This document shows positions 1 through 64,000 of a stretch of DNA of 64,000 nucleotides, piece by piece. The stretch is from an uncultured Acidobacteriia bacterium (GTDB taxonomy: Bacteria > Acidobacteriota > Terriglobia > Bryobacterales > Bryobacteraceae): positions 1 through 64,000 of the forward strand of contig CAINNJ010000012.1 of assembly GCA_903851195.1 (NCBI GenBank), written 5' to 3'. Below the pieces are notes generated by a model. The model was given only the letters and a program-made list of their open reading frames with translations. It searched no databases and was not told the origin of the DNA. Position numbers and translations under genes: made by a program. The stretch's first letter is position 1. The number at the start of each line of letters is the position of its first letter.

Positions 1-46
1 ACGCCCAAAACAGGAGAGAGGTCCGGCTGCGAAAAAGAAACGAAAA

Positions 47-92
47 GAGCGTCACGCTCGGGTAGTGGCGTAACTACTACCGCCGTTTCGGC
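47..92. other. Cluster of three short hairpins upstream of the first gene
   Basis: Three adjacent inverted repeats can be read. Stem gagcg (47-51) pairs with cgctc (55-59), ggtagt (61-66) with actacc (76-81), and gccg (82-85) with cggc (89-92). An outer aagagc/gctctt pairing could enclose them. A run of A follows on the + strand. The rest of 1-230 shows no gene. It could be the terminator of a gene lying left of the window or a small structured leader; the sequence alone does not decide. Confidence 0.3.
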
Positions 93-230
93 TCTTCCCA
101 AAAAATCGGTAACAAAAATCTTTAACCTCTAACTCCATTCCCCTCAACAAAATCCCCGCCACCGCCCCCCATCCCGCCTCGCCCCACCCCACATCCTGAC
201 CACGGAGAGACACACCAAAAACCAAAAACC

Positions 231-791
231 ATGGCCACCGAAAAACAAATCAACGCCAATCGCGAAAACGCGAAAAAATCCACCGGTCCCCGCACTCCGG
301 AAGGCAAAGCGATCGCCTCCCAAAACTCCCGCCGGCACCACAACCTCGCCCGGTCCATCCTCCTCGCCACCGAAAACGGCAAGCGTTTCTGCAACCACGT
401 CGAACGCTTCCACCGCGAATTCCGCCCCGAAGGCCCCACCGAACGCGCCCTCGTCGACATGATGGCCGTCGCCCGCTGGCGCATGCTCCGCATGGCCAAC
501 CTCGAAGCCGCCGGCGTCGACCACGAATTTAAACAGTTGCGCGATCAAACCGCCTGCGACCTCGACGCTCCCACCCGCGCCACCCTCGCCTACCGCAGCC
601 TCGTCGACGCCTCCCGCACCCTCGACGTCCTCGGCCGCGCCGAAGCCCGCCTCCAGCGCCAGTTCGACAGCGCCTTCGACCGCCTCGCCCGCCTCCGCGC
701 CGAAGCCGCCCGCCAGTCCAGCCCGGACGACCTCCTTCCGCCTCGCCACAATCCCGCCACGAACCCAATTCCGGAGCCCCTAAACTCATGA
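231..791 (+). CDS. Acidobacterial small hypothetical protein (MATEKQINANRENAKKSTGP family)
   Basis: 186 aa, soluble, no signal peptide or membrane segment. The N-terminus with repeated Asn/Lys followed by STGPRTPEGKA is characteristic of a family found in many copies in Acidobacteriota and some Planctomycetota genomes; its function is unknown to me. The C-terminal half is rich in Ala, Arg and Leu and probably helical. The start ATG at 231 opens the conserved N-terminal motif directly. It stands alone, with a hairpin-rich stretch before it and an imperfect inverted repeat behind it. I assign no function. Confidence 0.7.
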   Translation: MATEKQINANRENAKKSTGPRTPEGKAIASQNSRRHHNLARSILLATENGKRFCNHVERFHREFRPEGPTERALVDMMAVARWRMLRMANLEAAGVDHEFKQLRDQTACDLDAPTRATLAYRSLVDASRTLDVLGRAEARLQRQFDSAFDRLARLRAEAARQSSPDDLLPPRHNPATNPIPEPLNS

Positions 792-831
792 AAAACCAGG
801 CCCCACACCGCGCCGGACTCACCGGAAAATC

Positions 832-903
832 GGCTTTGCAAGGCTTCGCAACGGCTCCGCAATCGGTCCGCTTTCGCTTCGCACTGCTTCACTTCGCAAA
901 GCC
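832..903. repeat. Imperfect inverted repeat between two genes
   Basis: ggctttgc at 832-839 is the exact reverse complement of gcaaagcc at 896-903, and the pairing can be extended inward with an interruption (aag against ctt). The interior has several near-repeats of cttcgca. The element sits in the 233-bp gap between the stop at 791 and the ATG at 1025, where I see no gene. It could form a long hairpin acting as a terminator for the upstream gene, or be a dispersed repeat copy. Confidence 0.35.
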
Positions 904-1011
904 GCTGCCATGCCTGCCGGCGCAAACGTTGCCAACCCCCGCGAGGGCAACCCGCGCGCACGGATCAAAAGCGGGGTTCCCCCCACGGACCGCCGAAAGT
1001 ACCCTCCGCGC

Positions 1012-1017
1012 TAGACT
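1012..1017 (+). promoter_or_regulatory. Possible -10 hexamer for a leaderless transcript
   Basis: TAGACT lies exactly 7 nt before the ATG at 1025 and no Shine-Dalgarno sequence lies between them. That spacing would put transcription initiation at or next to the start codon. No convincing -35 element was found. The same geometry recurs elsewhere in the window. Confidence 0.35.
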
Positions 1018-1024
1018 TCTACCA

Positions 1025-4000
1025 ATGAGACGGGCCTGGTTCCTTTTAATCCTCCTTTCCGCGGCGTTCGCACAGCAGACTGACCTTCTGAAAGACCTCA
1101 AATTCCGGCTGATCGGCCCCTTCCGCGGAGGCCGCTCCATCGCGGTTTCCGGCGTGGCCTCCGATCCGCGCACCTACTACTTCGGTTCCGTCGGCGGCGG
1201 CGTCTGGAAAACCACCGATGCCGGCCTGTCCTGGCGTTCCGTCTCCGACGGGCAGTTCAAAACCTCCTCCGTCGGCGCCATCGAAGTCTCGCAGTCCGAT
1301 CCCAACGTGGTCTACGCAGGCATGGGCGAGGCCTGCGTGCGCGGCAACGCCTCGAACGGCGACGGTGTTTATAAGTCGATGGATGGCGGGCGCACCTGGA
1401 AGAACGTCGGCCTCCAGCAGACCTATCACATCGGCGCGGTGCGCGTGCATCCGAAGAATCCGGACGTGGTCTACGTGGCCGCCCTCGGCCACCTCTGGGG
1501 ACCGAATCCGGAACGCGGCGTCTACCGTTCCACGGACGGTGGCGCAACCTGGAAACAGGTCCTGACCAAAGGCCCCGAGGCCGGCGCCGTGGACCTCGCG
1601 ATGGATGCCACCAACCCCCGCACCATCTACGCCGCGTTCTGGCAGGTCGGCCGCAAACCCTGGCGCTTCGACAGCGGCGGCGCGGGCAGCGGTCTCTGGA
1701 AAACCACCGATGGCGGCGACACGTGGACCGATATCACCCACGCGCCCGGGCTGCCCCGCGGCGTGCAGGGCCGCGTCGCCGTGACCGTCTCCCCCGCCAA
1801 TCCGGACCGTGTCTGGGCCATGGTCGAAGCCTCCGATGGCGGCCTCTTCCGCTCCGATAACGCCGGTAAAAACTGGACGCGCGTGAATCAGGAAAACGAC
1901 CTCCGCCAGCGCGCCTGGTACTTCTCCCACATCTTTGCCGACCCCAAGAATGCCGATGTCGTCTACGCCCTGAACGTCGGCGCCTACCGCTCGGCCGATG
2001 GGGGACGCACCTTCACCGCCTTCGCCACGCCCCACAGCGACAACCACGACCTCTGGATCTCCCCCGAAAATCCGCAGCGCATGATCGAGGCCAACGACGG
2101 CGGCGCGGCCGTCTCGCAGGATGGCGGCAAAACGTGGTCGTCCGTCGAGAACCAGCCCACCGCGCAGTTCTATCGCGTCGCGCTCGACCAGGACTTCCCC
2201 TATCACGCCTACGGCGCGCAGCAGGACAACAGCACCGTCCGCATCGCCACCCGCACCTCCACCGGCGCCATTACGGACCGCGACTGGTATGACGTGGGCG
2301 GCGGCGAGAGCGGCTGGATTGCGCCCGATCCGCGCGACTCCGAAATCGTCTACGCCGGCTCCTACGGCAACCTCATCACGCGGCAGGACCACCACACCGG
2401 TCAAACGCGCAACATCAACGCCTGGCCGGACAATCCGATGGGCTACGGCGCCGAGAGCCTGAAATACCGCTTCCAGTGGAGCTTCCCCATCGTCTTCTCC
2501 CCGCACGACCCGAAGACGCTCTACATCGGCTCCAACGTGCTGATGAAGACCACGAACGAAGGCCAGAGCTGGCAGAACATCAGCCCCGATCTCACGCGCG
2601 ACGACAAAGCGAAGCAGAAGTCGTCGGGCGGCCCCATCACGCAGGACAACACCTCGATCGAGTATTACGACACCATCTTCACCGTGGCCGAATCGCCGCT
2701 CGCGCAGGGGCAGATTTGGGCGGGCACCGATGACGGCCTGGTCCAGCTCACCCGCGATGGCGGCAAGACCTGGACCAACGTAACGCCGAAGGGCATGCCG
2801 GACTGGATCCGCATCAACGCCATCGAGCCCTCTCCCTTCGAAGCCGGCGCGGCCTATGTGGCCGCCACGAACTACCAGCAGGACGATTTCCACCCCTATC
2901 TCTACAAGACCGCCGACTACGGCAAAACCTGGAAGAAGATCGTCAACGGCATCCCCGAAACGCACTTCACACGGGCCATCCGCGAGGATCCGAACCACCG
3001 CGGGCTGCTGGTCGCGGGCACCGAGTTCGGCCTCTACCTGTCGTTCGATGAAGGTGAAAACTGGAAGTCCTTCCAACTGAACCTGCCGGTCACGCCGGTT
3101 GCGGACCTCATGTTCCACAAGCGCGAGAAGGATCTGGTGGTCGCGACCCAGGGGCGGGCCTTCTGGGTCTTCGACGATCTGCCGCTGCTCTACCAGCTGG
3201 AGCCGAAGACGCTGAGCGCGGTGACCGGCGAAGATATGCACCTGTTCCAGCCGAAGGACGCGTATCGCGGTGGCGGCGGGCGCGGCGGACGTGGCGGCGC
3301 GGGCGCCGTCGGCGAGAATCCGGCGGCCGGCGCGGTCATCTACTACTCGCTGAAAGACCGTCCCAAGGGCGACGTGAAGCTGGCCTTTCTCGACAGTGCC
3401 GGCAAGGTGGTTCGCGAGTTCTCGAGTAAAGAAGCGGCTCCGGCGCGTCCCGCCGCGGGTGGTCAGGGGCCGGCCGACGAAGACACGGAGCAGGCGGGCC
3501 CCGGACGTGGCGCCCCACCCGCGCGTGTGACGGCGCAGCCAGGCCTGAACAAGTTCATCTGGAACCTGCGCTATCCGGATGCGACCACGTTCCCCGGCCT
3601 CATCATGTGGGCGGCCAGTGTGCAGGGCCCGCGCATCTCGCCGGGCAAGTATCAGGTGCGCATCACGGTGGATGGCAAGCAGCAGACGCAGAGCTTTGAG
3701 GTGAAGGCCGATCCCCGCCTGAAGACCACCACCGAGGAGTATGCGAAGCAACTGTCGCTCGCTCTGCAGGTGCGCGACAAGCTCTCGGAGACCAATGCCG
3801 GCGTCCTCCGGATTCGTGAGGTCCGCAAGCAACTGGAGGAGTTCACGAAGCGCGACGATAAGAAGGTTGCCGATGCCGCGAAAGCGCTCGTCGCGAAGCT
3901 GACCGCCGTGGAGGAGGAACTGTACCAGACGAAGAACCGGGCCAGTGAGGATCCGCTGAACTTCCCCATCAAGCTGAACAACAAGCTGGCTTACATACTG

Positions 4001-4198
4001 GGCACGGTCTCGAACTCGGAGACGGAGCCGACCTCGGCGTCTTACATGGTCTACGAGGACCTCGCGACGCAGGTGAACGGCAAACTGCGCGCGCTGACCG
4101 GGCTGCTGACGGACGACGTAGCGGCGTTCAACAAGACCGTAAAGGACTCGGCGACGCCGGTGATCGTGGTGCCGGCGAAGGTGGGAGCGGAGCAGTAG
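1025..4198 (+). CDS. Secreted BNR/sortilin-type beta-propeller protein
   Basis: 1057 aa from the ATG at 1025, which starts a clean signal peptide (MRRAWFLLILLSAAFAQQ). The open frame reaches back to 788, but that stretch has no signal sequence or family similarity, so I reject the longer start. The first ~750 residues carry many BNR/Asp-box repeats (T-D-A/G-G-x-T/S-W, for example TTDAGLSW, STDGGATW, SADGGRTF), typical of VPS10/sortilin-like propellers described as putative glycosyl hydrolases. A Gly/Arg-rich linker (about residues 750-770) leads to a C-terminal Ig-like and helical portion. Such proteins are abundant in Acidobacteriota; the substrate is unknown. It is probably periplasmic or outer-membrane associated. 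Confidence 0.85.
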   Translation: MRRAWFLLILLSAAFAQQTDLLKDLKFRLIGPFRGGRSIAVSGVASDPRTYYFGSVGGGVWKTTDAGLSWRSVSDGQFKTSSVGAIEVSQSDPNVVYAGMGEACVRGNASNGDGVYKSMDGGRTWKNVGLQQTYHIGAVRVHPKNPDVVYVAALGHLWGPNPERGVYRSTDGGATWKQVLTKGPEAGAVDLAMDATNPRTIYAAFWQVGRKPWRFDSGGAGSGLWKTTDGGDTWTDITHAPGLPRGVQGRVAVTVSPANPDRVWAMVEASDGGLFRSDNAGKNWTRVNQENDLRQRAWYFSHIFADPKNADVVYALNVGAYRSADGGRTFTAFATPHSDNHDLWISPENPQRMIEANDGGAAVSQDGGKTWSSVENQPTAQFYRVALDQDFPYHAYGAQQDNSTVRIATRTSTGAITDRDWYDVGGGESGWIAPDPRDSEIVYAGSYGNLITRQDHHTGQTRNINAWPDNPMGYGAESLKYRFQWSFPIVFSPHDPKTLYIGSNVLMKTTNEGQSWQNISPDLTRDDKAKQKSSGGPITQDNTSIEYYDTIFTVAESPLAQGQIWAGTDDGLVQLTRDGGKTWTNVTPKGMPDWIRINAIEPSPFEAGAAYVAATNYQQDDFHPYLYKTADYGKTWKKIVNGIPETHFTRAIREDPNHRGLLVAGTEFGLYLSFDEGENWKSFQLNLPVTPVADLMFHKREKDLVVATQGRAFWVFDDLPLLYQLEPKTLSAVTGEDMHLFQPKDAYRGGGGRGGRGGAGAVGENPAAGAVIYYSLKDRPKGDVKLAFLDSAGKVVREFSSKEAAPARPAAGGQGPADEDTEQAGPGRGAPPARVTAQPGLNKFIWNLRYPDATTFPGLIMWAASVQGPRISPGKYQVRITVDGKQQTQSFEVKADPRLKTTTEEYAKQLSLALQVRDKLSETNAGVLRIREVRKQLEEFTKRDDKKVADAAKALVAKLTAVEEELYQTKNRASEDPLNFPIKLNNKLAYILGTVSNSETEPTSASYMVYEDLATQVNGKLRALTGLLTDDVAAFNKTVKDSATPVIVVPAKVGAEQ

Positions 4199-4201
4199 GG
4201 G

Positions 4202-5581
4202 CTAAAGCCGGGCCAGAGTAAGGTCGGCGACGAGAGCGCGCGTCAGCTCGGTTCTGGTTCCGGCGTCCGGCGCGCGCAGGATGGCCGAGGGGTGGTATGT
4301 GACCACGATCTCGGCTCCGGAGCCATGCGGCAGCAGGTGTCCGCGTTCGGCTCCGATCTGGACCGTGCGGCCGAGAACGGACTGGGCGGCTGTAGCGCCC
4401 AGACAGACGATACGCCGTGGTTTGACGGCGTCGAGTTCGGCTTCGAGCCAGGGCCGGCACACGGCGATGTGGGCGGCGCGCGGTGTCTTGTGGATACGCC
4501 GCTTGCCGCGTTCCTCGAAGCGAAACGCCTTGACGGCGTTGGTGAGGTAGACAACGTCGCGGTCGAGTCCGGCTTCGCTCAGGGCGGCGTCGAGCACCCG
4601 GCCCGCCGGCCCGACGAACGGGTGACCCGTGTGGTCTTCTTCGTCGCCGGGCTGTTCGCCGACCACGAGGATCCGGGCGTCCGGCGGGCCCTCGCCGAAG
4701 ACGGGCTGCGTGGCGAGGGCGCAGAGTTCGCAGGCCCGGCAGTGGTGGACGGCCTCGCGAAGTAGCGGCAGATCGGCGTCGCGCGGGATGAACTCCGAGG
4801 CGGAGGCCGGACGGGCGTCGATCATCGACTCGACGCGCCCGGGCGAGAGGCGGACCAGTTCGGGGATCAGCCGGCTCTCCGGCAGGTCCTGCCAGCGGCG
4901 GACCGGAAGTTGCGCGCGCATGGCGTCGAGATTGCGCCGGGCGGGGTTGTAGATCGAGGCGTAATAAGCGCGCCAGAGGTCTTCGAGTTCGTCCTCGGCG
5001 GGTGCCTCCGAACGCGGAACGCCGGGGCCGTAGCGGACCTGTTGGGTGTCCCAGACGAGGCTGCCGTCCGGTGTGAGGATCGCCCAGTGCATGGCGCCGA
5101 AGCGCTCCACGAAGAAGCGCTCGTTGGCGCCGAGGATGTAGTGGTCGGGCCGGTACCAGGCGACATATTGTTCAATGTCGTCCTGCATCACCCGGCGGAA
5201 GCGGACGAAGGCCCGCATTTTGTGGATGTCGTTCCGGATAGCCTTGCGCATCAGGGCGACTTTGCGGACGTCGTCGTCCGTTTCGATGTGGAGCAGGTGC
5301 GGGTTCTCGTTTTGAATCCGCCAGGCGATTCGGTAGAGGATCGCCCAGCGCCGCGGGTCGCGATGGAGGGCGACGACCTGGGCAACTTCGACGAAGGCTC
5401 GCGGTAACCGGACCGACCGCGAGGCGGCGGGCGCCGGTTGGGCGACCGGGTCAGGAGAGAAGAGGTGCTGCTGTTCGTCGCCTGCCGCCTGCCAGATCAG
5501 GGCGTCCGGAGGAGTCCTGAGCAGCAGATGGCGACGGGCCGCCGTGCGCCAGACGTCGAAGTCGGCTACTCGCTCGGTCAG
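4202..5581 (-). CDS. udgX: DUF4130 (TIGR03915) domain fused to UdgX-family uracil-DNA glycosylase
   Basis: The C-terminal half is a family 4/UdgX-type uracil-DNA glycosylase: Fe-S cysteines in CRACELC, motif GEQPG, and the UdgX loop KRRIH, whose His forms a covalent bond to the abasic site in characterised UdgX. The first in-frame ATG is at 5251, but translating upstream gives about 110 more residues typical of the TIGR03915/DUF4130 domain (FDVWRTAARRHLL, later HLLHIETDDDVRKVALMRKA), open back into the upstream stop. No ATG, GTG or TTG occurs in that stretch. The best candidate is CTG at 5579-5581, overlapping the upstream TGA (CTGA), with GGGGGAG just before it. The 459-aa length fits the usual fused form. 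It probably repairs or captures uracil-containing DNA together with the upstream radical-SAM protein. The exact start is uncertain. Confidence 0.88.
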   Translation of the reverse strand: MTERVADFDVWRTAARRHLLLRTPPDALIWQAAGDEQQHLFSPDPVAQPAPAASRSVRLPRAFVEVAQVVALHRDPRRWAILYRIAWRIQNENPHLLHIETDDDVRKVALMRKAIRNDIHKMRAFVRFRRVMQDDIEQYVAWYRPDHYILGANERFFVERFGAMHWAILTPDGSLVWDTQQVRYGPGVPRSEAPAEDELEDLWRAYYASIYNPARRNLDAMRAQLPVRRWQDLPESRLIPELVRLSPGRVESMIDARPASASEFIPRDADLPLLREAVHHCRACELCALATQPVFGEGPPDARILVVGEQPGDEEDHTGHPFVGPAGRVLDAALSEAGLDRDVVYLTNAVKAFRFEERGKRRIHKTPRAAHIAVCRPWLEAELDAVKPRRIVCLGATAAQSVLGRTVQIGAERGHLLPHGSGAEIVVTYHPSAILRAPDAGTRTELTRALVADLTLARL

Positions 5582-6807
5582 AACTCCCCCGTGCGGGCGA
5601 GGGCCGGGGCGTCGAAGAGCGAAAGCTGCTCCACCCGTCCGGAGAACTGTGCCGGCAGGTGGAGCGAGTCGAGCTTCCGCGCGCTGCCCGGGTCGAGCGC
5701 GATGAAGGGCTCGGCGCGGCGGATCGGGATGCGGAGTTTGGCGAGGTCCATCGTATCGAGGCGATGGAAGCGGCGGATGCTCAGGATCCGCTTCACGTTG
5801 CGAACGCCGAAGCCCGGCACGCGCAACAGGGCCTCTTTGGGCGCCGTGTTTACGTCGACGGGGAAAAACTCGCGGTGCCGGAGGGCCCAGGCGAGTTTCG
5901 GATCCATGCCGAGGGCGAGGTTGGCGTCCGGCGCGGGCGTGAGTTCGCCGGCCGCAAAGCCGTAGAAGCGCATCAGCCAGTCGGCTTGATAAAGCCGGTT
6001 CTCCCGCACGGCGGGTGGCGCCTCGGAAGGGAGCTCCGAGTGGGCGTGCGGGATGGGACTGAAGGCGGAGTAGTAGACGCGGCGGAGACCGCGGCCGCGA
6101 TAGAGATCCGAGGCCCGGGTGAGGATTTCGGCATCGCTTCCCGGGGTGGCGCCGACGATCAGTTGGGTGGACTGGCCGGCGGGGAGGAAGCGGGAACTGC
6201 GTCCGGTGCCGTGCTCCTGGGCGGCGTCGCGAACCTGATCCATCGACCGTTCGATGGAGACGTGGGACTTGGCCGGGGCGAGGCGGTCGAGGTCCTTTTG
6301 GGTGGGCAGTTCGATGTTGACGCTGAGCCGGTCGGCCAAGGCGCCGGCCTCGACCAGCAGTTCACGGGAGACGCCCGGGATGCCCTTGAGGTGGATGTAG
6401 CCGCCGAATCGGTGTTCGGTGCGGAGCTTGCGGGCGACGGCGATCAGTTGCTCCATGGTGTATTCCGGGGTCTGGATGATGCCGGAACTGAGGAAGAGGC
6501 CCTCGATGTAGTTGCGTTTATAGAAGTCGAGGGTCAGGTTGACGACTTCGTCGACGGTGAAGCGGGCGCGGGGCGTGTCGCTCGAAACGCGGTTGACGCA
6601 GTACATGCAGTCGAAGATGCAGAAGTTGGTGAGGAGGATCTTGAGCAGCGAGACGCAGCGGCCATCGGGCGTGTAGCTGTGGCAGATGCCGTTCGAGCCG
6701 TTGCCGATGCCGCCGTCGGGGCGCTTGCGGGCGGAGCCGGAACTGGCACAGGAGGTGTCGTATTTCGCGGCGTCGGCAAGGATGCGGAGTTTACTCTCGA
6801 CATTCAT
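5578..6807 (-). CDS. Putative DNA modification/repair radical SAM protein (TIGR03916)
   Basis: 409 aa. Cysteines 63, 67 and 70 (CIFDCMYC) form the CxxxCxxC motif that binds the radical-SAM 4Fe-4S cluster. The C-terminal part has a helix-hairpin-helix DNA-binding motif (VPGFGVRNVKRIL), as expected for this family. Its stop overlaps the coding start of the TIGR03915-UdgX fusion, the standard partner, so the two form a translationally coupled repair operon. The ATG at 6807 has GGGAAGA a few bases upstream. The reaction catalysed is not established for the family; a role in nucleic acid repair is inferred from the fusion and neighbourhood. Confidence 0.88.
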   Translation of the reverse strand: MNVESKLRILADAAKYDTSCASSGSARKRPDGGIGNGSNGICHSYTPDGRCVSLLKILLTNFCIFDCMYCVNRVSSDTPRARFTVDEVVNLTLDFYKRNYIEGLFLSSGIIQTPEYTMEQLIAVARKLRTEHRFGGYIHLKGIPGVSRELLVEAGALADRLSVNIELPTQKDLDRLAPAKSHVSIERSMDQVRDAAQEHGTGRSSRFLPAGQSTQLIVGATPGSDAEILTRASDLYRGRGLRRVYYSAFSPIPHAHSELPSEAPPAVRENRLYQADWLMRFYGFAAGELTPAPDANLALGMDPKLAWALRHREFFPVDVNTAPKEALLRVPGFGVRNVKRILSIRRFHRLDTMDLAKLRIPIRRAEPFIALDPGSARKLDSLHLPAQFSGRVEQLSLFDAPALARTGEF

Positions 6808-6870
6808 CGGGTCTTCCCATTGGATGTCCCGAATGAGCGAAGAGGTGGCGAAAGGAGAGTGTGAGTGGTG

Positions 6871-7455
6871 CTATCGATTACGGTAGGCTTCGTCCCGCCA
6901 GCGGATGAAGCCGTAAAGCGCGGCGGCCAGGAGGGCGGCGCCACCGAGGAAGTACCCGATGTGCGACTTCAGGAAGCCGGTGGATTCGGCTCCGAGGCGG
7001 ATGCCCAGCCAGGCTTCGCCGAAGTAGCGCAGGAAGCGGGCGAGGACGACGACGCCGAGGAATTCCGTCAGCGCGGTGCCCATGACGCCGGCACTGATCA
7101 CGAAGACCTTGAGCGGCATCGGTATGGGAAGGAGGGCGGGTATGAAAACTGTCACCATACCGTAGCGGCGGAACCATTCACGGAAGCGTGCGGAGCGTCC
7201 TTCCGGAGCGGCCTTCTCCATGAAGCGGCGGCCGCCTTTGTGTGCCGCCCAGAACAACATCGCGTTGCCGGTGGTGGAGCCGATCACGGCGAGGCCCGCG
7301 CAGAGCCAGGCGACGGACGGACTTTTCACCGCAATCAGGATCAATACGGCATCGAAAACGCCCGCGACCGGCACTCCGGAGGAATCGAGAATGGAGAGAA
7401 TCAGAATACCGACCGGTCCCCAGGCGATCAGAATATCGGTCAGGTTGCGTAACAA
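6871..7455 (-). CDS. DedA/VTT-domain (SNARE-associated) membrane protein
   Basis: 194 aa with about five hydrophobic segments. Features of the VTT (DedA) superfamily are the re-entrant region near SSGVPVAGVFDAVL (residues ~25-40), the RYG motif with following F-x-P (RRYGMVTVFIPALLPIPMP) and the C-terminal membrane hairpin. Members are lipid scramblase or transporter-like proteins of the inner membrane. It is divergent from the TPR gene, with only 31 bp between the start codons, so the promoters must overlap. The specific substrate is unknown. Confidence 0.8.
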   Translation of the reverse strand: MLRNLTDILIAWGPVGILILSILDSSGVPVAGVFDAVLILIAVKSPSVAWLCAGLAVIGSTTGNAMLFWAAHKGGRRFMEKAAPEGRSARFREWFRRYGMVTVFIPALLPIPMPLKVFVISAGVMGTALTEFLGVVVLARFLRYFGEAWLGIRLGAESTGFLKSHIGYFLGGAALLAAALYGFIRWRDEAYRNR

Positions 7456-7473
7456 TTTTCAATCTTATCGCGT

Positions 7474-7479
7474 GACAAT
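7474..7479 (+). promoter_or_regulatory. Possible -10 hexamer for a leaderless transcript
   Basis: GACAAT ends exactly 7 nt before the ATG at 7487. It lies in the 31-bp divergent gap shared with the DedA-like gene. No -35 element was convincing. Confidence 0.3.
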
Positions 7480-7486
7480 AGAGATT

Positions 7487-8803
7487 ATGCGTTGTGCGGC
7501 GATAGTTCTGCTTGCGTCCGGTTTTCTGCTGCAAAACCGCCTTCCGGCTCAAACAATTTCGGTATTCGAAACGCATCTGTTGTCCGGCAAAGCGGCGGCG
7601 CAGCAGAGCCGCTATGCGGAGGCGGACCGGATTCTGCGGCTGGCGATTCAGGATTCCGAGTCGCTGGACGAGGCGGATCCGGCGACTCCGGGACATCTGG
7701 CGGATGCGCTCGAAGCCTTGTGCGATCTGGATCTGCTGACCGGCAAGTACGAGGAGGCGATCGCGTTTCAGGAGCGCGCGGTGGCGGCTCTCGAAAAGCC
7801 GCTGGGGGCGGAGAGCCACGATCTGGTGCCGCATCTGGTGCGGCTGGCGGGGGCGTATCGGGCGGGGAGTCAGACGCCGAAGGCGGTGCCGGTGCTGCAG
7901 CGGGCGCTGGCGCTGGACATCCGGGCATTGGGGCCGAACGACGCGAAGGTGTCGGTGGACTACGACAGCATCGCGAGCGCCGATATGGAGATGAAGCAGT
8001 TCGGCGAGGCGCGCACGGCGTTCGAGCAGGCTCTGCGGACGCGGATCGAAAGGGTAGGGCCCGATCATCTGGATGTCGCCAACAACTATCTGAATCTGGC
8101 GCTGCTCGAAGAGCGCGACGGCAAGCCCAAGGTGGCTCGAGTCAATTTCGAACAGGCCCTTTCCATTTCCGAGAAGAAGCTGGGCGACGAGAGTTATTCA
8201 CTCACCGGGATTCTGGACCGGCTGGGGCTGATGCTGCGAAAGGAGAAGAACTTCGGGGAGGCGGAGCCGGTGCTGCAGAGGTCGCTCTCGATCCGGGAGA
8301 AGACGCTCGGTTCGCGGCACAGCGACGTGGCTCCGGCGCTGGATAACCTGGCGCTCACCTATTTCTACGACAATAAGTTCGCCGAGGCGGAGCCGCTGTT
8401 CACGCGTTCGCTGTCGATCTGGCTTTCGACGCAGGGTCAATACAGTCCGCTGGTGGCGCAGGCGCTGGACAATCTGGGGGCGCTGTATTCGGCGCAGCAG
8501 AAGTTCGATCAGGCGGAGCCGCTGTTCCGGCGCGCGTTGTCGATCCGGGAGCGGCAGGATGTGGAGAGTCTGGGAAATCTGGCGCTGATTTATCAGGCGA
8601 AGAACGATCCGAAGAACGCGGACCTGTATTTCCAGAGGGCGCTGCTGATCGGGGAGAAGTCGCTGGGGAGCGATCAGCTGGAGATGGGCGAGACGCTGGA
8701 GGAGTACGCGACTTTTCTGCGGGGCGCGGGCCGGATGGCGGACGCGAGGAAGATTTCGGCGCATATTCAGGAACTGAAGGACCGCCCGCGGAAAGAACCG
8801 TAG
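7487..8803 (+). CDS. Secreted tetratricopeptide-repeat protein
   Basis: 438 aa from the ATG at 7487. A signal peptide (MRCAAIVLLASGFLLQNRLPAQ) starts there; the longer open frame from 7220 lies inside the opposite-strand gene and is rejected. At least eight TPR units of the kinesin-light-chain type follow, each with Y/F-x-E-A and P-L-F/Q-R-A/S-L-x-I motifs (EAEPVLQRSLSIREKTLG, EAEPLFTRSLSIWLST and others). This is a protein-protein interaction scaffold in the periplasm; the partner is unknown. The end is followed 44 bp later by the histidine kinase gene. Confidence 0.85.
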   Translation: MRCAAIVLLASGFLLQNRLPAQTISVFETHLLSGKAAAQQSRYAEADRILRLAIQDSESLDEADPATPGHLADALEALCDLDLLTGKYEEAIAFQERAVAALEKPLGAESHDLVPHLVRLAGAYRAGSQTPKAVPVLQRALALDIRALGPNDAKVSVDYDSIASADMEMKQFGEARTAFEQALRTRIERVGPDHLDVANNYLNLALLEERDGKPKVARVNFEQALSISEKKLGDESYSLTGILDRLGLMLRKEKNFGEAEPVLQRSLSIREKTLGSRHSDVAPALDNLALTYFYDNKFAEAEPLFTRSLSIWLSTQGQYSPLVAQALDNLGALYSAQQKFDQAEPLFRRALSIRERQDVESLGNLALIYQAKNDPKNADLYFQRALLIGEKSLGSDQLEMGETLEEYATFLRGAGRMADARKISAHIQELKDRPRKEP

Positions 8804-8847
8804 GGTCATTTAACTGACTGCCGGGTTCGTTTTGCTCCTCTATACTT

Positions 8848-10287
8848 GTGCGTGATGACGTTATGGCTCCGGAACTGACCCCTGTGGACGGAACGTTTCT
8901 CGCGGCATTGCGAAAGATCAATGTGCTGGCGGATCTGCCGGAAGACGACCTGCTGTGGTTCGCGTCGCGGTGCGCGGAGATCCGGCTGAATACGGGCGAG
9001 TGCTACATCAAAGAAGGCGATGAGGCGCGCGATATGTTCGTGATTCTGGAAGGCGAACTGATCGCGAGGACCGAAAGCGTGATGCGGAACGAGGCGCTAT
9101 TTATCGCGCGCGCCGGCACGGTGACGGGTCTGCTGCCGTATTCGCGGCTGAAGAAGTTTGCGCGCACGGTGCGGGCGAGCATGCCCACGTGGGCGGCGCG
9201 GTATCCGAAGAGCGGTTTTCCGGAACTGATGACGCACCTGCCGGAACTGGGGGCGCGGCTGGTGGGCGTGATGCTGGACCGTGTGCGGGATCTTACGGTC
9301 GCCGAACAGCAGCATGAAAAGATGCTGGCGCTGGGGAGGCTCTCGGCGGGGTTCGCGCATGAGCTGAATAATCCGGTGTCGGCGACGGAGCGGGCATCGG
9401 AGGAGATGCAGGGGGCGCTGCATCGATTGCTGGAAGCGAATATCAGGCTGGACGAGCAGTCGTTGCGGGCGGAGCAGCGGAAGTACATTGCGTGCGCGGA
9501 GCGGGAGTTCGCGGAGTGCATGGATAAGCGGCCGGCGATGGATCCGATGGAGAGAAGCGACCGGGAAGACGCGGTGAGCGCGTGGCTGGAGAAGCAGGGA
9601 CTGAAGCGGACGTGGGAGATTGCGCCGACTCTGGTGGAGATGAACTGGAGCGACGGGGATCTGGAGGATCTGGCGTCGCGGTTCGAGCGGGAGACACTGC
9701 CCTGCGTGCTGGCGCGGCTGACGGCGACGGTGACGGTCGGCAAACTGCTGGGGGAGATCCGGCAGGCTTCGTCGCGGATATCGGGGCTGGTGCGGACGCT
9801 GAAGGATTACTCGTATATGGACCAGGCGCCGGAGCAGGAAGTGGATCTGCACAGCGGTCTGAACACGACGCTCGATCTGCTGCACCACCGGCTGGACGGC
9901 GGGGTGCGGGTGGAGAAGGATTACGACCTGCGGATTCCGTGCATTCCCTGCGATCCGCGCGCGCTGAATCAGGCGTGGATGAATCTGATGGAGAATGCGC
10001 TGGATGCGATGCGGGACGAGGGGCGGCTGGGGATTCGCACGCGGCTGGAGCAGGACCGGGCGATGGTGGAGGTGATCGACAGCGGGCCGGGGGTGGCGGA
10101 GAAGATCCGGAACCGGGTGTTCGAGCCGTTTTTCACGACGAAACCGCCGGGGCAGGGGACGGGGCTGGGGCTGGATACGGTGTACCGGATTGTGCGGCAG
10201 CATAACGGGGATGTGACGTTCGATTCGATGCCGGGGGAGACGCGGTTTCGGGTGCGGCTGCCGGTGCACCGGCAGTTCGGGATTTAG
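8848..10287 (+). CDS. Soluble histidine kinase with N-terminal cyclic-nucleotide-binding domain
   Basis: 479 aa, no transmembrane segment. Residues ~20-110 form a cNMP-binding (Crp-like) fold containing FVILEGEL. H171 in GFAHELNNP is the phospho-accepting H-box of the NtrB/NtrY type. NLMENALDAM (N box), DSGPGV (G1) and GTGLGLDTVYRIV (G2) form the HATPase domain, and the phrase FEPFFTTKP is intact. An unusually long acidic helical insertion of about 100 residues lies between the H-box and the dimerisation region ending VRTLKDYSYMDQ. The GTG at 8848 is given as start, but TATACT at 8841-8846 makes the ATG at 8863 equally plausible. No response regulator is adjacent, so it is an orphan kinase. 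Confidence 0.85.
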   Translation: MRDDVMAPELTPVDGTFLAALRKINVLADLPEDDLLWFASRCAEIRLNTGECYIKEGDEARDMFVILEGELIARTESVMRNEALFIARAGTVTGLLPYSRLKKFARTVRASMPTWAARYPKSGFPELMTHLPELGARLVGVMLDRVRDLTVAEQQHEKMLALGRLSAGFAHELNNPVSATERASEEMQGALHRLLEANIRLDEQSLRAEQRKYIACAEREFAECMDKRPAMDPMERSDREDAVSAWLEKQGLKRTWEIAPTLVEMNWSDGDLEDLASRFERETLPCVLARLTATVTVGKLLGEIRQASSRISGLVRTLKDYSYMDQAPEQEVDLHSGLNTTLDLLHHRLDGGVRVEKDYDLRIPCIPCDPRALNQAWMNLMENALDAMRDEGRLGIRTRLEQDRAMVEVIDSGPGVAEKIRNRVFEPFFTTKPPGQGTGLGLDTVYRIVRQHNGDVTFDSMPGETRFRVRLPVHRQFGI

Positions 10288-10397
10288 GGCAAATTCGGCG
10301 CAATTTGGGCGCGCGGGCGGGGAAAGGGGATATTCGGTTGCCAAGGATCGGGCGGCCGGTGTCCTTCTCAGGTACGGCCACGGTGTTCGCGGACAGT

Positions 10398-11135
10398 TCA
10401 GGCGGCGGCTGCGGCAGTTGCCGCGGCGGTCTGGTACAGGACGGGGGGCGCGTCGACACCGCAGCAGCGTTTGAATTTCAGGCCGGAACCACAATTACAA
10501 GTGGCGTTGCGGGGCGTTTGGGTTGGTTTTGTTTCGGGCGCGGCAGGCGGGTCGAGCCGCTGCATGAGCTTTTCGATGTTAATGGGGGGAAAGGCCTGCA
10601 GGGCTGCGGCGTGGACGGCGTTTTCCTGTTTAATCTGTTCGATTTTCGCGAGATCGAGCTGGGCATTTACGGCGGCGGTGATGCCGGTGGTGATTTGTTT
10701 CGTGTCGGAGATGCCGAGGTAACTGGGTTCGAATTGCGCCGGGAGGGTTTCTACGCGGACGCGGCGTTCGGTTTGCAGGCGGCGGAGTTCGGCGGTGGCC
10801 CGGTTGAGGATGCCGAGGGCTTGGGTGCGGGCTCGGTCGACGGCGGTCTGGATTTCGTTGAGGCTGGTGTGGAGGGCGGCGTCGGTGGGCTCTTTTTCTT
10901 CTTTTTCCGCGCGGGCGAGGGATTTAGTGCCCAGGGTATCTTCGGCAGCGGCACAGCGGCGGAGACGCCAGGTGGCGCGGAGGATTTCGATGGCGTAGGC
11001 GCCTTCGAGGGGGTCCTGGGGGTTGAGGCGGTCCCAGAGCTGGCCGGTTAGTTTGCTGTATTCGGCTTCGTCCTGCGGGAGGACGAAGTTGCCGGTGTAG
11101 AAGAGGTCGAGGCTGTCGGTTTGCGGTGTGGTCAT
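10398..11135 (-). CDS. SEC-C motif protein
   Basis: 245 aa. The C-terminal CNCGSGLKFKRCCG (about residues 214-227) is a complete SEC-C zinc-binding motif like that at the end of SecA. The N-terminal 100 residues resemble a family of small proteins found in Acidobacteriota (DLFYTGNFVLPQDEAEYSKLT). The middle is helical with heptad character. The last 20 residues are almost pure Ala. GGAGCACC precedes the ATG as a ribosome binding site. The role is unknown; the motif often marks proteins associated with translation or protein export. Confidence 0.75.
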   Translation of the reverse strand: MTTPQTDSLDLFYTGNFVLPQDEAEYSKLTGQLWDRLNPQDPLEGAYAIEILRATWRLRRCAAAEDTLGTKSLARAEKEEKEPTDAALHTSLNEIQTAVDRARTQALGILNRATAELRRLQTERRVRVETLPAQFEPSYLGISDTKQITTGITAAVNAQLDLAKIEQIKQENAVHAAALQAFPPINIEKLMQRLDPPAAPETKPTQTPRNATCNCGSGLKFKRCCGVDAPPVLYQTAAATAAAAA

Positions 11136-11283
11136 GGTGGTGCTCCTGGGGTGAGGATGGCACCAAGGGGTGAGGTGTTTGGGTGTGGATCCAGGTAAAT
11201 CGTTGATTTTGAAAGGGAAGTAGGCCGGAGATTTGCGGTATCGAGTTTTGCCAGCGGATGAGCTGCCCCTTCAAACTACGGCT

Positions 11284-11562
11284 TCAGCTCTGGCCGCGGG
11301 TCCACGCCGGTTCTGCGGCGGGAGCGCCGCGCAACAGTCCGGCGGTGCTCAGGTCTTCATCGATATCCGGCCAGTGGAGACCGTATCCCGCACTGCTGAC
11401 CAGCCAGTTTTGGCGCTGCGCCTCCGTCGCGTCGAGGAGCCTCGGGTACCACGTGAGGGGAACGATAATCGTCCTGCCGTCGATCAGGTCGACGGCAAGC
11501 GTGTCATCCGTAAAGTGAACGCTCTTCACGCGCTCCCCTGGCTTAAGCTCCGAAGTGTGCAT
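11284..11562 (-). CDS. DUF2442 family protein
   Basis: 92 aa. The pattern ERVKSVHFTDDTLAVDLIDGRTIIVPLTWYPRL followed by GLHWPDIDEDLS is the DUF2442 signature. These small proteins usually sit next to a DUF4160 protein, as here, with a 20-bp overlap. The pair has been proposed to be a toxin-antitoxin-like module, but no biochemical role is established. It lies inside the accessory island. GC and codon use look less extreme than in the flanking core genes. Confidence 0.85.
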   Translation of the reverse strand: MHTSELKPGERVKSVHFTDDTLAVDLIDGRTIIVPLTWYPRLLDATEAQRQNWLVSSAGYGLHWPDIDEDLSTAGLLRGAPAAEPAWTRGQS

Positions 11563-11779
11563 TCCATTTCTCCAACAGGATCATTTCATTTTCCTTCAGC
11601 AGTTGTTGTATGCGCCTGAGTTCGACGGGGCTGAACCCGAGGTTCAGCGCAAGGCGGATTGGGCACAACCAGAACTTCGCGGACTGGTCGTCCCTGTCCA
11701 CGTGCACATGCGGTGGTTCGTCAGGCTCATGGCTGAAGAAATACACGCGGTACGGACCCGACCGCAAAACCGTCGGCAC
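11543..11779 (-). CDS. DUF4160 family protein
   Basis: 78 aa with GTG start. The sequence VYFFSHEPDEPPHVHVDRDDQSAKFWL is diagnostic of DUF4160, and the conserved EPPHVHV core is present. It is upstream of and overlaps the DUF2442 gene, so the two are cotranscribed and probably translationally coupled. It is a possible toxin-like half of the pair, judged from context only. Confidence 0.85.
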   Translation of the reverse strand: MPTVLRSGPYRVYFFSHEPDEPPHVHVDRDDQSAKFWLCPIRLALNLGFSPVELRRIQQLLKENEMILLEKWNAHFGA

Positions 11780-11850
11780 AGAATTCAGTTTCGCACCGGT
11801 GAGCTCTGGCTGCCAATGCCTGTCATTCCCGGGGATAACGGTCGGTCAAT

Positions 11851-12159
11851 TCAATACCAGGCGACGATCCTGGCGCCAGGTTTCATCAACCGGGGACGAG
11901 CGCAAGAGCACGATGGGTGTTTTGCGGTCGCGAGTTCCCGCTTCAGAACCTCGTTCACCAGGTCGTTCACAACAATTCTTTTGCGGGCCGCGATCTCCGT
12001 GAGGGTATCGAGTACAGCCGGGTCCAGGAAAACGCGGAAACGCGAGCCTCCGAAAACAAACTTACCTCTGATTGCCCGAGCGAGTTGGCTGTCAGTCAGA
12101 GGCGGGATATCGGAATAGTCGATATCGGAGTCGGCGCAGGCCGATTGCTTTGTTGCCAT
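11851..12159 (-). CDS. BrnA-like/ribbon-helix-helix antitoxin
   Basis: About 102 aa from the ATG at 12159 (MATKQSACADSDIDYSDIPPLTDSQ). The DSDIDYSDIPPLTD segment and the C-terminal NDLVNEVLKREL helix are typical of RHH antitoxins paired with BrnT-type (DUF497) toxins. The open frame continues upstream to 12609 and joins the toxin's N-terminal half in frame, but this is an artefact of the toxin frameshift: in the shifted frame the toxin ends at TAA 12187-12185, 25 bp before this ATG. The C-terminal ~20 residues are unlike usual antitoxins. Confidence 0.7.
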   Translation of the reverse strand: MATKQSACADSDIDYSDIPPLTDSQLARAIRGKFVFGGSRFRVFLDPAVLDTLTEIAARKRIVVNDLVNEVLKRELATAKHPSCSCARPRLMKPGARIVAWY

Positions 12160-12184
12160 CCCGGCGAGAACCGCTTTCTGGTCG

Positions 12185-12561
12185 TTACTCAACGGACTGG
12201 AGCGCATAGAGGCGGCGCTCACGCGAGTCAGCCCTTCGCGCTGAGATAAGCCGGATGATTTGTCTGGCATGTTCGTCCTCACCCGGCACACGTGCACAAC
12301 CAGCAGAAGGGCGATGTCTTCCGCTGTTCCGATGGCATGCCGTCGTTGCGCTCCCGTTTCATTGGTCCGAGCCTCAATCAGGAGGAAATTCGGATCGTCA
12401 AATACCCTCGTGGCGGTCTCGAAACCGATCCTGTGTTTGCTCAGGTTGGCTTCGGCCTTTGCCAAGTCCCATTCGTATTGGCCTTCGAAACACCCGAAGT
12501 TGCAATTATACCGGCGCGGCAGAATCGAGACATTCGCCGGCTGGAGAATGACCGGAGGCAT
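12185..12561 (-). pseudogene. BrnT-family (DUF497) toxin with a frameshift
   Basis: The N-terminal part reads YEWDLAKAEANLSKH, then FETATRVFDDPN and IALLLVVHV, the normal BrnT order. In that frame the sequence then loses similarity. A -1 (or +2) shift near 12280-12292 restores the canonical end, containing IIRLISARRADSRERRLY, which stops with TAA at 12187-12185. The gene is therefore broken in this sequence unless it is a sequencing error or programmed frameshift. The start is uncertain; the in-frame ATG at 12561 is the nearest. BrnT toxins are RelE-fold ribonucleases. Confidence 0.75.
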
Positions 12562-12672
12562 CGCGTCCAGCAAACTGACAATTGACGGTTGGAACTTACG
12601 GGAGGGCACGCGGTCACGCTGCCGAGCAACAGAGAACCCGGAGTCGGCGGCATTGCGGAACGTTACCGGGCA

Positions 12673-12984
12673 CTAAGAATCGGCATGTTCGGGAAGCATG
12701 ACTTGTTCTCGCCATACATCCAGGCTGGCATAGATGTCGTGCGACGGCCAAGGCGGCCGTTCTGTTTTTCTGCTCAAAGTAAGGTGGACATCGGCGACGC
12801 GTTCATCGTCCAGCCGAAAAAGCACATCGTCGGCCCGATGAGAGCAGGCAAGTGCGGCAAGCGTGACGCCGTGTAACGGGTGCCCGGGCGAAAGCTCGCG
12901 TTGCAACTCGGCCTCGAAAGCGGCTGCGCGGTCCGGAGGCAACTGCTCCCAGGGTTCGAGAAACTGATTTGTCTGAGATCCCAT
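12673..12984 (-). CDS. Small hypothetical protein of the accessory island
   Basis: 103 aa, soluble. The core GHPLHGVTLAALACSHRADDVLFRLDDERVADVHLTLS, then PPWPSHDIYASLDVW, matches a widespread family of about 100 residues that I recognise only as hypothetical; it often occurs in accessory DNA near toxin-antitoxin genes. The ATG at 12984 starts MGSQTNQF. The start lies 29 bp from the divergent recombinase remnant. I cannot assign a function. Confidence 0.6.
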   Translation of the reverse strand: MGSQTNQFLEPWEQLPPDRAAAFEAELQRELSPGHPLHGVTLAALACSHRADDVLFRLDDERVADVHLTLSRKTERPPWPSHDIYASLDVWREQVMLPEHADS

Positions 12985-13013
12985 AACATATCTTTGGTCA
13001 CAGGGAGGTTCCT

Positions 13014-13705
13014 GTGACCAATTTACGAAAAATGATGCTGGAGGAACTCCAGTGTCGCAATTACGCTCAGAATACCGTGAGGACCTACATCAGGATCGTC
13101 GAGAGGTTCGGGCGGCATTTCGGCCGTTCGCCCGAACGACTGGGCCCGGCTCAGATTCGCGAATATCAGGTGCACCTGTTCCGCGATTGTCACCTGTCAC
13201 CTGTCACCGAGCACCGTTGAACAACATGTGTCAGCCCTTCGGTTCCTGTATGTGAAGACTCTCAGGCGCCACGACATGCACTAGCATCTGCCGATTCCCA
13301 AGCGGCAGCGACCTTTGCCTTGACGTGCTCAGTCTGGCCGAGGTGGAACGTCTCCTTGACTCTGCCGGCAACCTCTACCACCGCGCTATGCTTATGACGC
13401 TATACGCGACCGGCATGCGCAGGGCGGAGATGTGCCGGCTGAAGGTCCCGGACGTCGACAGCGAACGGATGGTCCATATCACAAAAGGCAAAGGCGGACG
13501 GAACCGCGACGTGCCTCTCAGCGAAAAGCTGCTGGAAACGCTGCGCGAGTACTGGCGATGGATGAAGCCGAAGACATGGCTTTTCAAGGAACGGTCGATC
13601 ATCGGCGCGCCGACGTCCCGATTACGGAAAAGATGGCGTGGGCAGCGGCCCGAAAAGCTGCAGAGAAGGCCGGTCTATTCGTTACCGTAAAATCGCCCCA
13701 CACGC
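13014..13705 (+). pseudogene. Tyrosine recombinase/integrase remnant
   Basis: The start codes for an N-terminal core-binding domain (LRKMMLEELQCRNYAQNTVR). After about residue 65 the similarity passes through frames. In one frame STVEQHVSALRFLYVKTLRR is followed by an in-frame TAG near 13290, and a further shift leads to LSLAEVERLLDSAGNLYHRA with the catalytic-Arg region ATGMRRAEMCRLKVPDVD and TKGKGGRNRDVPLS. A third frame holds VPITEKMAWAAARKAAEKAG up to SPHTL. The conserved H-x-x-R and Tyr nucleophile are absent. The gene is decayed and truncated, its 3' end overlapping the J-domain gene. Recombinases of this type often accompany IS91-like elements; no transposase is visible. Confidence 0.85.
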
Positions 13706-14469
13706 TGGCGCGGCGGCAAAGGTATCTCGTTCGGAAACCTGCCTTCAACGCTGGCCAGAATTCGCTCCGCCCTTTGAATCTGGCCGCGAATCGTCTTCGC
13801 GATATCTCCCAGCATGTCGCGCCCCTGCGCTTCCGCGTCGGCAAGCTCCTGCCGCAACCGGAAAATCTCCGTGCTCCGCAGCCGCTCCTGTTCACGATCG
13901 AGCGCCGCCAGGCGCTCCCTGCCGTCGCGCAGTTGCTCCATCACTCGCAGCAGTTCCGCCCCGGTCGTGGAGCCGGGCTCTCTGCCATCGGCATAGTGGA
14001 AATCTTCCAGAATCCGCTGCAGAGCCTCCGCATCCCCTGCCTGATACGCACGGTTCGCCTCCGCCATGAACCTGGTGCGGCGCTCCTGCTCCTCCGGACG
14101 TTCGGCCAGATCCGGGTGCAGCCGAGGCGCGGCGTTCCGATACAGCGATTTCAGCTCGCCCGAAGGCGGCGCGGCGGAACCACCGCACCCGCCCTGCGCC
14201 TGATCACCGCACTGCTCCTGTTCCTCCGCCAGCGACGGGTTTATCAGTATCCGAAGCTCGAAGATCCTTTTGTTGATCGCATCCAGTTGCTCGTAGAGCG
14301 AACCCACGTCGCGGATGTAACGCACCTCAAGCGCCGTCAAATCCTCCCGAAGCGTGGACACCTCAAGCTCCCGTTCCGAAAGCTTCGTCAGAAGCTCCGC
14401 GAACTCTTCGCGCCTCGCGGCAAGCTCGTCCGTGTCCGGTCTGTGGCGAAGCGTAATCTGGCCCGACAT
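13675..14469 (-). CDS. J-domain protein with long coiled coil
   Basis: 264 aa from the ATG at 14469 (MSGQITLRHRP); a longer frame begins at 14553 but adds no recognisable sequence. Residues ~20-90 are a coiled coil (EELLTKLSERELEVSTLREDL-like heptads). A truncated J-domain follows: LKSLYRNAAPRLHPDLA with the essential HPD, then RRTRFMAEANRAYQAGD. A second coiled coil ends the protein. This class is common on mobile elements, where it may recruit DnaK. Its C-terminal codons overlap the recombinase remnant, marking a breakpoint of an insertion or deletion. Confidence 0.75.
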   Translation of the reverse strand: MSGQITLRHRPDTDELAARREEFAELLTKLSERELEVSTLREDLTALEVRYIRDVGSLYEQLDAINKRIFELRILINPSLAEEQEQCGDQAQGGCGGSAAPPSGELKSLYRNAAPRLHPDLAERPEEQERRTRFMAEANRAYQAGDAEALQRILEDFHYADGREPGSTTGAELLRVMEQLRDGRERLAALDREQERLRSTEIFRLRQELADAEAQGRDMLGDIAKTIRGQIQRAERILASVEGRFPNEIPLPPRQRVGRFYGNE

Positions 14470-14732
14470 AGAGGTGTTTTCCCAAGGTATCAGGAACCAG
14501 ACGCGCCCTTTCCGCGCAGAAACACTGGTGGATGCTTCTTCGCGCCTGTCCACCGCATTCGCCCCGTTCCGCCTTGCTGTAAGCGCCCCCGCGCGGATCA
14601 GGGCCGCACTAAGCTGGACGCGGTTGACCTGGCCGACCAGCGCCTGTCATGTCCCGTTGCCGGAAAGTGTCTGGCGGAATTTGCGAACCTGACGAACTCC
14701 GTGGCCGATGCGTTCCCGCGGCGCTGCACCGA
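14470..14732. other. Gene-poor junction of the accessory island
   Basis: I see no convincing gene here. Short open frames on both strands carry no signal, motif or ribosome binding site. Composition is less GC-rich than in the flanking core genes. It may hold remains of the element that brought in the recombinase. Confidence 0.4.
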
Positions 14733-15671
14733 TCATGAGGGCGAACGGGTCCATTCGCGGCGGAGGCGTTCGAGGAAGGCTTCGGGATCGCGGACTTCCA
14801 GAAGCACGGGTGAGCCGCCGGCTTTCGGTGGAAGCAGCACGAGGCGCTTCGCGTCGGCGCGGTAGAGGCGAACGGTCTGGCCTCCGGCGACGCGGTACCA
14901 GCCGGAGTGGTAGCGGGCGTTGGAGAAGCCGTTGGTGCGGAGGGTGGGACGCCATTCGGAGGGCGGGTCGAGGTCCACGATTCGCGCTTTGTCGAGATCG
15001 ACTTCGGCGGGTTGCAGGGTGACGGGGTAGAAGCGGTCCTGAATGCGGAGGGAGTCGGCGGTCAGGGTGTAGACGGGCGGGCCGGGGGAGTAGGACAGGG
15101 CGAGTCCGACGACGACGAGGGCCAGCGCGACAAGGGAAAGGGCGAAGGCGCGGGCTCGCCAGAATGGGGTGCGGGCGGGCGCGGCGAGGCCGGACCGGGT
15201 TGCGCCGGATTTCGCGAGGGGACCGAGCGCGGCGAGAAAGGTTTCGGCGTTGTCCGGGCTGAGGGCGTACGCCTTTTGGCTGGTGATCAGGAGCATGACC
15301 TGGCTTCGGTTGGTGACGTACCAGGTGCAGGTGCCGAGCTTCGAGGTGGAGAAGAGGCCGTAGTAGCCGAAGAGGCCGCCGCTTCCCCAGAGGCGGATGG
15401 CTCCGCTGAGGTCGGACGGGGTGGCGGGGCGGGCTTCGATCAGGTCCTGCGTGGGGATGACGGCGTCGTAGAGGAGGCGTTTGACGCGGAGGTTTTCGCC
15501 GGTAAGGACGTAGCGGCGCGGGGAGTACGCGAAGGCCAGCAAGACGGTGACGGCGATGAGAATGCCGACCGGGAGGCTGCGGGTGGCCGCGACGACGCCG
15601 AGGAGAAGGAGGCAGACCAGGGTGGAGATGAGCTTCGTGGTGCGGTCGTAAGGCGCGGACCAGGTTTGCAT
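14733..15671 (-). CDS. Membrane protein with PH-like (bPH) domains
   Basis: 312 aa from the ATG at 15671 (MQTWSAPYDRTTKLIS). The open frame runs upstream to 16097 through the Gln-rich repeats of the opposite gene and is rejected there. Two membrane hairpins are visible (about residues 14-45 and 170-195). Each is followed by a sequence of the bacterial PH/YdbT type (YVLTGENLRVKRLLYDAVIPTQDLIEA, and YTLTADSLRIQDRFYPVTLQPAEVDL). Bacterial PH-domain membrane proteins are often linked to envelope stress; the function here is unknown. It is divergent from the DUF3300 gene. Confidence 0.7.
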   Translation of the reverse strand: MQTWSAPYDRTTKLISTLVCLLLLGVVAATRSLPVGILIAVTVLLAFAYSPRRYVLTGENLRVKRLLYDAVIPTQDLIEARPATPSDLSGAIRLWGSGGLFGYYGLFSTSKLGTCTWYVTNRSQVMLLITSQKAYALSPDNAETFLAALGPLAKSGATRSGLAAPARTPFWRARAFALSLVALALVVVGLALSYSPGPPVYTLTADSLRIQDRFYPVTLQPAEVDLDKARIVDLDPPSEWRPTLRTNGFSNARYHSGWYRVAGGQTVRLYRADAKRLVLLPPKAGGSPVLLEVRDPEAFLERLRREWTRSPS

Positions 15672-15800
15672 GGGTTTACGGGAATTGTAGCGGCAGGCCT
15701 GGTGGATTTCCACCGGGTGTCGATTGCAATGCACCGGGTTTCGGGTAGATCGGCGCTGCAGGCGGTTGAGAATAATGGACTTCCGGTTTGGCACCGGGAC

Positions 15801-15809
15801 TGCTCTAAT
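15801..15809 (+). promoter_or_regulatory. Possible extended -10 element
   Basis: TGCTCTAAT is an extended -10-like sequence ending 6 nt before the ATG at 15816. A GGAGG overlaps the gap but is too close to the ATG to be a normal ribosome binding site, so a leaderless or very short leader is possible. Confidence 0.35.
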
Positions 15810-15815
15810 GGAGGC

Positions 15816-16868
15816 ATGAAACCATTCCCGGCAGCACTGGCATTCGTTCTTTCGGCAGGAGTTGGGAGCTCGCCGATGATGTGGGCTCAAAACTATCCCG
15901 CGCAGCAGCAACAGTATCCTGCGCAGCAACAGCAGTATCCACAACAACAGCAGTATCCGCAGCAGGCGCCGCAGTACCCGGCGCAGCAGCAACAGCAGTA
16001 TCCGCAGCAACCGCAGTATCCGCAGCAGCAGGCACCGCCGTATTACGGGCAGCAGCAACAGTATCCGCAACAGCAGCCGTCGTTCGCGCCGCAGCAACTG
16101 GATGCGCTGACGGGGCGGGTGGCGCTGTATCCGGATCCGCTGCTGGCGCAGGTGCTAACGGCATCGACGTATTCGAACGATATCCCTGACGCGGCGGGCT
16201 GGGCGCGGGCGCACAGCTACCTGACGGGAGATCAACTGGCGCGGTCGATCCAGGACGACCGGTTGCCGTGGGATCCGAGCGTGCTGGCGCTGCTGCCTTT
16301 TCCTTCGGTGCTGGACATGATGTCGGGGGACATGGGGTGGACGCAGCAGCTGGGGAATGCCGTGCTGGCGGATCGAGGGGCGGTAATGGACGCGGTGCAG
16401 CGGCAACGTTCGCTGGCGATGAGCTATGGATATTTGCGGTCGAATCCGCAGTACCGGGTGGTGAATGCGCCGGGGGATATTGAGATTTTGCCGGCGGATC
16501 CGGGCGTGGTGTATGTGCCGTATTACGATCCGTATCTGGTGTATGTGCGGCCCCGGCCGGGGTTCTATGTGGGCGGGGCGATTTCGTTCGGACCGCGGAT
16601 TGTGATCGGGGCGTTTCTGCCGTGGGGCTGGGGTGGTTCGGCGTTCGCGTGGCGGGAGCACAGGATCCTGATTAACAACCGTCCGTGGGAACGGCGATGG
16701 GACAACCGGCAGGCTTATGTGCATGCTTATCCGGCCCCGCGTGTGGTGCAGGAAGACCGGCGGCTGGAGCGGCATGAGCTGCGGCCTTATCGGGCTCCGG
16801 AGCGAACCGAGGGACGGCGGGAAGAGCGGCGGGACGAGAAGAAGGACGACCGGCGGGAGCGGCGGTAG
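15816..16868 (+). CDS. DUF3300 domain protein with Gln/Tyr/Pro repeat region
   Basis: 350 aa. A signal peptide (MKPFPAALAFVLSAGVGSSPMMWAQ) is followed by a low-complexity stretch of QQQQYP units (about residues 28-90). The DUF3300 domain begins near ALTGRVALYPDPLLAQVLTAS and includes WDPSVLALLPFPSVLDMM, AVQRQRSLA and PADPGVVYVPYYDP. The C-terminal 50 residues are very rich in Arg and Glu. DUF3300 proteins are periplasmic or surface-exposed with unknown function. The longer open frame from 14907 is only the antisense shadow of the PH-domain gene. Confidence 0.85.
   Translation: MKPFPAALAFVLSAGVGSSPMMWAQNYPAQQQQYPAQQQQYPQQQQYPQQAPQYPAQQQQQYPQQPQYPQQQAPPYYGQQQQYPQQQPSFAPQQLDALTGRVALYPDPLLAQVLTASTYSNDIPDAAGWARAHSYLTGDQLARSIQDDRLPWDPSVLALLPFPSVLDMMSGDMGWTQQLGNAVLADRGAVMDAVQRQRSLAMSYGYLRSNPQYRVVNAPGDIEILPADPGVVYVPYYDPYLVYVRPRPGFYVGGAISFGPRIVIGAFLPWGWGGSAFAWREHRILINNRPWERRWDNRQAYVHAYPAPRVVQEDRRLERHELRPYRAPERTEGRREERRDEKKDDRRERR
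15895..16090 (+). repeat. Degenerate tandem repeat encoding QQQQYP units
   Basis: Repeats of the type cagcagcaacagtatccg, imperfect in length and phase, make the low-complexity region of the DUF3300 protein. The opposite strand stays open through it, producing a false upstream extension of the PH-domain frame. Confidence 0.8.
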
Positions 16869-17043
16869 GGCTCGCGCGCCTGGTTTTGAGCGGGACGGTG
16901 CGGAGCCGACGATAGAGACCGGATCGAACGGCTCCGCAGCTTTGAAAACAAGGGGAAATAGCCGAAAGGAACTCTGGAGGCCACGGCTTTCCGTTTCGAC
17001 TTTGCTATAGGCTGGAGAAAAGCGCTGGACGAAGGAATCGGCT

Positions 17044-17301
17044 ATGACATTGAATATTGATATTTCCGGCGAACTGGCAGCGGCTTTGCAGGCCCGAGCC
17101 CAACAGCAGGGACTTCCCGCTGAAAGGATTGCGCGCCGGCTACTCGCGGAGGCGTTAACGCCTGCCGTGAAGGATGAGGCAGAAGAAAGCGGAGAAGAAA
17201 TGGCGAAGGCATTTGTTGAGTGGGCGAGAAGTCATCGTGATACTCCGCCACTTTCCGACGAAGCTGTCAGCCGCGCCGGCATGTACCCGGATCGCTGGTA
17301 G
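17044..17301 (+). CDS. vapB: VapB-type antitoxin
   Basis: 85 aa. The N-terminal NIDISGELAAALQARAQQQGLPAERIARRLLAEAL is a ribbon-helix-helix/CopG-like DNA-binding domain, and the rest is an acidic toxin-binding tail. It ends immediately before the PIN-domain gene: its stop codon is followed directly by the toxin ATG at 17302. AAGGAAT upstream of the ATG may be the ribosome binding site. It is expected to repress its own operon together with the toxin. Confidence 0.8.
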   Translation: MTLNIDISGELAAALQARAQQQGLPAERIARRLLAEALTPAVKDEAEESGEEMAKAFVEWARSHRDTPPLSDEAVSRAGMYPDRW

Positions 17302-17772
17302 ATGCCGTTTTTGATCGACACAAACGTCTTGCTGCGTTCCGTGCAGCCGTCACATCCTCATCACGCGAGCGCGGTCGCTGCTCTGGAGATCCTGATGAAA
17401 CGACGGGAGGCTTTAGTTGTCGCGTTTCAAAACGTCGCGGAGTTCTGGAACGTAGTGACTCGACCGACGGATAAGAATGGTCTCGGTTTCACTACTGAAG
17501 AAGCCTTTTTTGAGCTTACGAAGATGGAACGGTTCTTCCGGATCCTCTGCGAAAGCGCCACGTCATACGAAGCCTGGAAAACACTTCTCAAAGCCAACCG
17601 AGTGGTGGGTGTTCAGGCTCATGACACGCGACTGGTTGCCGTCATGAAATCTTACGGTGTTTTCAGGATTGTGACTTTCAACGTGAATGATTTTGCCCGT
17701 TTCACTAACATTGAAGTTCTTCACCCGGACAGGATCGCTGCCGCAGGTTCACTTGAGCCGGATACTGCCTGA
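17302..17772 (+). CDS. vapC: PIN-domain toxin (VapC family)
   Basis: 156 aa. The PIN metal-binding acidic residues are visible: D6 in FLIDTNVLL, E47 in QNVAEFWNV, and later Asp residues in AHDTRLVAVM and FNVNDFARF. The family is a Mg-dependent ribonuclease, neutralised by the adjacent VapB. Zero-base spacing with the antitoxin fits a two-gene operon. All four active-site acids seem intact, so the toxin is probably functional. Confidence 0.85.
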   Translation: MPFLIDTNVLLRSVQPSHPHHASAVAALEILMKRREALVVAFQNVAEFWNVVTRPTDKNGLGFTTEEAFFELTKMERFFRILCESATSYEAWKTLLKANRVVGVQAHDTRLVAVMKSYGVFRIVTFNVNDFARFTNIEVLHPDRIAAAGSLEPDTA

Positions 17773-17793
17773 AGATCTCAGGGCATCAGCATC

Positions 17794-19188
17794 CTAACTC
17801 AGCACTTCGGTGACGGCGCGGCCTTTCACATCCGTCAGTCGGAAGTGGCGGCCCTGGAACTTGAAGGTCAGCTTGGTGTGATCGATGCCCAGGGTGCGGA
17901 GGATCGTCGCGTGGAGATCGTGCACGTCGACGGGGTCGCGGACGATGTTGTAGCTGAAGTCGTCGGACTCGCCGTGGGTGAGGCCGGGTTTGACGCCGCC
18001 GCCGGATAGCCAGATTGTGAAGGCCCTGGGGTGGTGGTCACGGCCGTAGTCGTCGGCGGTGAGTTTGCCCTGTGAGTAGACGGTGCGACCGAATTCGCCT
18101 CCCCAGACGACAAGCGTGTCCTTGAGAAGGCCGCGCTGTTTCAGGTCGGTGATGAGGGCGGCGGAGGCCTGGTCGGTGTCCTTCGCCTGACCGCGGATCT
18201 GTTTGGGGAGGTTGGTGTGCTGGTCCCAGCCGCGGTGGAAAAGCTGGATGAAGCGGACGCCGCGTTCGGCGAGACGGCGGGCGAGCAGGCAGTTGGCGGC
18301 GAAGGTGCCGGGGCGGCGCGCGTCGGGCCCGTAGAGGTTGAAAGTCTGCTCGGATTCCTTCGAAAGGTCGGTCAGTTCGGGGACGGAGGTTTGCATCTTG
18401 TACGCCATTTCGTACTGGGAGATGCGGGTGGAGATTTCGGGGTCGTTGAACTCGCGGAGGTTGACGTCGTTGAGCTGGGCGAGGTCGTCGAGGTAGCGGC
18501 GGCGCATGGCGGGGTCGACGCCGGGCGGGTTGGAGAGATAGAGCACCGGGTCGTTGCCGGCGCGGAACTTGACGCCCTGGTATTTGCTGGGGAGGAAGCC
18601 GCTGCCCCAGAGACGGTCGTAGAGGGGCTGGTCGCTCATGTTGCCGGAACCCTGGGAGATCATGACGACGAAGGCGGGCAGCTCCTTGTTTTCGCTGCCG
18701 AGGCCGTAGGCGAGCCAGGAGCCGATGCTGGGCCGGCCGGCGAGCTGGAAGCCGGTCTGGCAGAAGGTCACGGCGGGGTCGTGATTGATCTGCTCGGTGT
18801 TCATCGATTTGATGAAGCAGAGGTCGTCGACGACGCGCGCGGTGTGCGGCATGAGTTCGGAGACGGGCGCGCCGGACTGGCCGTACTGCGCAAAGGTGAA
18901 GAGCGAGGGCGCGACGGGGAAGCTGGCCTGGGTGGCGGTCATGCCGGTGAGGCGCTGGCCCTGGCGGACGGAGTCGGGCAGTTCTTTGGCGCGGAGGGCG
19001 GCGAGGGCGGGCTTGTGATCGAAGAGGTCGATTTGAGAAGGCGCGCCGGACTGGAAGAGGTAGATGACGCGTTTGGCGGTGGGGGCGAAGTGGGGGATGC
19101 CCGGGAGCGCGGTGTCGCTGTCGGCCTGGAGAAGCGAGGCGAGGGCGGCGGTTCCGGCGGCGGATTTGAGGAGGTCGCGTCTGGTCAT
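17794..19188 (-). CDS. DUF1501 domain protein (Tat-exported sulfatase-like)
   Basis: 464 aa from the ATG at 19188, which opens a twin-arginine signal ([20 protein letters not shown]). The DUF1501 features are [16 protein letters not shown] near the start, [18 protein letters not shown], and [10 protein letters not shown] near the end. The fold is related to sulfatases/alkaline phosphatases. It overlaps the upstream PSD1 gene by one base (TAATG). Such pairs are typical of Planctomycetota and Acidobacteriota. The upstream extension of the open frame to 20322 is antisense noise. Confidence 0.88.
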
Positions 19189-22070
19189 TACTGTCGGGTC
19201 ACCGTTTCGTCCAGGTTGAGAATCAGGCTGGCGACGTTGGTCCAGGCGGCGAGCTGCTTTGTGTCGAGCGACGGGTCGCGCGGGCTTTCGCCCTGGCCGA
19301 GGAGTTTGAGGGCGGCATCGGGATCGGTCTGGAAGCGGTCCAGATTGTAGTTGTAGGCGCTCATGAGGATGGCGCGTTCGCGGTCGGTGGGCAGGCGCGA
19401 GGTGGCGGCGCGGAAGCCGTAGTCGAGGCCGCCGTTCTGCATGATCTTTTGGGCCTTCATGATTTTTTGGGCGAGACCGCGGGAGGCTTCGACGAAAGTC
19501 ACGTCGTTCATGAGGTCGAGGGCCTGGAGCGGCGTGTTGGTGCGGGTTTCGCGGACGGTGCAGGCTTCGCGTCCGGCGGCGTCGAAACCGGCCATCATGG
19601 GCGGCGGGGAGGCACGTTTCCAGAAAGTGTAGAGGCTGCGGCGGTAGAGGGCGTCGCCGTGGTCCTGTTTGTAGTCTTCGGCGCCGGAGAGTTCTTTCCA
19701 GAGGCCGGCGGGCTGGTAGGGTTTCACGCTGGGGCCACCGACCTTTTCCACAAGCAGGCCGGAGACGGCGAGGGCCTGGTCGCGGACGGCTTCGGCGGGG
19801 AGGCGGAAGCGCGGGCCGCGGGCGAGGAGGCGATTCTCGGGGTCGCGCTGGAGGAGTTCCGGAGTCGCTTTGGAGGTTTGCCGGTAGGTGGCGCTCATGA
19901 CGATGGTCTTCTGCATCGCCTTGACGTTCCAGCCGGTGCGGATGAATTCGGTGGCGAGCCAGTCGAGAAGTTCGGGGTTGACGGGCCACTCGCCCTGGGA
20001 GCCGAAGTCTTCGACGGTTTTGACGATGCCGGCGCCGAAATACATCTGCCAGTAGCGGTTCACGGCGACGCGGGCGGTGAGCGGGTTTTGCGGGTCGACG
20101 ATCCAGCGTGCAAGGCCGAGGCGGTTGTTGGGTGCGTCCGGGGGCAGCGGGGGCAGGGCGGCGGGGACGCCTCGGGTGACCTTTTCGCCGGGGTGGTCGT
20201 AAGCGCCGCGCTGCAGCAGGAAGGTCTCGCGCGGGGCGGGCTGTTCCTGCATCACCATCACGGTGGAGATGCCGTCGTAGAACCGTTCGCGCTGTTCTCG
20301 GAGGTCGAGGATGGAGATCCACTCGGGGAAGCCGTCGAGCCAGGCGCGGTGGATTTTGTCGCGTTGGGCCGGGGTTCGTTGGGCGGGCGGCAGGGCGGCG
20401 ATGCGGTTCAGGTTTTCGGGGACGGCGAGTACCTGGATTTCAGCGGGCGGGAGGTTGGTCTTGTAGACGCGAACGTCGGTGACCTGGCCTTTGAGGCCGA
20501 CGCCGATGCGGAGGGGCTCCGGCACGGCGAAGTTCTGGTTCATCTGGTCGAGGTTGACCTTCATCGGCTGCGGGGCGCCGTCGATGTAGACGCGAACGCC
20601 TTCGGCGTAGCGGGAGCCGTCCCAAGTGACGGCGATGTGGTGGGGGCGATTCAGTTCGAGAGCATCGCGGGTTTCCACGCGGATGGCGTCGTCAAGCCAG
20701 CGGAGCACCAGGTTGACGTGGATTTTGCCGTCTTTGAGGAGGACCTGATAGCCAGGGCCATCGGTGTCGTCCTTCATGCGGGTGAAGATGCCGCCATCGG
20801 GGGCAGAGGCGTTCACGCGCGCGGCGAGGGTGAAGCGGTCGAGAAAGCCGAAGTCGCCGGTGTTGGCGGGGTCGAGTTGGCGATGGCTGAACCAGTCGGT
20901 ATCGGGCGGGAGTTTGGCTTCCCAGGCGGGCTGGCCGGCGCCGGGGGAGAACTTCTTTTCGGCGGCCGCGATGGCGGTGTCAAGGCGCAGCAGTCCGGCC
21001 TGTTCGGCGGACGTGGGGGCTTTGATCAGAGGTGGGGAGTTGCCGTATTTCTGGGCGTTGCCGCGCTCGGGGATGTTGTTGAAGTAGGCGAAGAGCTGGT
21101 AGTACTCGCGCTGTTTGATGGGATCGTATTTGTGATCGTGACAGCGGGCACAGCCGACGGTGAGACCGAGGAAGACGGTGGAGGTGGTATCGACGCGGTC
21201 CATCACGTATTCGGCGGCGTACTCTTCGGGGACGATGCCGCCTTCGCCGTTGCCGCGGTGGTTGCGGTTGAAGCCGGTGGCGATGCGCTGTTCGAGGGTG
21301 GCGTTGGGCAGGAGGTCGCCGGCGAGTTGCTCGACCGCGAACTGGTCATAGGGCTTGTTGTTGTTGAACGCGTCGATTACCCAGTCGCGCCAGCGCCACA
21401 TGTAGCGTTCGCCGTCGGTCTGGTAGCCGTTGGTGTCGGCGTAGCGGGCGGCGTCGAGCCAGCGGGCGGCCATGCGCTCGCCGTAACGAGGCGAGGCGAG
21501 CAGGCGGTTGACGACCTTTTCATAGGCGGCGGGGGAGGAGTCGGCGAGGAACGCGTCGAGTTCCTCTGGAGTGGGCGGCAGGCCGGTGAGGTCGAAGGTA
21601 ACGCGGCGGAGCAGGGCGGGTTTGTCGGCCTGCGGAGAGGGGTGAAGGCCTTCGCGCTGCAGGCGGGCGTTGACGAAGAAATCGATGGCGTTGGCGCCGG
21701 AGGGCACGGGCTGGCGCTTTGGCGGGTTGAAGGACCAGTGCTTTTCCCAGACGGCGCCCTGGTCGAGCCAGGTTTTGATGAGGTTGATTTCGCGGTCGGT
21801 GAGGGGCGGGCCGACGGCTGGCATGTGGCCGGGTTTGTCGCCGAGGGAGATGCGGCGGAGGATCTCGGCGCGGGCGGACGCGGGCGGTTCGAGATCGAGG
21901 CGGAGTTTCGACTGGCGGGTGGTGGAAGAGGGGCCGTGGCAGGTGTAGCAGCGGTCGGAGAGGATGGGGCGGATGTCCTGATTGAAGCCGACGGTCTGGC
22001 CGGATGCGGCGCAGGTGAGCAGCCATGCCGATGCTGCCAGGACGATGCCGTTGCTCATTGCTGACAACAT
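19188..22070 (-). CDS. PSD1 / planctomycete cytochrome c-type protein (DUF1549-DUF1553) with LamG-like insert
   Basis: 960 aa, exported. A signal peptide is followed by a haem-type motif CYTCH (41-45) in the planctomycete cytochrome C domain. DUF1549 follows (about residues 120-320, with [17 protein letters not shown] and a [12 protein letters not shown] motif), then a LamG-like lectin-type insert (about 410-580), then DUF1553 with [23 protein letters not shown]. These proteins pair with DUF1501 partners and are thought to act in degradation of complex organic matter; the chemistry is undetermined. The DUF1501 gene follows in the same operon. Confidence 0.88.
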
Positions 22071-22071
22071 A

Positions 22072-22917
22072 TCATGCTATGGCCGGGTCGGTTTTTTCCA
22101 ATGGAGCCAAGGAAGGCGACAGGTCCACGCCGACGACGTGCGCGAGGATGGCGTGGAGCTGGCGGACTCCTTCGGTGAGGGCTGCGGGGCCGGGCTGGAG
22201 AATGTAGGTGGATTTGATTTCGTAGAGATGGCGGTTGCGCACGGCGCAGATGGCGTCCCAGCCGGGGCGGGCGGCGATCGCTGTTTTGTTGACCTTCATG
22301 CCGCACCAGGAGGCGATGATGACTTCGGGGTCGCGGGGGATGACGGCGGCGGGGTCGAGGACGCGGTTTTTGGCGGATTGTTCGAGGCGCAGTTCAGGGA
22401 AGACGGGGTCGCCGCCGGCGATTTCGATGAGCTCTTCCACCCAGCGAATGCCGCTGATGAGGGGGTCTCTCCATTCCTCGAAGAGGACGCGCGGGCGGGC
22501 GGGGAAGCGGGCGGCGGACGCGGCGATGGCGTCGAGTTCGGCGCGGAAACGCGCAACCAGCGCTTCGCCTTTTTCGGGGACGCCGACGATTCTCGCGATG
22601 ACGAGAATCATGTCGAGGATTTCTTCGACGCCGCGCTGGTTGAAGGCGAAGACGGTAACGCCGCGGAGGAGGAGTTCGCGGACAATATCGGCCTGGAGAT
22701 CGGAAAATGCCAGCACGAGATCCGGGCGGGTATCGAGTATTTTGTCGAATTTCGCGGTAATAAACGCGGAGATTTTTGGCTTGCGGCGCGCTTCGGGAGG
22801 GCGGGCGGTGTAGCCGGAGACGCCGACGATGCGGTCCTGTTCGCCGAGCAGGTACAGAGTTTCGACGGTCTCCTCGGTGAGACACGCGATGCGGCGGGGG
22901 AAGGCGGGCGCGGGCAC
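22072..22917 (-). CDS. BtuF-like cobalamin/metal-chelate binding protein
   Basis: 281 aa, GTG start. The periplasmic-binding-protein fold of the BtuF/FhuD type is shown by RRIACLTEETVETLYLLGEQDRIVGVSGYT, TRPDLVLAFSDLQADI and the C-terminal RNRHLYEIKSTYILQPGPAALTEG. No signal peptide or lipobox is visible, and no permease or ATPase gene is next to it, so it may be a cytosolic or differently exported member. It starts 64 bp from the divergent cytochrome gene and ends 2 bp before the PSD1 frame. Cobalamin is the likeliest ligand, by family only. Confidence 0.75.
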   Translation of the reverse strand: MPAPAFPRRIACLTEETVETLYLLGEQDRIVGVSGYTARPPEARRKPKISAFITAKFDKILDTRPDLVLAFSDLQADIVRELLLRGVTVFAFNQRGVEEILDMILVIARIVGVPEKGEALVARFRAELDAIAASAARFPARPRVLFEEWRDPLISGIRWVEELIEIAGGDPVFPELRLEQSAKNRVLDPAAVIPRDPEVIIASWCGMKVNKTAIAARPGWDAICAVRNRHLYEIKSTYILQPGPAALTEGVRQLHAILAHVVGVDLSPSLAPLEKTDPAIA

Positions 22918-22981
22918 TACGGCTATGGTACGCGGGAGGGTGGTTTCAGGCTGATATCATAGCGGTCGAAACCTCTATTCC

Positions 22982-23884
22982 ATGCATCGAAAATCAATGC
23001 CAATACCCGCGGGTGGGCTGCAGGCCCCGCCGCGTTCCGTACCCCTTCTGGGGGTGTTTCTGGCCATGGCGGCTTTGCCGCTGACGGCGCAGTTGCCGAC
23101 GACTCCGGGCACGAAGGCGACGATCGTGGGAAGCCCGGCGGCGATTGCCGCGTCGAAGCAGGATCCGCAGGCGGTGGAGCGCGGTCAGGCCGTGTTCGTC
23201 GCCAAGTGCGGCGGGTGCCACGGGAATACCGCGAAGGGCACGAATAAAGCGCCGGATCTGGTGCGATCGCTGCTGATGCTGGACGACGAGAAGGGTCTGC
23301 TGGTGGGGCCGGTGATCCGGAACGGGCGGCCCGAGAAGGGCATGCCGAAGCTGAACCTCACGGAAGAGCAGATCTCGGATGTGGTGGCGTGGCTGCATGT
23401 GCAGACTTACGCAGCGGACCATCGCGGCACCTATCTGTTTCTGGATGCGCTGACGGGCGATGCGAAGAAGGGCGAGGCCTATTTCAACAGCGCGGGCACT
23501 TGCAATAAGTGCCATTCCGCGACGGGCGATCTGAAGGGCATCGGCGCGAAGTACGACGCGCACGAGATGCAGGGCCGGTGGCTGCAGCCCCGGTCGTTCG
23601 GACGCGGCGGGCGTGGTGGACGGGCGGGCGCTCCGGCGCGCGGCGCGACTACCGTAACGGTGACCACGGCCGACAGCAAGACGGTGAGCGGCACACTGGA
23701 ACGGATCGACGATTTCAACGTGGCGCTGCGGGATGAAGCGGGCGATTACCACTCTTTCGATCTCAGCGGCGGCAAGCTGAAGGTAGAAGTGCACGATCCG
23801 CTGCGCGCCCATATCGATCTGCTGCGCAAATACACCGACGCCGATATTCACAATGTGACGGCTTATCTGGAGACACTGAAATGA
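22982..23884 (+). CDS. Di-haem c-type cytochrome
   Basis: 300 aa. A signal sequence (residues ~20-38) precedes two haem-binding motifs, CGGCH at 76-80 and CNKCH at 174-178. Between them are the distal-ligand Met candidates of a cytochrome-c domain (KGMPKLNLTEEQISDVVAWL). A Gly/Arg-rich linker (~200-215) leads to a C-terminal beta-rich domain. The stop overlaps the start of the quinoprotein gene by 4 nt (ATGA), so it is very likely the electron acceptor of that dehydrogenase. Confidence 0.85.
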   Translation: MHRKSMPIPAGGLQAPPRSVPLLGVFLAMAALPLTAQLPTTPGTKATIVGSPAAIAASKQDPQAVERGQAVFVAKCGGCHGNTAKGTNKAPDLVRSLLMLDDEKGLLVGPVIRNGRPEKGMPKLNLTEEQISDVVAWLHVQTYAADHRGTYLFLDALTGDAKKGEAYFNSAGTCNKCHSATGDLKGIGAKYDAHEMQGRWLQPRSFGRGGRGGRAGAPARGATTVTVTTADSKTVSGTLERIDDFNVALRDEAGDYHSFDLSGGKLKVEVHDPLRAHIDLLRKYTDADIHNVTAYLETLK

Positions 23885-25464
23885 TGAAGCGTGAACTGCT
23901 GACTGTCGCGTTGGCACTGCTGCCCGGGCTGGTTTCGGGGCAGATGCTCGATCCGAAGAAACTGGGCGCGCCGCCGACCGATACATGGCCCACTTATAAC
24001 GGCGATTATTCGGGCCGCCGGCACAGCACGCTGAAGCAGATCAACGCTTCGAACGTGCATGGGCTGTCGCTGGCGTGGGTGACGAAGTACGGGTCGGGGC
24101 CCGGAATTGCGATCAAGTCGACGCCGCTGCTGGTGAACGGGATTCTGTATTTCACGGCGCCAAATCATGTGTGGGCGGCGGACGCGCACACGGGCCGGGA
24201 ACTTTGGCACTATCAGTATCCGGCGAATACGGGCAGCACGATCGGGAACCGCGGGCTGGGGATGTACAACAACTGGCTGTTCTTCGAATCGCCGGACAGC
24301 CATCTGGTGAGTCTGGACGCGAAGACGGGCAAAGAGCGCTGGAAGGTGGAGATCGCGGATCCGAAGCTGGATTACACGTCCACGGTGGCGCCGGTGATTA
24401 TCGGGAACCACGTAGTGCTGGGGATCGGCGGGGATCATATCGACAATCCGGGATTCGTGCAGTCGCGGGATCCGGAGACGGGCGCGCTGCAGTGGAAGTG
24501 GTACACGACGCCGCGCAAGGGCGAGCCGGGGATCGAGACGTGGCCGGACGAGTACGCGTCGGCCCACGGCACGGGGCAGGCGTGGATTCCGGGGAGCTAC
24601 GATCCGGAACTGAATCTGTATTACGTGGGCACGGGAAATCCGAATCCGGTAATGGCGGATCAGAGCCGGAAGGGCGACAACCTGTTCACCTGCTCGATTG
24701 TGGCGCTGAATCCGGACACGGGGAAGATGGTCTGGTATTACCAGGTGTCGCCGCACGACACGCATGACTGGGATGCGTCGGTGCCGCTGATTCTGATCGA
24801 TGGCGAGTACAAGGGCAAGCAGCGGAAGATGATCGCGCAGGCGAGCCGCAACGGGTATTACTTCCTGCTGGACCGGGCGACGGGCGAGCATCTGGTGACC
24901 ACTCCGTTTATCGAAACGGCGAACTGGGCGAAGGGATTGAATGCCAAGGGGCAGCCGGTATACGATCCGGCCAAGACACCGACGGCGGACGGCGTGCTGG
25001 TATCGCCGGCGTCCGGCGGCGCGACCAACTGGCCGGCGCAGACGTTCGATCCGGCGACGGGGTTATTGTTCGTGGGCACGAACCGTTCTTACAGCATGTT
25101 CTATCTGACGGATTCGGACGATCATCCGGAAGGCTGGGCGGGACTGGATACGCAGGCGGGGTCGGACGGGGCGGCGCTGCTGGCGCTCGACTACAAGACC
25201 GGGAAGCCGGTGTGGAAACATGAGTGGCCGAGCGGCGGCGGACCTTCGCACATGCTCTCCACGGACGGCAATGTGATGTTCACGGCTAACGGGAACAATT
25301 TCATGGCGTTCGCGCCCGCTACGGGGAAGATCCTGTGGCACACCGGACTGATGGGGCCGCTGACGGCGGGACCGATCAGTTACATGCTCGACGGCAAGCA
25401 GTATCTGGTGATCTGTTCGGCGGACACACTGTATTCGTTCACGATCAATGAGCCGGTGAAGTAG
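23881..25464 (+). CDS. Acidobacterial PQQ-dehydrogenase-like quinoprotein
   Basis: 527 aa with a signal peptide ending near LVSGQ. Eight-bladed propeller motifs of quinoprotein dehydrogenases run through it (WPTYNGDYSGRRHSTL, WAADAHTGRELWHYQY, ALDYKTGKPVWKHEW). SPHDTHDWDAS resembles the catalytic-Asp region. The vicinal Cys pair of methanol dehydrogenases is absent. The protein belongs with a group of acidobacterial quinoproteins whose cofactor content is uncertain. With the coupled cytochrome it forms an oxidoreductase acting in the periplasm; the substrate is unknown. A strong terminator follows. Confidence 0.82.
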   Translation: MMKRELLTVALALLPGLVSGQMLDPKKLGAPPTDTWPTYNGDYSGRRHSTLKQINASNVHGLSLAWVTKYGSGPGIAIKSTPLLVNGILYFTAPNHVWAADAHTGRELWHYQYPANTGSTIGNRGLGMYNNWLFFESPDSHLVSLDAKTGKERWKVEIADPKLDYTSTVAPVIIGNHVVLGIGGDHIDNPGFVQSRDPETGALQWKWYTTPRKGEPGIETWPDEYASAHGTGQAWIPGSYDPELNLYYVGTGNPNPVMADQSRKGDNLFTCSIVALNPDTGKMVWYYQVSPHDTHDWDASVPLILIDGEYKGKQRKMIAQASRNGYYFLLDRATGEHLVTTPFIETANWAKGLNAKGQPVYDPAKTPTADGVLVSPASGGATNWPAQTFDPATGLLFVGTNRSYSMFYLTDSDDHPEGWAGLDTQAGSDGAALLALDYKTGKPVWKHEWPSGGGPSHMLSTDGNVMFTANGNNFMAFAPATGKILWHTGLMGPLTAGPISYMLDGKQYLVICSADTLYSFTINEPVK

Positions 25465-25491
25465 AGCGGCGGGTTCGGGAGGTTCGGCAAA

Positions 25492-25531
25492 AAGGGCGCG
25501 CCAGTAGTTCGGCGCGCCCTTCTTGCGTTTT
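25492..25531 (+). terminator. Rho-independent terminator after the quinoprotein operon
   Basis: An 11-bp perfect stem aagggcgcgcc (25492-25502) / ggcgcgccctt (25511-25521) with an 8-nt loop is followed by cttgcgtttt. It sits 27 bp after the quinoprotein stop, against the end of the opposing gene at 25530. The stem is palindromic, so it may also serve the minus-strand gene in part. Confidence 0.9.
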
Positions 25532-25964
25532 AGCGGCGATAGCCGTTGCGGTAGTCGCCATGGTCGCGGAAGGAGCGGTAGTCGCGCATTTCGCGAATGT
25601 CGTTTTCGAGGGCTCCGCGGTCGCGGGGATCGAGCGAGTTGTGGCTCACCACTCGCTGGAGCCGGTCGATCGCCTCATTGAGTTCACGTTTTTCGTAGCG
25701 GCCCTGATCGAAGCGCGATTCGAAGTCGAAGAGTTCGCGGCGGGCTTCGTCAAAGCGCTTGCGGTCGGCGCGGGAGGCGTAGGCGTAGCGGCTGGCGCGG
25801 TCGAGATCGGCGCGGGCACGATCGAAAAGCGCGCGGTCGCGGCGCCCGTCGTAATCGCGATCGCGGTATTGCGCGCTGGCGAGACCGACCGTCGTGAAGC
25901 CGGCGTCCGTCAAGCCAATCGCCAGCAGAGAGAGAAAGAGAGCGTTCTTAAAAGACCGGATCAT
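25530..25964 (-). CDS. Secreted Arg/Asp-rich hypothetical protein
   Basis: 144 aa. A signal peptide (MIRSFKNALFLSLLAIGLTDAGFTTVGLASAQ) precedes a very hydrophilic region rich in Arg, Asp and Tyr (YRDRDYDGRRDRALFDRARADLDRAS). The rest is helical, ending RDYRSFRDHGDYRNGYRR. AGAGGTCC before the ATG is a ribosome binding site. Proteins of this build are common in Acidobacteriota; their function is unknown to me. Confidence 0.7.
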   Translation of the reverse strand: MIRSFKNALFLSLLAIGLTDAGFTTVGLASAQYRDRDYDGRRDRALFDRARADLDRASRYAYASRADRKRFDEARRELFDFESRFDQGRYEKRELNEAIDRLQRVVSHNSLDPRDRGALENDIREMRDYRSFRDHGDYRNGYRR

Positions 25965-26014
25965 TTGAGGACCTCTGAGCTGTTGGACGAGGCCAGACGC
26001 CGGACGTTGCCCGC

Positions 26015-27259
26015 TTAATCTGCCATTAATCCGGCCCGTTTGTAGACGGGAACACCGGATTTGACGGCGAGCAGGACGTCGTTATGACCGACGCGGCGGA
26101 ACAGATCGCGGTAGTCGGGAACGTCCAGCATGAGCAGGTCGGCGGATTTGCCGGGTTCGAGCGAGCCGGTGACGTGCGAGAGACGCAGGGAACAGGCGGC
26201 GTTGTACGTGGCGGCGACGATGGCTTCGGCGGGTTCCATGCCGTGTCGGGTGGCGAGATAGAGCAGGTACTGGGGATTCATGGTGGTGACTCCGCCGGGG
26301 TTGAAGCCGGACGCGAGTGCGACGGGGATGCCCGCGTCGAGTTCCGCCCGGACGGTGGCACCGGGCCAGGCTTTGTTATGGACCGCCGGATCCTGGAGGG
26401 AGGAACTGAGGGGAAGGATGTGGACAGAGCCGAGGTCAGCCAAAGCACGCAGGCGGTCACACGGCGGGAGCGGGGGCGCGAGGAGGGCGACCGCGCCGGT
26501 GGCCAGAGAGAGGTTCAACAGTTCCCAGGACTCGCGCCATGTGCCTCGGAGGCGAACGGCGTAACCGAGGGTGGTGGCGGCGACGGCCACTTCGCGAAGC
26601 TGGGCCGGCGTGAGACCGTCCGGCTCGAGGAGCAACTCGACAATGGTGGCGAGTTTGCGTTTCCGCACGGAGTCCAGCCATTTTGTCGTGAGATTGTCGA
26701 TGAGCGCCCGGGCGGAGTCTTGGACGCGCGGGGCGAAGATGGATCGGATGCGAAGGGGCCTGGCCTGGAGCGACTGGTGGGCGCGGAGGATCCGGACGGT
26801 GTCGCGGAGGTCTTCGGCGTAGGCGGTGTGGGAGCCGACGGAGAGGACTCCGGCGCGAACCCAGTCGCGCGCGGCGGCTGTGGCCGAGGCGAAGAGGCGG
26901 TGTTTGGCGAGGACGCGGAGGCGGGTGGGCGCGGCGTTCTCAGGGCTGTTGAGACCGGCGGGGCGCGGGTAAAGCAGCACGGCGTCGGGATCGAGGAACG
27001 CCGGCATGACGAGGCGGCCGGCGGCATCGATCTCTCTCGCGCGGCGGGATTGCGCGAGGTTTTCCACGCGGCGGGACGTGCCCACCTCCTGGATGATGCC
27101 GTTGCGAAGCAGTAAGGCGCCATCGCGGATGGCGCCGAGCTCTTTGTGTGCTGATCCGCGGCGCGGTCCGCTGGGTCCGTGCAACGTCAGCAGTTGCCGT
27201 GCCCTCCGGATCAACGTCCAGGTTTCCCTGGGCGTTTCCTCCGGTGTGGGAGTGATCAA
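26015..27259 (-). CDS. HutI-like amidohydrolase-family protein lacking metal ligands (probable pseudoenzyme)
   Basis: 414 aa with TTG start; an alternative TTG near 27214 aligns better with the family start. The order matches imidazolonepropionase (HutI): ARQLLTLHGPSGPRRG, DGALLLRNGIIQEVG, then LVMPAFLDPDAV where HutI has an H-x-H in VGFVDSHTH; both His are missing here. The C-terminal part keeps GTLEPGK-like GSLEPGKSADLLMLDVPDYRDL. HutI's DLNPG metal Asp is replaced by SGFNPGG. The fold is thus kept but the metal centre is lost. It stands alone, beside the T2SS operon. Catalysis of the HutI reaction is unlikely; the real role is unknown. Confidence 0.8.
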   Translation of the reverse strand: MITPTPEETPRETWTLIRRARQLLTLHGPSGPRRGSAHKELGAIRDGALLLRNGIIQEVGTSRRVENLAQSRRAREIDAAGRLVMPAFLDPDAVLLYPRPAGLNSPENAAPTRLRVLAKHRLFASATAAARDWVRAGVLSVGSHTAYAEDLRDTVRILRAHQSLQARPLRIRSIFAPRVQDSARALIDNLTTKWLDSVRKRKLATIVELLLEPDGLTPAQLREVAVAATTLGYAVRLRGTWRESWELLNLSLATGAVALLAPPLPPCDRLRALADLGSVHILPLSSSLQDPAVHNKAWPGATVRAELDAGIPVALASGFNPGGVTTMNPQYLLYLATRHGMEPAEAIVAATYNAACSLRLSHVTGSLEPGKSADLLMLDVPDYRDLFRRVGHNDVLLAVKSGVPVYKRAGLMAD

Positions 27260-27289
27260 TAGCGTTCATTCGGATTGTAACGTTTTCCG

Positions 27290-29668
27290 CTACTCGTTGC
27301 GAATCAGCTTCTTCAGCCCTTTGACCTTATCCTTTAATTCCTGGGTAGCGTCGGCCACCTGGTTTGTATCGTAGATCACACGCGGGGTAAGAAAGATGAT
27401 CAGTTCAGTGCGTTTTTTCGTGGAGCTTTTGGTGCCGAAGGCCGCGCCGAGGTAGGGAATGCGGTCGAGGATCGGGATGCCGGCGGAGGTGTCCGTGGTG
27501 GATTCGTTGATGATGCCGCCGATGGCGATGGTGTCGCCATCCTGCACGGTGACCTGGGTGCTGACGTTGCGCTGCGAGAAGGAGGGCGAGTTGATGCTGG
27601 TGCCGGTAGGATTGGGCTCCGGCGCGGTGACGTTCTGGTTGATGACCATGGTGACGATGCCGCTGGAGTTGACCCGCGCGAGGATATTCAGGCCGATGCC
27701 GGTGCTGGTATTCGAGATGGTTTGGGTGAAGAGCGAGTTGCCGCCCGTGGTGACGCCGGGATTGACGGCCTGCGAGGAAAGCGTGGGCACGGAATCGCCG
27801 ACGGTGATGGAGGCGGGAATGCTGTCGGTGGCGATGACGCTGGGCGCGGAGAGCACTTTGGCGCGGGTTTTGGTCTCCTGCAGTTGCAGGAGGGCCAGCA
27901 ACTGGCGGCTCTGGCCGACGAGAGTCCCGGCGGAAAGGATGGTCATGGCGTTGCCGGCGGCGTTGTTGGTGCCGGCGAGCTGGCGGCCCGGGATGCCGGC
28001 GGGAAGGGCGGCGTTCTTGCTCTGGAGGAAGGCCTGGACACCGCCTTCGAAGCTGCCCTGGAGATCCACTTCGTAGATTTTGGCGTCGATGAGGACCTGG
28101 CGGGGGGAGATGTCGAGCTGGTCGAGGAGGTCTTTGATCTGCTCCCATTGCTCGGGGGTGCTCTGGATGAGCAAGGTGTTGTCGAAGGGGTTGGGGATGA
28201 TGCGGGGCATCATGGCGAAAGACTGGGCGTTCGGATCGGCGGAGGAGCCGAGGTAGGTGCCGGACTGGTCGGTGCGGGGCGCGGTGGATCCGGCGGCCGC
28301 GGGCGTTTGCGCGGGGGAGGTCACGGGCGCGGTGAAGGCGCCGACGGGGCTGCCGGCGTTGTAACCACCGCCATATCCGCCACCGTAACCGCCAGCGCAA
28401 TTGCCTCCGCCATAACCGCCTCCGCCGTAGCCTCCTCCCCCGTAGCCCCCGCCACCATAACCGCCGCCACCGTAGCCCCCGCCACCGTAGCCCCCACCGC
28501 CGTAGCCACCACCACCGTAAGCGCCACCACCACCGTAAGCGCCGCCGCCACCGTAAGCACCGCCACCACCATAGCCGCCGCCACCGTAAGGCGAACCGCC
28601 GAACTGGCCGCCGACACCGGCGTAGCTCTGCGAAGGGTAGGAGGAGTTTCCGGGGATGTTGTAGCCGCCGCCATAACCGCCGCCGGGGGCACAGCCGCCG
28701 TAGAGTTGCGTGATGACACCGCCGAGGATTTCGGCCCGGCCATATTTAAGCCGGTAGACTTTATTCTGCAGCGAACCCGCCGTGACTTTCGGGGAAATGT
28801 CGAGCTTTTCGAGCCATTTTTCCACTTCGGCGAAGACGCCGGGATTGGGCGCCACGGCGAGGATGGTGGCGATCCGGTCGATGGGCAGGAACTGGATGGA
28901 GCCGTGGTCTTTGCCGCCGGTGAGGGAGTAGGCTTTGAAGACCTGTTCCAGCTCTTTGGCGACATCGGTGGGCCGTCCGTGCTTCACTTCGTAGGAGCGC
29001 ACGCGCTGGCCGGCGAAGGTGTCGCTGTCGAACATGGTCACCAGTTCCAGGGTGCGCCGCATGTTGCGGCTGTTGTCGAGAATGATCAGCAGATTGGCGG
29101 GGTCGTAGCTGGTGATCTGGCCGCCGTCACCGACAAAAGGCGTGAGCACTTTGGCCATTTCGGCGGAAGTGGAGTATTTGAGGAAGATCAGGTTCAGGAC
29201 CATGTGCTCGTCCTCGGCCAGTTTCGAGGGATCTGACTGAGAGAGCGGGCTCAGGGGCTGGCGCGAGATGTTCGCGACCGGCACGATGCGATAGAGATTG
29301 CCGGCCTGCACCATGACCAGATTGTTCATGCGGAGAATGGTTTCGAGCAGGGGACGGATGTCGGTATCGCGGACGGCGCCGAAGGTGTTGACGGTGACGC
29401 TGCCGCCTTTGATACTGGCGTCGAGGACGTAGTTGATTTTCAGTTCGCGGGCGAGCGTGTCGATGACTTCGAGCAGGGAGGCGTTATTGAGATTGAAGCC
29501 CCCCACGGGATTGCCCGTCGCCTGCGCCGGCTGGGTCTGGACCGATGGCGCCTGGAACGGTGGCGCCTGAACCGGAGGCGTTTGGGGCGGGGGCGGGGCC
29601 TGTCCAAAGGCGCTGGTCAGCGTAAAAACGCAGAGGGCCGATGTGACGCGCGTGAAAGCTCTAGTCAT
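27290..29668 (-). CDS. gspD: Type II secretion secretin GspD
   Basis: 792 aa with signal peptide (ending TSAFGQ). N0/N1 domains follow (NLNNASLLEVIDTLARELKINYVLD), then N2/N3, then the secretin barrel domain ending at GIPILDRIPYLGAAF and TELIIFLTPRVI, the family hallmark. It forms the outer-membrane channel. A remarkable insertion of about 80 residues built from YGGGG/AYGGGG units (about residues 350-450) splits the N3 region, where other secretins have only a short loop. It is the last gene of the T2SS operon, 15 bp after a small secreted protein gene. Confidence 0.93.
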   Translation of the reverse strand: MTRAFTRVTSALCVFTLTSAFGQAPPPPQTPPVQAPPFQAPSVQTQPAQATGNPVGGFNLNNASLLEVIDTLARELKINYVLDASIKGGSVTVNTFGAVRDTDIRPLLETILRMNNLVMVQAGNLYRIVPVANISRQPLSPLSQSDPSKLAEDEHMVLNLIFLKYSTSAEMAKVLTPFVGDGGQITSYDPANLLIILDNSRNMRRTLELVTMFDSDTFAGQRVRSYEVKHGRPTDVAKELEQVFKAYSLTGGKDHGSIQFLPIDRIATILAVAPNPGVFAEVEKWLEKLDISPKVTAGSLQNKVYRLKYGRAEILGGVITQLYGGCAPGGGYGGGYNIPGNSSYPSQSYAGVGGQFGGSPYGGGGYGGGGAYGGGGAYGGGGAYGGGGYGGGGYGGGGYGGGGYGGGGYGGGGYGGGGYGGGNCAGGYGGGYGGGYNAGSPVGAFTAPVTSPAQTPAAAGSTAPRTDQSGTYLGSSADPNAQSFAMMPRIIPNPFDNTLLIQSTPEQWEQIKDLLDQLDISPRQVLIDAKIYEVDLQGSFEGGVQAFLQSKNAALPAGIPGRQLAGTNNAAGNAMTILSAGTLVGQSRQLLALLQLQETKTRAKVLSAPSVIATDSIPASITVGDSVPTLSSQAVNPGVTTGGNSLFTQTISNTSTGIGLNILARVNSSGIVTMVINQNVTAPEPNPTGTSINSPSFSQRNVSTQVTVQDGDTIAIGGIINESTTDTSAGIPILDRIPYLGAAFGTKSSTKKRTELIIFLTPRVIYDTNQVADATQELKDKVKGLKKLIRNE
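28360..28615 (-). repeat. Short tandem repeats encoding YGGGG units in GspD
   Basis: Units of the type ccgccaccgtagccccc (15 nt with variations) recur more than ten times on the + strand and encode the Gly-rich loop of GspD. Repeats like this are prone to copy-number change by slippage. Confidence 0.85.
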
Positions 29669-29683
29669 CTGTCGTTCGATTCC

Positions 29684-30127
29684 TTATTCTGGCTGCGCGG
29701 CCGGCGGAGCGGGCTGCGGTTGCGGGGATTGCTGCTGCAGGAGAGCCTTTTCGTCGTCGGTCAGATCGGACTTCTTCTTTTCCCATTTGGCGGGCCCGAA
29801 CGGGGACTGGCGTTCAAACTTCACGGTGTCGCCCGCGTCGGTGACTTTGACGGACTGGCCGCTGAATTCCGAAGCCTTTGCCGCGGCCGGGGACTCGCCG
29901 GCGTCGGGCTTGCGGACGACGCCGAAAGGAGTCTGGCGATAGAGCCACTTTTTCCCCTGCTTGTCGGTAAACGCGTAGTTGCCGTCGGCGTCCTGGACGG
30001 CGCCTTTCGGGATGGTGAGAAACGGAGAGGCGGGGGCGGTTTTCGCGGGGGCGGTTTTCTTTTTGGTGTCCGCCGGCGTGGCCAAAGCCAGGCCTGCGAA
30101 CGTCAGGATGACGAGTAGTTTTTTCAC
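29684..30127 (-). CDS. Small secreted protein in the T2SS operon
   Basis: 147 aa. A signal peptide (MKKLLVILTFAGLALATPA) is followed by a Lys/Ala/Thr-rich linker, then FTDKQGKKWLYRQTPFGVVRK and later VKFERQSPFGPAKWEKK, a repeated Q-(S/T)-P-F-G motif. The C-terminus is Gln/Pro-rich. It lies between gspC-like and gspD genes, so it may help assemble the secretin. I do not recognise a family with known function. Confidence 0.65.
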   Translation of the reverse strand: MKKLLVILTFAGLALATPADTKKKTAPAKTAPASPFLTIPKGAVQDADGNYAFTDKQGKKWLYRQTPFGVVRKPDAGESPAAAKASEFSGQSVKVTDAGDTVKFERQSPFGPAKWEKKKSDLTDDEKALLQQQSPQPQPAPPAAQPE

Positions 30128-30175
30128 GGTTGGTTTCCTTTCTGTCGCTGCGCTGCTTGCTGCTTTGTCTGCTGT

Positions 30176-30913
30176 TTACTGCTTAATCCAGCGAACAATG
30201 TTGCCGAAGGGGCTCGGGGTCACCACTTTTTTGTAGCCATCGACGACCGTGCCGGCGGGCGTGGTGTCGCCTGGCCGGACGGCGCGCATGGTCGGAGTCA
30301 GTTCTTCGCCGCGCGGGTCTCCGCTCACCTGCGCGAGGGCCTGCTGCGGGGGCGGCGGCGCGGCGGGTCCGCTGTTTTGCGGAGAGGGAGCGGCGGCGTG
30401 GCCCGTCATGCCTTCGGGATTGGAGCGATCGATGAGATCTTCGAGCGCCCTTTCGATCTGTTTGCCGTCCCACTCGAAGGTGACCCTTTTCGTATCGAGG
30501 GCCAGCACTTTGAAATCGCCGATGGTGTCGCCGGCGCGGACGGAGCGACTGGGGTCGCCGGGCTTCACGGCCATGATGGCGCGGGTGCCGCTGGGCAGAC
30601 CCATGGCTCCGAAGACCACCGGCAGGCGGGGCATTTTCTTCTCTTCCGGCGGCTTGGGCGGGTCGATGACAACGGTCGGGTTGCGGTCGACGGAGAAGAG
30701 ATTTTTCTCGGCGACCTCGGCGTATTTCGTGGCGGCCGGCGGCTCCGGTTTCGGAACGGGAGGCACGGCCGGCGGCTTCACGGAGCGGACCGGGATATTC
30801 AGCGTGGCGCGGCGTTCGGCCTGCGCCTGCAGCCAGTGCACGCGGGCCTGCCAGGCGGTGGCTCCGACGGCTGCTGTCAAAGCCAGATTCAGGGCGATCA
30901 GTTTCGGTTTCAA
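30176..30913 (-). CDS. GspC/PilP-like inner-membrane component of the T2SS
   Basis: 245 aa from a TTG start at 30913 that overlaps the upstream stop (TTGA); GGGGGC lies just before. The open frame's upstream extension to 31099 is inside the neighbouring gene. A single N-terminal membrane segment (PKLIALNLALTAAVGATAW) precedes a Pro-rich linker and an HR-type domain (NLFSVDRNPTVV, VVFGAMGLPSGTRAIMAV, VRAGDTIGDFKVLALDTKRVTFEWDGK). GspC links the secretin to the inner-membrane platform. The assignment is by architecture and position. Confidence 0.75.
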   Translation of the reverse strand: MKPKLIALNLALTAAVGATAWQARVHWLQAQAERRATLNIPVRSVKPPAVPPVPKPEPPAATKYAEVAEKNLFSVDRNPTVVIDPPKPPEEKKMPRLPVVFGAMGLPSGTRAIMAVKPGDPSRSVRAGDTIGDFKVLALDTKRVTFEWDGKQIERALEDLIDRSNPEGMTGHAAAPSPQNSGPAAPPPPQQALAQVSGDPRGEELTPTMRAVRPGDTTPAGTVVDGYKKVVTPSPFGNIVRWIKQ

Positions 30914-31524
30914 AATGCCCCCAGACCTTTCTTTTCGGGCACGAGTTTTTTGGGCACCACGCCTGCCAGCAGCATGCGCACGTTCAGCGTTTTCAGTTTG
31001 GGCTGGGCGGACGAGGTGATGCGCTCTTCGGAGGGGACGACCAGTTCGGGCTGTTTCTGGAGATCGGCAAGGAAGTTGACGAGTTGCTCGATGTGGCACT
31101 CGAACGTGATGGTGGCGTAGACCAGAGCGTAATCGCCGAAGGGTTTGGGAGCGCCGAAGTCGCCGCCGCGAACGTCGATCTGTTCCAGTTTCGCCACGCG
31201 GCGGGCGATTTCGAGCAGCCCCGCCTGGGCCTGCGCCGCGGTATCGGCCTGCAGGATGCCGCGTTCGCGGTCGCTGAGATCGAGCGCGGTTTGTTTGAAG
31301 ATGGCGTCGCGGGCCGGCGTGGTCGCGATGATCTGGCGGAGGCGCGCGGCGCGCTGTTGGGCCATGCCGATGTCGGCGGCTCCGGCGGCCGGGGCGGGCG
31401 CCGTGTCGTCGAGGACGGTAAAGCGCAGGACCAGCACGATGAGAATGGCGGGCACGAGCAGCGCGAGGGAGCGGCGGTCGCGGGGCGAGAGTTTGTCGAA
31501 GAAATTCACGGTGTGGGCGCTCAA
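30910..31524 (-). CDS. GspM/PilO-like T2SS protein
   Basis: 204 aa. A single membrane helix (SLALLVPAILIVLVLRFTVL, about 19-38) follows a short cytosolic N-terminus. The periplasmic part begins with a coiled coil and has a ferredoxin-like fold expected of PilO/GspM (FGDYALVYATITFECHIEQLVNFLADLQ). The start overlaps the gspL-like stop (ATGA) and its own stop overlaps the gspC-like TTG, so all three are translationally coupled. It stabilises the GspL/GspE platform. Confidence 0.8.
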   Translation of the reverse strand: MSAHTVNFFDKLSPRDRRSLALLVPAILIVLVLRFTVLDDTAPAPAAGAADIGMAQQRAARLRQIIATTPARDAIFKQTALDLSDRERGILQADTAAQAQAGLLEIARRVAKLEQIDVRGGDFGAPKPFGDYALVYATITFECHIEQLVNFLADLQKQPELVVPSEERITSSAQPKLKTLNVRMLLAGVVPKKLVPEKKGLGAF

Positions 31525-32867
31525 GGTGTGGACCTGCCGGTTCGCCCGCGCCGCATGGTTTTGATGCGGAACTGTTCGTTTTGGGCGTTGTGGGTGACGG
31601 AGAGCGCGAATTCCGAGTTCTGAAAGAGCGGGGAGGAGTCGAGCAGTTTCAGCAGCGGCGCGGCCTGTTCGGCTTCGCCGGCGATGACCACGGAATCGGT
31701 ATAGATCTCGATGGAACTGGTCCAGACTTTGGCGGGCAGCAGCCGGGTGAGTTCATTGAGGACGTCGAGATCGGCCTGGGGGCGGCGGCGGATTTCATCG
31801 AGCGCGGCGATGCGTCCGCGGTTCACGGCGGCGCGCTTTTCGAGATCCTGGGCGTGCAGCGCGCGGGGTTCCAGCTGGTGGACTTCCGCGTTCATGGCCG
31901 CGAGATAGTTGCGCTGCTCCATGGCGGGAAACACGACGAAGGCGCCGAGCAGGCCGAGGATCAGCAGAGTCGCGAGAATGCCGGGCAGCAGGTACTGCCG
32001 GCGCGCGCTGGAGGCCCGGCGTTCGGCGGGGAGCAGGTTGGCGAAGCGGTTGGTGAGGCGCGCGGAGCCGGCCAGCGCGGCGACCCACGCCACGCCGGTC
32101 GCGCCCGGCAGCGCTTCGCTGAGCGCGATGGCGCGGTAATCCTGCGGCAGGCGGAGTTCGCCGCGGGAGATGTTCAGCGCTCTGTCCGAGGGAACGGTGA
32201 AGGCCGAGGAGTAGAACGGACGCGCTTCGCTTTCCCCGTAGATCTCGGTAAGGCCCCGATCGTCCGTGGAAGCGATGAGGACCGGCAGGGCGGGGGTGTT
32301 GCGGATGCGCAACGCGGAGTAAATGGCCGCGGCCGAGAACGTGAAGGCGGACACCGGTATGCCGGCCTCGCCGAAGAGGGTTTCCCAACCATCCAGAACG
32401 GCCTTTCGGATTAGGCCGACGACGCAGGCGCTGCCCGCCCGCATAAAGGCCCAGGCGACTTCTTCATCGCCGAACGGATGCAGCATGTCGATCTGCAGTT
32501 CGATAGCGGAGGCCAGGTCTTTTTCGGCGACGCCCGGCAGATTGACGGCGCGAACGATGACTTCGTCGCGAGGCAGCAGGACGGTGGCGGTAAGATGCGG
32601 TTCGCCCGCCTTTTCGAGCAGGCGGAGCAGTTCAGCGCCCCACTCGGCGGCGGGCCGGAGGCGGAAACCGCGGAGGGTGGTTTCGGCCAGGAGAACGGCG
32701 CCGGACGGGCGGGAGCGAACGATGGCGACATCGAGATTGGCGGGTCCGATGGCGATGCCGAGGCCGGAGCCGAAGGTCAGCAACAGACGCAGCGGGGAGG
32801 CAGCGCCGCCGCGGGTCCGGGCCGGAGTTGCGATGGGTTGGGCCGTCACTGTTTGCGGGGCGGTCAT
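31521..32867 (-). CDS. GspL-like T2SS protein (PilM + PilN type)
   Basis: 448 aa. The N-terminal ~270 residues follow the actin-like PilM/GspL cytosolic fold (LDVAIVRSRPSGAVLLAETTL, ATVLLPRDEVIVRAVNLPG, EKDLASAIELQIDMLHPF). A membrane helix near residues 295-320 (YLLPGILATLLILGLLGAFV) and a PilN-like periplasmic coil and ferredoxin-like end follow. GspL recruits the GspE ATPase. It starts 19 bp after gspK. Confidence 0.8.
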   Translation of the reverse strand: MTAPQTVTAQPIATPARTRGGAASPLRLLLTFGSGLGIAIGPANLDVAIVRSRPSGAVLLAETTLRGFRLRPAAEWGAELLRLLEKAGEPHLTATVLLPRDEVIVRAVNLPGVAEKDLASAIELQIDMLHPFGDEEVAWAFMRAGSACVVGLIRKAVLDGWETLFGEAGIPVSAFTFSAAAIYSALRIRNTPALPVLIASTDDRGLTEIYGESEARPFYSSAFTVPSDRALNISRGELRLPQDYRAIALSEALPGATGVAWVAALAGSARLTNRFANLLPAERRASSARRQYLLPGILATLLILGLLGAFVVFPAMEQRNYLAAMNAEVHQLEPRALHAQDLEKRAAVNRGRIAALDEIRRRPQADLDVLNELTRLLPAKVWTSSIEIYTDSVVIAGEAEQAAPLLKLLDSSPLFQNSEFALSVTHNAQNEQFRIKTMRRGRTGRSTP

Positions 32868-32886
32868 GATTTTCGGGTGCGGGCGT

Positions 32887-33828
32887 TCAAGTGCGGTCGT
32901 ACCAGCGAACTACCTCAAAACCGGGCGGCTTGCCCTGATTGTTGCCGGGCGGGAACAGTTTCACGAGAGCAGCCACGGTGCGATGCATATCGGAGAGCCG
33001 GCCATCGGGCTGGCGCAGCTGCGCGGTGGCGCGCAGGGTATACATGGTGCTGCCGCCGAAGCGCAAACGCGTGCCGGCGGGGCCGAGGGACTGCTGGATA
33101 TCGGCGAGTTGTTTGTAATCCACGACAGGGTGCTCAGCGCGGCTTTTCACGATGGCGGCCGCATCCGCCGCGTCGATGCCGACGGCGATCATGGTTTCCG
33201 CGCGCGCTGTATTGATGTCCAGAGTTCCGCCGGCGGCGTAGGCCGAAAGACAGTCCCGCAGGCCCGCGCGGGAGTTGTCGAGCGACGCTCCGAAATAGAG
33301 ATCCGGTGTAATACCCTTCACCTGCAGCATTTCCTCGTTCTCTGTGAAAGACGAGTGCCGGGGCAGAAAAGACGGAGACTGCGCCAAATAAAAGGCGTCG
33401 AAGGGGCTGGGGTGTTCGGGGGTGACGGGTCGGCGCCAGTCGGCAATGGCTTCGGTGATTTCAAGGGCGCGATCTTCGGGCACCGCGAGCGCGACGAGCA
33501 GGCGGAGAAGTTCTTCGGGCCGGGTCTGGTTCAGGCTGAGTTTGGAGGTTTCCGGAACGATCTCGACGCGCACGACGGCGTGGGGGAAGGGGAGGTCCAT
33601 GACCGGGTTGCCGAAACGGTAGTAATCGGGACCCCAAGACATGTGGAGGGCCGCGCGTTCGATGGCGCCGCGGGCAATGAAGTAGGCCTTCGCGTCGTCG
33701 ACGTTGGTGGCGGCGCGCTCGGTTTCGCCCCGCACGTTGCTGGCGACGGCGAGGCCGATGGCGGAGAGCGCGGCGGTGAGCCAGAGGACGGTGAGGAGGG
33801 CTGAGCCGGATTGTTTATTGCGCGGCAT
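32887..33828 (-). CDS. gspK: Minor pseudopilin GspK
   Basis: 313 aa. The type III signal is SGSALLTVLWLTAALSAIGLAVASN, with the prepilin hydrophobic helix following. The large GspK-specific insert is present, and SLNQTRPEELLRLL, DINTARAETMIAVGIDAADA are the repeated helix-hairpin-helix-like segments of GspK. GspK caps the pseudopilus with GspI and GspJ. The start overlaps the gspJ stop by 14 nt. Confidence 0.9.
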   Translation of the reverse strand: MPRNKQSGSALLTVLWLTAALSAIGLAVASNVRGETERAATNVDDAKAYFIARGAIERAALHMSWGPDYYRFGNPVMDLPFPHAVVRVEIVPETSKLSLNQTRPEELLRLLVALAVPEDRALEITEAIADWRRPVTPEHPSPFDAFYLAQSPSFLPRHSSFTENEEMLQVKGITPDLYFGASLDNSRAGLRDCLSAYAAGGTLDINTARAETMIAVGIDAADAAAIVKSRAEHPVVDYKQLADIQQSLGPAGTRLRFGGSTMYTLRATAQLRQPDGRLSDMHRTVAALVKLFPPGNNQGKPPGFEVVRWYDRT

Positions 33829-34579
33829 CGGAGTAAAAGTTCAGGTCGCGATTCACGTGGAACGGCATGGTGACGGTGGTGACGTGGAGTTCGGAAGGCG
33901 CGTTGTCGAGAGGCGCCATTTCGATGCGGACGCCCAGGGGCAGGCGCTGCTGATTTTCCCAATCGGGCCGCCAGAGGCGCAGAGGCGGCACGTTGCGGGG
34001 CTCCAGATAGGTGAAGCGGCAGTACGAGAGCTTGTCGGCGAGAAGGAACGATTGCGCGCCGGACGTGACAGGGGCGAAGCGGGTGGCGGCGATGCCGGTT
34101 TTCGGGTCCGGCTCGATGCCGGTGACCGATTCGCCGGCCTGCGCCGCGCCAGTCCATGGCACTTCGTTCGCGATGAGTCGCACGCCGCGGTTTTGTTCAC
34201 CGGGAATTACCTGAAGGGCCAGCATCTGCGGACGTCCGCGCCAGGCGTCCTGCAGGGAATAGGCGGTCACGAAGCGCATGGTCTGCGGTTCCCACTGCAC
34301 GAAGGGGACGGTGATGAGCACGTCCGGCTTCGGACGCCAGTCGGCACGGGTGAAGATGAAACCGGCGAGCTGGTTCTCGATGATCTTCCGCGCGTTGGCG
34401 ACGCGGCGATTCTGTACCAGGTGAGCGTCGGTTTTTTCCATGGTGTTGAAGCCAATGCGCATGGCCATAAGGATGCCCACGGAGAGCATGCTGAGCAGGG
34501 TCACGGCGATGAGGATTTCGATGAGCGTGACGCCCGCGCGCGGATTTTTGGCTCTTGCGGTGAGGTGGGATTGGTTCAT
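33815..34579 (-). CDS. gspJ: Minor pseudopilin GspJ
   Basis: 254 aa from the ATG at 34579 that overlaps the gspI stop (ATGA); the open frame to 34660 is rejected. The prepilin motif AGVTLIEILIAVTLLSM has the conserved Glu+5. The body is GspJ-like in length and position. Between gspI and gspK the assignment is supported by order. Confidence 0.87.
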   Translation of the reverse strand: MNQSHLTARAKNPRAGVTLIEILIAVTLLSMLSVGILMAMRIGFNTMEKTDAHLVQNRRVANARKIIENQLAGFIFTRADWRPKPDVLITVPFVQWEPQTMRFVTAYSLQDAWRGRPQMLALQVIPGEQNRGVRLIANEVPWTGAAQAGESVTGIEPDPKTGIAATRFAPVTSGAQSFLLADKLSYCRFTYLEPRNVPPLRLWRPDWENQQRLPLGVRIEMAPLDNAPSELHVTTVTMPFHVNRDLNFYSDAAQ

Positions 34580-34995
34580 TGGTTTTCGGGCAGGGGAATG
34601 CGGGCCGGGCGGTAGCTTTCGACTTCGATATTGCGGCGCGTGCCGGTGGGCGGCTGCCACCAGACCTGGAGGGCAACCTGCTGCAGGACCACGGTGCCGG
34701 GGCCGGCGGCGGGCGGGATGTCGAAGGGTTTGAGGACCGCTTTCCAGCCGCTCGGCACGCCGGACTGATCGGCATCGAAAGTGCCTTCGACAGCGCCGTC
34801 GAAGGGCAGGGAGATGTCGAGCAGAAGGTCGTTCATTTTGGTGCGGGCGAGCATGGCGGCGCGGTCGTAGTCGGCCAGGCGCGCGGCGTTTTTGACGGAC
34901 TGCGAGAGGCCGACGATGAGACCGGTAACCGCGATGCCCATGACGACGGTGGCGACCAGGACTTCGAGGAGGCTGAAGCCGGCGCGCGATTTCAC
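34576..34995 (-). CDS. gspI: Minor pseudopilin GspI
   Basis: 139 aa. Prepilin signal MKSRAGFSLLEVLVATVVMG, with cleavage predicted after Gly6 and Glu at +5. The following segment (LARTKMNDLLLD) is the typical GspI continuation. The start overlaps the gspH stop by ATGA-type coupling and its own stop overlaps gspJ. Confidence 0.88.
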   Translation of the reverse strand: MKSRAGFSLLEVLVATVVMGIAVTGLIVGLSQSVKNAARLADYDRAAMLARTKMNDLLLDISLPFDGAVEGTFDADQSGVPSGWKAVLKPFDIPPAAGPGTVVLQQVALQVWWQPPTGTRRNIEVESYRPARIPLPENQ

Positions 34996-35519
34996 GAGTG
35001 GGCTCCTTCGTTCACCGGGCCGCTGACCCGTTCGATTTTCGGTACGGCGGTGACGGGATCGATGCGGACGGAGCGCCGGGAACCTTTCTCGTTGTGCAGG
35101 ATGACGACGATGCGGGGGCAGGCGCCGCCCGGGAAGAGGAGGAAGCGGCGGGGCTCGTCGCCTTCGATGGCGATGCCGGCGGGCATGGCCAGTTTGTTCG
35201 CCGGCTTGTCGCCCGAGGCCGCGGTGAAGATCGAGAGAGCGTTGTCAGCCGGCGAGATCAGCACGGAGGCGGGCTGTTCGCGGCGGTCCACGTTATTCAG
35301 GGCGGTGGTGAGAAAGCTGGCGACGGATCCGGCGGCGGAGGTGAGGCGAATGCCGGCGAGACCCGAGGTGAGAGAGGGAAACGAGACGCTGACGATCGCC
35401 GCGATGATGGAGACGACGATCAGCATTTCGAGCAGGGTGACGCCTGCGCGATGTCTGTTTCCAGCTGGCCTATTTCCAGCTGGCCTATTTCCAGCTGGCC
35501 TATTTCCAGCTGACGACAT
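34992..35519 (-). CDS. gspH: Minor pseudopilin GspH with repeat-encoded leader
   Basis: 175 aa. The ATG at 35519 overlaps the end of gspG by 20 nt. The leader consists of four copies of AGNRP-like units (SAGNRPAGNRPAGNR and on), encoded by a 15-bp tandem repeat, before the prepilin signal RAGVTLLEMLIVVSIIAAIV. The body is GspH-like. Normal leaders are 6-8 residues, so this 25-residue leader is odd; the repeated DNA also encodes the end of gspG. Confidence 0.83.
   Translation of the reverse strand: MSSAGNRPAGNRPAGNRPAGNRHRAGVTLLEMLIVVSIIAAIVSVSFPSLTSGLAGIRLTSAAGSVASFLTTALNNVDRREQPASVLISPADNALSIFTAASGDKPANKLAMPAGIAIEGDEPRRFLLFPGGACPRIVVILHNEKGSRRSVRIDPVTAVPKIERVSGPVNEGAHS
35461..35512. repeat. 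15-bp tandem repeat at the gspG/gspH junction
   Basis: The unit ccagctggcctattt occurs three times in perfect tandem (35461-35475, 35476-35490, 35491-35505), followed by a partial copy ccagctg. On the minus strand every unit recreates the sequence AGC TGG AAA TAG, the last sense codons and the stop of gspG. In the gspH frame it encodes AGNRP. Confidence 0.95.
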
Positions 35520-35976
35520 CAGCGTTCAGTTCCGTGCCGCCGGGCTGACCGTCGGCGCCATAGCTCATGACGTCCGGTTCGTCGCCGTGATCGCCGGGAT
35601 ATTTGTAGACGTAGGGGTGGCCCCAGGGGTCGTTACCGAGGTCCTTGACGAGGTACGGGCCGTGCCACTGGTCCATGCCGGCGGGTTGCTGGCGCAGGGC
35701 GGCGAGGCCGAGTTCCTGGGTGGGGAAGACGCCCGTATCGAGCTTGTACTGGCCAAGGGCGAGCTGAATATTCGAGATCTCCTGTTTGGCGGCGACGACG
35801 CGGGCCTGATCGCCGCGGTGCAGCAGGCGGGGTCCGACGATGGCGGCGAAGAGGGCGATGATGGTGACCACCACCAGCATTTCGATCAGGGTGACGCCGG
35901 CGCGGGCCGAGCGGGAGTGTTTTCTGCGGTTCCTGTTTAGCGAACTCATGTTTAACGACCTCATTTTCAATTGCAA
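35500..35976 (-). CDS. gspG: Major pseudopilin GspG
   Basis: 158 aa if started at the TTG 35976, which has GGAAAG five bases upstream; in-frame ATGs at 35964 and 35949 are alternatives. The signal RAGVTLIEMLVVVTIIALFA and the body (GPYLVKDLGNDPWGHPYVYKYPG, DVMSYGADGQPGGTELNADVVSW) match GspG including the calcium-site residues. It forms the pseudopilus shaft. The leader encodes a near-duplicate MRSLN-MSSLN. Confidence 0.93.
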   Translation of the reverse strand: MQLKMRSLNMSSLNRNRRKHSRSARAGVTLIEMLVVVTIIALFAAIVGPRLLHRGDQARVVAAKQEISNIQLALGQYKLDTGVFPTQELGLAALRQQPAGMDQWHGPYLVKDLGNDPWGHPYVYKYPGDHGDEPDVMSYGADGQPGGTELNADVVSWK

Positions 35977-35994
35977 TGTCTTTCCATTGCGACG

Positions 35995-37212
35995 TCAGAT
36001 TGCGACATCGTTGATGCTGGTGATGGCGATCAGCATGCTAAGTACCAGCGCGCCCACGATAATCCCCATGATGAGGATGACCAGCGGCTCAAAGATGGAC
36101 GTGAAGCGGCGGATGGCGGCGCGGGTTTCTTCCTCATAGATCTGGGCCATGCGGGCGAACATCAGATCGAGTTTGCCGGTCTCCTCGCCCACGGTGAGAA
36201 GGTGCGAGGCGAGCGGCGGGAACATCTTCGTGCGCGCGAGGGGCTGGGAGATACCTTCGCCGCGCTTCACGCCCTGCGCGACTTCCCTGAGCGAGTTCGC
36301 CATACGCTTATTGTTGAGAATGCCGGCGGCGATGCCGAGCGACTGCACGAGCGGCACGGTGTTGCCGACGAGTGTGGACATGGCGCGGGCGAAGCGGGAG
36401 GTTTCGGCTTTGCGGAGCGCGTCGCCGAGGATCGGGATTCTCAGGCGCGCGTCGTCCCACCAGAGGCGGCCCGCGACGGTTCTGGTGTAGGTGCGGAACA
36501 GGATCGCGCCGCCGACGACGACAAGCGCGACCAGCCACGTCCAGTCCTGCACGATTTTGCTGGCCTGGAGCATGATGAGCGTGGGCGTGGGGATTTTCAT
36601 GCGTCCATCGTCAAAGACGCTGGCGAAGCGGGGAACGACGAAATCGAGGAGCACGAAAATCGAGCCCGCGCCCACCAGTGCGAGCAGGGCCGGATAAACC
36701 ATGGACGAAATGATGTAGCTGCGGAGCTCGTCGCGGGAGCGTTCGAATTCCGAGAGGCGTTCGAAGATCTGGCCGAGGTTGCCGGAGGCTTCGCCGGCGC
36801 GCACCATGTTGATGAAGAGATCGGAGAAGTAGAGCGGGTGCACCGAGAGGGCGTCGGCGAGCGATTTTCCACCTTTGATGGCGCGCAGGATTTCCGCGAT
36901 CAGGGCGCGGAACTGCGGCTTGGTGGTGAGCTCATTGGCGATGGACAGAGCGCGATCGAGCGGCACGCCCGAGTTGAGCAGGGTGGAGAGTTCCTGGGTG
37001 AAAAAGAGAACGTCTTTGCGGCGGCCGCCACCGAAGGACGGGAGTTCGAACTCGAAGCTCTTCTTCTTTTCCTCCGTGCCGACGTAGACCGGCGTGAGGC
37101 CCTGGCGCTGCAGTTCGCGTGCGACGGAGCGCTGGTTTTCGGCGCTGATGATGCCGGTGCGCAGTTTGCCGTCGGAGCCGACGGCGCGGTAGTGGAACGT
37201 GGCGGCTGCCAT
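35995..37212 (-). CDS. gspF: T2SS inner-membrane platform protein GspF
   Basis: 405 aa. Two T2SSF domains: FTQELSTLLNSGVPLDRALSIANEL near residue 72 and FARAMSTLVGNTVPLVQSLGIA near 275. Three membrane helices follow the expected positions (about 165-190, 222-240, 378-400). It anchors the GspE ATPase and helps rotate pseudopilin into the pilus. It begins one base after the gspE stop and ends 18 bp before gspG. Confidence 0.93.
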   Translation of the reverse strand: MAAATFHYRAVGSDGKLRTGIISAENQRSVARELQRQGLTPVYVGTEEKKKSFEFELPSFGGGRRKDVLFFTQELSTLLNSGVPLDRALSIANELTTKPQFRALIAEILRAIKGGKSLADALSVHPLYFSDLFINMVRAGEASGNLGQIFERLSEFERSRDELRSYIISSMVYPALLALVGAGSIFVLLDFVVPRFASVFDDGRMKIPTPTLIMLQASKIVQDWTWLVALVVVGGAILFRTYTRTVAGRLWWDDARLRIPILGDALRKAETSRFARAMSTLVGNTVPLVQSLGIAAGILNNKRMANSLREVAQGVKRGEGISQPLARTKMFPPLASHLLTVGEETGKLDLMFARMAQIYEEETRAAIRRFTSIFEPLVILIMGIIVGALVLSMLIAITSINDVAI

Positions 37213-37213
37213 G

Positions 37214-38905
37214 TCAGAATTCCTGGGTGACGCGGGTCACTTCGGAAGCGGTGGTCAGGCCCTGGCGGACTTTCATCCAGCCATCTTCGCGCAGGCTCTT
37301 CATGCCGTTGCGGCGGGCGGCATCGGTGAGGCGGCTGGCATCGGCATTCGCGACGATCATCTGGCGAATCTCGTCGTTCAGTTCCATGAGTTCGAAAATG
37401 CCGGCGCGGCCGCGGAAGCCCGAGCCGCCACATTCGTCGCAGCCGCGCCCTTTGAACGTCTCCACTTCGTCGCCGAAGGGAGTGAAGGCTCGTCCGGCTG
37501 ATTCGCGGCATTTGCGGCAGATCATGCGCACCAGGCGCTGGGCCAGAACCGCGACGACCGAGGACGAGATCAGGTAGTTTTCGACGCCCATGTCGGTGAG
37601 GCGGGTGACGGCGCTGGGCGCATCGTTGGTGTGCAGCGTGGAGAAGACGAAGTGGCCGGTGAGGGCGGAGCGGATGGCGATGTCGGCCGTCTCGCGATCG
37701 CGGATTTCGCCGATCATGATGACGTCGGGATCCTGACGGACGATGTGGCGAATGCCGGCGGCGAAGGTGAGTCCGATGGCGGGGTTGACGTGGATCTGGT
37801 TGATGCCGTCCATCTGGTATTCGACGGGGTCTTCGATGGTGATGATTTTCTTGTCCGGCAGATTGATGCGTTTGAGCGCGGAGTAGAGCGTGGTGGATTT
37901 GCCGCTGCCGGTGGGTCCGGTGACGAGGAAGATGCCGTGGGGCAGGGAAGTGTAATGCTCCATGCGGTCGAGCATGTGGTCGTCGAAACCCAGACGGCGG
38001 AGATCGTAGAAATCGCCGGCGGAACGGTCGAGAAGGCGCATGACGACGCTTTCGCCGAAGAGGGTGGGGAGGGTGGAGACGCGGAGATCCACCTCGCGGC
38101 CGAGGATGCGGAGTTTGATGCGGCCGTCCTGGGGGAGGCGGCGTTCGGCGATGTTGAGTTTGGCCATCAGCTTCAGGCGGGAGATGATGGCGGCTTTTAA
38201 TTCGCGGGGAGGCTGCTCCTGATTGAAGAGCACGCCATCGATGCGGAAGCGGATGCGGAATTCTTTTTCGAACGGCTCGATGTGGATGTCGCTGGCGCGG
38301 CGTTCGACGGCCTGGGCGATCATCGCGTTGACGAGGCGGATGACGGGCGCTTCGCTCGCCATGTCGCGGAGGTGTTCGAGATCGTCTTCGTCGGCTCCGG
38401 CGAAATCGGCCGAGGAGGTCTGGCGCTCGCCTTCGGTGTAATAGCGGTCGATGGCGTCGAGGATGTCCTGCTCGGTGGCGAGTTGGGGAGTGACTTCGAG
38501 TTTCGAGAAGGCGCGGACGGCGTTGATGGTTTCGAAATCGAGAGGGTCGGCCATCGCGAGGGTCAGGGTGCCCTCGTCGATGGCCAACGGAAACGCCAGA
38601 GCCTGGCGGAGGAAACGCGGCGACATCGCCTCGGCTTCGGGACCGGACGGTGGCGCCGCTATCTGAGCAATGGCAAGGCCCAGTTGCCCGGAAAGTGCGT
38701 GGAGCAGGTCGCGCTGGGCGAGGAAGCCCATGTCGACCAGAATTTTTCCCAGTTTGTCGCCGCGTTCGCGCTGCAGGTCGAGACCGCGTTCCAGGTCTTC
38801 GGGACCGATGAGGCCGCGCTCGATGAGCAACTGGCCGAGGCGCGGAGGAGCGGCGGCTGGTGAAGCGGAAGAGAGGGCGGGGGACTGCGCGGGAGTGGGG
38901 TTCAC
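37214..38905 (-). CDS. gspE: T2SS assembly ATPase GspE
   Basis: 563 aa, starting with GTG (38905-38903) that overlaps the upstream stop (GTGA). The N-terminal MshEN domain spans about residues 25-150. The Walker A GPTGSGKST is at 330-338, followed by the Asp and His boxes (VRQDPDVIMIGEIRDRETADIA, SALTGHFVFSTLHTNDA) and a zinc-binding four-Cys module (CRKC and CDEC). It powers pseudopilus assembly. Length and order match the family. Confidence 0.95.
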   Translation of the reverse strand: MNPTPAQSPALSSASPAAAPPRLGQLLIERGLIGPEDLERGLDLQRERGDKLGKILVDMGFLAQRDLLHALSGQLGLAIAQIAAPPSGPEAEAMSPRFLRQALAFPLAIDEGTLTLAMADPLDFETINAVRAFSKLEVTPQLATEQDILDAIDRYYTEGERQTSSADFAGADEDDLEHLRDMASEAPVIRLVNAMIAQAVERRASDIHIEPFEKEFRIRFRIDGVLFNQEQPPRELKAAIISRLKLMAKLNIAERRLPQDGRIKLRILGREVDLRVSTLPTLFGESVVMRLLDRSAGDFYDLRRLGFDDHMLDRMEHYTSLPHGIFLVTGPTGSGKSTTLYSALKRINLPDKKIITIEDPVEYQMDGINQIHVNPAIGLTFAAGIRHIVRQDPDVIMIGEIRDRETADIAIRSALTGHFVFSTLHTNDAPSAVTRLTDMGVENYLISSSVVAVLAQRLVRMICRKCRESAGRAFTPFGDEVETFKGRGCDECGGSGFRGRAGIFELMELNDEIRQMIVANADASRLTDAARRNGMKSLREDGWMKVRQGLTTASEVTRVTQEF

Positions 38906-39447
38906 AGCTCCTCTTGCGTGAAGACGGCGGCCAGTTCCGCGCCCGTGAGGTGGAGGGCGGAAGCGTCCAGCAGCTTCTGTTTTTCGGCGGTCAGAACCAG
39001 GCGATGCGGAAGGCCGCGCGAGTTCTCCCAGTGATAGTTGAAGAGAAACGTCTCCATCACGATGCGTTCGCCGGCGGGCAGACCGGTGAGCGTTTTGCTT
39101 GCGCCGAGCATCAGGCCGCGCATGGAATCCCGCAGCAGGTCCATCTTGCGGAGTTTACGCTCCCGCATGGCAGCGATCTCGGTCTCGGTGATTTTCTGGT
39201 TGAAGGGGAGCAGATTCGGCGCCGAGACCAGAAGGAGGTTCAGTTCGACGGAAAAGATCGCGCCGTAACCTTCAAGATAGGTGCCGCGGGCGGTGCCGAG
39301 CAGATCGTACGGGTCATTGATACTGGAACGTAGCTTGTCGTTGATGGAGGCTTCGACGGCCTTCAGGGAATTGAAGGAAACGACCGGCTCGGACGAGGCC
39401 GAACACAGGGAGGCGATCCCGGCGACGAGCAGGAAAAGCGATTTCAT
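38902..39447 (-). CDS. Periplasmic hypothetical protein between anti-sigma and GspE
   Basis: 181 aa from the ATG at 39447, which overlaps the anti-sigma stop (ATGA). The signal peptide is MKSLFLLVAGIASLCSASSEP. The mature part is helical (LKAVEASINDKLRSSINDPYDLLG, ETEIAAMRERKLRKMDLLRDS). Acidobacterial sigma/anti-sigma pairs are often followed by such a protein, which may sense the envelope state. No known domain is recognised. Upstream frame extension to 39804 is rejected. Confidence 0.7.
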   Translation of the reverse strand: MKSLFLLVAGIASLCSASSEPVVSFNSLKAVEASINDKLRSSINDPYDLLGTARGTYLEGYGAIFSVELNLLLVSAPNLLPFNQKITETEIAAMRERKLRKMDLLRDSMRGLMLGASKTLTGLPAGERIVMETFLFNYHWENSRGLPHRLVLTAEKQKLLDASALHLTGAELAAVFTQEEL

Positions 39448-40064
39448 TGTCCGGCTCCGTTTTGCGAGGCGATCTGGGGAACGTCGAGCGAGGCCAGCGA
39501 AGTGAAGGTTCCGAGGCGCTTCTGCAGCACTTCCATGTTCTGTTCCATGCTTGCCAGGAGAAAGCGGTGTTCGCGTTCGTAGCGGAGTTCGGCGGCGGCC
39601 AGAGTCTCTTTCGCGGTTTTGGCATCCTCGGCGCGGACCTGCCGGACGGCGTCGGCTACCGCGGTGGCGACGGCCGCGTCGATCCTCCGGTTGACATCCG
39701 CGGCGGAGGCGGTCTGCACGACGGTGCGGATTTCGGCTGGCCGGTGGAAAGCCGTAAACAGGAGCGCCACCGCCATGATGGCGGCGGAGGCAAAGCCTGC
39801 CCACGCGGAACTGAAGAAGCCGGAGCGGAAGAAGCGGGCGGCCGGCGAGGGCTCGAAAATTTTGTCGGAGACGAAAGCGATGCGTTGCGGAATTTCCCGA
39901 TCGGGAAGGATGCGCAGCGCCGCCGTGGTGAGCCGGAGCTGATCCAGTTCGGCGGCGCAGTCTGTGCAGGCGGTCAGGTGCCGTTCCATTTCCCTGCGCT
40001 CGCCGGCGGCGAGTTCATCGAAGGCGTAGTCGCGAAGGGCTTCGGCGCGGTCGCACGTTGTCAT
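39444..40064 (-). CDS. Membrane anti-sigma factor with zinc finger
   Basis: 206 aa. The N-terminal zf-HC2 motif has HLTACTDCAAELDQL (H-x3-C-x2-C). One membrane helix follows (AWAGFASAAIMAVALLFTAF, ~86-105). The periplasmic part is a long coiled coil (VNRRIDAAVATAVADAVRQV and EDAKTAKETLAAAELRYEREHRFLL). It is expected to bind and silence the ECF sigma factor encoded immediately upstream (4-nt overlap) and release it on an envelope signal. Confidence 0.87.
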   Translation of the reverse strand: MTTCDRAEALRDYAFDELAAGERREMERHLTACTDCAAELDQLRLTTAALRILPDREIPQRIAFVSDKIFEPSPAARFFRSGFFSSAWAGFASAAIMAVALLFTAFHRPAEIRTVVQTASAADVNRRIDAAVATAVADAVRQVRAEDAKTAKETLAAAELRYEREHRFLLASMEQNMEVLQKRLGTFTSLASLDVPQIASQNGAGQ

Positions 40065-40621
40065 CGGATACCTCTTTGTCGGGCTTGCGGAGTGGCGGGC
40101 GCCAGTTCGGTTTTCATCAGATCGAGAGCGGTGTAAAGGCGCGATTTGATGGTGGAGACCGGGCAGCCGAGAATTTCGGACATTTCGTCGAATTTGAATC
40201 CCTGATAGACCTTGAGAACCACCGCCTCGCGCTGCTCCGGGGTGAGCCGGTTCAGCGCGGCGTTGACGGAGAGCGTCAGTTCGGGGGAGGCGCCGGGAGC
40301 CGGTTCCCGTTCGGCAGAGGCGGGGTCGTCCGTATCCGCTTCGGGTTTGCGTTTGCGGAAGAGCGAAAATGCCTCATTGTGGGCGATACGGAACAGCCAG
40401 GGGCCGAACCGCGCGGCGTCGTCGAGTTTGCGGATGTTCTGGTAAGCCTTCAGAAAAACGTCCTGACTCAGGTCGAGAGAATCTTCGGGGTTCGAGGTGA
40501 GACGCAGCAGATAGTTGTAGACGCGCTTCTCCCAGCGCGACACGAGGTGGTTGAAGGCCTCGACATCGCCCTTTCGGACACGCGCTATCAGGTCCGCGTC
40601 TTCAACGGCCCGAAAGATCAA
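40061..40621 (-). CDS. ECF-type RNA polymerase sigma factor
   Basis: 186 aa from the TTG at 40621, preceded by AGGAGAGAG, a strong ribosome binding site; the frame extending to 40993 is rejected. Region 2 is seen in FNHLVSRWEKRVYNYLLRLTSNPEDSLDLSQDVFLKAYQN, and region 4 in ALNRLTPEQREAVVLKVYQGFKFDEMSEILGCPVSTIKSRLYTA. It overlaps the anti-sigma gene by 4 nt. As first gene of the operon it may drive transcription of itself and of the T2SS genes. Confidence 0.9.
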   Translation of the reverse strand: MIFRAVEDADLIARVRKGDVEAFNHLVSRWEKRVYNYLLRLTSNPEDSLDLSQDVFLKAYQNIRKLDDAARFGPWLFRIAHNEAFSLFRKRKPEADTDDPASAEREPAPGASPELTLSVNAALNRLTPEQREAVVLKVYQGFKFDEMSEILGCPVSTIKSRLYTALDLMKTELAPATPQARQRGIR

Positions 40622-40671
40622 ATTCTCTCTCCTGTGTGGAAGACGCGCCGGGCGGGCAAAAAGTCGGAACG

Positions 40672-40705
40672 AGTCTGAAATCCGGTTGACATCCGATTTC
40701 AGACT
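40672..40705. promoter_or_regulatory. Perfect 11-bp inverted repeat upstream of the sigma/T2SS operon
   Basis: agtctgaaatc (40672-40682) and gatttcagact (40695-40705) are exact reverse complements separated by 12 nt. The element lies 51-84 nt upstream of the TTG start of the sigma gene, in the 244-bp gap where no gene is seen. The loop contains ttgaca on the + strand and tgtcaac on the minus strand, the latter resembling an ECF -35 core. It is a candidate operator or autoregulated promoter. Confidence 0.55.
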
Positions 40706-40865
40706 ACCCGATCGGGTTCCGGGGCGGAATTTTCGGACGGGATTGGGAACAAACGGCGGAATCGTTCGTCCATACGGGAAGTGGTAACGGGAAGGCGGGC
40801 GTCCGAGACACCCCCGTGGGGCGCCCGCGCACAAATCCGGCGTTTTCCGCCGCTCTGAATCCCGT

Positions 40866-41114
40866 TCAGCGATGTTTGGCGGGTGGACGCCCGCGTTTGC
40901 GAGCGACCGGCTGCGGAACTTCCCCGGAAGGAGCGCCGTCGGGCAGCGATGGCGACGACCCGGATTCCAGAGCGACGCTGCGGGCCGATGCAATCCAGTT
41001 CGGCGGCCGCCCGCGGCGCGGCTTTTGCGCTTCGAGACGCTCCAGCGCGACGATGCACTCCAGCACGCGGTCCCGCTGCGCCTTTAAATTCTCCAGAATT
41101 ACCGATATATCCAT
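40866..41114 (-). CDS. Small acidobacterial protein with AT-hook-like ends
   Basis: 82 aa from the ATG at 41114 (MDISVILENLKAQRDRVLE). The N-terminal helix, beginning with M-D-I-S, is common to a family of small acidobacterial proteins. Two RGRPP AT-hook-like motifs occur (KPRRGRPPNW and KRGRPPAKHR). It may bind DNA in the minor groove. The longer frame to 41594 is antisense noise of the neighbouring gene. Confidence 0.6.
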   Translation of the reverse strand: MDISVILENLKAQRDRVLECIVALERLEAQKPRRGRPPNWIASARSVALESGSSPSLPDGAPSGEVPQPVARKRGRPPAKHR

Positions 41115-41339
41115 GATTGCAATTGCCGGAAAGCGACGGAGACATCCGGCGACCGGCATCCAGAGCAATAATGCCACAAAACATTCCGCTTTTCTAAAGA
41201 TATCGGCCGAAGTTAACCAAAGAGAACGTGCTGAATTCCGGAGTTTCGGGCGGCGCAGACAGGCAAAGGCTCTTTTACAGGTTTTTTTACAAGGTAAGTT
41301 TTCATCCGTTGCCGGCTTTTCTCCCGAAGCGCCATCCAG

Positions 41340-41345
41340 TACAAT
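41340..41345 (+). promoter_or_regulatory. Possible -10 hexamer for a leaderless transcript
   Basis: TACAAT ends exactly 7 nt before the ATG at 41353. TTGCCG at 41309-41314 is too far upstream to be its -35 element. Confidence 0.4.
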
Positions 41346-41352
41346 CCGAGGC

Positions 41353-41673
41353 ATGTCAGCCTCCCTGTCCGCGAAAACCGCTTCCTCAGCCGACAGCACC
41401 TCCCGCGCGGCGCGCCGGGAAACGGCGGGGATTTCCCCGAACTGTCCGGATTGCAGGCGGCTGAGCGAGAGATTCGAGAGGCTGGAAGACGAGTATTCGG
41501 TGGCTTCCCGCGCGGTGTCGATGCCCGGCGCTCCGGAGTCCGGCGAAGAGCACATCAGGCTGGAGGCGGTGGCGCTCGAAGCCCGGCAGAACACCCGAAA
41601 AGCGCTGCTGGAGCTGCAGCGGCACTGGGGTATTCACCGGAAAACGGCGATGATGGCGCGAGCTACTATCTAA
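41353..41673 (+). CDS. Small acidobacterial hypothetical protein
   Basis: 106 aa from the ATG at 41353. After a Ser/Ala-rich N-terminus it has NCPDCRRLSERFERLEDEYS and a long helix EEHIRLEAVALEARQNTRKALLELQRHW. Families of this shape are scattered in Acidobacteriota. The CxxC might bind zinc, but there is only one pair. It is divergent from the AT-hook-like gene. No function is assigned. Confidence 0.55.
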   Translation: MSASLSAKTASSADSTSRAARRETAGISPNCPDCRRLSERFERLEDEYSVASRAVSMPGAPESGEEHIRLEAVALEARQNTRKALLELQRHWGIHRKTAMMARATI

Positions 41674-41729
41674 GATCAGATACCCAGGCGACATCGTAAG
41701 CGGGCCGGTCTTTCAGCGAAAATCCGCGT

Positions 41730-43280
41730 TCAGAGACAAACTTCGATCAAGGCAGGTCCAGGTTCGCGCGCCGAATTGCGCATGGCGTCATAAAAAGCCC
41801 GGGCATTCCCGACGCGGACCGAGGGAACGCCCATGCTCTTTCCCATGGCCAGCCAGTCGATTCGCGGCTTGTCGATATCGATGAGGCCAAGCGCCCGCGG
41901 GCCAGGGGCGCCGAAACCCATGTTGCCGAATTCCACCTTAAGAATCTGGTAGGAATTGTTGGCGAAGATGATCGTCGTGACGTTCAGGCTTTCGCGGGCC
42001 TGGGTCCACAGCGACTGGATGGTGTACATGGCGCTGCCGTCGCCGACCATGCAGAAGGTGCGGCGGTCCGGGCAGGCGAGGGCGGCGCCGGTGGCGACCG
42101 GGGTGCCGAAACCGATGGAACCGCCCATGTTCTGCAGGGTGTCATGCGGGAGAGCGCAGGCGGTGAGGCCCATGGATTCGCGGCCGGTGGTGAGCGATTC
42201 GTCGACCAGGATGGCATTTTCCGGCAGTGCCGCCGCGAGCGCGCGGGCGATGCTCCTGGGGTCGAGAGCCCCTTCGGGGATGCCGGTATCAATGCGGTCC
42301 TGGAGCAAGGGCCGGGTGGCGGTGGCGCCGAGTTCGTCGAGCAACATTTCGAGGCCCGCTACGCTGTCTTCGTCGGTGGCGGAAAGTGCGTGGACGAGGC
42401 AGCCGGGAGGCTTCATCTGGCTGGGCTTGCCGGGGTAGTTGAAGAAGGCGATCGGCTCACCGGTTTCGAGGGTGACGAGGTGTTTCAGGTCCTTCAGGAA
42501 GGCCAGCGCGGCCGGGATGTAGTAGGGGATTCGTTCGAGGGGAACGCGGCCGGCGCCACGCTCGATGCGGGCGGTGAAGAACTGCGTGGCGAGGCGGCAG
42601 CCGGTGTGCGCGCCGACGCGGCCGGCCAGTTCGAGAGCGCGGCCGCGCGTGGCGTGTCCGCCGAGCAGGAGAAAAGCCGGTTCTCCGGAGCGAAGCACTT
42701 GAGCGACGTGCGCGATGCGCGCGGGTTCGGGAGTTTTGGGGGCTGGTGCCGGCGGCCGCGAAGGGGGCGTTTCCACTGGGCGTGCCTCATCCCAGGAGGT
42801 CTCTCCGGGCAGAATCAGCGTGGCGATGCGGCCGGGTTTCAGGCGGGCCTGGGCGATGGCGGCTGCGGCATCGGCAGCGACGGAGTGGGAGGAATCGGCG
42901 CGGCGCACCCAATGGCTGAGCGGGCGGGCAAGGCCTTCGATATCGGACGTGAGAGGCGCGTCATATTTCAGGTGGGCGGTGGCGTGTTCGCCCACGATAT
43001 TGACCATGCCGGAACCCGCGCGGCGGGCGTTGTGGATGTTGGCGAGACCGTTGGCCAGCCCGGGGCCGAGATGCAGCAGCGTGGAGGCCGGGTGGTTCTT
43101 CATGCGGTACCAGCCGTCGGCCGCGCCGGTGGCCACGCCTTCAAACAGACAGAGGACGCTGCGCAGGCGCGGGTTTTCCAGCGCGGCGAGGAAGTGCATT
43201 TCCGAAGTGCCGGGATTGGCGAAACAGATTTCCACGCCCTCGCGGACCAGAGTGGCGGCGAGGCTTTCGGCTCCGTTCAC
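41730..43280 (-). CDS. ThDP-dependent acetolactate-synthase/benzoylformate-decarboxylase-like enzyme
   Basis: 516 aa. The three ThDP domains are clear: N-terminal PYR domain with the catalytic Glu in CLFEGVATGAADGW, a middle FAD/sugar-binding-like domain, and the C-terminal PP domain with the Mg/ThDP motif GDGSAMYTIQSLWTQARESLNVTTIIFANN. It lacks ALS-specific FAD-binding sequences. The substrate is a 2-oxo acid, unspecified. It overlaps the carboxylesterase stop (ATGA), suggesting a joint catabolic pathway. Confidence 0.83.
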   Translation of the reverse strand: MNGAESLAATLVREGVEICFANPGTSEMHFLAALENPRLRSVLCLFEGVATGAADGWYRMKNHPASTLLHLGPGLANGLANIHNARRAGSGMVNIVGEHATAHLKYDAPLTSDIEGLARPLSHWVRRADSSHSVAADAAAAIAQARLKPGRIATLILPGETSWDEARPVETPPSRPPAPAPKTPEPARIAHVAQVLRSGEPAFLLLGGHATRGRALELAGRVGAHTGCRLATQFFTARIERGAGRVPLERIPYYIPAALAFLKDLKHLVTLETGEPIAFFNYPGKPSQMKPPGCLVHALSATDEDSVAGLEMLLDELGATATRPLLQDRIDTGIPEGALDPRSIARALAAALPENAILVDESLTTGRESMGLTACALPHDTLQNMGGSIGFGTPVATGAALACPDRRTFCMVGDGSAMYTIQSLWTQARESLNVTTIIFANNSYQILKVEFGNMGFGAPGPRALGLIDIDKPRIDWLAMGKSMGVPSVRVGNARAFYDAMRNSAREPGPALIEVCL

Positions 43281-44857
43281 ATGCCCCGTCCCGCGGGCCG
43301 GACCGTCTTCAGCGCTTTTTCGAGGAACGCCTGTTTAGCGGCGTCGCCGGCTACGGGAATCGGCTGGTATTTATCGCCGATTTCGAAGGAAGTGGCGGGC
43401 TTTTCCTTTTCGGAGGGCCAGTGCGGGAGGCCTTTGCCGTTCGGGCTGCCGGTGCGGATGAAGTTCGCCCAGTAGGTTGACAGCGTGTCGGCGATTTTGT
43501 AGTCGGCGGCGGTGAGCGTCCGGTCGACGCAACGGTCGATCGCATTCATGACGTAGGGGACCTCGGAGGTATGGAAGGCGCCGTAGGTGGCGGCGTCCGG
43601 ACCCGGCAATGCGTGATCCCACATGTAGACGAAGACGTCGGTTTTCGCGGTTTTGGCGCGGTTCATGGCCCATAGGTAGGTGGAGACGCGCATAGTGTCC
43701 TGCAGGGAGGCGTTGTAAGAGAGGCGCGCCTGCTCGTCGTTATCGGCGGGGTAGAGTTTGAGAAATTCGTCGGCCAGATCGCCATATCTTTGCTTCGCCT
43801 GCTGCCGAAAGGCGGCTGCGGTGATGGTGGGATGGGGGCTGGATCCATTGTTGTCGTGGAGATTGCCGCCGGTCAGTGTCGGCACGTCGTTCTGTTTGCC
43901 CTGGGCGAAGATCTCGGCGGGGGAGGCGGGGAGCACGTAGCCATCGACGACCGGTCCGAAGCGCGGCAGGTCCAGAGCGGGCGCGAAGATATCCTGCCAG
44001 GACATTTTCCGGAGATCCGCCAGGGAGTGCGCGCCTTTGGCTGCGGCAAATTTCAGACCGGCCTGTTCGGCGTCCCGCAGGGTGCGGGCGTTGCCCGGGC
44101 CATAGCTGGAACCGCTTTCCGCGATGGCGCCGCGGAAGAGGCCTTTGGCCAGGGGCGACGCGACCATGCTGTGGGTGTTGGAAGCTCCGGCGGACTGGCC
44201 TCCGATGGTCACCTTCGAGGGGTCGCCGCCGAAGGCCGCGATGTTGTCCTGCACCCAGTGGAGAACGGCGATGAGGTCGAGAAGGGCGTAGTTGCCGGAG
44301 GCGTGGATGTCCGACTCCTGCGTCAGTTCGGGGTGGGCGAAGAAGCCGAAGACACCGAGGCGATAGTTGACGGTCACGACGACGATGCCTTTTTTCGCGA
44401 GGCCCTCGCCGTCGTAAGTCTGGATGGCGCCTGAGCCTTCCACATTGCCGCCGCCGTGGATGAAGACGTACACGGGACGCTTCTCGCTGGCCGCTTTGGC
44501 GGCGGTCCAGACGTTGAGGTAGAGGCAGTCCTCACTCACGTCGTTGTGGACCATGAATTCGAAGGTCCAGGGCTTGCGCTCTTTGACGACGGACTGGATG
44601 CAGCTGTTGCCGAACTGGTCGGCCTTCCTGACGCCCTGCCAGGGGATGACGGGCTTCGGGGCGCGCCAGCGCAGATCTCCCACAGGCGGGGCTGCGTAGG
44701 CGAGGCCTTTGAACACGGAGACGGAGGCGTTCTTTCCGGCGACTCCGGAGACCATGCCGCCGGTGATTTTCACGGGCTGCGAGAGGGCGGCGCTCAGTTG
44801 CGCGCCACCCGCGCTCCAGGCGGCCAGCGCCGCGCAGATTTTCAGAATTGTTCTCAC
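43277..44857 (-). CDS. Type-B carboxylesterase/lipase family protein
   Basis: 526 aa from the GTG at 44857, which opens the signal peptide (VRTILKICAALAAWSAGGAQLSAAL) and has GGGAGGAA upstream; the ATG at 44878 would place charged residues before it. The catalytic Ser lies in GGQSAGASN and the oxyanion region in IHGGGNVEGSG. The acidic member may be in the segment near the DNNGSSPHP loop, and HTSEVPYV supplies the His. The enzyme hydrolyses esters in the periplasm. It precedes and overlaps the ThDP enzyme gene. Confidence 0.85.
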   Translation of the reverse strand: MRTILKICAALAAWSAGGAQLSAALSQPVKITGGMVSGVAGKNASVSVFKGLAYAAPPVGDLRWRAPKPVIPWQGVRKADQFGNSCIQSVVKERKPWTFEFMVHNDVSEDCLYLNVWTAAKAASEKRPVYVFIHGGGNVEGSGAIQTYDGEGLAKKGIVVVTVNYRLGVFGFFAHPELTQESDIHASGNYALLDLIAVLHWVQDNIAAFGGDPSKVTIGGQSAGASNTHSMVASPLAKGLFRGAIAESGSSYGPGNARTLRDAEQAGLKFAAAKGAHSLADLRKMSWQDIFAPALDLPRFGPVVDGYVLPASPAEIFAQGKQNDVPTLTGGNLHDNNGSSPHPTITAAAFRQQAKQRYGDLADEFLKLYPADNDEQARLSYNASLQDTMRVSTYLWAMNRAKTAKTDVFVYMWDHALPGPDAATYGAFHTSEVPYVMNAIDRCVDRTLTAADYKIADTLSTYWANFIRTGSPNGKGLPHWPSEKEKPATSFEIGDKYQPIPVAGDAAKQAFLEKALKTVRPAGRGM

Positions 44858-44982
44858 TATGTGGTTCCTCCCGGACATGTCGCCTGGCTGCCGGCAGGCA
44901 GCGAGATTATCGTATATCAGTTGAGTGATCCGGAGGGTTACGATCAGAACGGATGTACACGTTCACGGAGGCGAAGTAACAG

Positions 44983-45420
44983 GTGCCCCATGTTCGACTG
45001 GAGGTTCCGGTGGAGTGGCTGCGCGAAGAGTTCCGGATCGCCACGGGATTCGACGCGGAGAAGTTGCTGGATTTACTGGTGCGGACGGTGGCGGAGTTGC
45101 GGATGGAGAATCCGGCTGCCGGGAAGGACGCGCCGCAGATATCGATGATCAATCTTCGTAACCTCAAACACGCCATCGTTCCGGTGCAGTATGCATTCGT
45201 CGGCGGCGACCGGGAGAAGCGGTTTTTGCATGTGACGCTGGCGGCGGGGAATGACACGCCGGGGCGCAGCGCGGAAGTCCGCGTCCGTGCCGCGGAAGTT
45301 CTGGGCAGGGTTGTCGATGACTTCACCGCCGGGCTGCCGGGTCTTGCGTCCGTGACGGTGCATGTGCTGGATATCGATCGAAGCCGGGGTTATTCGACGA
45401 CGGCGGAGCGAAAGCGCTGA
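44983..45420 (+). CDS. CHMI-family isomerase/tautomerase
   Basis: 145 aa, GTG start at 44983 so that Pro2 becomes the N-terminal residue used as the catalytic base in the tautomerase superfamily. YAFVGGDREKRFLHVTLAAGNDTPGRSAEVRVRAAEVLG matches the 5-carboxymethyl-2-hydroxymuconate isomerase family. A role in aromatic-compound breakdown is possible, next to the ThDP enzyme and esterase. No other homoprotocatechuate genes are seen here, so the physiological substrate is uncertain. Confidence 0.75.
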   Translation: MPHVRLEVPVEWLREEFRIATGFDAEKLLDLLVRTVAELRMENPAAGKDAPQISMINLRNLKHAIVPVQYAFVGGDREKRFLHVTLAAGNDTPGRSAEVRVRAAEVLGRVVDDFTAGLPGLASVTVHVLDIDRSRGYSTTAERKR

Positions 45421-45436
45421 CGCCTATTCCGGTGGA

Positions 45437-46504
45437 TCAGTGAGCGGCGGGCCGGGCTGCCGGCTTCACGTGACCCCAGCGAATCAGGTCGGCGACGGAT
45501 TCCAGAACGCTGGTTTTGGCGTCGCGAAAGCGGAGGCCGAGGTCGCGCTGAATTTTCCCGTTGTCATAGTTCGGGACCCGGCCGACGTGGGAACGAAGAT
45601 AGTCGCCGACGCCTTTGGGCTGCATGTAGGAACTGAGCTTGACGATGAAGTCGCCGGTGGCGCAGTCGAGTCCGATTTTCGGTAGTTTGTAGCCTTCGCC
45701 GTAGCCGTTGGCGCGCAGCAGTTCGGTGAGTTCACGCATGGCCACGCGGTCGCCGGCGCAGATGTAGCGGCCGTTCGCGGCAGGCGTGGTCATGGCCAGA
45801 ACGTGCGCGCGGGCGACGTCGCGGACGTCCACGAAGCCCCAGACGATGTTCATGATGCCCGGATAAACACCGCTCAGCATGTCGGCGAAGACCTGGTTGG
45901 AGGGGTTCAGGGCTTTGGTGAGGGCGGGGCCGATGACGAGGAACGGGTTGATCACCACCAGGTCCCAGGCCGGCCGGAGGCGTTCCACGATGGCCCAGGC
46001 TTCGCGCTCGGCGAGGGTTTTCGAGTAGTAGTAAGGATTGCGGTCGAGGGAAGATTTGGTGTTCCAGTCCGCCTCGGTCAGAACGTGATTTTCGTCGGGC
46101 TCGTCCGTGATGGCGGCCATCGAGGAGGTGAGCACAACGCGTTTGACCGTGCTGCTCCTGGCGACGGCTTCCAGGACGTTTTGAGTGCCCAGGAGCGCGG
46201 GTTCCACGAGATCCTTTTGCGGGTCTTTCACGTCCATTTTATAGGGACTTGCGGTATGCATCACCGTGGCGCAGCCGGACATGTGGGGATCGAAGGCTCC
46301 GGGCGTCAGCAGGTCCGCGGCCACGAGTTCCAGACGCTCCGGCGCGCCCGGCATGGCGCGCAGGTGAGCCAGTTCCGCGACCTTATTCGGATCGCGCACC
46401 GTTCCCCGGACGGTGTAGCCCTCCGCGAGCAGGTCGCGCACGATGTAGGAGGCGATGTAGCCGCTGGCGCCGGTGACCAGGACCCGTTCGTTTTCACTTG
46501 GCAT
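45437..46504 (-). CDS. NAD(P)-dependent epimerase/dihydroflavonol-4-reductase-like SDR
   Basis: 355 aa from the ATG at 46504. The Rossmann motif VTGASGYIASYI (GxxGxxA) is near residue 9; the active-site YYYSKTLAE (Y-x3-K) is present near residue 160. The central region (VFADMLSGVYPG, DVRDVARAHVLAM) is typical of extended SDRs of the dihydroflavonol reductase group. The stop is 16 bp from the convergent CHMI gene. Substrate unknown. Confidence 0.85.
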   Translation of the reverse strand: MPSENERVLVTGASGYIASYIVRDLLAEGYTVRGTVRDPNKVAELAHLRAMPGAPERLELVAADLLTPGAFDPHMSGCATVMHTASPYKMDVKDPQKDLVEPALLGTQNVLEAVARSSTVKRVVLTSSMAAITDEPDENHVLTEADWNTKSSLDRNPYYYSKTLAEREAWAIVERLRPAWDLVVINPFLVIGPALTKALNPSNQVFADMLSGVYPGIMNIVWGFVDVRDVARAHVLAMTTPAANGRYICAGDRVAMRELTELLRANGYGEGYKLPKIGLDCATGDFIVKLSSYMQPKGVGDYLRSHVGRVPNYDNGKIQRDLGLRFRDAKTSVLESVADLIRWGHVKPAARPAAH

Positions 46505-46610
46505 ATTGGTGTGGTGCGTCCCCCGAGCTATTGTATGCCGAAGCACGGGAAAAGCGAGTGTGCCGGCGCGACGTTACCATGAAATTGCCATCGAGAGCAT
46601 TCTGAACAGG

Positions 46611-47168
46611 GTGTCGAATGTTGTCTTCCTGGCGCTGTTGGTATTCAGCATTACGACGGGACTGCGGGCATTAACGGGTAAATCGGCCGGAGTCAATCGT
46701 CAATTCGAACTGCCGCTGTTTGGCGCGGGGTGGATTCTGCTCGTGGCGGCCGGTTTTTTTGCCCGCGACGTGATGCTGGTCGCGGTGACTTTCCCGTCGA
46801 TGGTCATCATTTGCTCCGTGGCCGCTGTTTTGTGGAGAGCTTCCGCGCCAGGGTGGAGCCGGCGGGCCACTGCGTGTTACTGGATCGGGGTGTTGCTGGC
46901 GATTGCCGGCGCCGTGCACTTCGGATTGATCGCTTACGATATCCAGTGCATTGAAAGGACATGCCATGGTCCTTATGGCCCGCCACAACCGCATGTCGTC
47001 CGGGACCTGGTTTTGTGGTCGCTTCCGGCGGCGGTCATTTGTGCCGGTCTGCGACTTAGCGGGCAATTCAGCGCGACGGGAGTTGTACTCGCGGGAGCCG
47101 CTCTGCTGCTGCTGAATCCGGCGATACTGTTCCTGGTGGCCTGGCTGCAGCCTCCGCTGGGAATGTAG
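46611..47168 (+). CDS. Hypothetical membrane protein with six predicted helices
   Basis: 185 aa from the GTG at 46611; GTG at 46558 is an alternative. Six hydrophobic segments run nearly end to end, with few charged loops and two Cys in the loop CIERTCHGPYG. No family is recognised. A short gap leads to the glycosyltransferase gene, so it may be an envelope glycan accessory protein, but this is only context. Confidence 0.5.
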   Translation: MSNVVFLALLVFSITTGLRALTGKSAGVNRQFELPLFGAGWILLVAAGFFARDVMLVAVTFPSMVIICSVAAVLWRASAPGWSRRATACYWIGVLLAIAGAVHFGLIAYDIQCIERTCHGPYGPPQPHVVRDLVLWSLPAAVICAGLRLSGQFSATGVVLAGAALLLLNPAILFLVAWLQPPLGM

Positions 47169-47192
47169 CAGGGTGAGAATTCCCCGGTCCTA

Positions 47193-47198
47193 TATACT
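47193..47198 (+). promoter_or_regulatory. -10-like TATACT placing the start at the GTG
   Basis: TATACT ends 6 nt before the GTG at 47205, which would make the transcript nearly leaderless. No Shine-Dalgarno element fits. Confidence 0.45.
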
Positions 47199-47204
47199 TT
47201 CGGA

Positions 47205-48185
47205 GTGAACGGGGTTCTCGCGAGGCCAGCCGTCAGTGTCATCATGGCGACGTATAACGTGGCGCCGTTCTTATCCCAGGCGATACGTTCCGTGCTGGGC
47301 CAGACGCTGCAGAATTTCGAAATTCTGGTGGTGGACGACGGATCCACCGACGGCACTGTCGACATTGTCCGCGGATTTTCCGACAGCCGCATATGCCTTT
47401 CCGCCTTTCCACATCGCGGTCCGGCCTGGGTGCTTAACGACGGCCTGGAGAAAGCTCGGGGACGCTATCTGGCGCTGCTCGACGGGGACGACGTCTGGGC
47501 GCGCGAACGGCTGGGGAAGCATGTCGAGTATATGGACCGCCATCCGGACACCGACCTGACCTTTTCGCTGTCGCGCTTCATCGATCAGAACGGGGCGGAT
47601 CTGGGCGTGACTTCGCGCCGCAGCGCGAATCCCGTTTCGTTTCGCGGCCTGCTGGAAGACAATGTCATCGCCAACGGTTCGGCCGTGCTTTTTCGTCGCG
47701 AGGCGGCGCGGCAGGCAGGCCCTTTCGACACCGCGATGGCGGCCTGTTACGACCATGACTTCTGGCTGCGAATCGCGTTGCAGCGGCCGGACAATATTCA
47801 CTGCATTCCGGAAATTCTGACGTTTTATCGCCGCCGGCCGGGTCAGATCACGAAGGACTGCCGGCTGATGCAGGAGATGTCGTCCCGCCTGGCGGAGAAG
47901 TTTCGGGCGATCAGGCCGGAGGACGTGGCGGCCACGGACGCACGCCGAAACTGCAATCTGAGCCGGTTTCTGGCGGCGGTTTCGTTCGATAACGGCGACT
48001 ACCGGGCGGGGATACGCTATCTGCGGGAGGGGATGCGGCGTTCTCCGCTTGCATTTCTGAATAACCGGCGGACCTATCGTGTGGCCGCCGCGCTGGCTGC
48101 CGGCATGCTGCTCCCGCCGTTTCTGCTGGAGCGCGTGCGGCACTGGGACGCAGGAAGAGCTTCTCCCGTCGACATCCCCGTTTGA
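47205..48185 (+). CDS. Family 2 glycosyltransferase
   Basis: 326 aa with GTG start. The GT-A fold is obvious: VSVIMATYNVAPFLSQAIRSVLGQTLQNFEILVVDDGSTD, then ALLDGDD with the metal-binding DxD. The middle has an acceptor-binding HD motif (ACYDHDFWLRIALQRPDNI). The C-terminal 80 residues carry a positively charged amphipathic stretch that may attach to the membrane. It opens the surface-glycan cluster. Confidence 0.88.
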   Translation: MNGVLARPAVSVIMATYNVAPFLSQAIRSVLGQTLQNFEILVVDDGSTDGTVDIVRGFSDSRICLSAFPHRGPAWVLNDGLEKARGRYLALLDGDDVWARERLGKHVEYMDRHPDTDLTFSLSRFIDQNGADLGVTSRRSANPVSFRGLLEDNVIANGSAVLFRREAARQAGPFDTAMAACYDHDFWLRIALQRPDNIHCIPEILTFYRRRPGQITKDCRLMQEMSSRLAEKFRAIRPEDVAATDARRNCNLSRFLAAVSFDNGDYRAGIRYLREGMRRSPLAFLNNRRTYRVAAALAAGMLLPPFLLERVRHWDAGRASPVDIPV

Positions 48186-48213
48186 ACATCCGGTTTGAAG
48201 GCGGAGCGGCATG

Positions 48214-49158
48214 TCATTCCGACTTCCGGCGCGCGCGCAGCCGGTCGAGCCACCTGTCGGCCAGCGCGGAGTGCCATATCGATGGCCGCGGCCGCTCGTC
48301 ATCTTCCGGCAGGTAGCCCAGTTCCAGCAGCAGCGGCTTCACGATATCCATGACCGGCTGGAGTTCGCGACGCGAATGACGACGGTATTTGCCCACCGAT
48401 GCCGACCGGATTTTCGGTTGCATACGGGATATTGCACTGCCGGGATCCGGGACGCCGGCGAATTCGAGAATTCGGCGGGCGGCGGCGGGAAAGTCGGCGC
48501 ATAAGCGCTCATACCGGACGTCGAGGTATCGCTCCCGCAGCATCTGGCCGAAGTTGTTTCCCACCGTGACGCTGTTGGCCCAGTGGAGCGCATTGAAGAC
48601 GGCGCTGCGGCGGCGATATGACGGCCCGGTCAGCCGCATTCCGTGGAATGTCCGGATACGGTCTGTATTGAAGTAGATCTTGCGCCAGAAGGGGTCGGAC
48701 GGCCCGTGGTGATCGCAGAAGGCAACGTCCCGGCCGTCGCGGATAAGGTGGATGTAGCGCGCGTTCGGGAAGATGAAGTCGAGGACCGGCAGAATGTAGG
48801 TGGTTTCGCAGAGTTTCCAGCCCCAGAGCCTGCCGTCGCCCGGCTGAAAGCCTTCCAGGTGGCGCTGAAACATCCGGCGGGCGATGTCCTGTAGCTGATC
48901 GTCCGGCTCGCGATGCGGATCCCAGAGCGGGCCATAGTCGGGGTAATAGCGGCGCACCAGAAAGTCGACGAGTTCGAACATATCGAGGGAGTCGCCGGAT
49001 TCGTTGCAGTGCGCGCCCATGAATACGCCGGCGGACTGCAGCAATTCGGTCAGAATCCGGCTGCCGGAATGCGATTTATTGAAAACGATGACCGGATGGG
49101 GCTGAAGGGCGAAGCCGGCGCGGAGCGAACTCAGGGTTGTCCCGGGGGCTTCGGTCAA
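48214..49158 (-). CDS. Sulfotransferase-family protein
   Basis: 314 aa from the TTG at 49158, which has AAAGGA eight bases upstream; the frame continues to 49404 but passes the start of the divergent methyltransferase gene. NKSHSGSRILTELLQSAG is the PAPS 5'-phosphosulfate loop, and FPNARYIHLIRDGRDVAFCDH the 3'-phosphate-binding loop. It may sulfate a surface glycan, as it lies among glycosyltransferase genes. Confidence 0.8.
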   Translation of the reverse strand: MTEAPGTTLSSLRAGFALQPHPVIVFNKSHSGSRILTELLQSAGVFMGAHCNESGDSLDMFELVDFLVRRYYPDYGPLWDPHREPDDQLQDIARRMFQRHLEGFQPGDGRLWGWKLCETTYILPVLDFIFPNARYIHLIRDGRDVAFCDHHGPSDPFWRKIYFNTDRIRTFHGMRLTGPSYRRRSAVFNALHWANSVTVGNNFGQMLRERYLDVRYERLCADFPAAARRILEFAGVPDPGSAISRMQPKIRSASVGKYRRHSRRELQPVMDIVKPLLLELGYLPEDDERPRPSIWHSALADRWLDRLRARRKSE

Positions 49159-49244
49159 AAAGCTAATTCCTTTCCCCGGCGTTTGCAGGAAACAAACGTT
49201 GCCATGAAACAATTGTCGCTTAATCCAGGGTTGAGGCCCGCCTG

Positions 49245-49835
49245 ATGCACCAGAAGGTTTTTGAGGAGTTCGATCGGGTTTGCCGGGAGCGCGGGGCGGG
49301 CGGCGACGTTCTGGAGATTGGCGCGGTGCCGGCGGAAGACAGCCTGCTTTTTCTGCCGGCATTGCGCGGAGCCCGAAGCCGGGTGGGACTGAATCTGGCC
49401 GCACCGGTTGTTTTTCCGGGTTGCCGGATCATCCAGGCGGACGCTAACGAGATGCGCTGTTTCGCGGACGCCTCGTTCGATACGGTGCTCTCCAACGCGG
49501 TCCACGAGCATGATCGTTTCTTCTGGAAGTCGCTGGCGGAGATCCGGCGCGTTACACGGCCGGGAGGTCTGATTGCGATCGGCGTTCCGGGGTTCGACAA
49601 ACTCAAGGCGGAGCGCTGGTTCGGGCGGATGAACCGAGTGCCGCTGCTTCGCCGGCTGACCGGCGCGCTGGCGGCGTCCACGCTATGTCTGCAGATCCAC
49701 CGGTTTCCGTCGGATTATTATCGCTTCAGCCCGGAGGCGGTGCGGGAAGTTTTTCTGGAAGGTTTGCTGGAGGTCGAAGTGCGGACGATGCTGTTGCCAC
49801 CCAGAATCATCGGCGCCGGCGTGAAGGGCCATTAG
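49245..49835 (+). CDS. Class I SAM-dependent methyltransferase
   Basis: 196 aa. GDVLEIGAVPAEDSLLFLP is the SAM-binding motif I (E-I-G), and FADASFDTVLSNAVHEHDRFF motif II/III. The C-terminus is typical of type 11 methyltransferases in glycan clusters. Its last 29 nt overlap the convergent glycosyltransferase end. Target likely a sugar or lipid precursor, by context. Confidence 0.75.
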   Translation: MHQKVFEEFDRVCRERGAGGDVLEIGAVPAEDSLLFLPALRGARSRVGLNLAAPVVFPGCRIIQADANEMRCFADASFDTVLSNAVHEHDRFFWKSLAEIRRVTRPGGLIAIGVPGFDKLKAERWFGRMNRVPLLRRLTGALAASTLCLQIHRFPSDYYRFSPEAVREVFLEGLLEVEVRTMLLPPRIIGAGVKGH

Positions 49836-50892
49836 CCACTTTCTCCAGGATGTCCAGCAGGACCGGAAACCAGGCGGATCGTGAGAACTCCCGCTCCACG
49901 AACGCCCTGCCCCGCGCGCCCATGCGGAGGCGCAGTTCGCGGTCCGCGATCAGTTCCGCGAAGGCCTTCGACCAGTCCGCTTCCGTCTCGGCCAGATGGC
50001 CGCGCTCGCCAGTTGCGACCAGGTAACTGTTGATACCGACCGGGGAGGCGACGACAGGCAAGCCCGCGGCCATGTACTGCAACAGCTTGCAGCCACACTT
50101 GCCGCGGTGGAATTCGGTGTCGGTCAGCGGCATGATGCCGATGTCGATCACGTCGCCGATGCGCGTCTCCACGGCCGGGCTCCATTCGACGAAGGACCAG
50201 CGGAGGGCAGGCTCGGGGACCGCTGGTTCGGGCTTCGAAACGATGACGAAGTCGAAGCCCAGTTGTTGTTGCAGCCGGGCGAAAAGGGGCAGGAAGGGAA
50301 ACAAGGTTTCCTGAATGGAGCGGTCCGAGCCCAGCCAGCCGATCCGAACCGGACGCCCGCGGGAGTCTTGTCGCGACACGGCGCAGGCGTCGGTATCGAC
50401 GACGGTGGGCAGGACTGTCACGCGATCCGTGAATTGCCGCGCGAAGCTCGCCAGCCGCTCGTTCCCGGCCGTCACCCAGGCCGCGCGACGGCAGATCCAT
50501 TCGGTGTGGGCGGCTTTTTCGCCGAGGAAAATGGCATCGTCGAAATCGAAGATTACGCGGGGATTTTCGCGCAACAGCAGCTGTTCATACTCGATGCGCC
50601 CCTGCAGCAGATCGCGGTTCAGCAGGACCGCGTCAAAGGCGGCGGCGGCCCGGATGTCCCATCGCCGCCAGAGTTGCCGGACGGCGACGCGGCAGCGCTG
50701 GTGCGCGGTGCGCAGAAGAGGATTGCGGTACGGACTGTCCCGCGGACGCTCGGGATGGTTGGTGCTCAGACGAACGTCCCAACCGGCTTGCTCCAGACAC
50801 GGAACATACTGGCGGATGCGAAAGCGGCAGGCCGGATCGTCAATGCCATGGGCGAAGGCGATCAGCCTGCGCCGTTGGGCGGCTCCGGTCAA
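49807..50892 (-). CDS. GT-B glycosyltransferase (group 1 type)
   Basis: 361 aa. FDFDDAIFLGEKAAH (acceptor-side) and the C-terminal KLLQYMAAGLPVVASPVGINSYLV (nucleotide-sugar-binding E/G-rich loop) are typical of GT4-like enzymes. FVEWSPAVETRIGDVIDIGIMPL gives the characteristic donor domain. It overlaps the next SDR gene by 4 nt (ATGA). The terminal 29 nt overlap the convergent methyltransferase. Confidence 0.8.
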   Translation of the reverse strand: MTGAAQRRRLIAFAHGIDDPACRFRIRQYVPCLEQAGWDVRLSTNHPERPRDSPYRNPLLRTAHQRCRVAVRQLWRRWDIRAAAAFDAVLLNRDLLQGRIEYEQLLLRENPRVIFDFDDAIFLGEKAAHTEWICRRAAWVTAGNERLASFARQFTDRVTVLPTVVDTDACAVSRQDSRGRPVRIGWLGSDRSIQETLFPFLPLFARLQQQLGFDFVIVSKPEPAVPEPALRWSFVEWSPAVETRIGDVIDIGIMPLTDTEFHRGKCGCKLLQYMAAGLPVVASPVGINSYLVATGERGHLAETEADWSKAFAELIADRELRLRMGARGRAFVEREFSRSAWFPVLLDILEKVANGPSRRRR

Positions 50893-51761
50893 ATGTCCCC
50901 CCGCGCCGCCAGGATGCGCCGGATGCCGTCTTCGAGGGTGATGCGCGGCGCCCAGCCGAGAACGCGGCCGGCTTTGCGAATGTCCGCGACGATGTCGGCG
51001 ATTTCCCTCGGCCTGGTTTGACCGTCGTATTCGACCGAGGCCGCGCGGCCACTGAGGCGCAGCACCAAATCTGCCAGTTCCGCCACCGAGACGCTTCGGC
51101 CCGAGCCGATGTTGAAGATTTCGAAGTTCGAGTCGCGAAAGGAGAGCGCGGAAAGAAAGGCATCCACGACGTCATCGATATAAACGAAGTCACGGCGCGG
51201 CGCGGGATCGCGGAGACAGATCCGTCCTTCGGCGAGACCATTGAGAATGCGCGGGAGCAGAAAGTCTCCGCGTTGCCCGGGTCCGAAGACATTAAACAAC
51301 CGGAGCACCACCACGGGCAGTCCGAAGTCGCGCCGATAGCCGGCGCACAACTGCTCCGCGATGATCTTGCCCGCCATGTAAGGATTTGCGGGCGCGGTGG
51401 GGTGGAGTTCATCGACCGGCAGATATTGCGGTGTGCCAGAGACAGGAGTTCCGGCCAGGACGAAGCGCGCCTGACGACGCCTGGCGAGTTCGAGAGCGTT
51501 CAGAGTGGAAAGAAAGTTATTCCGACAAAATGCCCGGGGATCGTTGTAAGACTCGGGCACAAAGGTTCGCGCCGCGAGGTGGATGACGGTATCGACGGGG
51601 AGGGTGGCGCCCGCGTTTTGCACCTGTTCCCAATCGGACAGGTCGAGGTCGCGGCCGAGTCCGATAGCGGAGTAGCCATGGGCCAGGAGGCGCGCCATCA
51701 GTGCGGAGCCGATGAACCCGTCCGACCCGGTTACCAGAATACGGCCCGGATTCGCGGTCAT
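50889..51761 (-). CDS. NAD-dependent nucleotide-sugar epimerase/dehydratase
   Basis: 290 aa from the ATG at 51761, overlapping the upstream stop (ATGA). The Rossmann VTGSDGFIGSALMARL (GxxGxxG) and active-site YMAGKIIAEQL (Y-x3-K) are present, with RLFNVFGPGQRGDF in the substrate lobe. It probably makes a modified nucleotide-sugar for the surface glycan. Confidence 0.85.
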   Translation of the reverse strand: MTANPGRILVTGSDGFIGSALMARLLAHGYSAIGLGRDLDLSDWEQVQNAGATLPVDTVIHLAARTFVPESYNDPRAFCRNNFLSTLNALELARRRQARFVLAGTPVSGTPQYLPVDELHPTAPANPYMAGKIIAEQLCAGYRRDFGLPVVVLRLFNVFGPGQRGDFLLPRILNGLAEGRICLRDPAPRRDFVYIDDVVDAFLSALSFRDSNFEIFNIGSGRSVSVAELADLVLRLSGRAASVEYDGQTRPREIADIVADIRKAGRVLGWAPRITLEDGIRRILAARGDI

Positions 51762-52741
51762 ACGCTGTACTCCCGTGGACGAAAGCGTTCGCCATTGCGG
51801 GCGATCCAGTCGACCGTCCGGCGGAGGCCTTCCGGGAGCGTGGTCCAAGGCCGCCATGCGGTTCGCGAACAGAGCTTCCGGTTGTCGCAAAGCAGTTCGT
51901 TGACCTCGCTGGCCGGTGGCCGGCAACGTTCCATTTCCTGCGAAACCGAAATTTCCCGGCCGGTCACGGAGCCGAGCATTTCGATCAACTCTCCCACGGA
52001 GACACTGTGCCCGCTGCCGATGTGGACAGCTTCGCCGACGAAGTCGCCCTCGGCAATCGCGACAAAGCCGCGAACCACGTCATCCACAAAGGTCAGGTCT
52101 CTGCGCGGGTAGAGGTTGCCCAGGCGCAACGGGCCCGCTGCGTCCAGAAGCTGGCTTGCGATGGTGGGAATCAAAGCCCGCGCGGACTGGCGCGGTCCAT
52201 AGGTGTTGAACGGGCGGGCAAGGGCCACGTTGAGTCCGAAGGCGCGGTGATAGCTGAGGGCCAGCTGGTCGGCGGAGACCTTGGTGGCGGCGTAGGGGGA
52301 ACCGGAGTTCACCGGGTGATTCTCGTCCATGGGTGTGTACCGGGCGGAACCGTAGATTTCGCTGGTGGAGGTGAGCACCACTCGCTCCACTCCCCGAAGG
52401 CGCGCCGACTCCACGATGTTGTAAGCCCCGTCGATATTGGTTCGCAGATAGGCCTGCGGCGAGATGTAGGAGTACGGGATGCCGATGAGCGCGGCCAGAT
52501 GGAAAACCGCGGAGCAGCCGTCCATGGCGCGGTGCACGGAATCGAAGTCCCTGATATCGCCGCTGAAGAATTCGAGGTCCGCCGCGCAGTCGCTGTTTTC
52601 CAGCCAGCCGCGCGAGCCGGCCGAGTTGTAGTGGACGAAGGCCTTGACGCGACATCCCTGTTGCACCAGGTGCTCCGTGAGATGCGAGCCGATAAAACCG
52701 CCGGCTCCGGTTACCAGTATCGTGGCGCTCCGCAGATTCAT
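51758..52741 (-). CDS. LegB-like NAD-dependent 4,6-dehydratase (extended SDR)
   Basis: 327 aa from the ATG at 52741, overlapping the upstream stop. VTGAGGFIGSHLTEHLVQQG, STSEIYGSARYTPMDE and YAATKVSADQLALSYHRAFGL show the nucleotide-sugar 4,6-dehydratase pattern with S-x(n)-Y-x3-K. The similarity to LegB suggests UDP- or GDP-HexNAc as substrate, but that is family inference. The upstream frame extension to 53341 is rejected. Confidence 0.85.
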   Translation of the reverse strand: MNLRSATILVTGAGGFIGSHLTEHLVQQGCRVKAFVHYNSAGSRGWLENSDCAADLEFFSGDIRDFDSVHRAMDGCSAVFHLAALIGIPYSYISPQAYLRTNIDGAYNIVESARLRGVERVVLTSTSEIYGSARYTPMDENHPVNSGSPYAATKVSADQLALSYHRAFGLNVALARPFNTYGPRQSARALIPTIASQLLDAAGPLRLGNLYPRRDLTFVDDVVRGFVAIAEGDFVGEAVHIGSGHSVSVGELIEMLGSVTGREISVSQEMERCRPPASEVNELLCDNRKLCSRTAWRPWTTLPEGLRRTVDWIARNGERFRPREYSV

Positions 52742-53913
52742 GCTTCGGTTCTCCCGGTGCGGCGGGCGGCGCATTCGCGGTAAAGGTTTTCGATGGCGTC
52801 TATGTTCTTGTCCATTCCGTTTTGTACGGCCATTTCCCTGGCGGCTTTGGCCATTGTCAGCCGAGCCGCCGGCTCCGCGCAGCGCGCCATCGCGACGGCG
52901 AGCGCATGGCTGTCTTGCGGGTCGTCGAGCACGAAGCCTTCCTTTCGGGTCATCAGTTCCGACGCCCCGTTGTGTGTGGTGGTGATGGCCGGCAAGCCAC
53001 AGGCGAGCGCTTCGAGCACGGTCAGGCTGCAGGCATCGTAGTAGGTGGGCAGCACAAACGCGTCGGCCGCCGCGTAGTACGGAAGGACGTTGTCGACGAA
53101 GCCTTCGAACAAAACGAAGTCCGCGACACCCAGGCGGGCGGCCGCCCGGCGCTGTTCCGGATCCGCCGTCTTGCCGATCATTGCGAGCCGGGCTTCCGGA
53201 TGACCGGAGCGCAATTGCGCGAAGGCTTCGAGCAGCGGCCTGAAGCCCTTCAGGCGCGGGTTGTGGGCGGCGAAGAGATACAGGGTGTGGCGCGGTTCCA
53301 GTTTCAGCCGGGTGCGCATTTCCTGCCGGTATTCCGCGCAAACCGACGGGGAGAATCTCGCGGTGTCGACTCCGTTCGGGATCCGGCGAATCCGATCGGC
53401 AGCCACGCCGTGCAGTTCGCGCAGATCCCGTTCCACCATGCGGGAGACGGCGATGATGGCGCCGCGGCTCCGCGCATATTGCCGCCGTTCGAATTCACGA
53501 TACTCCAGCAACCATCGCCAATAAGACGGGCGCAGTCTTTGCTCCCAGCGCTCGCGGGGCGTGCGGCTCGAGTTGTCCAGACGGCGATTTGCCACGCCGG
53601 AACCGGCCTGCGGGTGCAGGATCCCGGCACTCCAACAGGCCCCGAGATCGTGCACGACGTCGGCTTTCAGGCCGGCGAGGGCCACCTGGACCGCCCGCGC
53701 CCGCCGGAGGCGACTGCCGGACCACGGGAGCAGGTGGAGCAAGGGCCGCTCCGATTGCCTGGCTTTGCCCGGCTGACTGGCTGGGCCCGCGTGAAAGGCG
53801 ACGACGTGGACTTCGTGCCCGCGTTCCGCAAGCCCGCGAACCAGTTGGCATGTCCAGTGTTCGAGTCCTCCGGCGGCGGAATCGAAACGCTGGCAGGCGA
53901 TGGCGATCCTCAT
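52738..53913 (-). CDS. WaaG-like glycosyltransferase (GT4)
   Basis: 391 aa from the ATG at 53913 that overlaps the upstream stop (ATGA); an in-frame GTG lies at 53922. RIAIACQRFDSAAGGLEHWTCQLVRGLAERG is the N-terminal GT-B start, and the C-terminal domain has VLPTYYDACSLTVLEALACGLPAITTTHNGASEL with the E-x7-E motif. The sequence resembles LPS core glucosyltransferase I (WaaG). It adjoins heptosyltransferase genes, fitting LPS core assembly. Confidence 0.83.
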   Translation of the reverse strand: MRIAIACQRFDSAAGGLEHWTCQLVRGLAERGHEVHVVAFHAGPASQPGKARQSERPLLHLLPWSGSRLRRARAVQVALAGLKADVVHDLGACWSAGILHPQAGSGVANRRLDNSSRTPRERWEQRLRPSYWRWLLEYREFERRQYARSRGAIIAVSRMVERDLRELHGVAADRIRRIPNGVDTARFSPSVCAEYRQEMRTRLKLEPRHTLYLFAAHNPRLKGFRPLLEAFAQLRSGHPEARLAMIGKTADPEQRRAAARLGVADFVLFEGFVDNVLPYYAAADAFVLPTYYDACSLTVLEALACGLPAITTTHNGASELMTRKEGFVLDDPQDSHALAVAMARCAEPAARLTMAKAAREMAVQNGMDKNIDAIENLYRECAARRTGRTEA

Positions 53914-54962
53914 GCGACGCACCTGGCAGGCAGGGCGCGAAGAACAGCCTCAAAGACCTGGTCGACGGACAGATCGCGCATGCAGCGATGATGGCCTTCG
54001 GGACAGGCGCGCTGTCCGCAGGGACCGCAGTCCACTTTCAGCTGCAGGCGGATCTCCTGGTGGTAGCCGGTGTCGGTCCAGCCGATGTGCGTGGGGCCGA
54101 AGAGCGCGACCACCGGGACACCGAACGCGGCTGCAAAATGTCGCGGGCCGCTGTCGGTGGTTACCAGACAGCGGGCGCGCCGCACGCAGGCTTTGCTCAG
54201 GCCCGGAGAGAGAGGCTGGCCAGCCAGAGTGAAGACGCGCGGATGGGAGGCCAGGGCGGCAATCCGCGCGGACCGCTCCCGTTCGGCGGGTCCGCTCAGA
54301 ACGATCACGGCCATGTCCGTTTGCGCGGCCAGGCGGACTGCGAGAGCCGCGAAATACTCGTCTGGCCAGAGCTTCGCGGGGCCGTACGCGCCGCTCTGGT
54401 TCAGCAGGATAACGGGTTCTTCCGGCCTCAGCCCGAAGGACTGCCAGGCGCGGTCGGCAGCGGCCTCGTCCTCCGGCGACGCGTGCAACTGCATGTGTTT
54501 CGGTTGCTCCGGGCAGCCCAGAGAACCGGCAATTCTGAGGTAGTAGTCGAGCGCCGGGATGGGGAGGAAAACGTTGCCGTCATGTGGGGGCTGGAGTGCC
54601 CGGGTGAGGAGCCAGCCGCGCCGGTAGCGATCATAGCCCGCGCGGTCCGGGATTCCGCTCAGGGTGGCCAGGAACGCCGTCAGAAAGTCGTTGGTGAGGT
54701 GCACCGAGGCGTGGAACCTTCCGCGCACCAAACGCCACCAAAGCGCCGGCGGCCGCTGTCGCCAATCGCGGGACTGGCGGTCATAGAGCCAGAACTCCGT
54801 CAGCCATTCGGTTCCGTGAAGGACCTGGGCAATGGTCGGTTTCATGATGCCGACGATTTCGGCGTCCGGTCCGAAATGAAGCCGGAGTGCCCGCAGGGTG
54901 GGAGTCGCCATCACGGCGTCACCCACCCAGTTTGGCACGAACACGGCGATCCTGCGGGGCAT
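53910..54962 (-). CDS. Heptosyltransferase WaaF-like
   Basis: 350 aa. GT9 features include VPNWVGDAVMATPTLRALRLHFG, TTDSGPRHFAAAFGVPVVALFGPTHIGWT near the C-terminus and the ADP-heptose site. The C-terminal CGPCGQRACPEGHHRCM cluster is typical of WaaF-type enzymes. The ATG begins one base after the next gene's stop at 54963. It adds a heptose to the LPS inner core. Confidence 0.87.
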   Translation of the reverse strand: MPRRIAVFVPNWVGDAVMATPTLRALRLHFGPDAEIVGIMKPTIAQVLHGTEWLTEFWLYDRQSRDWRQRPPALWWRLVRGRFHASVHLTNDFLTAFLATLSGIPDRAGYDRYRRGWLLTRALQPPHDGNVFLPIPALDYYLRIAGSLGCPEQPKHMQLHASPEDEAAADRAWQSFGLRPEEPVILLNQSGAYGPAKLWPDEYFAALAVRLAAQTDMAVIVLSGPAERERSARIAALASHPRVFTLAGQPLSPGLSKACVRRARCLVTTDSGPRHFAAAFGVPVVALFGPTHIGWTDTGYHQEIRLQLKVDCGPCGQRACPEGHHRCMRDLSVDQVFEAVLRALPARCVA

Positions 54963-56018
54963 TTACCGGTTTCCAGCGATTGCGCGATTCCGCGACAACA
55001 GCGCTTCCGCCGCGCTGAAAATCTCCTGAGCGTCGAGCGCCTGCATGTGCCGGGACTCCGCGGGATTCCTGTAGGCGTGGTGTTCCGGCGCGCGCGACGC
55101 CTGCAGTACGCGATGGCCATCGCCCCAAGGACCTGTATGCTCCGGGTGCGTGGGACCGAAGAGCGCCACCAACGGTGTGCCGAGTGCCGCGGCCGCGTGC
55201 ATGGGGCCGGAATCGCAACTGAGCATCAGAGACGCCCGGCGATAAAGACACAACGCCTGCCCGAGAGTCAGGGCGCCGGCCAGGCTGACAGCGGTGCCAC
55301 CATCCATGCGGCGAACCAGTTCGTCGCCGCGTTGGCGCTGGTCGGCGTCGCCCGACACAACCACAGGCAGGCGCCATTGCCGCGAGAGCCGGCCGGCGAC
55401 TTCGGCTGCCTGCGCGGCTGGCCAGTCCTTGGCCGGCCAGCGGCTGAACGGGTTGCAGACGACGAAACCCGAGGGTGGCAGGCCTGAGTTCCGGAGGACG
55501 ATGTCGAGCGTCCCTTCGTCCGCCGGATCGGGGAAGATCTCGGGCTGCAGGGAGGACACCGGAATTCCCAGGCCCCGGCAGATCCCGGCGCAAATGACGA
55601 CCGCGTGCGTCTTGTTATCCGGAGCCACCGCGCTCTTCCAGCCAGGCCGCGTCTGGCCACGGCCCGCCTTGATCCGTGCGCCGCTCAGATAAACCCAGGC
55701 CGCGCTGCGGCGCGTTCCCTGCAAGTCGAGCGCGAGATCGAAAGGGCCGAACCTGGCGAGTTGACGGCGAATCCGCAGCAGATGCGAGGGCGAGGGCCGC
55801 ACGTCGGAAGAACATTCAATGAGCCCGGTCAGGTGAACGTTCCCCTTCACCACTGGCCTCCAGCGGCTCTCCACGGCCATGAAGATCTCCGCTTCGGGGA
55901 ACGATTGACGCACCGCGCGCACGCAGGGGGTGGCGTGAATAATGTCTCCGAACGAGCTGAGCTTCACCAGAAGAATGCGCTTCGGCGGTGAAGGCAAACG
56001 GCGAACATCAAAGGGCAA
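54963..56018 (-). CDS. Heptosyltransferase WaaC-like (GT9)
   Basis: 351 aa. RILLVKLSSFGDIIHATPCVRAVRQSFP and LSCDSGPMHAAAALGTPLVALFGPTHPEHTGPWG are the GT9 marks; the segment DLALDLQGTRRSA corresponds to WaaC. It overlaps the WaaA/GT29-type gene by 11 nt. The two heptosyltransferases in tandem imply a heptose-containing core oligosaccharide in this organism. Confidence 0.86.
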   Translation of the reverse strand: MPFDVRRLPSPPKRILLVKLSSFGDIIHATPCVRAVRQSFPEAEIFMAVESRWRPVVKGNVHLTGLIECSSDVRPSPSHLLRIRRQLARFGPFDLALDLQGTRRSAAWVYLSGARIKAGRGQTRPGWKSAVAPDNKTHAVVICAGICRGLGIPVSSLQPEIFPDPADEGTLDIVLRNSGLPPSGFVVCNPFSRWPAKDWPAAQAAEVAGRLSRQWRLPVVVSGDADQRQRGDELVRRMDGGTAVSLAGALTLGQALCLYRRASLMLSCDSGPMHAAAALGTPLVALFGPTHPEHTGPWGDGHRVLQASRAPEHHAYRNPAESRHMQALDAQEIFSAAEALLSRNRAIAGNR

Positions 56019-57909
56019 GTCCCGCTCCTCCGGCCCTGAACCGTTCCAGAGACTCGCGCAGGATATCGCTCAGAATGATGGTCTCGCCGCGATATTCGCA
56101 GAGGGCCGCGTCGACGATCGCGAGCTCGGTATCCGGCGTGTGCACCGAGGCGTAGACATTGTGCGAGCGGAGGTCGCCGGCATAGCGGCCGTCGGGGTGC
56201 CGGAACAGATCCATGCCGGCGATGATGAGACGCTCCGGGTTGAGCGCGGCGGCCGCCGCAACCATGAGCGCTCCGTTGCTGGGGCGCGCCGGCCAGGAAC
56301 GATCGCGGATCAGGGGGGAGATTCGCTCCATGGTCAGGTAGTCCATCAGTTTGAGGCCGCGGGTGGCGGCGTGCCGGAGCAAGAGGGCATATTCCAGCCG
56401 GATATTCCAGATCCCAAAGATACACGGCGGGACTTTGTGAAGGGTAGTCGGGTTACCGACAAACACCAGGTCCGGGCGGTTCAGGAAATCCCGGCTGATC
56501 CATCGCCAGTTGACCCGCATCAGGCAATCGTGCGAGTACGTTGGAATGCGGGGATCTTCGGAAGACGGTCCGTTGCCGAGACAGAGGATGGAGCGCGGGT
56601 GCCGCAGGCGCTCCCGCAGGGTGGGCCAATCGTCGATGCGATGCCGCGTGAAGACTTGCGCGGTTTGCCTCCAGATTTTGTTGTGGCCCACCTTGTCACG
56701 GAAGGTCGGCACCCGGGCCTGGTCTTCCGGTCCGGAGACCGGGCGAGACGGAGGGAGAGAGGGCGCAAGAGCCTCCAGGGTTCGGCGGGTTGCGTCACCG
56801 GCGGCACCTGGCGCTGAAGCCGGAGAGACACGCTTTCCGGAGCGAAGAATTTCCGCAAGGGCGGCCTCCAGTTGGTTCGGGACGAACGGAACGACGGGGC
56901 AGCCCGCGGCGGTCGCGGCGGCTTCTTTGTCCCGCTTCGTTTCCGGCGTCCCCTGTTCGCCGAACACCGCGGCGCCGGCGACCGTAAACAGGGCGGGGAG
57001 TTCGCCTGGTAAATCCTCAACCACCACGTCGCAGGCGGACTGGCGCCCGCGGCTTCTCCGGCAGGCCGACCAACCCATCGCCTGAATGCTTCGCAGGACA
57101 GCGGCGGCGCGGGCGCGATGCAACGGTTCGAGCACCAGACAGGTGTCCGGCCGGATTTTTCGCAGGGCGGCGAAGACATGGAGAATAAGGGGCTCTTCCT
57201 CGCGGCAGATTTCGGCGGCAATCACGATCGGCGATTTCGAATCGACCGCGAGAAACTTTCGAACCGCTTCCGGATTCGACTGAATCGAGGGGCGCAGGGG
57301 GTCGAAATCGAGCGTACCGGTGACGACGAGCCCTTCCCGGGGCGCGCCCTGTTCGAGCAACCGGTCCGCGGCTTGGTGGTCCTGCAAGCAGAGGACGATG
57401 CCGGGATGCCCGTTTCGGACCGCCTGGAGGAGCGGGGCAGCCAGGTTCCCGGGCCGATCGAGATTGACCACTGTCACCGGTATGCCGGCGTGCAGAGCCT
57501 GTGAAAGCGTTCGGCTGCCGAGACTTCGTCCACCATCCAGCAGCACGAGGGCGGACGGGTTCACGCGGTTGGCGAAACGGCGGAAGGAGGTGCCCGCGTT
57601 CCAGGGCGCCGGACACGCGAGATCGTTGGGGAACGCGTGCCGAAGGTAATCGACCGTTGCGGGAGAAGTTGAAGTGAGCACCAAGCAAAGGTGGGCCCGG
57701 TCCCGCATGACGTCGCGGATCAGGTTGCGGGCGGCGTCGAACGAGACGGGGTTGTCGCCGTGAATCCAGACCGAAGAGACGCAGCCGGGAAGCAGCAGGG
57801 CCGTGCTTTGTGCCAGGTACAGCAGGGTTCCCGCGGCCCCGACTCCGTCGGCGATGAGCAGCGAGGCGCGTGAGCGCGGCGCGACGCTCAGAAAATGCGG
57901 AAATCGCAT
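56008..57909 (-). CDS. Kdo-transferase-like domain fused to GT29 sialyltransferase-like domain
   Basis: 633 aa. Residues ~15-390 follow the WaaA Kdo-transferase order (VTGTLDFDPL for VTGNxKFD, then SPIVIAAEICREEEPLIL and VVVEDLPGELPALFTVAGAAVFG). The region where WaaA has its catalytic Glu reads WIHGDNPVS, so the Glu seems replaced. Residues ~441-470 (LCLGNGPSSEDP, then HDCLMRVN) correspond to sialyl motif L; 543-566 (PSNGALMVAAAAALNPERLI) to motif S; H590-x4-E595 to the VS motif of GT29. It lies next to heptosyltransferase genes, so both activities would act on the LPS inner core. Confidence 0.75.
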   Translation of the reverse strand: MRFPHFLSVAPRSRASLLIADGVGAAGTLLYLAQSTALLLPGCVSSVWIHGDNPVSFDAARNLIRDVMRDRAHLCLVLTSTSPATVDYLRHAFPNDLACPAPWNAGTSFRRFANRVNPSALVLLDGGRSLGSRTLSQALHAGIPVTVVNLDRPGNLAAPLLQAVRNGHPGIVLCLQDHQAADRLLEQGAPREGLVVTGTLDFDPLRPSIQSNPEAVRKFLAVDSKSPIVIAAEICREEEPLILHVFAALRKIRPDTCLVLEPLHRARAAAVLRSIQAMGWSACRRSRGRQSACDVVVEDLPGELPALFTVAGAAVFGEQGTPETKRDKEAAATAAGCPVVPFVPNQLEAALAEILRSGKRVSPASAPGAAGDATRRTLEALAPSLPPSRPVSGPEDQARVPTFRDKVGHNKIWRQTAQVFTRHRIDDWPTLRERLRHPRSILCLGNGPSSEDPRIPTYSHDCLMRVNWRWISRDFLNRPDLVFVGNPTTLHKVPPCIFGIWNIRLEYALLLRHAATRGLKLMDYLTMERISPLIRDRSWPARPSNGALMVAAAAALNPERLIIAGMDLFRHPDGRYAGDLRSHNVYASVHTPDTELAIVDAALCEYRGETIILSDILRESLERFRAGGAGLAL

Positions 57910-57986
57910 GGCGGATTATCGGATTGCATGATAGCAGTTCCCGACAATCTACCGAAGAACGCCTGAAGTCGAAACGGACCTGCTTA

Positions 57987-59120
57987 TTATTCCAGCGCCA
58001 GCGTGCGCAGCCGGGCGAAGATGTCCAGAATCGACATCTCCGGCAGTCGCGCCGCTTTGATCCCGGGGCCCCAGAGCAGGAATACGGAGCGGTAGTCGGG
58101 CCGGCCCGGCCACAGCCCGTGGGTGCCGATCTCGTAGGGCTTCCCGTACGGAGTGTCCAGCGGCTTGGGGGAAAACGCGAACCGGTCCGCCGGTTCCCAG
58201 GCCGCGACGGGTTGCGGCTTACCCGGCATGAACCGGCGCCACTCGGTCGCGGGAATCTGCCGGCCGATTCCGTTGGCCGGGTCCTTGCTCAGCCGTTCCA
58301 GTTCCGCCGCTTCGGATGCGTTGGCCGCCGTCACCCAGAACGGAGTCACCGTTCCGGTGGCCGGATGCACCGTCTTTTCCACGGCAACGAAGCCGTGATC
58401 GGAAACCAGGGCCAGCGCCGCGCCTTTCGGCAAGGCCGCCACGATGCGCCCGATCCTCTCATCGGTTAGTTCGAGAATTGCTTTCGACGCCGCGGAAAAC
58501 GGCTCGGTATCGTGCTCTTCGGAATCCAGATCCACAAAGTGGACGGCGAGGAAATCCGGATGCTTCTCCCCGATCAGATAGAGCGTCGCCAGCAGGCGGG
58601 TTCGGTCATCCACCCACTGCTGGGGAAACGACGGGTACTTCGCCGAGATTTCCCCGATCACGCCCGGCGAGGATTTCTTCGCGATGGCCGCCAGATCCAT
58701 GGACCCGCCCTGCCGTTTGTCGAAAACCTCCGGCAGATTCCAGGTAATCGGCGCATTGACCGTGACCGGCCATGTCACCGCGGCTGAGGTGAGCTTCGCT
58801 TCGCCCAGCGCGTCCCATAGTGTCTTGACTTTGACCAGGCTGTAGTCCCACATCTGGTTCCGCTCGATGCCGTGGACAGCGGGCGGCACACCGGTCAGCA
58901 TGGTGGTGTGTTCCGGCCAGGTGATTGTGGGAACTTCGCCCACCACGCCGTCCGCCCACGCGCCTTCTTTCATGAGCCGTCGCAGATTGGGAATTCGCAG
59001 ACCGAGTTTGTCGGCGTCCCGCAAATACCGGTGATCGAGGCCGTCCACCGAGACGACGACCAGAGGCTGCCGCGCACTCAACGCGGCGGCGAATATGAGG
59101 AGCAATAAGATCTTCTTCAC
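57987..59120 (-). CDS. Secreted alkaline-phosphatase-fold phosphodiesterase (NPP-like)
   Basis: 377 aa with signal peptide (MKKILLLLIFAAALSARQ). Metal-binding residues of the type I phosphodiesterase/nucleotide pyrophosphatase family are seen: VVSVDGLDHRYL, the nucleophile region PTITWPEHTTMLTG (Thr), HFVDLDSEEHDTE, and ALVSDHGFVAV. It starts 4 bp after the TonB-dependent receptor stop, so both are likely cotranscribed and might process a phosphorylated compound imported by the receptor. Confidence 0.85.
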   Translation of the reverse strand: MKKILLLLIFAAALSARQPLVVVSVDGLDHRYLRDADKLGLRIPNLRRLMKEGAWADGVVGEVPTITWPEHTTMLTGVPPAVHGIERNQMWDYSLVKVKTLWDALGEAKLTSAAVTWPVTVNAPITWNLPEVFDKRQGGSMDLAAIAKKSSPGVIGEISAKYPSFPQQWVDDRTRLLATLYLIGEKHPDFLAVHFVDLDSEEHDTEPFSAASKAILELTDERIGRIVAALPKGAALALVSDHGFVAVEKTVHPATGTVTPFWVTAANASEAAELERLSKDPANGIGRQIPATEWRRFMPGKPQPVAAWEPADRFAFSPKPLDTPYGKPYEIGTHGLWPGRPDYRSVFLLWGPGIKAARLPEMSILDIFARLRTLALE

Positions 59121-59124
59121 CGGA

Positions 59125-61914
59125 TCAGAACCGTATCCTTCCGCCTAACTGGATTTGCCGCGAATCCGTCGCGCTGGTGATGCGCTTGAAATCCACCGCA
59201 TTGTAAGTATTGATCACCGCGCCGGTGCAACCCGCGGTGGAGCAGGCCGCGTTCAGACTGTTGAGCAGATTTTCCGCCTCACCGATCAGTTCCAGTCGGA
59301 AGCGCTCGCGAATCCGGAACTCACGGCTGATTCGCAGATTCACTTCCTTAAAACCATATCCAGGCGTATCGTTGCGGCCGCGATACAGAGGCCGGTCGTT
59401 GTTGATGCCGTCACCGTTCAGGTCGCTGCCCTGCGTCACATTAATCGGGAACGCGGAGGTCAGCGTTACGTTCGGCGACACCATCCAACCGTCGAGCAGC
59501 ACGTTCCGGCGGACGCGCGGTTGCCATGTGCCCTGAAGGACGAACCGGTGCCGCTGGTCGCTCGAGGAGTGGGCATAGTCGCGCCGCAGGTTGGTGGAAT
59601 CCGTGACGTTACTGCCCGCGTCGCCCGTGGAATCGTTGGCATTGAACGCATACCCCAGCGTGTATGAGGCGGTGAACTGGAAGTCTTTCGAGAAGCGTTT
59701 CGTTAACGCCAGGAAGCCGCCGTAGTAGACGGAATTGGCTACAGACGAAAGCTGCAGCACCTGCGCGAAGTTCGGATTCGGCCGGTTCGAGTTCGAGAAT
59801 ACCGGACGGCCGTCCGCCAGATAACTGAGCGGCGCGCCGAGGTTGGTATCGAGCAGCAGCGGAATGTGGCGACCGCCGTAATACTGCAGCCCCAGCGTGA
59901 CCGAGAAATCCGAGCCGATCGCCCGCTCGGCCTGTACGTTGCCCTGCAGCATGTGGAGCTGTTTATAATCCGGCGAGAAGGTGGTCACGCTCGGTTTGGT
60001 CAGGGTTCCGGCCGGACTGGCCAGCAGGTTCGGATAGACGGGAGCACCCGCCGTAGCCGGCGTAATCGTGTAACTGAGCACGTTCGAACCGTTCTGCCGG
60101 ATTACCTGGGAGAGCAGCCGCAGATTCGTCGTGTCGTAGAAGATGCCGAAGCCACCGCGGATGACGGTCTGCGGGTCCATCTGCCAGGAAAAACCAACGC
60201 GCGGCGCGAAGTTGGCGGGGTCGCTGCGCACGGAACGCGAATTCACCAGAGGCGCGTTCTGGTCGAGTGCGGGGTACTTCAGGAACTCATAGCGCAGGCC
60301 ATAAGACAGCGTCAGGTTGCGGCTGATCTGGAAGGTGTCCTGCGCGTAGAAATTATAGGACTGCGTGTTGTGGTCCGCCACATTGTTTCCGAACGCCTGG
60401 ACCAGCTGGGTATACCAGTTGGTCGAGCCCGTCACCGGATTGACCACTTTGTTCACGGTATTCAGGTAATTGGTCAGACTGGAGAACGAGAACGTCTGCG
60501 TCAGCCTGTCCTTCGAGATGACGTGGATCGTGGCGATGTCGAAACCGAACTTCAGCTGATGCCGGCCGCTGCGGTGGCTCAGCCCGTCGACGAAATCGTA
60601 CTGGTGTTCCAGATAATACTGCGTCGCGGAGGAATCGGAACCCAGCGTCGCGACACCGGAAATTGTGGTGGTCGGCAGCAGAGTGGTGGCTACGGGCGGA
60701 CGGTAGAACTCGCGCTGCAGGGAACCGAAGCGAAACTCGTTCACGGTATCGGGTGAGATCACGCTGGTCAGTTGAGAGGCCCAGGTTACATTCCGGTCGT
60801 CGAAGTTAATCGAGGCGCTGTTAACCTCAAGACCGGCGCCCGAGTTGTTCTTTGATGGATCCCAGTAGCTGTTGTAGCGGACGTAGAAAGAGTTTCTGTC
60901 GTTGATCTGGTAATCGGCGCGGCCCAGAAACGTCTGGAAGCGCTGTTTGAAAGCCAGCGAGCCCAGATCCGACGCGGGCAGCTTCAGAGCGGCCGCGTTG
61001 GCCGGAGTAATGGTTACGGCGCGCGGGTAATCGTACGGCTCATATTCGCCGCTCGCGTAATACAGCAGCTTGTTCTTCATAATCGGTCCGCCAACGTTGC
61101 CCGAATAGGTTGCCCACTCTTCAAAGGACTTGACGGCCGCGAGCGACGGCCGCGCCACGGTCCCCGGCCGGCGCAATAATACAAGGCCCTCGCCATGGAT
61201 GTCATTCGTGCCGCCGCGCGTGATCATGCTGATCATGCCGCCCACGGTGCGTCCATATTCGGCGTCCATGGCGTTGGAAATCACCCGCACTTCCTTCACC
61301 GTTTCCGGGGCGAAAATTCCGAGCCGTCCGGGGCCGCCGCGCTGCGAATTGTCGATTCCGTCGATCAGGAAGGCTTTGCGCTGCAGACCGCCGAACGCGA
61401 ACGTCGGGTTGCCGAATTCGTCGTCCCGGCGGCCGTTGAACCCGGGCGCGAACAGCGCGAGGTTGAACGTGTTCCGCGTGGTGAGGGGCAGATTTTCCAT
61501 CGCGCGGGAATTCAGGTCGCCTCCGACATCCGCGCCGCTCGTCGTGAGAACCGAGGCGTCGCCCTCCACGGTAACGCTTTGTGTGGACGCAGCCAATCCC
61601 AGCTGAACGTTCAGCAGACTGGCTTTCGAAAGCAGAACCACCACGCCTGTCTGGGCGAACGAGGCAAATCCGGCGGCCTCCACTTTTACTTCGTAGCGGC
61701 CTGGCAGCAGGAGCGGCACTTCATACTCTCCGGCCGGGTCGGACGTGGCTTTTCGTTCAAAACCGGTATCCAGATTGCGTGCCGTGACGCCCGCGCCGGT
61801 CACCGCGCCACCCGAGGGGTCCAGAACCGTACCGCGAATACTGCCCGACGCGGCGCCCGTCTGGGCCGCCAGAGGAATACATGAAAACAGGGTGAGGGCG
61901 AGTAGTGTCCGCAT
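59125..61914 (-). CDS. Oar-like TonB-dependent receptor with carboxypeptidase-regulatory-like domain
   Basis: 929 aa from the ATG at 61914, which opens a signal peptide (MRTLLALTLFSCIPLAAQ); the open frame to 62109 is rejected. Residues ~25-110 form a carboxypeptidase-regulatory-like (CarbopepD_reg) domain (SIRGTVLDPSGGAVTGAGVT). The plug domain follows (RKAFLIDGIDNSQRGG, ETVKEVRVISNAMDAEYG), then a large beta-barrel ending VDFKRITSATDSRQIQLGGRIRF. This Oar/cirA-like arrangement is highly expanded in Solibacter-type Acidobacteria. Ligand unknown. Confidence 0.9.
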   Translation of the reverse strand: MRTLLALTLFSCIPLAAQTGAASGSIRGTVLDPSGGAVTGAGVTARNLDTGFERKATSDPAGEYEVPLLLPGRYEVKVEAAGFASFAQTGVVVLLSKASLLNVQLGLAASTQSVTVEGDASVLTTSGADVGGDLNSRAMENLPLTTRNTFNLALFAPGFNGRRDDEFGNPTFAFGGLQRKAFLIDGIDNSQRGGPGRLGIFAPETVKEVRVISNAMDAEYGRTVGGMISMITRGGTNDIHGEGLVLLRRPGTVARPSLAAVKSFEEWATYSGNVGGPIMKNKLLYYASGEYEPYDYPRAVTITPANAAALKLPASDLGSLAFKQRFQTFLGRADYQINDRNSFYVRYNSYWDPSKNNSGAGLEVNSASINFDDRNVTWASQLTSVISPDTVNEFRFGSLQREFYRPPVATTLLPTTTISGVATLGSDSSATQYYLEHQYDFVDGLSHRSGRHQLKFGFDIATIHVISKDRLTQTFSFSSLTNYLNTVNKVVNPVTGSTNWYTQLVQAFGNNVADHNTQSYNFYAQDTFQISRNLTLSYGLRYEFLKYPALDQNAPLVNSRSVRSDPANFAPRVGFSWQMDPQTVIRGGFGIFYDTTNLRLLSQVIRQNGSNVLSYTITPATAGAPVYPNLLASPAGTLTKPSVTTFSPDYKQLHMLQGNVQAERAIGSDFSVTLGLQYYGGRHIPLLLDTNLGAPLSYLADGRPVFSNSNRPNPNFAQVLQLSSVANSVYYGGFLALTKRFSKDFQFTASYTLGYAFNANDSTGDAGSNVTDSTNLRRDYAHSSSDQRHRFVLQGTWQPRVRRNVLLDGWMVSPNVTLTSAFPINVTQGSDLNGDGINNDRPLYRGRNDTPGYGFKEVNLRISREFRIRERFRLELIGEAENLLNSLNAACSTAGCTGAVINTYNAVDFKRITSATDSRQIQLGGRIRF

Positions 61915-61921
61915 GCACTCC

Positions 61922-61927
61922 AGCCTA
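61922..61927 (-). promoter_or_regulatory. Possible -10 hexamer for the TonB receptor operon
   Basis: On the minus strand TAGGCT ends exactly 7 nt before the ATG at 61914. GGAG lies in the gap and could be a ribosome binding site of a slightly longer transcript instead. Confidence 0.3.
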
Positions 61928-62107
61928 GTGAAGTGTTGTGAGAAGGCCGTGACAGTGCGGTAACGACTCGATGAGCGGGACGCGCGCGGGCTGACTAACA
62001 GTACAGGGTGTTTTCGACATCTTATTGTCACCTTGGTGGCGCATAATGACCATGGAACGGGCCCCTCAGCCGTTTCACAAATCCCCGATTCGCTTCCAAG
62101 GAGTGCC

Positions 62108-64000
62108 ATGCATCCCGATCTCGCTGAATACGGCCCGGTTACTTTCCACGGCGATCCGAACTCCCTTTATGACCGACATCTGGTCTTCGATTATGCGATC
62201 GATCCGGATCGGGCAACTCCGCGCGAGCGGTACGAAGCGGTGGCGCGATCTCTGCGCGACGTGCTGGCTTTGCGCTGGCTGAAAACGAGACAGTCTTACG
62301 ACCGGGTGGATCCGAAACGCGTGTACTACCTGTCGATGGAATTCCTCATCGGGCGGTCGCTGGCGAATAATGTGACCAACCTGCTGCTCGATCCCGCCAT
62401 GAGGAAAGCCAGCAGGGAAAACAACGTCGACTGGTACGAATTGCTGGAACAGGAACCCGACGCGGGGCTCGGCAACGGCGGCCTGGGCCGTCTGGCCGCG
62501 TGCTTTATCGAATCGATGGCGACGATGCAGATTCCCGCCATGGGTTATGGCCTGCGGTATGAGGACGGCATCTTCCGGCAGGCAATTCGCGATGGCTGGC
62601 AGGACGAACAGCCCGACAACTGGCTGCGAAGGCCCGATCCCTGGGAGATTGTGCGGCTCGACCATGTGATCGAGGTTGGTCTGAACTGCACCTTTCAGAT
62701 GCGCGGCGGTCTGCTGATTCCGGTGCCGGGAAAACCTTCGAAGCTGCTCGGTATCCCGTTTGACCGGCCGGTGATCGGCTATGGCGCCCATACCATCAAC
62801 ACCCTTCGTCTGTGGGCCGCCGGGGCGCCGGATTTCTTCGACTTCGGCGAATTCAGCCACGGGGATTTTGTCGGCGCGGTTACCGAAACGCTCGCGGCCG
62901 AATCGATCACGCGGGTTTTGTATCCGGACGACTCGACCGTGGTGGGGCAGCAACTGCGTTTCCTGCAGGAGTATTTTCTTTCAGCGTGCTCCGTCAGAGA
63001 TATGACACGGCGCTTTCGCGAGGCTCATTCCGACTGGAGTCTGCTGCCCGAAAAGGCGGCGGTGCAGCTGAACGATACGCATCCGACAATGGCCATCGCC
63101 GAACTGATGCGGATCCTGCTGGACGAGGCGGAACTGGGATGGGACCAGGCCTGGTCCATCACGCAGCGAACGTTCGCCTATACGAATCACACGCTGTTGC
63201 CGGAGGCGCTGGAGAAGTGGCCCGTTTCCTGGTTCGAGGACATTATTCCGCGGCACCTCGAAATTATTTATGAGGTAAATCGCCGTTTTCTGGATCAGGT
63301 TCGCGGGCGTTATCAGGGGGACAGCGGCCGGGTTCAGCGGATGAGTCTGATCGAGGAGGGCGCCACGAAAAAGGTGCGCATGGCGAACCTCGCTATCGTG
63401 GGCTCGCACAGCACGAACGGCGTGGCGGCGATCCATTCCGAGTTGCTGCGCACCAAACTGGTTTCCGACTTCGCGGAAATGTATCCGGAGCGGTTCAATA
63501 ACAAGACCAATGGCGTGACGCCGCGCCGCTGGCTGCTGGTGGCGAATCCGTTTCTCTCGTCCCTTGTGACGGAGGCGATCGGCGACGGGTGGATCGCGGA
63601 CTTCAGCCAGATCTCGAGGGTAAAGCCGATGGCGGAAGATCCGGAGTTCCGGCGGCTGTTCCGGAACGCGAAGCGGGCGGCGAAGCTGCGCTTTGTCGAC
63701 TGGCTGGGGGTCTCAACCGGGATCCGCGTGGACCCGGAGGCCATTTTCGACAGTCAGATCAAGCGGATACACGAGTACAAACGGCAACTGCTGAACGCGT
63801 TGCATATTGTTATCCTTTACAACCGGCTCCGTGAGAATCCCGGCGCGGAGATGCCGAAACGGACGTTCTTTTTTGCGGGAAAAGCCGCGCCCGCTTATCG
63901 GCTGGCCAAACTGATCATCAAATTCATCAACAATCTGGCGGAGGTGATCGACAACGACCCGATCGCGCGCGACCGCCTGCAGGTGGTGTTTCTCCCCGAT
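62108..64000 (+). CDS. glgP: Glycogen/starch phosphorylase, cut by the window end
   Basis: 631 complete codons from the ATG at 62108 without stop, running off the window. AAGGAG five bases upstream is the ribosome binding site. The protein starts MHPDLAEYGPVTFHG and has RVYYLSMEFLIGRSLANN, GNGGLGRLAACF, AVQLNDTHPTMAIAELMR, TNGVTPRRWL and IKRIHEYKRQLLN, all glycogen phosphorylase motifs. The pyridoxal-phosphate Lys region lies beyond the window. It phosphorolyses alpha-1,4-glucans to glucose-1-phosphate. Confidence 0.95.
   Translation, partial: MHPDLAEYGPVTFHGDPNSLYDRHLVFDYAIDPDRATPRERYEAVARSLRDVLALRWLKTRQSYDRVDPKRVYYLSMEFLIGRSLANNVTNLLLDPAMRKASRENNVDWYELLEQEPDAGLGNGGLGRLAACFIESMATMQIPAMGYGLRYEDGIFRQAIRDGWQDEQPDNWLRRPDPWEIVRLDHVIEVGLNCTFQMRGGLLIPVPGKPSKLLGIPFDRPVIGYGAHTINTLRLWAAGAPDFFDFGEFSHGDFVGAVTETLAAESITRVLYPDDSTVVGQQLRFLQEYFLSACSVRDMTRRFREAHSDWSLLPEKAAVQLNDTHPTMAIAELMRILLDEAELGWDQAWSITQRTFAYTNHTLLPEALEKWPVSWFEDIIPRHLEIIYEVNRRFLDQVRGRYQGDSGRVQRMSLIEEGATKKVRMANLAIVGSHSTNGVAAIHSELLRTKLVSDFAEMYPERFNNKTNGVTPRRWLLVANPFLSSLVTEAIGDGWIADFSQISRVKPMAEDPEFRRLFRNAKRAAKLRFVDWLGVSTGIRVDPEAIFDSQIKRIHEYKRQLLNALHIVILYNRLRENPGAEMPKRTFFFAGKAAPAYRLAKLIIKFINNLAEVIDNDPIARDRLQVVFLPD

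Follow-up and report, generated by a model that had tools for sequence, protein, structure and literature searches.

One open reading frame in the analysed DNA (the window, 64,000 nucleotides from an uncultured Acidobacteriia bacterium) joins a WaaA-like half, which looks catalytically dead, to a C-terminal domain resembling the sialyltransferase superfamily, and three further genomes encode a protein of the same two-domain architecture. We tentatively propose, with a little less than even confidence, that the protein is a lateral-Kdo transferase in which the dead WaaA would serve as a docking module for the acceptor and the membrane. A preliminary description of this gene held up in its claims of a fusion, a WaaA-like half, the loss of the WaaA glutamate and a glycan cluster; its assignment to GT29 did not, and its proposal of a sialic-acid-like decoration is disfavoured.

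Architecture and distribution of the fusion gene

The fusion gene is located on the minus strand at 56008..57909 (stop codon included). Its frame is open from the ATG at 57909 to the stop at 56008 and translates to 633 amino acids, the one plus-strand frame translated across 56008-57909 contains stops, and GC3 of the gene is 0.763. Profile matches, Foldseek and a residue table place a WaaA/GT30-like domain, lacking the catalytic residues of WaaA, at about residues 44-360 (56830..57780, minus strand). Alignment and profile matches place the putative sialyltransferase-superfamily-like domain, nearest to GT42, at about residues 400-633 (56011..56712, minus strand).

Four fusions were found: the window protein (633 aa), L036 (638 aa), L038 (670 aa) and L035 (412 aa). 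In L035 the WaaA half is shortened; the protein is 221 aa shorter than the window fusion, mostly through a gap of about 180 residues there, and despite this its C-terminal domain is still 60.9% identical. A scan of contigs with the whole protein as query returned no loci, and a rescan with the C-terminal domain as query returned two. The fusion is rare, being present in 2 of 396 genomes sampled from the phylum, in 2 of 399 sampled from the class, and in 1 of 395 from the phylum of the fourth host (G455, a MAG); the genome hosting the window (G000) is 99.66% complete.

Across all six fusion pairs, identity was 21.7-38.2% in the N-terminal half and 47.2-60.9% in the C-terminal half, the C-terminal domain being about twice as well conserved. 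That the gene is decaying, or that two genes run into each other by chance, is most improbable: the rarity of the fusion and the long branches of its N-terminal domain would fit, but the frames are open in four genomes, the C-terminal domain keeps the identities given above, and 78 of its 238 columns are invariant in the four-member alignment. In a tree of the N-terminal domain, which leaves out L035 with its shortened WaaA half, all three full-length fusions stood apart from 29 canonical WaaA; since the branches are long and were flagged as unsafe by the program, we give this tree no weight.

Relatives were also sought on viral contigs, where 22 stretches fitted a pattern and none was confirmed as a relative of the fusion. 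Seven plasmid records with 23-27% identity over 41-48% of the query were rejected as relatives, as all matches fell within residues 42-345, in the WaaA half; four of the seven spanned exactly residues 59-317, and the sole annotated feature was waaA. In the open-licence literature searched, we recognised no description of a WaaA-sialyltransferase fusion.

The WaaA-like N-terminal half

WaaA normally attaches the first sugar, Kdo, to the outer-membrane lipid. In the window fusion the GT30 profile PF04413 scored 38.5 bits over residues 46-203 (cut-off 23.9), and it exceeded its curated cut-off in all four fusions. The best NCBIfam WaaA model gave an E-value of 5.1e-26, yet only 91.1 bits against a cut-off of 438, so the level of a WaaA equivalog was not reached. 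In a search of PDB sequences with the whole protein, the WaaA of A. aeolicus was the only entry among the matches listed (E 0.0011); this match and the PF04413 score confirmed the WaaA-like half of the preliminary description. The structure of the whole protein was predicted from a three-row alignment with a pLDDT of 52.9, and in a Foldseek search with this low-scoring model the first three matches were A. aeolicus WaaA (E 6.7e-12 to 2.6e-11, TM 0.25/0.42).

The motif WIHGDNP occupies residues 48-54, and the general-base glutamate of WaaA aligns with Ser56 (codon 57742..57744, minus strand; alignment and residue table). This glutamate, E31 of A. aeolicus WaaA, is given as the general base in a passage of PMC6286764. 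We read 13 functional positions of WaaA in 29 canonical WaaA of relatives and in the four fusions. Twelve positions were invariant in all canonical proteins, that of F247 being the one that varies. G30, E31, W102 and K162 are changed in all four fusions, K162 of L035 being poorly aligned. R212 and E276 are changed in all three fusions that retain the region, and N273 is changed in two of them and kept in one (L035 is without it); R212, N273 and E276 are all present in 29/29 canonical WaaA. In the window protein the place of the CMP-phosphate-binding arginine R212 is taken by Leu263 (codon 57121..57123, minus strand; alignment and residue table). Because positions invariant in canonical WaaA are changed in the fusions, the N-terminal half looks catalytically dead. 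The loss of the glutamate was thus seen in every fusion (E31 absent in 4/4, present in 29/29 canonical proteins). The earlier suggestion that this half has a scaffold or altered role gained further ground, as changes also affect Gly, Lys, Arg and ribose Glu in every fusion that has those positions.

Could the WaaA half remain a Kdo transferase by an altered mechanism, making the protein bifunctional? PF04413 is over its cut-off in all four fusions, and mutants of KdoT in its candidate bases kept core extension unchanged according to a passage of PMC12856342, so a classical base may not be needed for Kdo transfer. However, the changes go beyond the base and reach CMP-binding residues (R212 and E276 in 3/3, N273 in 2/3), and L035 is without most of the second half of WaaA. 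We regard a bifunctional protein as very unlikely.

The C-terminal domain

The preliminary description had seen equivalents of the sialyl motifs L, S and VS in this domain. The L- and S-like stretches are indeed conserved in the four-member family, with 16 of 30 columns invariant in the L-motif-like block (residues 441-470; 56500..56589, minus strand) and 13 of 24 in the S-motif-like block (residues 543-566; 56212..56283, minus strand), which HMMER aligned to a block of CST sialyltransferases. The VS-like H-x4-E stretch (residues 590-595; 56125..56142, minus strand) is conserved at His590 only, the proposed general base and the single invariant column of six; the E of the motif is Glu in two members and Asp in two, and no block was assigned to sialylmotif III. 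The clustering of invariant columns in the three stretches is suggestive only (30 of the 60 columns are invariant, the mean over circular shifts is 19.7, and 5.9% of the shifts reach 30). Shortly before His590, His571 is invariant as well (4/4) and could instead be the catalytic or CMP-binding histidine. The (K/R)xHP motif, given for sialyl- and retaining Kdo transferases in a passage of PMC12887879, is incomplete here: His571 is present in all four members and Pro572 in three, and the K/R position is Phe or Tyr in all four.

The nearest family appears to be bacterial GT42, below cut-off. Among the matches listed at E<=10, the GT42 model CST-I (PF06002) was the only Pfam model for the domain; it matched two of the four members with a best E of 0.066 and scored 10.6 bits on the window member against a cut-off of 25, and the GT42 likeness stayed under every curated threshold. 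When a four-row profile of the domain was compared with PDB sequences, nine of the 12 matches listed were CST-type sialyltransferases (E 0.065-0.42); an earlier two-row profile put a haemoglobin at the top, followed by a sialyltransferase (E 0.82). The predicted model of the domain was poor (pLDDT 52.4, three-row alignment). A Foldseek search with it returned pantoate-beta-alanine ligase as first match and CST-I/II in 9 of the first 24 rows (best E 0.017), together with an archaeal HPPK and unrelated Rossmann enzymes; no match of any kind reached E 0.001.

The GT29 model PF00777 was not among the matches listed at E<=10 for any of the four members, nor was a GT29 structure listed. We therefore rejected the GT29 assignment made earlier; the sole Pfam model listed, GT42 CST-I, is itself below its cut-off. 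PF00777 found nothing in 199 genomes, where the control genomes were equally silent, so that this is not evidence; the GT42 model gave one match, below cut-off, in 199 genomes of the phylum, its control genomes likewise being silent.

Gene neighbourhood, sugar donors and proposed role

The glycan cluster with heptosyltransferase-like genes that had been described was borne out by two GT9 genes downstream of the fusion gene, all on the minus strand. The first is a heptosyltransferase-like ORF at 54963..56018, whose mechanical start lies within the last bases of the fusion gene; it is 46% identical to a GT9 near the L036 fusion. The second (53910..54962) scored 135.6 bits with the heptosyltransferase II model (cut-off 134.6). 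The cluster continues with a GT4 glycosyltransferase (52738..53922, profile match) and a LegB-like NAD-dependent 4,6-dehydratase (51758..52741, start placed by eye), which reached 407 of 475 bits, below the LegB cut-off. Neighbours vary between genomes, and GT9 genes are near the fusion in two of the four loci (the window and L036). No heptosyltransferase was seen beside the fusion in G111 (translations by eye, 4 of 15 other ORFs scanned) or beside L035 (translations by eye; the contig ends 333 bases past the gene).

In the four hosts (G000, G049, G111 and G455) neither a NeuB-type synthase nor a NeuA/PseF-type cytidylyltransferase was found; matches to the NeuB model were DAHP synthases, and those to the cytidylyltransferase models were KdsB or GlmU. 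KdsB was over cut-off in three of four hosts. G000, G049 and G111 yielded no other CMP-ulosonate synthetase, and each of them also contains a separate intact WaaA; in the window's host this normal WaaA is joined to LpxK at another place in the genome. Given these three observations, CMP-Kdo is the likely donor of the fusion. In G455 LpxC is present, but KdsB and a separate WaaA were not found; the bin may be incomplete, the contig may be misbinned, or the donor may not be CMP-Kdo.

Transfer to LPS of a nonulosonic acid of sialic-acid-like type (legionaminic acid, pseudaminic acid or Neu5Ac) would suit the sialyl-motif-like blocks, a nearest family of sialyltransferases and the LegB-like dehydratase of the cluster. 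That dehydratase, however, is below the LegB cut-off, and the searches that found no NeuB-type synthase in the four hosts, and no CMP-ulosonate synthetase besides KdsB in G000, G049 and G111, disfavour such a donor and the sialic-acid-like decoration of the inner core proposed earlier; we consider it improbable. The Kdo-like decoration, offered earlier as an alternative, fits better.

Rather less improbable, yet still unlikely, is a C-terminal domain of sialyltransferase-like or related Rossmann fold whose donor is not a CMP-ulosonate, or whose target glycan is not the LPS core. The weak GT42 likeness, the HPPK and Rossmann enzymes in the Foldseek list, the KdsB not found in G455 and the variable neighbours all agree with this. 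Descent of the N-terminal half from a CMP-Kdo/lipid A enzyme and GT9 genes near two of four loci point instead to LPS, and CST-I as sole Pfam model listed also speaks against it.

In the proposed lateral-Kdo transferase, a membrane-associated glycosyltransferase, the C-terminal domain would be the working half. It would belong to the sialyltransferase superfamily, closest to GT42, and act as an inverting CMP-ulosonate transferase, the donor being CMP-Kdo and the general base probably His590. The N-terminal WaaA, having lost the residues that activate the acceptor and most of those that bind CMP, would keep the enzyme at the membrane and offer it the lipid A-Kdo/inner-core acceptor. The first Kdo would come from the normal, LpxK-fused WaaA, and the fusion would attach another, lateral Kdo next to the heptoses placed by the downstream GT9 enzymes.

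It is possible, although we hold it at slightly under even confidence, that these proteins form a new bacterial family of Kdo transferases with a sialyltransferase (GT42/GT29-type) fold, the dead WaaA being a dedicated acceptor-docking pseudo-glycosyltransferase domain that directs another glycosyltransferase, unrelated to it, to the lipid acceptor they have in common. If so, a Kdo transferase has turned into a pseudo-enzyme domain targeting another transferase, and a sialyltransferase fold works on Kdo in bacteria, which bears on the move of this fold between Kdo and sialic acid.

Compared with WaaA/KdtA (GT30), the fusions share PF04413 over cut-off and the first three Foldseek matches but are without the general base, the Lys, the CMP-binding Arg and the ribose Glu, and L035 also without most of the second half. 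The likeness of the C-terminal domain to GT42 CST-I/CST-II consists of sub-threshold matches in Pfam and PDB, a GNG block and an S-like block in the same order, and an invariant downstream histidine; the general base of CstII is His188 in a passage of PMC4202792, and His590 may be its equivalent by order only, because the HMMER alignment stops before it. The domain differs in scoring below cut-off, in its fusion to a dead-looking WaaA and in a host where no sialic acid synthesis was found. The proposed role, a further Kdo after WaaA, resembles that of KdoT, the KdoIII transferase of A. baumannii, and of WaaZ, the E. coli enzyme for a third Kdo (a passage of PMC6286764). Both are set beside the fusion by description only, and KdoT differs in being described as GT-B and labelled ELM1-like (a passage of PMC12856342). 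With GT29 (animals, plants, some bacteria) the domain shares the succession of L-, S- and VS-like blocks but no listed model or structure; bacterial sequences have been placed basally in the GT29 tree (a passage of PMC5811610). In Arabidopsis, a plant that has little or no sialic acid, the GT29 protein RCKT1/MGP2 has been proposed as a CMP-Kdo transferase, with Kdo as donor (a passage of PMC11288761), and the new family, if real, would be its bacterial parallel.

The fusion gene and its WaaA-like half

The fusion gene was confirmed as real, with 633 codons on the minus strand of the window (56008-57909), and heads a run of closely spaced genes on that strand; the gene upstream of it, for a type I phosphodiesterase, stops 77 bases short of it. 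The same run holds two GT9 heptosyltransferase-like genes (54963-56018 and 53910-54962, both minus strand), a GT4 gene, a LegB-like dehydratase, an epimerase and another GT4 gene. The LegB-like 4,6-dehydratase (51758-52741, minus strand) scored 407 bits against a cut-off of 475 bits, and no NeuB-type synthase was detected in this genome. The glycan cluster of the window also contains a sulfotransferase-family gene (48214-49404, minus strand; PF13469, 1.4e-12), whose product may sulfate a surface glycan.

Profile and sequence searches placed the WaaA similarity at residues 46-317 of the fusion. When the predicted fusion model was submitted to Foldseek, ranks 1-3 were A. aeolicus WaaA (E 6.7e-12 to 2.6e-11), at a TM of only 0.25/0.42 for a model that is weak (pLDDT 52.9); ten-residue pLDDT means were 55-84 across residues 41-200. 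The N-domains of the four fusions were aligned with 29 canonical WaaA proteins (the genome's own and those of 28 relatives' loci, L007-L034); seven more WaaA matches with no locus assigned (G049, G058, G015, G042, G008, G009, G020) stand outside this table. We read the 13 positions with a role in A. aeolicus WaaA according to the available text of PMC6286764, transferred via the alignments. While 12 of them were invariant in 29/29 canonical proteins, F247 being variable, the fusions (window, L036, L038 and L035, respectively) carried Ser, Gln, Ala and Gln at E31, Val, Glu, Glu and Ser at G30, Gly, Gly, Ser and Gly at W102, and Asp, Asp, Gln and Val at K162, the last being doubtfully aligned beside a gap. 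The L035 fusion lacks most of the WaaA donor-binding half; in the three that keep it, R212 was replaced by Leu, Trp and Tyr and E276 by Ala, Gly and Ala. Partly retained were S28 (1/4), E98 (1/4, with Asp in two), N273 (1/3) and P211, G248 and L250 (2/3 each). The N-domain looks catalytically dead, and judged from these alignments a WaaA-like way of working is barely conceivable for it.

The genome of the window (G000) also encodes a separate WaaA (PF04413, 200.1 bits), which forms a single protein of 770 aa with LpxK (L002:1339-3651, contig C55). LpxK is the enzyme of the lipid A step preceding WaaA, and an LpxK-like part was found in the WaaA open frame at 23 of the 28 relatives' loci.

Conservation and affinity of the C-terminal half

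The C half is better conserved than the N half, with identities of 47.2-60.9% versus 21.7-38.2% in 6/6 pairs of members (157 N-columns for pairs with L035). In a Pfam search of the C-domain (24,736 models, E<=10), where HMMER filters remove most weak matches, CST-I (GT42) was the sole model listed, in two of the four members and under the cut-off (best E 0.066); NCBIfam listed no model. A four-row C-domain profile listed 12 PDB sequences, nine of them CST-type sialyltransferases (E 0.065-0.42), presumably all GT42, and the others one designed protein and two cadherins. An earlier two-row profile placed a sialyltransferase (E 0.82) between a haemoglobin at rank 1 and an odorant-binding protein at rank 3, and a profile from the last 97 columns listed CST-type sialyltransferases in 9/10 PDB sequences; these profile searches overlap in sequence and are not independent. 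GT29, the family suggested in the preliminary description, was absent from every profile listing (Pfam, NCBIfam, two-row, four-row and last-97-column). For the C-domain model, which is poor (pLDDT 52.4), the top Foldseek hit was pantoate-beta-alanine ligase, followed at ranks 2-5 by CST-II or CST-I; CST-I/CST-II made up nine of the first 24 rows, none of which had an E below 0.001.

His590 and His571 are both invariant in the four members, and Pro follows His571 in three. The available text of PMC12887879 gives a (K/R)xHP motif for sialyl- and retaining Kdo transferases; the fusions carry Phe or Tyr where the motif has K/R. We class the C-domain as sialyltransferase-superfamily-like, with GT42 nearest, and assign it to no family.

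Occurrence and gene neighbours

The C-domain was found in 2/396 genomes from the phylum, 2/399 from the class and 1/395 from the phylum of G455 (the host of L036), in draws that overlap; in a set of 61 genomes it was matched solely in the window's own genome and G049. A WaaA-like half is present in each of the four members found, complete in three and shortened in one, and no stand-alone C-domain was found across genome-set, contig and viral-contig searches.

Downstream of the L036 fusion lie a short GT2 ORF, a GT2 gene and a GT9 gene, the last with 46% identity to the window's first GT9. After the G111 fusion come a GT8 gene and three consecutive genes (L048:7535-10095), two with similarity to 2OG-Fe(II) oxygenases, one of these above cut-off. 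Kdo 3-hydroxylases belong to this broad class, and a link of these genes to Kdo modification is conceivable. At L035 the fusion lies near a contig end, and on inspection by eye alone none of the remaining ORFs is a glycosyltransferase.

Donor sugar and proposed reaction

Nonulosonate synthesis was not found in three hosts: the PF03102 (NeuB) matches of G000 (two), G049 and G111 (one each) are all DAHP synthases above the NCBIfam cut-off. The PF02348 matches of these genomes are KdsB, while an extra match in G000 and the sole match in G455 are GlmU. CMP-Kdo is therefore the CMP-ulosonate expected in three of the four hosts. In G455, a MAG labelled Deltaproteobacteria (L036, L055, L061), searches for NeuB, KdsB and a second WaaA found none, and LpxC is present; not finding KdsB or a second WaaA there counts against Kdo, unless genes are missing from the bin or contig L036 was wrongly assigned to it.

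Most likely, canonical WaaA would act first and produce Kdo-lipid A, the dead WaaA domain of the fusion would then dock onto this acceptor, and the C-domain would attach a lateral Kdo, with His590 probably as the base.

Among the papers listed in searches of the open-licence literature, we recognised none on a WaaA-sialyltransferase fusion; a CAZy record of the architecture is possible. In the available text of PMC5811610, 23 bacterial GT29 sequences are reported, 19 of them alphaproteobacterial, and that of PMC11339370 mentions a Maf transferase that accepts Kdo. A parallel is seen in the GT29 protein RCKT1/MGP2 of Arabidopsis, which contains hardly any sialic acid, or none: according to the available text of PMC11288761, RG-II of mutant callus was devoid of Kdo, and on this ground the protein is proposed to be the RG-II CMP-Kdo transferase.
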